The position numbers and the translations under genes were made by a program. The notes under the pieces were generated by a model that made no database searches, was not told where the DNA came from, and worked only from the letters and a program-made list of their open reading frames with translations. Positions 1 to 10,178 of a DNA stretch of 10,178 bases are shown piece by piece; the stretch's first letter is position 1, and each line of letters starts with the position of its first letter. The DNA is taken from NCBI GenBank assembly GCA_023389545.1, contig JAEWEI010000258.1, positions 1 through 10,178 on the forward strand, in the 5' to 3' direction. This stretch comes from Actinomycetes bacterium. Its GTDB lineage: Bacteria > Actinomycetota > Actinomycetes > Actinomycetales > Cellulomonadaceae.

Positions 1-28
1 GGCGAGGCGGCTGCGGCACCCCTTCCTA

Positions 29-62
29 GCACAGGGCCCGTCGTCGCACAGGGCCGGTCGTC
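29..62. repeat. Tandem 17-bp direct repeat upstream of the cold-shock-domain gene
   Basis: Two back-to-back 17-bp copies lie at 29-45 and 46-62. They differ at one base only (C at 39, G at 56) and begin GCACAGGG. The repeat ends 89 bases before the GTG start of the four-domain cold-shock gene. It could be a paired protein-binding site in that gene's promoter region or simply replication slippage. No recognised operator consensus is seen. Confidence 0.5.
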
Positions 63-151
63 ACAGCCGCGCTCCAGCGTCCACGCGGCCGCCTGCCAGT
101 TTCGTCAGGGACACTAGTGGGACCAACCGCAGCTTTGACGAGGAGTCACAC

Positions 152-1087
152 GTGCCCGAGGGGACTGTCCGCTGGTTCGACGCCGATCGAGGGTTTGGGT
201 TCATCGCCCCCGGTGACGAGTCTGACGACCTGTTCGTGCATGCGTCCGAGATCGTCGGCCCGGATGGGCCCAAGGCGCTCCGCGAGGGGCAGACGGTCGA
301 GTTCGAGGTGGGCGAGGGGGACCGCGGCCCGCAGGCGCGCCGGGTCCGGGTCACGGGCGACCAGGCCGCTGACGCGCCGGTCGGCGTGCTCGGCACGGTC
401 ACCTGGTACGAGCCGACCAAGGGGTACGGCTTCATCACGCCCGACGGTGGCGGCGCGGAGATCTTCCTGCACAGCTCGGCCATCGTGGGCGGCGGGGTCG
501 TCTCGGAGGGCCAACGGGTCGCGTTCATGATCGTCGAGGGCGAGAAGGGCCCGCAGGCCGACCACCTGCTGCCGCTCGGGGACGATGCCGCCGCGCAGGC
601 CGGCGGGCCCGACGGGGCGGACGGCACCGTGTCCTGGTACGACCTGGACAAGGGCTATGGCTTCATCGCCCCCGACGCTGGCGGCGATGACGTGTTCGTC
701 CACTACCGCGCGCTGGCCGGTGGGCTCTCCGAGCTGTACGAGGGGGACCGGGTGGCGTACGACGTCGCCTCGAGCGAGCGAGGCCCGCAGGCGCGCAACG
801 TGGAACTCGTGCGCGACGCGGCGCCTGCGCCCGCAGGTCCGCCTCCCCGCCGGTCGGGGCGCCAGGCGGCCTCCGGCGCGCCGGTGCGCGGCGGCGAGGG
901 CGTGGTCGCGCGCTACGACGCGGAGCGCGGGTTCGGCTTCATCACCCCGGACGCCGGGGGAGAGGACCTGTTCGTGCACGTGTCGGTCGTCCGAGGCTCC
1001 GAGGCGCTGGAGGAGGGCGATCGGGTCCGGTACGACGTCCGTCAGGGTGACCGGGGGCCGCAGGCCGACCGCGTCGAGGTGCTGTAA
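152..1087 (+). CDS. Four-domain cold-shock protein (tandem CSD repeats)
   Basis: This 311-residue protein is made almost entirely of four cold-shock domains, small OB-fold beta barrels that bind single-stranded RNA or DNA. They lie at about residues 1-67, 79-143, 156-220 and 248-311. Each has an RNP1-type motif (RGFGFIA at 13-19, KGYGFIT at 90-96, KGYGFIA at 167-173, RGFGFIT at 259-265) and an RNP2-type motif (DLFVHAS at 26-32, EIFLHSS at 103-109, DVFVHYR at 180-186, DLFVHVS at 272-278). Each also closes with a GPQA motif. A Pro/Ala/Arg-rich linker (221-247) separates the third and fourth domains. Ordinary bacterial Csp proteins have one domain and about 67-70 residues, so this is an expanded form. 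The start is GTG at 152, with AGGAG at 141-145, six bases upstream. The likely role is cytoplasmic RNA chaperoning or nucleic-acid binding; the specific target is unknown. It seems to be a single-gene unit, with a hairpin 20 bases past its stop. Confidence 0.92.
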
Positions 1088-1106
1088 GCACCCTGGACGA
1101 GGTCGG

Positions 1107-1121
1107 CACGCGAGACGCGTG
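1107..1121 (+). terminator. Possible terminator hairpin after the cold-shock gene
   Basis: CACGCG (1107-1112) and CGCGTG (1116-1121) form a perfect 6-bp stem with a 3-base loop, 20 bases after the TAA stop. It is followed by a pyrimidine-rich stretch at 1127-1136. There is no clean T-run, but many actinobacterial terminators lack one. The call rests only on position and symmetry. Confidence 0.35.
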
Positions 1122-1227
1122 GCGCTGCCCTTTCCCGTGTTCCTAAGGAGCTGACGTCCGCGCAGGCCGCCGGTTCGGCAATCACAACGCCTGGCTGTCC
1201 GGTTCACCACTCGGTACGGTGCGAAGA

Positions 1228-1243
1228 GCGCCAGCGGTGGCGC
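1228..1243 (+). other. Short inverted repeat just upstream of the nitroreductase gene
   Basis: GCGCCA (1228-1233) and TGGCGC (1238-1243) pair perfectly around a 4-base centre, ending 21 bases before the ATG at 1265. It could be an operator, a 5'-leader hairpin or chance in GC-rich DNA. The 177-base gap in which it sits (1088-1264) shows no convincing promoter boxes. Confidence 0.25.
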
Positions 1244-1264
1244 GAGGCCGGACGGGGGCGCGTC

Positions 1265-1759
1265 ATGGGCGACAGCGGGACCGCACACACCTCATCGAAG
1301 GGTCGGCGTCCGTGGCTGCCGCCGCGGTGGTTCATCCGCACGGCCTGGGTGGTCCACCGGGCGATCCTGCGGGTGTCCCGCGGCAGGTGGGGGCTGTGGC
1401 CGCCCCGGGAGGACCGCTACGGGACGATGGTGCTGCACACCGTCGGCCGCCGCACTGGCCGCCCGCACGACGTCATCGTCGGCTACGCGCAGGAGGGCCC
1501 CGACGTCGTCACCGTCGCGATGAACGGGTGGGGCGAGGGGCACCCGGCGTGGTGGCTCAACCTCCAGGCCCACCCCGAGACGACCGTCGACCTGCCAGAC
1601 GGTCCGCGGGCGGTGCGGGCGCGGGCCGCGCGCGATGACGAGCGGGACCGGCTGTGGTGCACATGGCTGCGGTTCGATCCGAAGTTCGACGCGTACGCGT
1701 CGCACCGCCGGACCGAGACGGTCCTCGTCGTGCTCGAGCCGCGGGCGACCGCCGGCTGA
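1265..1759 (+). CDS. Nitroreductase/deazaflavin-dependent oxidoreductase family protein (Ddn-like)
   Basis: This 164-residue protein matches the small split-barrel family that includes the F420-dependent nitroreductase Ddn of mycobacteria (TIGR00026 type). The family reduces quinones, nitro compounds or other electrophiles with reduced cofactor F420. Visible signatures are GRRTGRPHDV at 61-70 and a segment starting GWGEGHPAWW at 88, which continues with the family's NL-A-P pattern to about residue 108. The C-terminal YASHR...VVLEP (144-159) is also typical. A hydrophobic N-terminal helix (about 19-40), common in membrane-associated Ddn homologues, precedes the barrel. Length is normal for the family. 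The start is ATG 1265 with a GGGGGC stretch just upstream; a clean Shine-Dalgarno is not obvious. F420 use is inferred from family membership, and the substrate is unknown. It is 127 bases from the chorismate-enzyme gene and separated from it by hairpins, so operon membership is doubtful. Confidence 0.85.
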   Translation: MGDSGTAHTSSKGRRPWLPPRWFIRTAWVVHRAILRVSRGRWGLWPPREDRYGTMVLHTVGRRTGRPHDVIVGYAQEGPDVVTVAMNGWGEGHPAWWLNLQAHPETTVDLPDGPRAVRARAARDDERDRLWCTWLRFDPKFDAYASHRRTETVLVVLEPRATAG

Positions 1760-1774
1760 GCGTCGACCGGGTCA

Positions 1775-1791
1775 CCGGCTGAGCCAGCCGG
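1775..1791 (+). terminator. Strong stem-loop after the nitroreductase gene, probable terminator
   Basis: CCGGCTG (1775-1781) and CAGCCGG (1785-1791) form a perfect 7-bp GC-rich stem with a 3-base loop, 15 bases past the TGA stop. No T-tract follows. The position makes a terminator for the nitroreductase gene the simplest reading, but it lies beside two further inverted repeats and may be part of a structured leader. Confidence 0.45.
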
Positions 1792-1797
1792 AGCAGG

Positions 1798-1828
1798 CTC
1801 TGTGAGGCAGAGAGTCCGCATGGCGGAC
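1798..1828 (+). promoter_or_regulatory. Two adjacent inverted repeats upstream of the chorismate-enzyme operon
   Basis: CTCTG (1798-1802) pairs with CAGAG (1808-1812). Directly after it, GTCCGC (1814-1819) pairs with GCGGAC (1823-1828) around ATG. The second repeat ends 58 bases before the ATG at 1887, where an operator or leader structure would be expected. A peptide that could be read from ATG 1820 contains only one Trp codon, so it does not look like a tryptophan attenuator. Which protein, if any, binds here cannot be told. Confidence 0.3.
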
Positions 1829-1886
1829 GACACGGCGACGACGCGCCCGTTTCACCCCAGTATGTCCGTGACCACAGGGGGGTGGC

Positions 1887-3359
1887 ATGAACGGGCAGGT
1901 GGCAGTGAGCTTGGCTCGACGGACGTTGCACGTTGAGGAGCCGTTCGACGTCGTGGAGGAGTTGCAGGGGGAGCTCGGCGCGCAGTCGGTCTACCTGCTC
2001 GAGTCGCTGAGTGGTCCGGCTCGCGACCGTGAGCGGGCGATCATCGGCGTCGGGCCCGTCCTGTCCATCGAGGTCGCAGACGGGCGGATCCGGGTGGACG
2101 GGCAGGCCCCGCTCGCGGCCGCCGTCGTTGAGCGCATCCGCAGATCTGGCCTGGTGGACGACGCACTGGTGCTGTGCGACCTGATGGGCGCCTGGGACGT
2201 CATGCGAGATGTGGTGTCGATGTTCGACGTCCCGCAGGCCACCGACGTGCGCCTCGACTTCGGGTTCCTCGCCGTCCTGGCCTACGACGCGGTCCGGTAC
2301 ATCGAGCAGCTCCCACGGATCATCCCGCCGCTCGACGAGCCCGTGGCGGACCTCGCGTTCACGCTGTACAGCTCGCTGCTCGAGGTCGAGCTCCGGACGA
2401 GCACCGGCAGGCTCACCACCGCGCACGGCGCGCTCTGGGAGTCGGCGCCGCCCGACGTCATCGTCTCGGCCACGGAGCGGGTGCGCGGACGGGGCGCCCG
2501 GGGCGAGCCCGCCGCGCAGAGCCCGACGCCCGTGCCCGTCGCCGCCGTGACCGAGCCAGAGTTCCTCGGGTGGGTCGACGCCGCGCTGGACCACGTCCGG
2601 GCGGGCGACGTCTACCAGGTCCAGCTCGGCTACGACGTCGAGCTGCCCACGGCGCTCGACGCGGGCGCCATCTACCGGCGCATGCGGCGCAGCAACCCCT
2701 CGCCGTTCATGGGCATGGTGCCGTTGCGGGGTGCGACGCTGCTCAGCGCCAGCCCCGAGCTGCATGTGCTGCTGAGCGGGGGCGCCGCGACGATGCGCCC
2801 GATCGCCGGCACCGCGCCGCGGACGGGCGACCCGGCAGGGGACGCGGCGGCGGTGGAGTACCTCCGCACTGCCGAGAAGGAGCACGCCGAGCACGTCATG
2901 CTCGTCGACCTTTGTCGCAACGACCTGGGCCGGGTGGCCGCGGTCGGGTCGACGCGCACCCCGACGATGATGGAGGTCGAGCCCTACTCCCACGTGTTCC
3001 ACCTGGTGTCGACAGTGACAGCCACCGTCGAGGAGGGCTACGACGTGTTCGACGTGATCCGCGCGACCTTCCCCGCGGGCACGATGACGGGCGCGCCGAA
3101 GATCAGGGCCATGGAGGTCATCGAGTCACTGGAGAGCACCCGGCGCGGCCTGTACGCGGGAATCTTCGGGGTGATCGGCGTCGGCGGCTACGCGAACCTC
3201 GCGCTGACGATCCGGTCGATCGTCTGCACCGAGGCGGGGGCCTCCACGAGGGCCTCCGCCGGCGTGGTCACGGACTCGGACCCGCATAGCGAGTGGAGGG
3301 AGACCCGGCACAAGATGAACGCGGCGGTCGCGGCGGCCACGGGTGGGGTGTTCCGATGA
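1887..3359 (+). CDS. Anthranilate/2-amino-2-deoxyisochorismate synthase component I (TrpE-like)
   Basis: This 490-residue protein is a full-length chorismate-utilising enzyme. It aminates chorismate with ammonia supplied by the downstream amidotransferase, giving 2-amino-2-deoxyisochorismate (ADIC) and, in true TrpE, anthranilate. The N-terminal domain (about 1-215) holds LLES at 37-40; the catalytic domain (about 220-485) holds NPSPF at 270-274. Both sites contact tryptophan in feedback-inhibited TrpE. PIAGT at 305-309 has Ala where lysine-type PabB has PIKGT, favouring ortho-amination. Other core motifs are KEHAEH (331-336), MLVDL-RNDLG (338-348), YSHVFHLVS (367-375), AGTMTGAPK (397-405) and DSDP (463-466). 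MTGAPK is more PabB-like than the usual LSGAPK, so a PabB role is not fully excluded. The start is ATG 1887 with a G-run at 1877-1882. It overlaps the amidotransferase gene by 4 bases. No Trp-codon leader is seen, and the P450 and glycosyltransferase neighbours suggest specialised metabolism rather than primary tryptophan synthesis. Confidence 0.88.
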   Translation: MNGQVAVSLARRTLHVEEPFDVVEELQGELGAQSVYLLESLSGPARDRERAIIGVGPVLSIEVADGRIRVDGQAPLAAAVVERIRRSGLVDDALVLCDLMGAWDVMRDVVSMFDVPQATDVRLDFGFLAVLAYDAVRYIEQLPRIIPPLDEPVADLAFTLYSSLLEVELRTSTGRLTTAHGALWESAPPDVIVSATERVRGRGARGEPAAQSPTPVPVAAVTEPEFLGWVDAALDHVRAGDVYQVQLGYDVELPTALDAGAIYRRMRRSNPSPFMGMVPLRGATLLSASPELHVLLSGGAATMRPIAGTAPRTGDPAGDAAAVEYLRTAEKEHAEHVMLVDLCRNDLGRVAAVGSTRTPTMMEVEPYSHVFHLVSTVTATVEEGYDVFDVIRATFPAGTMTGAPKIRAMEVIESLESTRRGLYAGIFGVIGVGGYANLALTIRSIVCTEAGASTRASAGVVTDSDPHSEWRETRHKMNAAVAAATGGVFR

Positions 3360-3931
3360 AGGTCCTGCTCGTGGACGCCTTCGACAGCTTCTCGCACATC
3401 ATCTACCAGTACCTGCGCGGCGAGGGCGCCGACGTCACGGTGGTCCGCTCGGGGGAGTTGACGCCCGACGAGGTGCTGGGCGCCCCTGAGGACGCCGTCG
3501 TGCTGGGGCCTGGGGGTGGGCACCCCGCCGACTCCGGGCATGTCGAGATCGTGCGCGCCGTGGCCGGAGGCAAGCCCGTCCTCGGCGTGTGCCTGGGCCA
3601 TCAGGCCATCGGCTTGGCCTTCGGCGCGCGCGTCGGCTCCGCGCCACGGCTCATGCACGGGAAGACCAGCATGGCGACGCATGACGGCCGTGGCGTTTTC
3701 TCCGGCGCGCCGCACCCGCTGCGCGTGACGCGGTACCACTCACTGGTGGTGACCGAGGACGAGTTTCCCGACTCCGTCCTCGAAATCACCGCGCGAGCGG
3801 AAGACGGAACGGTCATGGGCTTGCGCCACCGGGAGCTCGCCGTCGAGGGCGTGCAGTTCCACCCCGAGAGCGTCCTGACGCAGGCGGGCGGCGCGACCTT
3901 CGCGAACTTCCTCCGCAGGGCTGCTCAGTGA
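3356..3931 (+). CDS. Anthranilate/aminodeoxychorismate synthase component II, glutamine amidotransferase (TrpG/PabA-like)
   Basis: This 191-residue class I glutamine amidotransferase hydrolyses glutamine and channels ammonia to the component I encoded just upstream. The triad is visible: Cys79 in GVCLGHQ, and His169 and Glu171 in VQFHPES. HGKTS (101-105) and RYHSLVV (126-132) are also typical of TrpG/PabA. The oxyanion loop reads GPGGGHP (51-57), whereas the family usually has SPGPG-x-P, so a Ser and a Pro are both replaced by Gly. A longer reading frame opens at 3293, but the ATG at 3356 is chosen. It forms an ATGA overlap with the preceding stop and gives an N-terminus (MKVLLVDAFDSF) that fits the family exactly. 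The gene ends in a GTGA overlap with the flavoprotein gene. Having its own amidotransferase makes this set independent of the housekeeping TrpG/PabA. Confidence 0.9.
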   Translation: MKVLLVDAFDSFSHIIYQYLRGEGADVTVVRSGELTPDEVLGAPEDAVVLGPGGGHPADSGHVEIVRAVAGGKPVLGVCLGHQAIGLAFGARVGSAPRLMHGKTSMATHDGRGVFSGAPHPLRVTRYHSLVVTEDEFPDSVLEITARAEDGTVMGLRHRELAVEGVQFHPESVLTQAGGATFANFLRRAAQ

Positions 3932-4560
3932 CGGGGCACGGGATCCACTTTGTCGCCATCAACGGCTCGGCACGACCGCGCGGCACCACAGCGGCAGTCC
4001 TCCGCCTCGCCGGCGAGCATCTCGCGACGCGCGGCGCCACGTTCGAGACCATCCACCTCGCCGAGCGGCGGGTGGCCCCATGCCGGTGTGGTCGGTGCAA
4101 CTCCCGCACCGACCCGTGCCCGGTGGATGACGACGTGGCAGCCATCGTGGGTGCCATGCAGCGCGCAGATGCGCTCGTCTACGCCGCGCCTGTGCACGGA
4201 TACGGCCTGTCCGCCTTGATGCAGACGTTCGTCGAGCGCGCCGGCGTCGGACACCTGCGGTTCGGGCGGCCGCTCACCAACAAGGTCGGCGGAGTGGCGG
4301 TCGTCGGGCGGCGATATGCCCACGAGCCGGTGCACGCGCAACTGGTCGACAACCTGCTGCTCAACCGGATGATCTTGCCGGGGAGCGGCTTCCCCGCCAC
4401 CGTCCGCGCAGGTGGGCCGTCCGACGTCGCTCTTGACACAGAGGGCATCTCGGCCATGCTCGCGATGCTGGACAGGATGTGCGCGCTGGTGCGCGTCCTG
4501 CGCCAGACGCCGATGCCCGAGGTCGGCGACCTCGAACTGCGCGTCGGGACCCTCTCGTGA
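3928..4560 (+). CDS. Flavodoxin-fold NAD(P)H/FMN oxidoreductase with cysteine motif (iron-sulfur flavoprotein type; possible ADIC dehydrogenase)
   Basis: This 210-residue protein has the fold of the NADPH-dependent FMN reductase/iron-sulfur flavoprotein family. An FMN-phosphate loop lies at INGSARPRGTT (11-21). A substrate/FMN segment APVHGYGLSALMQTF spans about 87-101, and GGVAVVGRR lies at 121-129. Between them are four cysteines at 52, 54, 57 and 64 followed by VDDD, where Isf-type proteins ligate a 4Fe-4S cluster. The spacing C-x-C-x2-C-x6-C is not the usual C-x2-C-x2-C pattern. It starts at GTG 3928 inside the stop of the amidotransferase gene, so it is translationally coupled to the chorismate-aminating pair. 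By analogy with SgcG of C-1027 biosynthesis, an FMN/iron-sulfur dehydrogenase that oxidises ADIC to 3-enolpyruvoylanthranilate, it may act on the product of its neighbours. This role is inferred from family and context; a general quinone or flavin reductase is the alternative. Confidence 0.82.
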   Translation: MTGHGIHFVAINGSARPRGTTAAVLRLAGEHLATRGATFETIHLAERRVAPCRCGRCNSRTDPCPVDDDVAAIVGAMQRADALVYAAPVHGYGLSALMQTFVERAGVGHLRFGRPLTNKVGGVAVVGRRYAHEPVHAQLVDNLLLNRMILPGSGFPATVRAGGPSDVALDTEGISAMLAMLDRMCALVRVLRQTPMPEVGDLELRVGTLS

Positions 4561-4561
4561 C

Positions 4562-4591
4562 GGTGGGCCGCTCCGCACCTGTCATCCCACC
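4562..4591 (+). other. Inverted repeat immediately after the flavoprotein gene
   Basis: GGTGGG (4562-4567) and CCCACC (4586-4591) pair perfectly across an 18-base loop, beginning right after the TGA at 4558-4560. It may be part of a terminator or processing structure ending the first gene block. The stem is short for such a loop, so chance is possible. Confidence 0.25.
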
Positions 4592-4606
4592 CGCCGCCCC
4601 ACCACG

Positions 4607-4623
4607 GCGCCCGGCCCGGGCGC
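4607..4623 (+). promoter_or_regulatory. Perfect 17-bp GC palindrome before the second gene block
   Basis: GCGCCCGG (4607-4614) and CCGGGCGC (4616-4623) are exact inverse complements around one central C. The palindrome sits in the only gap (82 bases) of the 1887-9373 gene string, 8 bases before the GGAGG of the next gene. It could be an operator, an attenuating or processing hairpin, or a weak terminator. As a transcript hairpin it would have a 6-bp stem and 5-base loop. Confidence 0.4.
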
Positions 4624-4631
4624 GACCTGAC

Positions 4632-4636
4632 GGAGG
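4632..4636 (+). promoter_or_regulatory. Ribosome binding site of the GT-B glycosyltransferase gene
   Basis: GGAGG lies six bases before the GTG at 4643. An in-frame TGA at 4628-4630 rules out any earlier start, so this site and the GTG fix the N-terminus of the glycosyltransferase. Confidence 0.7.
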
Positions 4637-4642
4637 ACGCCC

Positions 4643-5863
4643 GTGACGACATCCCCACCGCTGAGGGTCCTCTTCGTGGCCTTCAGCCGCTCCAGCCTCG
4701 GCCACGTCACACGGATGCGGACCGCGGCCGCCCGCTTCGCCGACGCCGGGCACGACGTCGCGGTCGCCTGCCATGAGGATGTGCGGCCCCTCGTCGAACG
4801 TGCCGGCCTGCCCTGGATCGGGGTGGACGAGATCGGGCCCGCGCCGAAGTGGCGCGGCATGGACGACGTGGAGCAGCTGCGGGCGTTCGTCCGCACCCGG
4901 CTCGCCAGCCCGGCGTACCTGGAGGCCTGCCTGCGTGACGAGCTCCGCGCCATCGACGACTTCGCACCGGACGTCGTCGTCAGCGACATGCGCAACACGG
5001 CGTCGGTCGCCGCCTCGATGCGTGGGCTCCCCAGCTTCACCTGCCACAACCTGCGCCTGTTCCGGCACCCCATGCACGTGGTCCTGCCGGAGGTGCTCGC
5101 CGCGCTCAGCGCGCTCGGGATCGAGTCCGCGCACGCCCGCAACGTCCTGGGCGACGCCGTCCTGGTCCCTGACGTGGCGTTGCTCGACCCCCTCTCCGAG
5201 GTTCCCGAGCAGACCGCCGCCCTGATGTCCTCGCTCGTCGGCGAGATCCGCCATGTCGGCCCGCTGGCCCCAGCGGAGCTCTTGCGGCGAACGGTCCGCG
5301 CCGACCGTGAGCCCGAGCTCAACATCACGCTCGGCGGCTCAGGCGCCGGCGACGCGGACCTGCTCCGCGTCGCCGCGGCCGCACGCGACCTCGGGGTGCG
5401 GCTCACGGTCACCCTCGGCGTCGAGGGGGCGGGCGTCGCAGACCTGGCCGCGCGGGTCAGGGAGGCGGCGGGGTCGGCGCAGCTCGACGTGGCCGGGTTC
5501 CGGCATGACACAGTGGACGTGATGGCCCGCTCGGCAGCGGCAGTGGTCCACGGCGGCCACTCGTCGCTCGTCGAGGGGTTGCTCTGCGCGACCCCGCTGG
5601 TCCTCGTCCCGCACTCGGGCGAACAGCGTGGCAACGCGGAACGGGTGCAGGCGCTGGGCCTCGGACAGGTCGTGACGCCCGCGGACGGGCCGGCCGAGCT
5701 CGCGGAGGCCATCCGCCGCGCGCTCTTCGAGTCCGACCGCGCGGCGCACACGTCGTTCGCGGACGCGATGAGATCGGCGGACGGCGCGGCGGAGATGCTC
5801 GCCGTGGTCGAGCGCGCCGCCGCCCTCGCCGCCGCCCGCCAGCACGCCCAGGTGAGCGCATGA
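4643..5863 (+). CDS. GT-B glycosyltransferase (GT1/MurG-like, UDP- or dTDP-sugar dependent)
   Basis: This 406-residue protein has the two-domain GT-B layout and normal length of natural-product and MGT-type glycosyltransferases. The N-terminal acceptor domain begins with a beta strand and a glycine/His loop, SLGHVTR (18-24), where His21 occupies the usual catalytic-base position. GHDV at 36-39 follows, as in many family members. The C-terminal donor domain starts near ELNITLGGSG (225-234). It carries the sugar-nucleotide motif HGGHSSLVEGL (303-313), then VLVPHSGEQRGNAERV (about 320-335), matching the family's P-x2-x-DQ-x2-NA pattern with Glu-Gln in place of Asp-Gln. No signal peptide or membrane segment is seen, so it should be cytoplasmic. 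It follows the chorismate block and overlaps the next gene by ATGA. It probably attaches a sugar to a small-molecule acceptor. The exact donor and acceptor cannot be read; a role in glycan assembly is the alternative. Confidence 0.88.
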   Translation: MTTSPPLRVLFVAFSRSSLGHVTRMRTAAARFADAGHDVAVACHEDVRPLVERAGLPWIGVDEIGPAPKWRGMDDVEQLRAFVRTRLASPAYLEACLRDELRAIDDFAPDVVVSDMRNTASVAASMRGLPSFTCHNLRLFRHPMHVVLPEVLAALSALGIESAHARNVLGDAVLVPDVALLDPLSEVPEQTAALMSSLVGEIRHVGPLAPAELLRRTVRADREPELNITLGGSGAGDADLLRVAAAARDLGVRLTVTLGVEGAGVADLAARVREAAGSAQLDVAGFRHDTVDVMARSAAAVVHGGHSSLVEGLLCATPLVLVPHSGEQRGNAERVQALGLGQVVTPADGPAELAEAIRRALFESDRAAHTSFADAMRSADGAAEMLAVVERAAALAAARQHAQVSA

Positions 5864-6957
5864 CCAGCGGGATCCGGCTGTCCACCGCGATCATGACGCA
5901 CCCGGCACGGCAAGACCGAGCCCGCGCGCTGGCCGAGGCGGTGGCGGGCCTCAACCCCGTCATCGTCGTCGATCAGGGCGGTGGAACGGGGAACCTGGGC
6001 GCCGCGCTGCGCGCCTGGGCCGCCGTCGGCCAGGACGCCACCCACCACCTCGTGCTGCAAGACGACGTGACTCCCTGCGGCCGGTTCGCCGCACGCGTGC
6101 ACGACGCCGTCTCGGCGCAGCCCTCCGCCGCGATCAGCCTGTTCTGCGAGTGGGGCTCGCGCACTGCTGGGCTCGTGCGCGTCGCAGCCCGGCGCGGATG
6201 GGCCTGGGCGCGCGCGGTCGACATGTACACCCCCTCGCAGGGCCTCGTCCTGCCCCGACAGGCGGCGCTCGACTTCGCCGCGCTCGAGGACGTCGGCGGG
6301 GCCGACGACCAGGCGCTCGTCCAGTACCTTCGCCGCCGGCAGATCACGAACCTCGTGACGGTGCCCCACTTGGTTGAGCATGACGACCACGTCAGCCTGA
6401 CCGGGAACGGCTACCAGGGCCTGCGGCATGCGGTCTGCCTCCCCGAGGGGGACGAGGCCACCGACTTCGCGACACCGGTGGCCGGGGAGGGCCTGACGCG
6501 CGTGCCCTACGCGTCATGGATGCGCACGCATGCCGAGTGGTTCTACTGCGGAGCCCGAGCCGACCTCTACACCTGGCTCGGCGACTTCGCCGACACCCGC
6601 CTGCCGGAGGGCCTGCGCAAGGCGGACCTGACCGGGCTGTTCCTCGCGGACCTCGGGGAGGCCACGAGCCCAGCCCTGTCCACAGCGGTCAGCGAGCTCG
6701 CCCTCTTCGAGTACTGGACCGTTCACTTCGCCCTCGGCCTGACCGAGGCGGAGCCGCTGCCGGAGCGGCCGGGGAGGCATGCGGAGGCGGCCTTCGGCAC
6801 GGCGTTCCCCGGGCTGTTCCGGCGCCATCTCCCCGCTGCCACCACCGACGCCGTGCGGGGGGACGCGGGTCGGCTCGCGCTCGCGGCCTTCCACCGCGGG
6901 GCAGCCGCAACCCTGCCCCGGCCCTATCCCGACTGGTCCCAGGAGCCTGTGGCATGA
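5860..6957 (+). CDS. Putative GT-A-like glycosyltransferase of unrecognised family, with extra C-terminal domain
   Basis: I do not recognise a named family for this 365-residue protein. The N-terminal half (about 5-195) has the order expected of a GT-A fold. A first strand is followed by MTHPAR (12-17). A second strand, PVIVVDQGGG (33-42), precedes an acidic metal-site-like motif in HLVLQDDV (63-70). This resembles the LxLEDD motif of GT25-like enzymes and the VLQDD motif of some actinophage glycosyltransferase-like proteins. PSQGLVLPR (125-133), GADDQAL (147-153) and EHDDHVS (173-179) fit later sugar-binding positions. The C-terminal part (about 210-365), rich in Trp, Tyr and Phe, has no recognisable motif and may bind acceptor or partner. 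No signal peptide or membrane helix is evident. It is joined by ATGA overlaps to the GT-B gene upstream and the P450 gene downstream, so it very likely works in the same pathway. Confidence is high that it is a gene, low for exact function. Confidence 0.75.
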   Translation: MTSGIRLSTAIMTHPARQDRARALAEAVAGLNPVIVVDQGGGTGNLGAALRAWAAVGQDATHHLVLQDDVTPCGRFAARVHDAVSAQPSAAISLFCEWGSRTAGLVRVAARRGWAWARAVDMYTPSQGLVLPRQAALDFAALEDVGGADDQALVQYLRRRQITNLVTVPHLVEHDDHVSLTGNGYQGLRHAVCLPEGDEATDFATPVAGEGLTRVPYASWMRTHAEWFYCGARADLYTWLGDFADTRLPEGLRKADLTGLFLADLGEATSPALSTAVSELALFEYWTVHFALGLTEAEPLPERPGRHAEAAFGTAFPGLFRRHLPAATTDAVRGDAGRLALAAFHRGAAATLPRPYPDWSQEPVA

Positions 6958-8372
6958 GCCCCGTCCTGCCCGGCCCCGCCCCGCACCCCGTGCTCCGCAG
7001 GCGGGCCAACGCCCACGTGTACGCCACCGATCCGGTGGGCTACTCCTCGCGGCTCTACCACGAGCACGGGCCGGTGAGCGGTCTTGTGCGAGGCGACGAC
7101 CGCCAGGTCTTCGCATTCGGCCCGGAGCACAACCGGACGGTGATGACGAGCGGCGACGTGTTCCACACGGTGCTGGAGCACAGCATCCCGGAGCGGATCC
7201 GCAGGGCCAGGCGCGGCATCGGCCTGTTGAACATGAACGGCCCGGCTCATCGCGTGGCACGCCGCATGGCAGCGCCGTCCTTCCGCCCGCAGGTGATCGC
7301 GCAGCACGCGGAGCTCATCGCCGAGCTCGCGGCCGCCGAGGTCGACACCTGGGCCGCCGGCGAGCCCTTCGACCTGGCAGCCGCGATGCGCAGGCTCACG
7401 CTCCGGATCGCCTGCCGCTGCCTGTTCGGAGTGGACATCGCGGCCAGCGCCGACCCGATCGGCGTGATGGTCCAGGACATGCTCGCGCTGCGCTACTTCG
7501 ACTCGTCAATCCGCTACTTCCCGTTCGACGTCCCCGGAGCCCCGTATCGCCGCCTGCTGACCGTCATCCGCCGCCTGGACGACACTCTCGCCGAGATCGT
7601 CGCGACCCGGCGCGCCCAGGACGGGCAGCCGGACCTCCTTGGCTCCCTGCTCTCCACGCGCGACGGCGACGGGCGGCAGTTGGACGACGACCAGCTCGTG
7701 GGGCACCTCACGACTCTGCTCGTGGCGGGGCACGAGACGTCGTCGAACACGCTGGCGTGGGCCTTCCTGCTGCTGTCCCAGCACCCCGGCGAACTCGACA
7801 CGGTGCTGGCATCCGTCCCGGGCCGCTCACCCGGGAGGCCGGCGGACGCAGCGGCCGCCGTGGGCGACGCCACCCTCGACAGGGTGCTGAAGGAGGTCCT
7901 CCGCCTGCTGCCGCCCGGGCCCCTGACCGCGCGAATCGCCATGGCGCCCACGCAGATCGGCGGGTACGAGATCCCCGCGTGGTGCCAGGTCATGACCAGC
8001 AAGTTCGTGACCCACCGCGACCCTGTGGTGTTCCCCGATCCGCTGAGGTTCCGGCCGGGCCGCTGGGAGTCCACGCGGCCCAGCCTGTACCAGTACCTGC
8101 CGTACGGGGCAGGGGCCCACGCATGCCTGGGCGCCGCGTTCGCCGACCTGGAGATGAAGATCGTGCTGGCGACGGTGCTCGGCCGCTACCGGCTCGAGCC
8201 AGTGCCCGGCACAGAGGTCTCACGGCAGGTTGGGCTGATGATGGCGCCGCGCGGCGCGATCCCCGTGGTGGCCCGCCCCCGAGAGGCGGCAGGTCCGGTC
8301 GCACGCGTGCAGGGGGACGTGCACGAGATGGTCGACATGGACGGCGCCCACCGGTGGAGGCTCGGATGGTGA
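6954..8372 (+). CDS. Cytochrome P450 monooxygenase
   Basis: This 472-residue haem monooxygenase has all P450 landmarks. The C-helix G-x2-H-x3-R lies at 96-103, and the oxygen-activating I-helix AGHETSS at 258-264. The K-helix E-x2-R is E314-V-L-R317, and FRPGRW lies at 366-371. The haem loop is PYGAGAHACLG (383-393), with Cys391 as thiolate ligand; Tyr384 replaces the commoner Phe. FRPGRW and the loop resemble bacterial P450s of the eukaryote-like (CYP3/4/102/110-type) clan more than the classic Streptomyces CYP105/107 group. After the core end near 441 there is a charged tail of about 30 residues. A longer frame opens upstream at 6516, but ATG 6954, overlapping the preceding TGA as ATGA, gives a normal N-terminus. 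No ferredoxin or reductase gene lies in the window, so electrons must come from proteins encoded elsewhere. It probably hydroxylates or otherwise oxidises the pathway product; the substrate is unknown. Confidence 0.93.
   Translation: MSPVLPGPAPHPVLRRRANAHVYATDPVGYSSRLYHEHGPVSGLVRGDDRQVFAFGPEHNRTVMTSGDVFHTVLEHSIPERIRRARRGIGLLNMNGPAHRVARRMAAPSFRPQVIAQHAELIAELAAAEVDTWAAGEPFDLAAAMRRLTLRIACRCLFGVDIAASADPIGVMVQDMLALRYFDSSIRYFPFDVPGAPYRRLLTVIRRLDDTLAEIVATRRAQDGQPDLLGSLLSTRDGDGRQLDDDQLVGHLTTLLVAGHETSSNTLAWAFLLLSQHPGELDTVLASVPGRSPGRPADAAAAVGDATLDRVLKEVLRLLPPGPLTARIAMAPTQIGGYEIPAWCQVMTSKFVTHRDPVVFPDPLRFRPGRWESTRPSLYQYLPYGAGAHACLGAAFADLEMKIVLATVLGRYRLEPVPGTEVSRQVGLMMAPRGAIPVVARPREAAGPVARVQGDVHEMVDMDGAHRWRLGW
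8356..8360 (+). promoter_or_regulatory. Ribosome binding site of the GT2 gene
   Basis: GGAGG lies inside the end of the P450 gene, five bases before ATG 8366 and eight before GTG 8369. Both starts are in the same frame and consecutive, so the protein differs by one residue at most. Its location shows the GT2 gene starts here and not further upstream, where the open frame continues. Confidence 0.6.
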
Positions 8373-9373
8373 CCCCACCCGTCAGCCTCGTGATGGCCAC
8401 CCATGACAAGCGCGAGTACCTACGCCTCACGTTGGAGTCGCTGACCGTCCAGACCCACCGTGACTTCGAGCTCGTGCTGTGCGACGACGGAACGGCAGGC
8501 GGAGTCGAGGACGTGGTCGCGCCGTTCCGCGGCGTGCTGGACATCACCGTGGTGGTCCAAGAGAACCTGGGCAGGGCCGCTGCCCGGAACGCCGCCCTGG
8601 AGCGGGCAGGCGGGGACCTCGTCGTCTTCCTCGACGACGACCGCCTCGCCGCTCCGGGCTTCGTGGCCGAGCATGCCGCGGCCGCGAGCGTGACGGCGCG
8701 CGGGCATATCGGCTGGAAGCGCCGGGCGTTGACGTGGTGGCGACCCGGGATGCTCCCGTTGGGGGAGGCGGACCTGCTCTGGCTCACCCATCGGGCCGGG
8801 GGAGCCGCGGCGCTGGCGGAGCCACTGTGGCTGCTCGAGCCGGGCAGGCTCTCGGTCGACGCGGCAGCGGCGCTCGCGTCGGTGGACCGTGGCGACGAGC
8901 CGGACAACTACCACGCGGTGGTCGAGGCGTACGGGACTGGCCTGACGGGCTTCCGATTCGGCTGGGCGTTGGCGACCACGGCCAACCTAGCGGTCCCGAT
9001 GGCCGCGGTGCGCGAGGCGGGGGGCTTCGACGCCACCTTCACGGGCTGGGGGATGGAGGACACCGACCTCAGCTATCGGTTGCACCGCCTGGGTGTGGAG
9101 TTCGCCATCGCGACCCGAGCGGTCAACTACCACCAGGTCCATCCGCTCGGCCACCCGGACCCGGTCGTGGCGCAGCGCCTGATGCGCGGCCAGCTGATGC
9201 GGAACCTCGACCACTTCTGCCGGCGCCACGCGCGCCTCGACGCCTACCTCTTTCGCCGGCGGTGGGAGCACGCGATGACGCTGGTGGACGCGGATGTGCT
9301 CCTCAAGCAGATCGAGGCCGAGCCCGACGGCCGGCTGCTCCGCGAGCTCGAAGCGCTGTACGCGGTGAGATGA
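8366..9373 (+). CDS. Family 2 glycosyltransferase with galactosyltransferase-type (7C) C-terminal region
   Basis: This 335-residue protein begins as a classic GT2 GT-A domain: VSLVMATHDKREYL (6-19), ELVLCDDG (35-42), ENLGRAAARN (66-75) and the metal-binding LDDDR at 89-93. The later part holds TTANLAVP (204-211), REAGGFD (216-222) and WGMEDTDLSYRL (228-239). This is the ED-containing motif of the Glyco_transf_7C region seen in polypeptide N-acetylgalactosaminyl-/galactosyltransferase-like enzymes. Family knowledge supports transfer of a sugar from a nucleotide donor with inversion; donor and acceptor are not predictable here. There is no membrane helix, so it is likely cytosolic. The start at ATG 8366 overlaps the P450 stop by seven bases (GTG 8369 would give a GTGA overlap) and has GGAGG nearby. 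It is the last gene of the overlapping string, and a hairpin follows. Such enzymes are commoner in glycan synthesis than in small-molecule tailoring, which makes the P450 linkage notable. Confidence 0.9.
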   Translation: MVTPPVSLVMATHDKREYLRLTLESLTVQTHRDFELVLCDDGTAGGVEDVVAPFRGVLDITVVVQENLGRAAARNAALERAGGDLVVFLDDDRLAAPGFVAEHAAAASVTARGHIGWKRRALTWWRPGMLPLGEADLLWLTHRAGGAAALAEPLWLLEPGRLSVDAAAALASVDRGDEPDNYHAVVEAYGTGLTGFRFGWALATTANLAVPMAAVREAGGFDATFTGWGMEDTDLSYRLHRLGVEFAIATRAVNYHQVHPLGHPDPVVAQRLMRGQLMRNLDHFCRRHARLDAYLFRRRWEHAMTLVDADVLLKQIEAEPDGRLLRELEALYAVR

Positions 9374-9393
9374 GCGCCGCCGTCAGGGGCCGC

Positions 9394-9432
9394 GGAGCCG
9401 AATCACGCGCGTAGCCCGCTGTCTTCGGCTTC
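9394..9432 (+). terminator. Possible terminator hairpin between convergent genes
   Basis: GGAGCCGAA (9394-9402) can pair with TTCGGCTTC (9424-9432), giving 9 pairs including one G-U, with a 21-base loop. It begins 21 bases after the GT2 stop and lies in the 148-base gap between converging genes. There is no T-run after the stem. The long loop lowers confidence. Confidence 0.35.
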
Positions 9433-9521
9433 ATTGAACACAGCGCGGAATCGGCCCGGCCCTGCGGGCAGCACTTCAGCGTGCCCTACTCGCGCACGAC
9501 CGCTGGTGGAGTGCGGCGGGC

Positions 9522-10178
9522 TCAGGCGAGGTGCGCCACCAGGCGGGCGGTGGCAGGCGCCGCCATCCCGTGCTGCCGGGCAGCGCGCAGCACGGCGCCG
9601 CCGATGGCGTCCAGCTCGATCGGCCGCCCGGCCTCGGCGTCGCGTTGCATGGAGGACCGGGCCTCGGGCGGGAACGCCTCGGAGAACGACAGGGCGGCCT
9701 CGGGGGTGACGGCGCCACCGCTCGCGCGCCCCACCGCCGCCACCTCGGTGACGAGCTCCACGAGCTCGTCGTGGTGGGCGGTCCGCACGTCTCCGATGGG
9801 GGCCCGGTACCGGGTGGTGAGCAGTGCGAACGGTGCGAGGACTGTCAGCTTGTCCCAGAGCGTCGCCTGCTCGTCGTCGCGGGTCCGTGTGGTGAGGCCG
9901 GCCTCGCGCAGGATCGCCGCCGCCGAGTCGACTCGGGCCGGTGGAGCCGTGCGGCTGGCGAGGTCCACCCGCGCGAACGGGCTGCCGTGCACGATGCGCC
10001 CGGGCGCTGTCCGCGTGGACTCCACCCGGATGACCCCTGCGGCGACCGACGCGGGGTCGAACACCTGCCGCAGGGCGTCGACGTGCTCGACGCCGTTGAG
10101 CAGCGGGAGCACGAGCCCGTCGGACACCAGCTTGGCGGGCACGCGGTCGAGGGCCGCGAGGAGCGCCGTGTGCTTGAC
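9522..10178 (-). CDS. Ketopantoate reductase family protein (PanE/ApbA-like), partial at right edge
   Basis: The visible 218 residues are the C-terminal two thirds of a 2-dehydropantoate 2-reductase family protein. The frame stays open to the window edge, so the N-terminal Rossmann NADP-binding part (roughly 80-90 residues) is missing. The GTG at 10142 is internal, because family-like sequence (VKHTALLAAL) continues upstream of it. Conserved points are LLNGVEH (NADP/pantoate-site Asn), LWDKL with the catalytic lysine, SSMQRD and the later IELDAIGGAVLR. These cover the positions equivalent to E. coli Asn98, Lys176, Ser244 and Glu256. The residues four and eight after the lysine, Asn180 and Asn184 in E. 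coli PanE, read Leu and Ala here (KLTVLAPFA). It may therefore act on a substrate other than ketopantoate. It is convergent with the metabolite genes and probably unrelated to them. PanE proper reduces ketopantoate to pantoate for coenzyme A. Confidence 0.85.
   Translation of the reverse strand, partial: VKHTALLAALDRVPAKLVSDGLVLPLLNGVEHVDALRQVFDPASVAAGVIRVESTRTAPGRIVHGSPFARVDLASRTAPPARVDSAAAILREAGLTTRTRDDEQATLWDKLTVLAPFALLTTRYRAPIGDVRTAHHDELVELVTEVAAVGRASGGAVTPEAALSFSEAFPPEARSSMQRDAEAGRPIELDAIGGAVLRAARQHGMAAPATARLVAHLA

Follow-up and report, generated by a model that had tools for sequence, protein, structure and literature searches.

A predicted SgcD/SgcG-type module for 3-enolpyruvoylanthranilate in ligase-free, glycosyltransferase-bearing gene clusters of actinomycetes

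A 10,178-nucleotide stretch of contig JAEWEI010000258.1 from a Cellulomonadaceae bacterium (hereafter, the window) carries three overlapping genes that probably form an SgcD/SgcG-type module for 3-enolpyruvoylanthranilate (OPA), followed by genes whose products would glycosylate and oxidise OPA, with the known cyclase absent. In the pathway that we propose, a component I protein and its amidotransferase would aminate chorismate at C2 and release 2-amino-2-deoxyisochorismate (ADIC) rather than anthranilate, and a flavoprotein carrying FMN and probably an iron–sulfur cluster would oxidise ADIC to OPA with the enolpyruvyl ether kept. Glycosylation and oxidation of the aromatic unit would then fall to a GT1 glycosyltransferase, a GT-A-type transferase, a cytochrome P450 and a GT2-family glycosyltransferase, with an MFS exporter in addition in the relatives. 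The available part of PMC10098953 describes the chemistry of SgcD, SgcG and XsbC, and OPA as the product of the C-1027 pair.

Layout of the operon

All genes of the operon lie on the forward strand. The SgcD/TrpE-like component I gene (1887..3359; 490 aa) shares an ATGA overlap (3356–3359) with the gene for a TrpG-like glutamine amidotransferase (3356..3931; 191 aa), which in turn shares a GTGA overlap (3928–3931) with that for the SgcG-like flavoprotein (3928..4560; 210 aa), the predicted ADIC dehydrogenase. Open reading frames, Pfam matches and coordinates bear out the initial annotation, which had described a TrpE-like, a TrpG-like and a four-cysteine flavodoxin-fold protein joined in this way. 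A promoter and terminator scan of positions 1700–1990 found neither. The operon extends beyond the triad to position 9373. After an 82-nt gap (4561..4642), where all 13 loci of the group described below have an MFS transporter gene (~1.2 kb), it continues with GT1 (4643..5863; 406 aa), whose matches to the MGT and MJ1255 families both fall below the cut-offs, and with U365 (5860..6957), a putative glycosyltransferase of GT-A-like type that has an invariant QDD and belongs to no Pfam family. Fold matches of U365 were weak (TM 0.25–0.39), and therefore only 'GT-A-like' is claimed. The last genes encode the cytochrome P450 (6954..8372; 472 aa), in which we take PYGAGAHACLG to be the haem loop motif, and the GT2-family glycosyltransferase (8369..9373; 334 aa).

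The TrpG-like protein matches PF00117 (159 bits) and carries the motifs GVCLGHQ and QFHPES, with the Cys, His and Glu of a class-I amidotransferase. The initial annotation was right that the triad has a dedicated amidotransferase; as an unusual trait, however, this was rejected, because in S. globisporus C-1027 the gene order is sgcG, PaaK-family ligase, sgcD and component II, so that a dedicated amidotransferase gene is usual.

Kinship of component I and the flavoprotein

Component I matches PF00425 (257 bits) and PF04715 (42 bits) and carries PIAGT at residues 305–309 (2799–2813), without the lysine of the PabB motif PIKGT. This motif, earlier taken as a pointer to an ADIC synthase, was rejected as such a mark: E. 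coli TrpE carries PIAGT too, E. coli PabB carries PIKGT, and the motif separates only the TrpE class from PabB. Phylogeny placed component I in one clade with SgcD, comprising 73 of 86 rows (support 100/99, from a bootstrap that had not settled), and in a second tree the clade with SgcD comprised 81 of 92 rows (SH-aLRT 98). Outside it were E. coli TrpE, four unfused Catellatospora TrpE, fused TrpEG proteins of Glycomyces and Nocardiopsis, and PabB, a housekeeping sample that is small and long-branched; clustering with housekeeping TrpE or PabB, which the initial annotation had named as counter-evidence, did not occur. The best NCBIfam models are those of TrpE, yet component I reaches only 326 and 326 bits against cut-offs of 518 and 512, and SgcD likewise stays below them (345 and 327 bits). 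Linkage to trpD or trpC was found neither in the window nor in the 13 group loci.

According to the available part of PMC5958127, sequence does not tell ADIC synthase from anthranilate synthase and no distinguishing residue is known. Our alignment of component I, SgcD and E. coli TrpE also gave no residue that separates the two activities, the His of YSHVxHLVS being common to all three proteins. In addition, the SgcD-like clade includes component I genes beside trpD (L081, L082) and component I/amidotransferase pairs without a flavoprotein, and the case for ADIC therefore rests on the SgcG-type partner. In the family to which the genome of L036 belongs, an SgcD-like gene (E 1e-90) occurs in 5 of 150 genomes and the flavoprotein in only one.

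The flavoprotein matches PF03358 (88 bits), has an FMN-type flavodoxin-like fold, and aligns with SgcG of C-1027 at 48.7% identity across 90% of its length. A tree of 76 rows placed it in the SgcG-family branch (support 94/89), with E. coli WrbA, YieF and SsuE and two paralogues from related genomes outside; the grouping with general quinone reductases that would have spoken against an SgcG-type function was not seen. Its four cysteines (residues 52, 54, 57 and 64) form the cluster C-x-C-x2-C-x6-C (4081..4119), and this 1-2-6 spacing recurs in all 13 group loci. SgcG itself and 65 of the 66 remaining parsed loci have 2-2-6, a difference that counts against the proposed assignment. The earlier reading of the triad as an ADIC-to-OPA module is thus supported at the level of sequence, by both trees and by the identity to SgcG.

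To our query with the flavoprotein family alone, 80 loci were returned. In 47 of these loci, a relative of component I that scores no less than 100 bits against that of the window is found at most 4 kb from the flavoprotein, an association beyond chance; it is present anywhere in the locus in 53, and just outside the fetched stretch, as judged by matching coordinates, in a further 15. The linkage to SgcD-like genes spans several cluster types, including C-1027, and trpD or trpC relatives occur in a single locus. Counting against the proposed module, nine loci have no SgcD-like gene nearby, including every one of the five Catellatospora loci in the window's group. Gene starts in these loci were set mechanically to the first possible start by an in-house gene caller, which overlooks genes (in the window, those for TrpG, P450 and GT2). 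The idea that PhzE-type enzymes are proven to supply ADIC in its place in Catellatospora was rejected: such enzymes occur in five of five Catellatospora and none of six Glycomyces and Nocardiopsis genomes, but this contrast is weak because they also occur in all 13 Micromonospora and Streptomyces genomes with an SgcD-like gene and in all four others searched (22 of 28 in total). Furthermore, ADIC is not the necessary product of a fused enzyme, as an S. venezuelae anthranilate synthase of fused type appears in the title of a reference in PMC5958127.

Related loci and the ring-closing ligase

The gene order of the window recurs, wholly or partially, in a group of 13 loci from Glycomyces, Catellatospora, Nocardiopsis and one metagenome bin, the order TrpE-TrpG-Flav-MFS-GT1-U365-P450-GT2 being whole in five and partial in eight. 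The window's copy looks mosaic, with a Nocardiopsis-like triad, Glycomyces/Catellatospora-like tailoring genes and the switch point at the 82-nt gap, and the group shows that such clusters are assembled from exchangeable modules. The GT1 tree gave no resolution. U365 relatives are also found away from the flavoprotein (in 15 genomes among 394 of the class), a point against the proposed pathway, and GT1 and P450 genes accompany a U365 relative in only one of 22 short loci. Within the portions of the literature available to our search, no account of this cluster type was found.

The SgcH/XsbC-type ligase, which closes benzoxazolinate, is encoded in 51 of the 80 flavoprotein loci and in none of the 13 group loci. 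A search of the window for an acyl-AMP ligase of this type returned only a 12-residue match (E 8), and the best match in 11 group genomes (all but those of L008 and L012) reached 80 bits at 28% identity, compared with 429–767 bits for four of four controls. The initial annotation called the setting unusual for want of an enediyne, phenazine, PKS or NRPS gene in view; the absence of the ring-closing ligase throughout the group is a further oddity. In Glycomyces L005, L007 and L009 the cluster is bordered by two carbamoyltransferase genes and two ATP-grasp genes, one of the latter with an LAL_C2 match below the cut-off; Catellatospora L002 has one gene of each kind in that position (4 of 13 group loci). 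The fetched stretches of the other nine, some of them short, contain none.

Alternatives, significance and known systems

With no acyl-AMP ligase in the group, OPA would be either used uncyclised or activated by a different enzyme, and the cluster may make a compound of a new kind. Tentatively, and with slightly less than even confidence, we propose a separate natural-product family on uncyclised OPA, in which OPA made by the trio would undergo two or three glycosylations and oxidation without a benzoxazolinate ring being formed. Formation of benzoxazolinate after all, with cyclisation by another ligase such as the ATP-grasp enzymes or one encoded elsewhere in the window's genome, is compatible with the OPA module and would fit the four loci flanked by ATP-grasp and carbamoyltransferase genes. 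We nevertheless think it unlikely, given the nine loci whose fetched stretches hold no such genes and the ligase search of the 11 group genomes, although a transporter, ligase or ATP-grasp gene of the window's organism may lie beyond the window.

Also unlikely is a reading that takes component I and TrpG as a pathway-specific anthranilate synthase, with the flavoprotein acting on another substrate, for instance a later intermediate, or supplying reduced flavin, and with glycosylated anthranilate derivatives as the product. The TrpE class of component I (PIAGT; best NCBIfam models), related genes in the trpD loci L081, L082 and L037, and the two activities being inseparable by sequence in the available part of PMC5958127 are all consistent with it, but the flavoprotein family is tied to SgcD-like genes across cluster types, including the OPA-making C-1027 pair, and trpD and trpC are absent from the window and the group loci. 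Very improbable, finally, is a PhzD-type route in which ADIC would be hydrolysed to dihydro-hydroxyanthranilate and aromatised by the flavoprotein to 3-hydroxyanthranilate. A route of this kind, run by an isochorismatase together with an oxidoreductase, is described in the available part of PMC5958127; against it, none of ten window proteins scanned has an isochorismatase-family match, and the flavoprotein is of the SgcG type.

To our knowledge, only benzoxazolinate products (C-1027, ashimides and benzobactins) are known to draw on the ADIC-to-OPA branch. The group suggests that ligase-free pathways rich in sugars use it as well, in Glycomyces, Catellatospora and Nocardiopsis. In the available part of PMC10098953, the survey searched bacteria in general with XsbC and used SgcG as a probe for Xenorhabdus and Photorhabdus only, so ligase-free clusters would not have been found there. 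If a family on uncyclised OPA exists, XsbC-based genome mining would miss it; most group loci come from named strains, in which the product can be sought directly.

Isf iron–sulfur flavoproteins combine a flavodoxin-like fold with a compact cysteine cluster, C-x2-C-x2-C-x4-7-C. The window flavoprotein likewise has such a fold and a compact cysteine cluster, but its first spacer is one residue instead of two; with SgcG it shares all four cysteines, the first spacer being one residue shorter. PhzE has the predicted product ADIC in common with component I, but is a fusion of component I and amidotransferase, encoded in the window by two separate genes, and the match to 3r74 is distant (55 bits). 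Of the sgc/xsb/pbz benzoxazolinate cassette, as given in the available part of PMC10098953, the window has homologues of the ADIC synthase and ADIC dehydrogenase, whereas the third gene, that of the acyl-AMP ligase, is missing in the window, in all 13 group loci and in all 11 of the group genomes searched. SgcD (44% identical to component I), SgcG and component II of C-1027 are the same three protein types as the window triad. In C-1027 a PaaK-family ligase gene lies between sgcG and sgcD, while the window has none and no enediyne genes in view; unlike in C-1027, the triad of the window is followed by glycosyltransferases and a P450.

Composition and affinities of the triad

Component I (the TrpE-like subunit, 1887–3359), component II (the TrpG-like amidotransferase, 3356–3931) and the flavoprotein (3928–4560) quite likely form an SgcD/TrpG/SgcG-type module making 3-enolpyruvoylanthranilate. 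They lead a series of seven densely packed plus-strand genes, continued after an 82-nt gap by GT1 (4643–5863), U365 (5860–6957), a P450 gene (6954–8372) and the GT2 transferase gene (8369–9373), with ATGA or GTGA overlaps between neighbours inside each block. Among the matches listed for the 13 flavoprotein loci that share the window's gene order (the group), none corresponded to the deazaflavin-type reductase or the fourfold cold-shock protein encoded upstream, or to the PanE-like gene downstream, and for this reason the operon is taken to extend, by gene content, from 1887 to 9373. G+C content is 70–75% along the whole window; positions 152–1087 encode four cold-shock domains in a row (PF00313, four stretches, 281 bits).

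Component I belongs to the TrpE/PabB superfamily (Pfam and NCBIfam), with TrpE models scoring best; however, its 326 bits lie far below the NCBIfam TrpE cut-offs of 512 and 518, under which SgcD likewise falls (345 and 327 bits). The initial annotation had remarked on PIAGT in place of PIKGT: the motif is present and PabB does carry PIKGT, but PIAGT is common to component I and E. coli TrpE. A quick tree of 92 rows placed component I inside an 81-row clade with SgcD (SH-aLRT 98). In a careful 86-row tree, which took in four additional unfused TrpE proteins of Catellatospora, both fell in a 73-row clade (100/99, bootstrap not settled), outside which lay these four proteins, E. coli TrpE, PabB, PhzE-type proteins and the fused TrpEG of Glycomyces and Nocardiopsis. 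The component I tree comparison that the annotation proposed thus came out on the side of SgcD. In its own tree the flavoprotein groups with SgcG (94/89, with several long branches) and apart from E. coli WrbA, YieF and SsuE and two paralogues from Catellatospora and Glycomyces genomes.

Membership of the SgcD clade is, at the level of sequence, no proof that component I releases ADIC. According to PMC5958127, the difference between an enzyme that expels pyruvate and one that retains it is not apparent from sequence; our component I alignment agrees, offering no sequence reason for expulsion or retention. The clade also takes in component I genes adjoining trpD on Streptomyces plasmids (L081, L082). 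Within the family of the L036 genome, an SgcD-like gene occurs in 5 of 150 genomes (E 1e-90) and the flavoprotein in 1 of 150; the remaining four SgcD-like genes adjoin different genes. The SgcD-like component I genes L142–L145, from genomes without the flavoprotein, possibly serve another pathway; one adjoins the gene of a TPP enzyme that, judged by eye, resembles indolepyruvate decarboxylase.

Across 90% of its length the flavoprotein shares 48.7% identity with C-1027 SgcG, and its structure model (36 sequences, pLDDT 92) predicts an NADPH-FMN reductase fold. The spacing of its four cysteines, parsed in 79 of 80 loci, is 1-2-6 in the window and all 13 group loci, and 2-2-6 in SgcG and 65 of the 66 other parsed loci, the lone exception lacking such a pattern. 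SgcG-like flavoproteins occurred in 8 of 101 genomes of one sampled family. Diverged forms are carried by 23 Pseudomonas plasmid records; the one inspected, L084 (plasmid NZ_KY362366.1), combines components I and II and a PaaK-type ligase with a flavoprotein without the usual cysteine spacing.

Linkage of flavoprotein and component I

A single scan using the flavoprotein alignment yielded 102 stretches that were confirmed, and the best 80 of them were taken as loci. A component I relative lies within 4 kb of the flavoprotein in 47 of these, and 53 have one at any distance inside the locus; the other 27 loci have none, five being from Catellatospora. For 21 of the other 22 (all but L049), the genomes were searched with SgcD. 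Matches of 336–412 bits lay just beyond the fetched stretch in 15 genomes, as judged from matching coordinates, and L062 gave one of 552 bits, maybe on the same contig. The contig of L027 is too short to show component I nearby, the only match in L015 and L030 (218 bits) scores about as high as the weaker of the two matches in most other genomes, and the L072 and L076 genomes gave none at E 1e-60. An SgcD-like gene is thus nearby in 68 of 80 loci and perhaps one more, is not in nine, and two allow no call; trpD-type genes occur in one of the 80 (L037). The Microbispora loci L072 and L076 have SgcG and SgcH homologues, with a PhzE-type gene ~20–30 kb from the flavoprotein, apparently on the same contig because the ligase coordinates fit.

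All five Catellatospora loci lack component I. Genome-wide, four of the five have one housekeeping-type TrpE, more similar to its E. coli counterpart (44%) than to component I of the window (39–41%), one PabB-sized match and one fused PhzE-type protein; the fifth has a PabB-type protein and two PhzE-type proteins. The fetched sequence L092 matched the PhzE reference 3r74 at 443 bits (next match, 79 bits). A PhzE-type enzyme may therefore supply ADIC in Catellatospora, a hint only, since such proteins occur in 22 of 28 genomes searched. Beside the Catellatospora vulcania cluster, the C-terminal part of a fused PhzE-like enzyme survives as a remnant (L010:15221–16207, minus strand).

Flavoprotein loci of other types also recur. 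A second type (L015, L018, L019, L021–L024, L026–L033, L035, L038, L041, L043–L046, L049, L053) draws on a pool of UbiD-family decarboxylase, cupin, TrpB-like PLP enzyme, B3/4-domain protein, ATP-grasp and MFS genes, varying in content so that no locus need carry all; Paenibacillus L039, L059 and L068 hold a related set. In a third type, from Streptomyces (L040, L047, L048, L051, L055, L057, L058, L060), TrpE-TrpG-flavoprotein lies opposite amidohydrolase, PaaK-type ligase, MFS and two ATP-grasp genes.

Tailoring genes and apparent mosaic structure

The window's gene order is common to 13 loci, from Nocardiopsis (L001), Catellatospora (L002, L003, L004, L006, L010), Glycomyces (L005, L007, L008, L009, L011, L020) and a metagenome bin (L012). 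Flavoprotein, MFS transporter, GT1 and U365 are present in all 13, P450 and GT2 in 10, components I and II in eight, and the complete set in five. ATP-grasp and carbamoyltransferase genes occur in four: two of each, in divergent orientation, in L005, L007 and L009, and one of each in L002.

Both GT1 and GT2 are members of known glycosyltransferase families; for the P450 the nearest model is ApyO, matched below its cut-off. U365 matched no Pfam family; its predicted structure (pLDDT 93) weakly resembles GT-A glycosyltransferases (TM 0.25–0.39), QDD is invariant, and one relative is named a GR25-family glycosyltransferase by its source. Across the class, 15 of 394 genomes carry relatives of U365. 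GT1 and P450 are seen beside U365 in just one of 22 short loci, the Catellatospora cluster itself; this protein type is thus not tied to the flavoprotein. The sugar donors and order of the tailoring steps we infer.

Among the matches listed, component I (63%) and the flavoprotein (69%) are closest to Nocardiopsis, compared with 46–48% and 55–56% to Glycomyces, whereas GT1 (67–74%) and U365 (57–70%) are closest to Glycomyces/Catellatospora, compared with 49% and 42% to Nocardiopsis. The component I tree pairs the window with Nocardiopsis (100/100); the U365 tree places it within a Glycomyces/Catellatospora clade, with Nocardiopsis outside (97/97). Component II is uninformative (63–69% to both sides). 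The changeover falls at 4561–4642, where the MFS gene of the relatives is missing. On these comparisons, the cluster looks like a mosaic of a Nocardiopsis-like triad and Glycomyces/Catellatospora-like tailoring genes.

Relation to the benzoxazolinate cassette

According to PMC10098953, benzoxazolinate formation requires an XsbC-type acyl-AMP ligase. A relative of the C-1027 ligase (>250 bits) occurs in 51 of the 80 flavoprotein loci, yet the same search found none in the window or any of the 13 group loci. The best match in 11 group genomes (all but L008 and L012) was 80 bits at 28% identity, and controls gave 429 to 767 bits in all four genomes. Sixteen more loci outside the group lack the ligase in the fetched stretch, some of these stretches being cut short. 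Most likely, 3-enolpyruvoylanthranilate from the module would pass to a glycosylated product without involvement of the known cyclase; a family of uncyclised glycosylated products is a tentative reading, about which we are slightly more doubtful than confident. No paper on such a cluster appeared in the literature searched, which covered few subscription journals.

Because the defining ligase is missing, the cluster is not classed as a benzoxazolinate cassette. In C-1027 the order is sgcG, ligase, sgcD and component II, so that the ligase sits between sgcG and sgcD and component II follows sgcD. The first two steps of the window's cluster nevertheless probably work as in the benzoxazolinate cassette.
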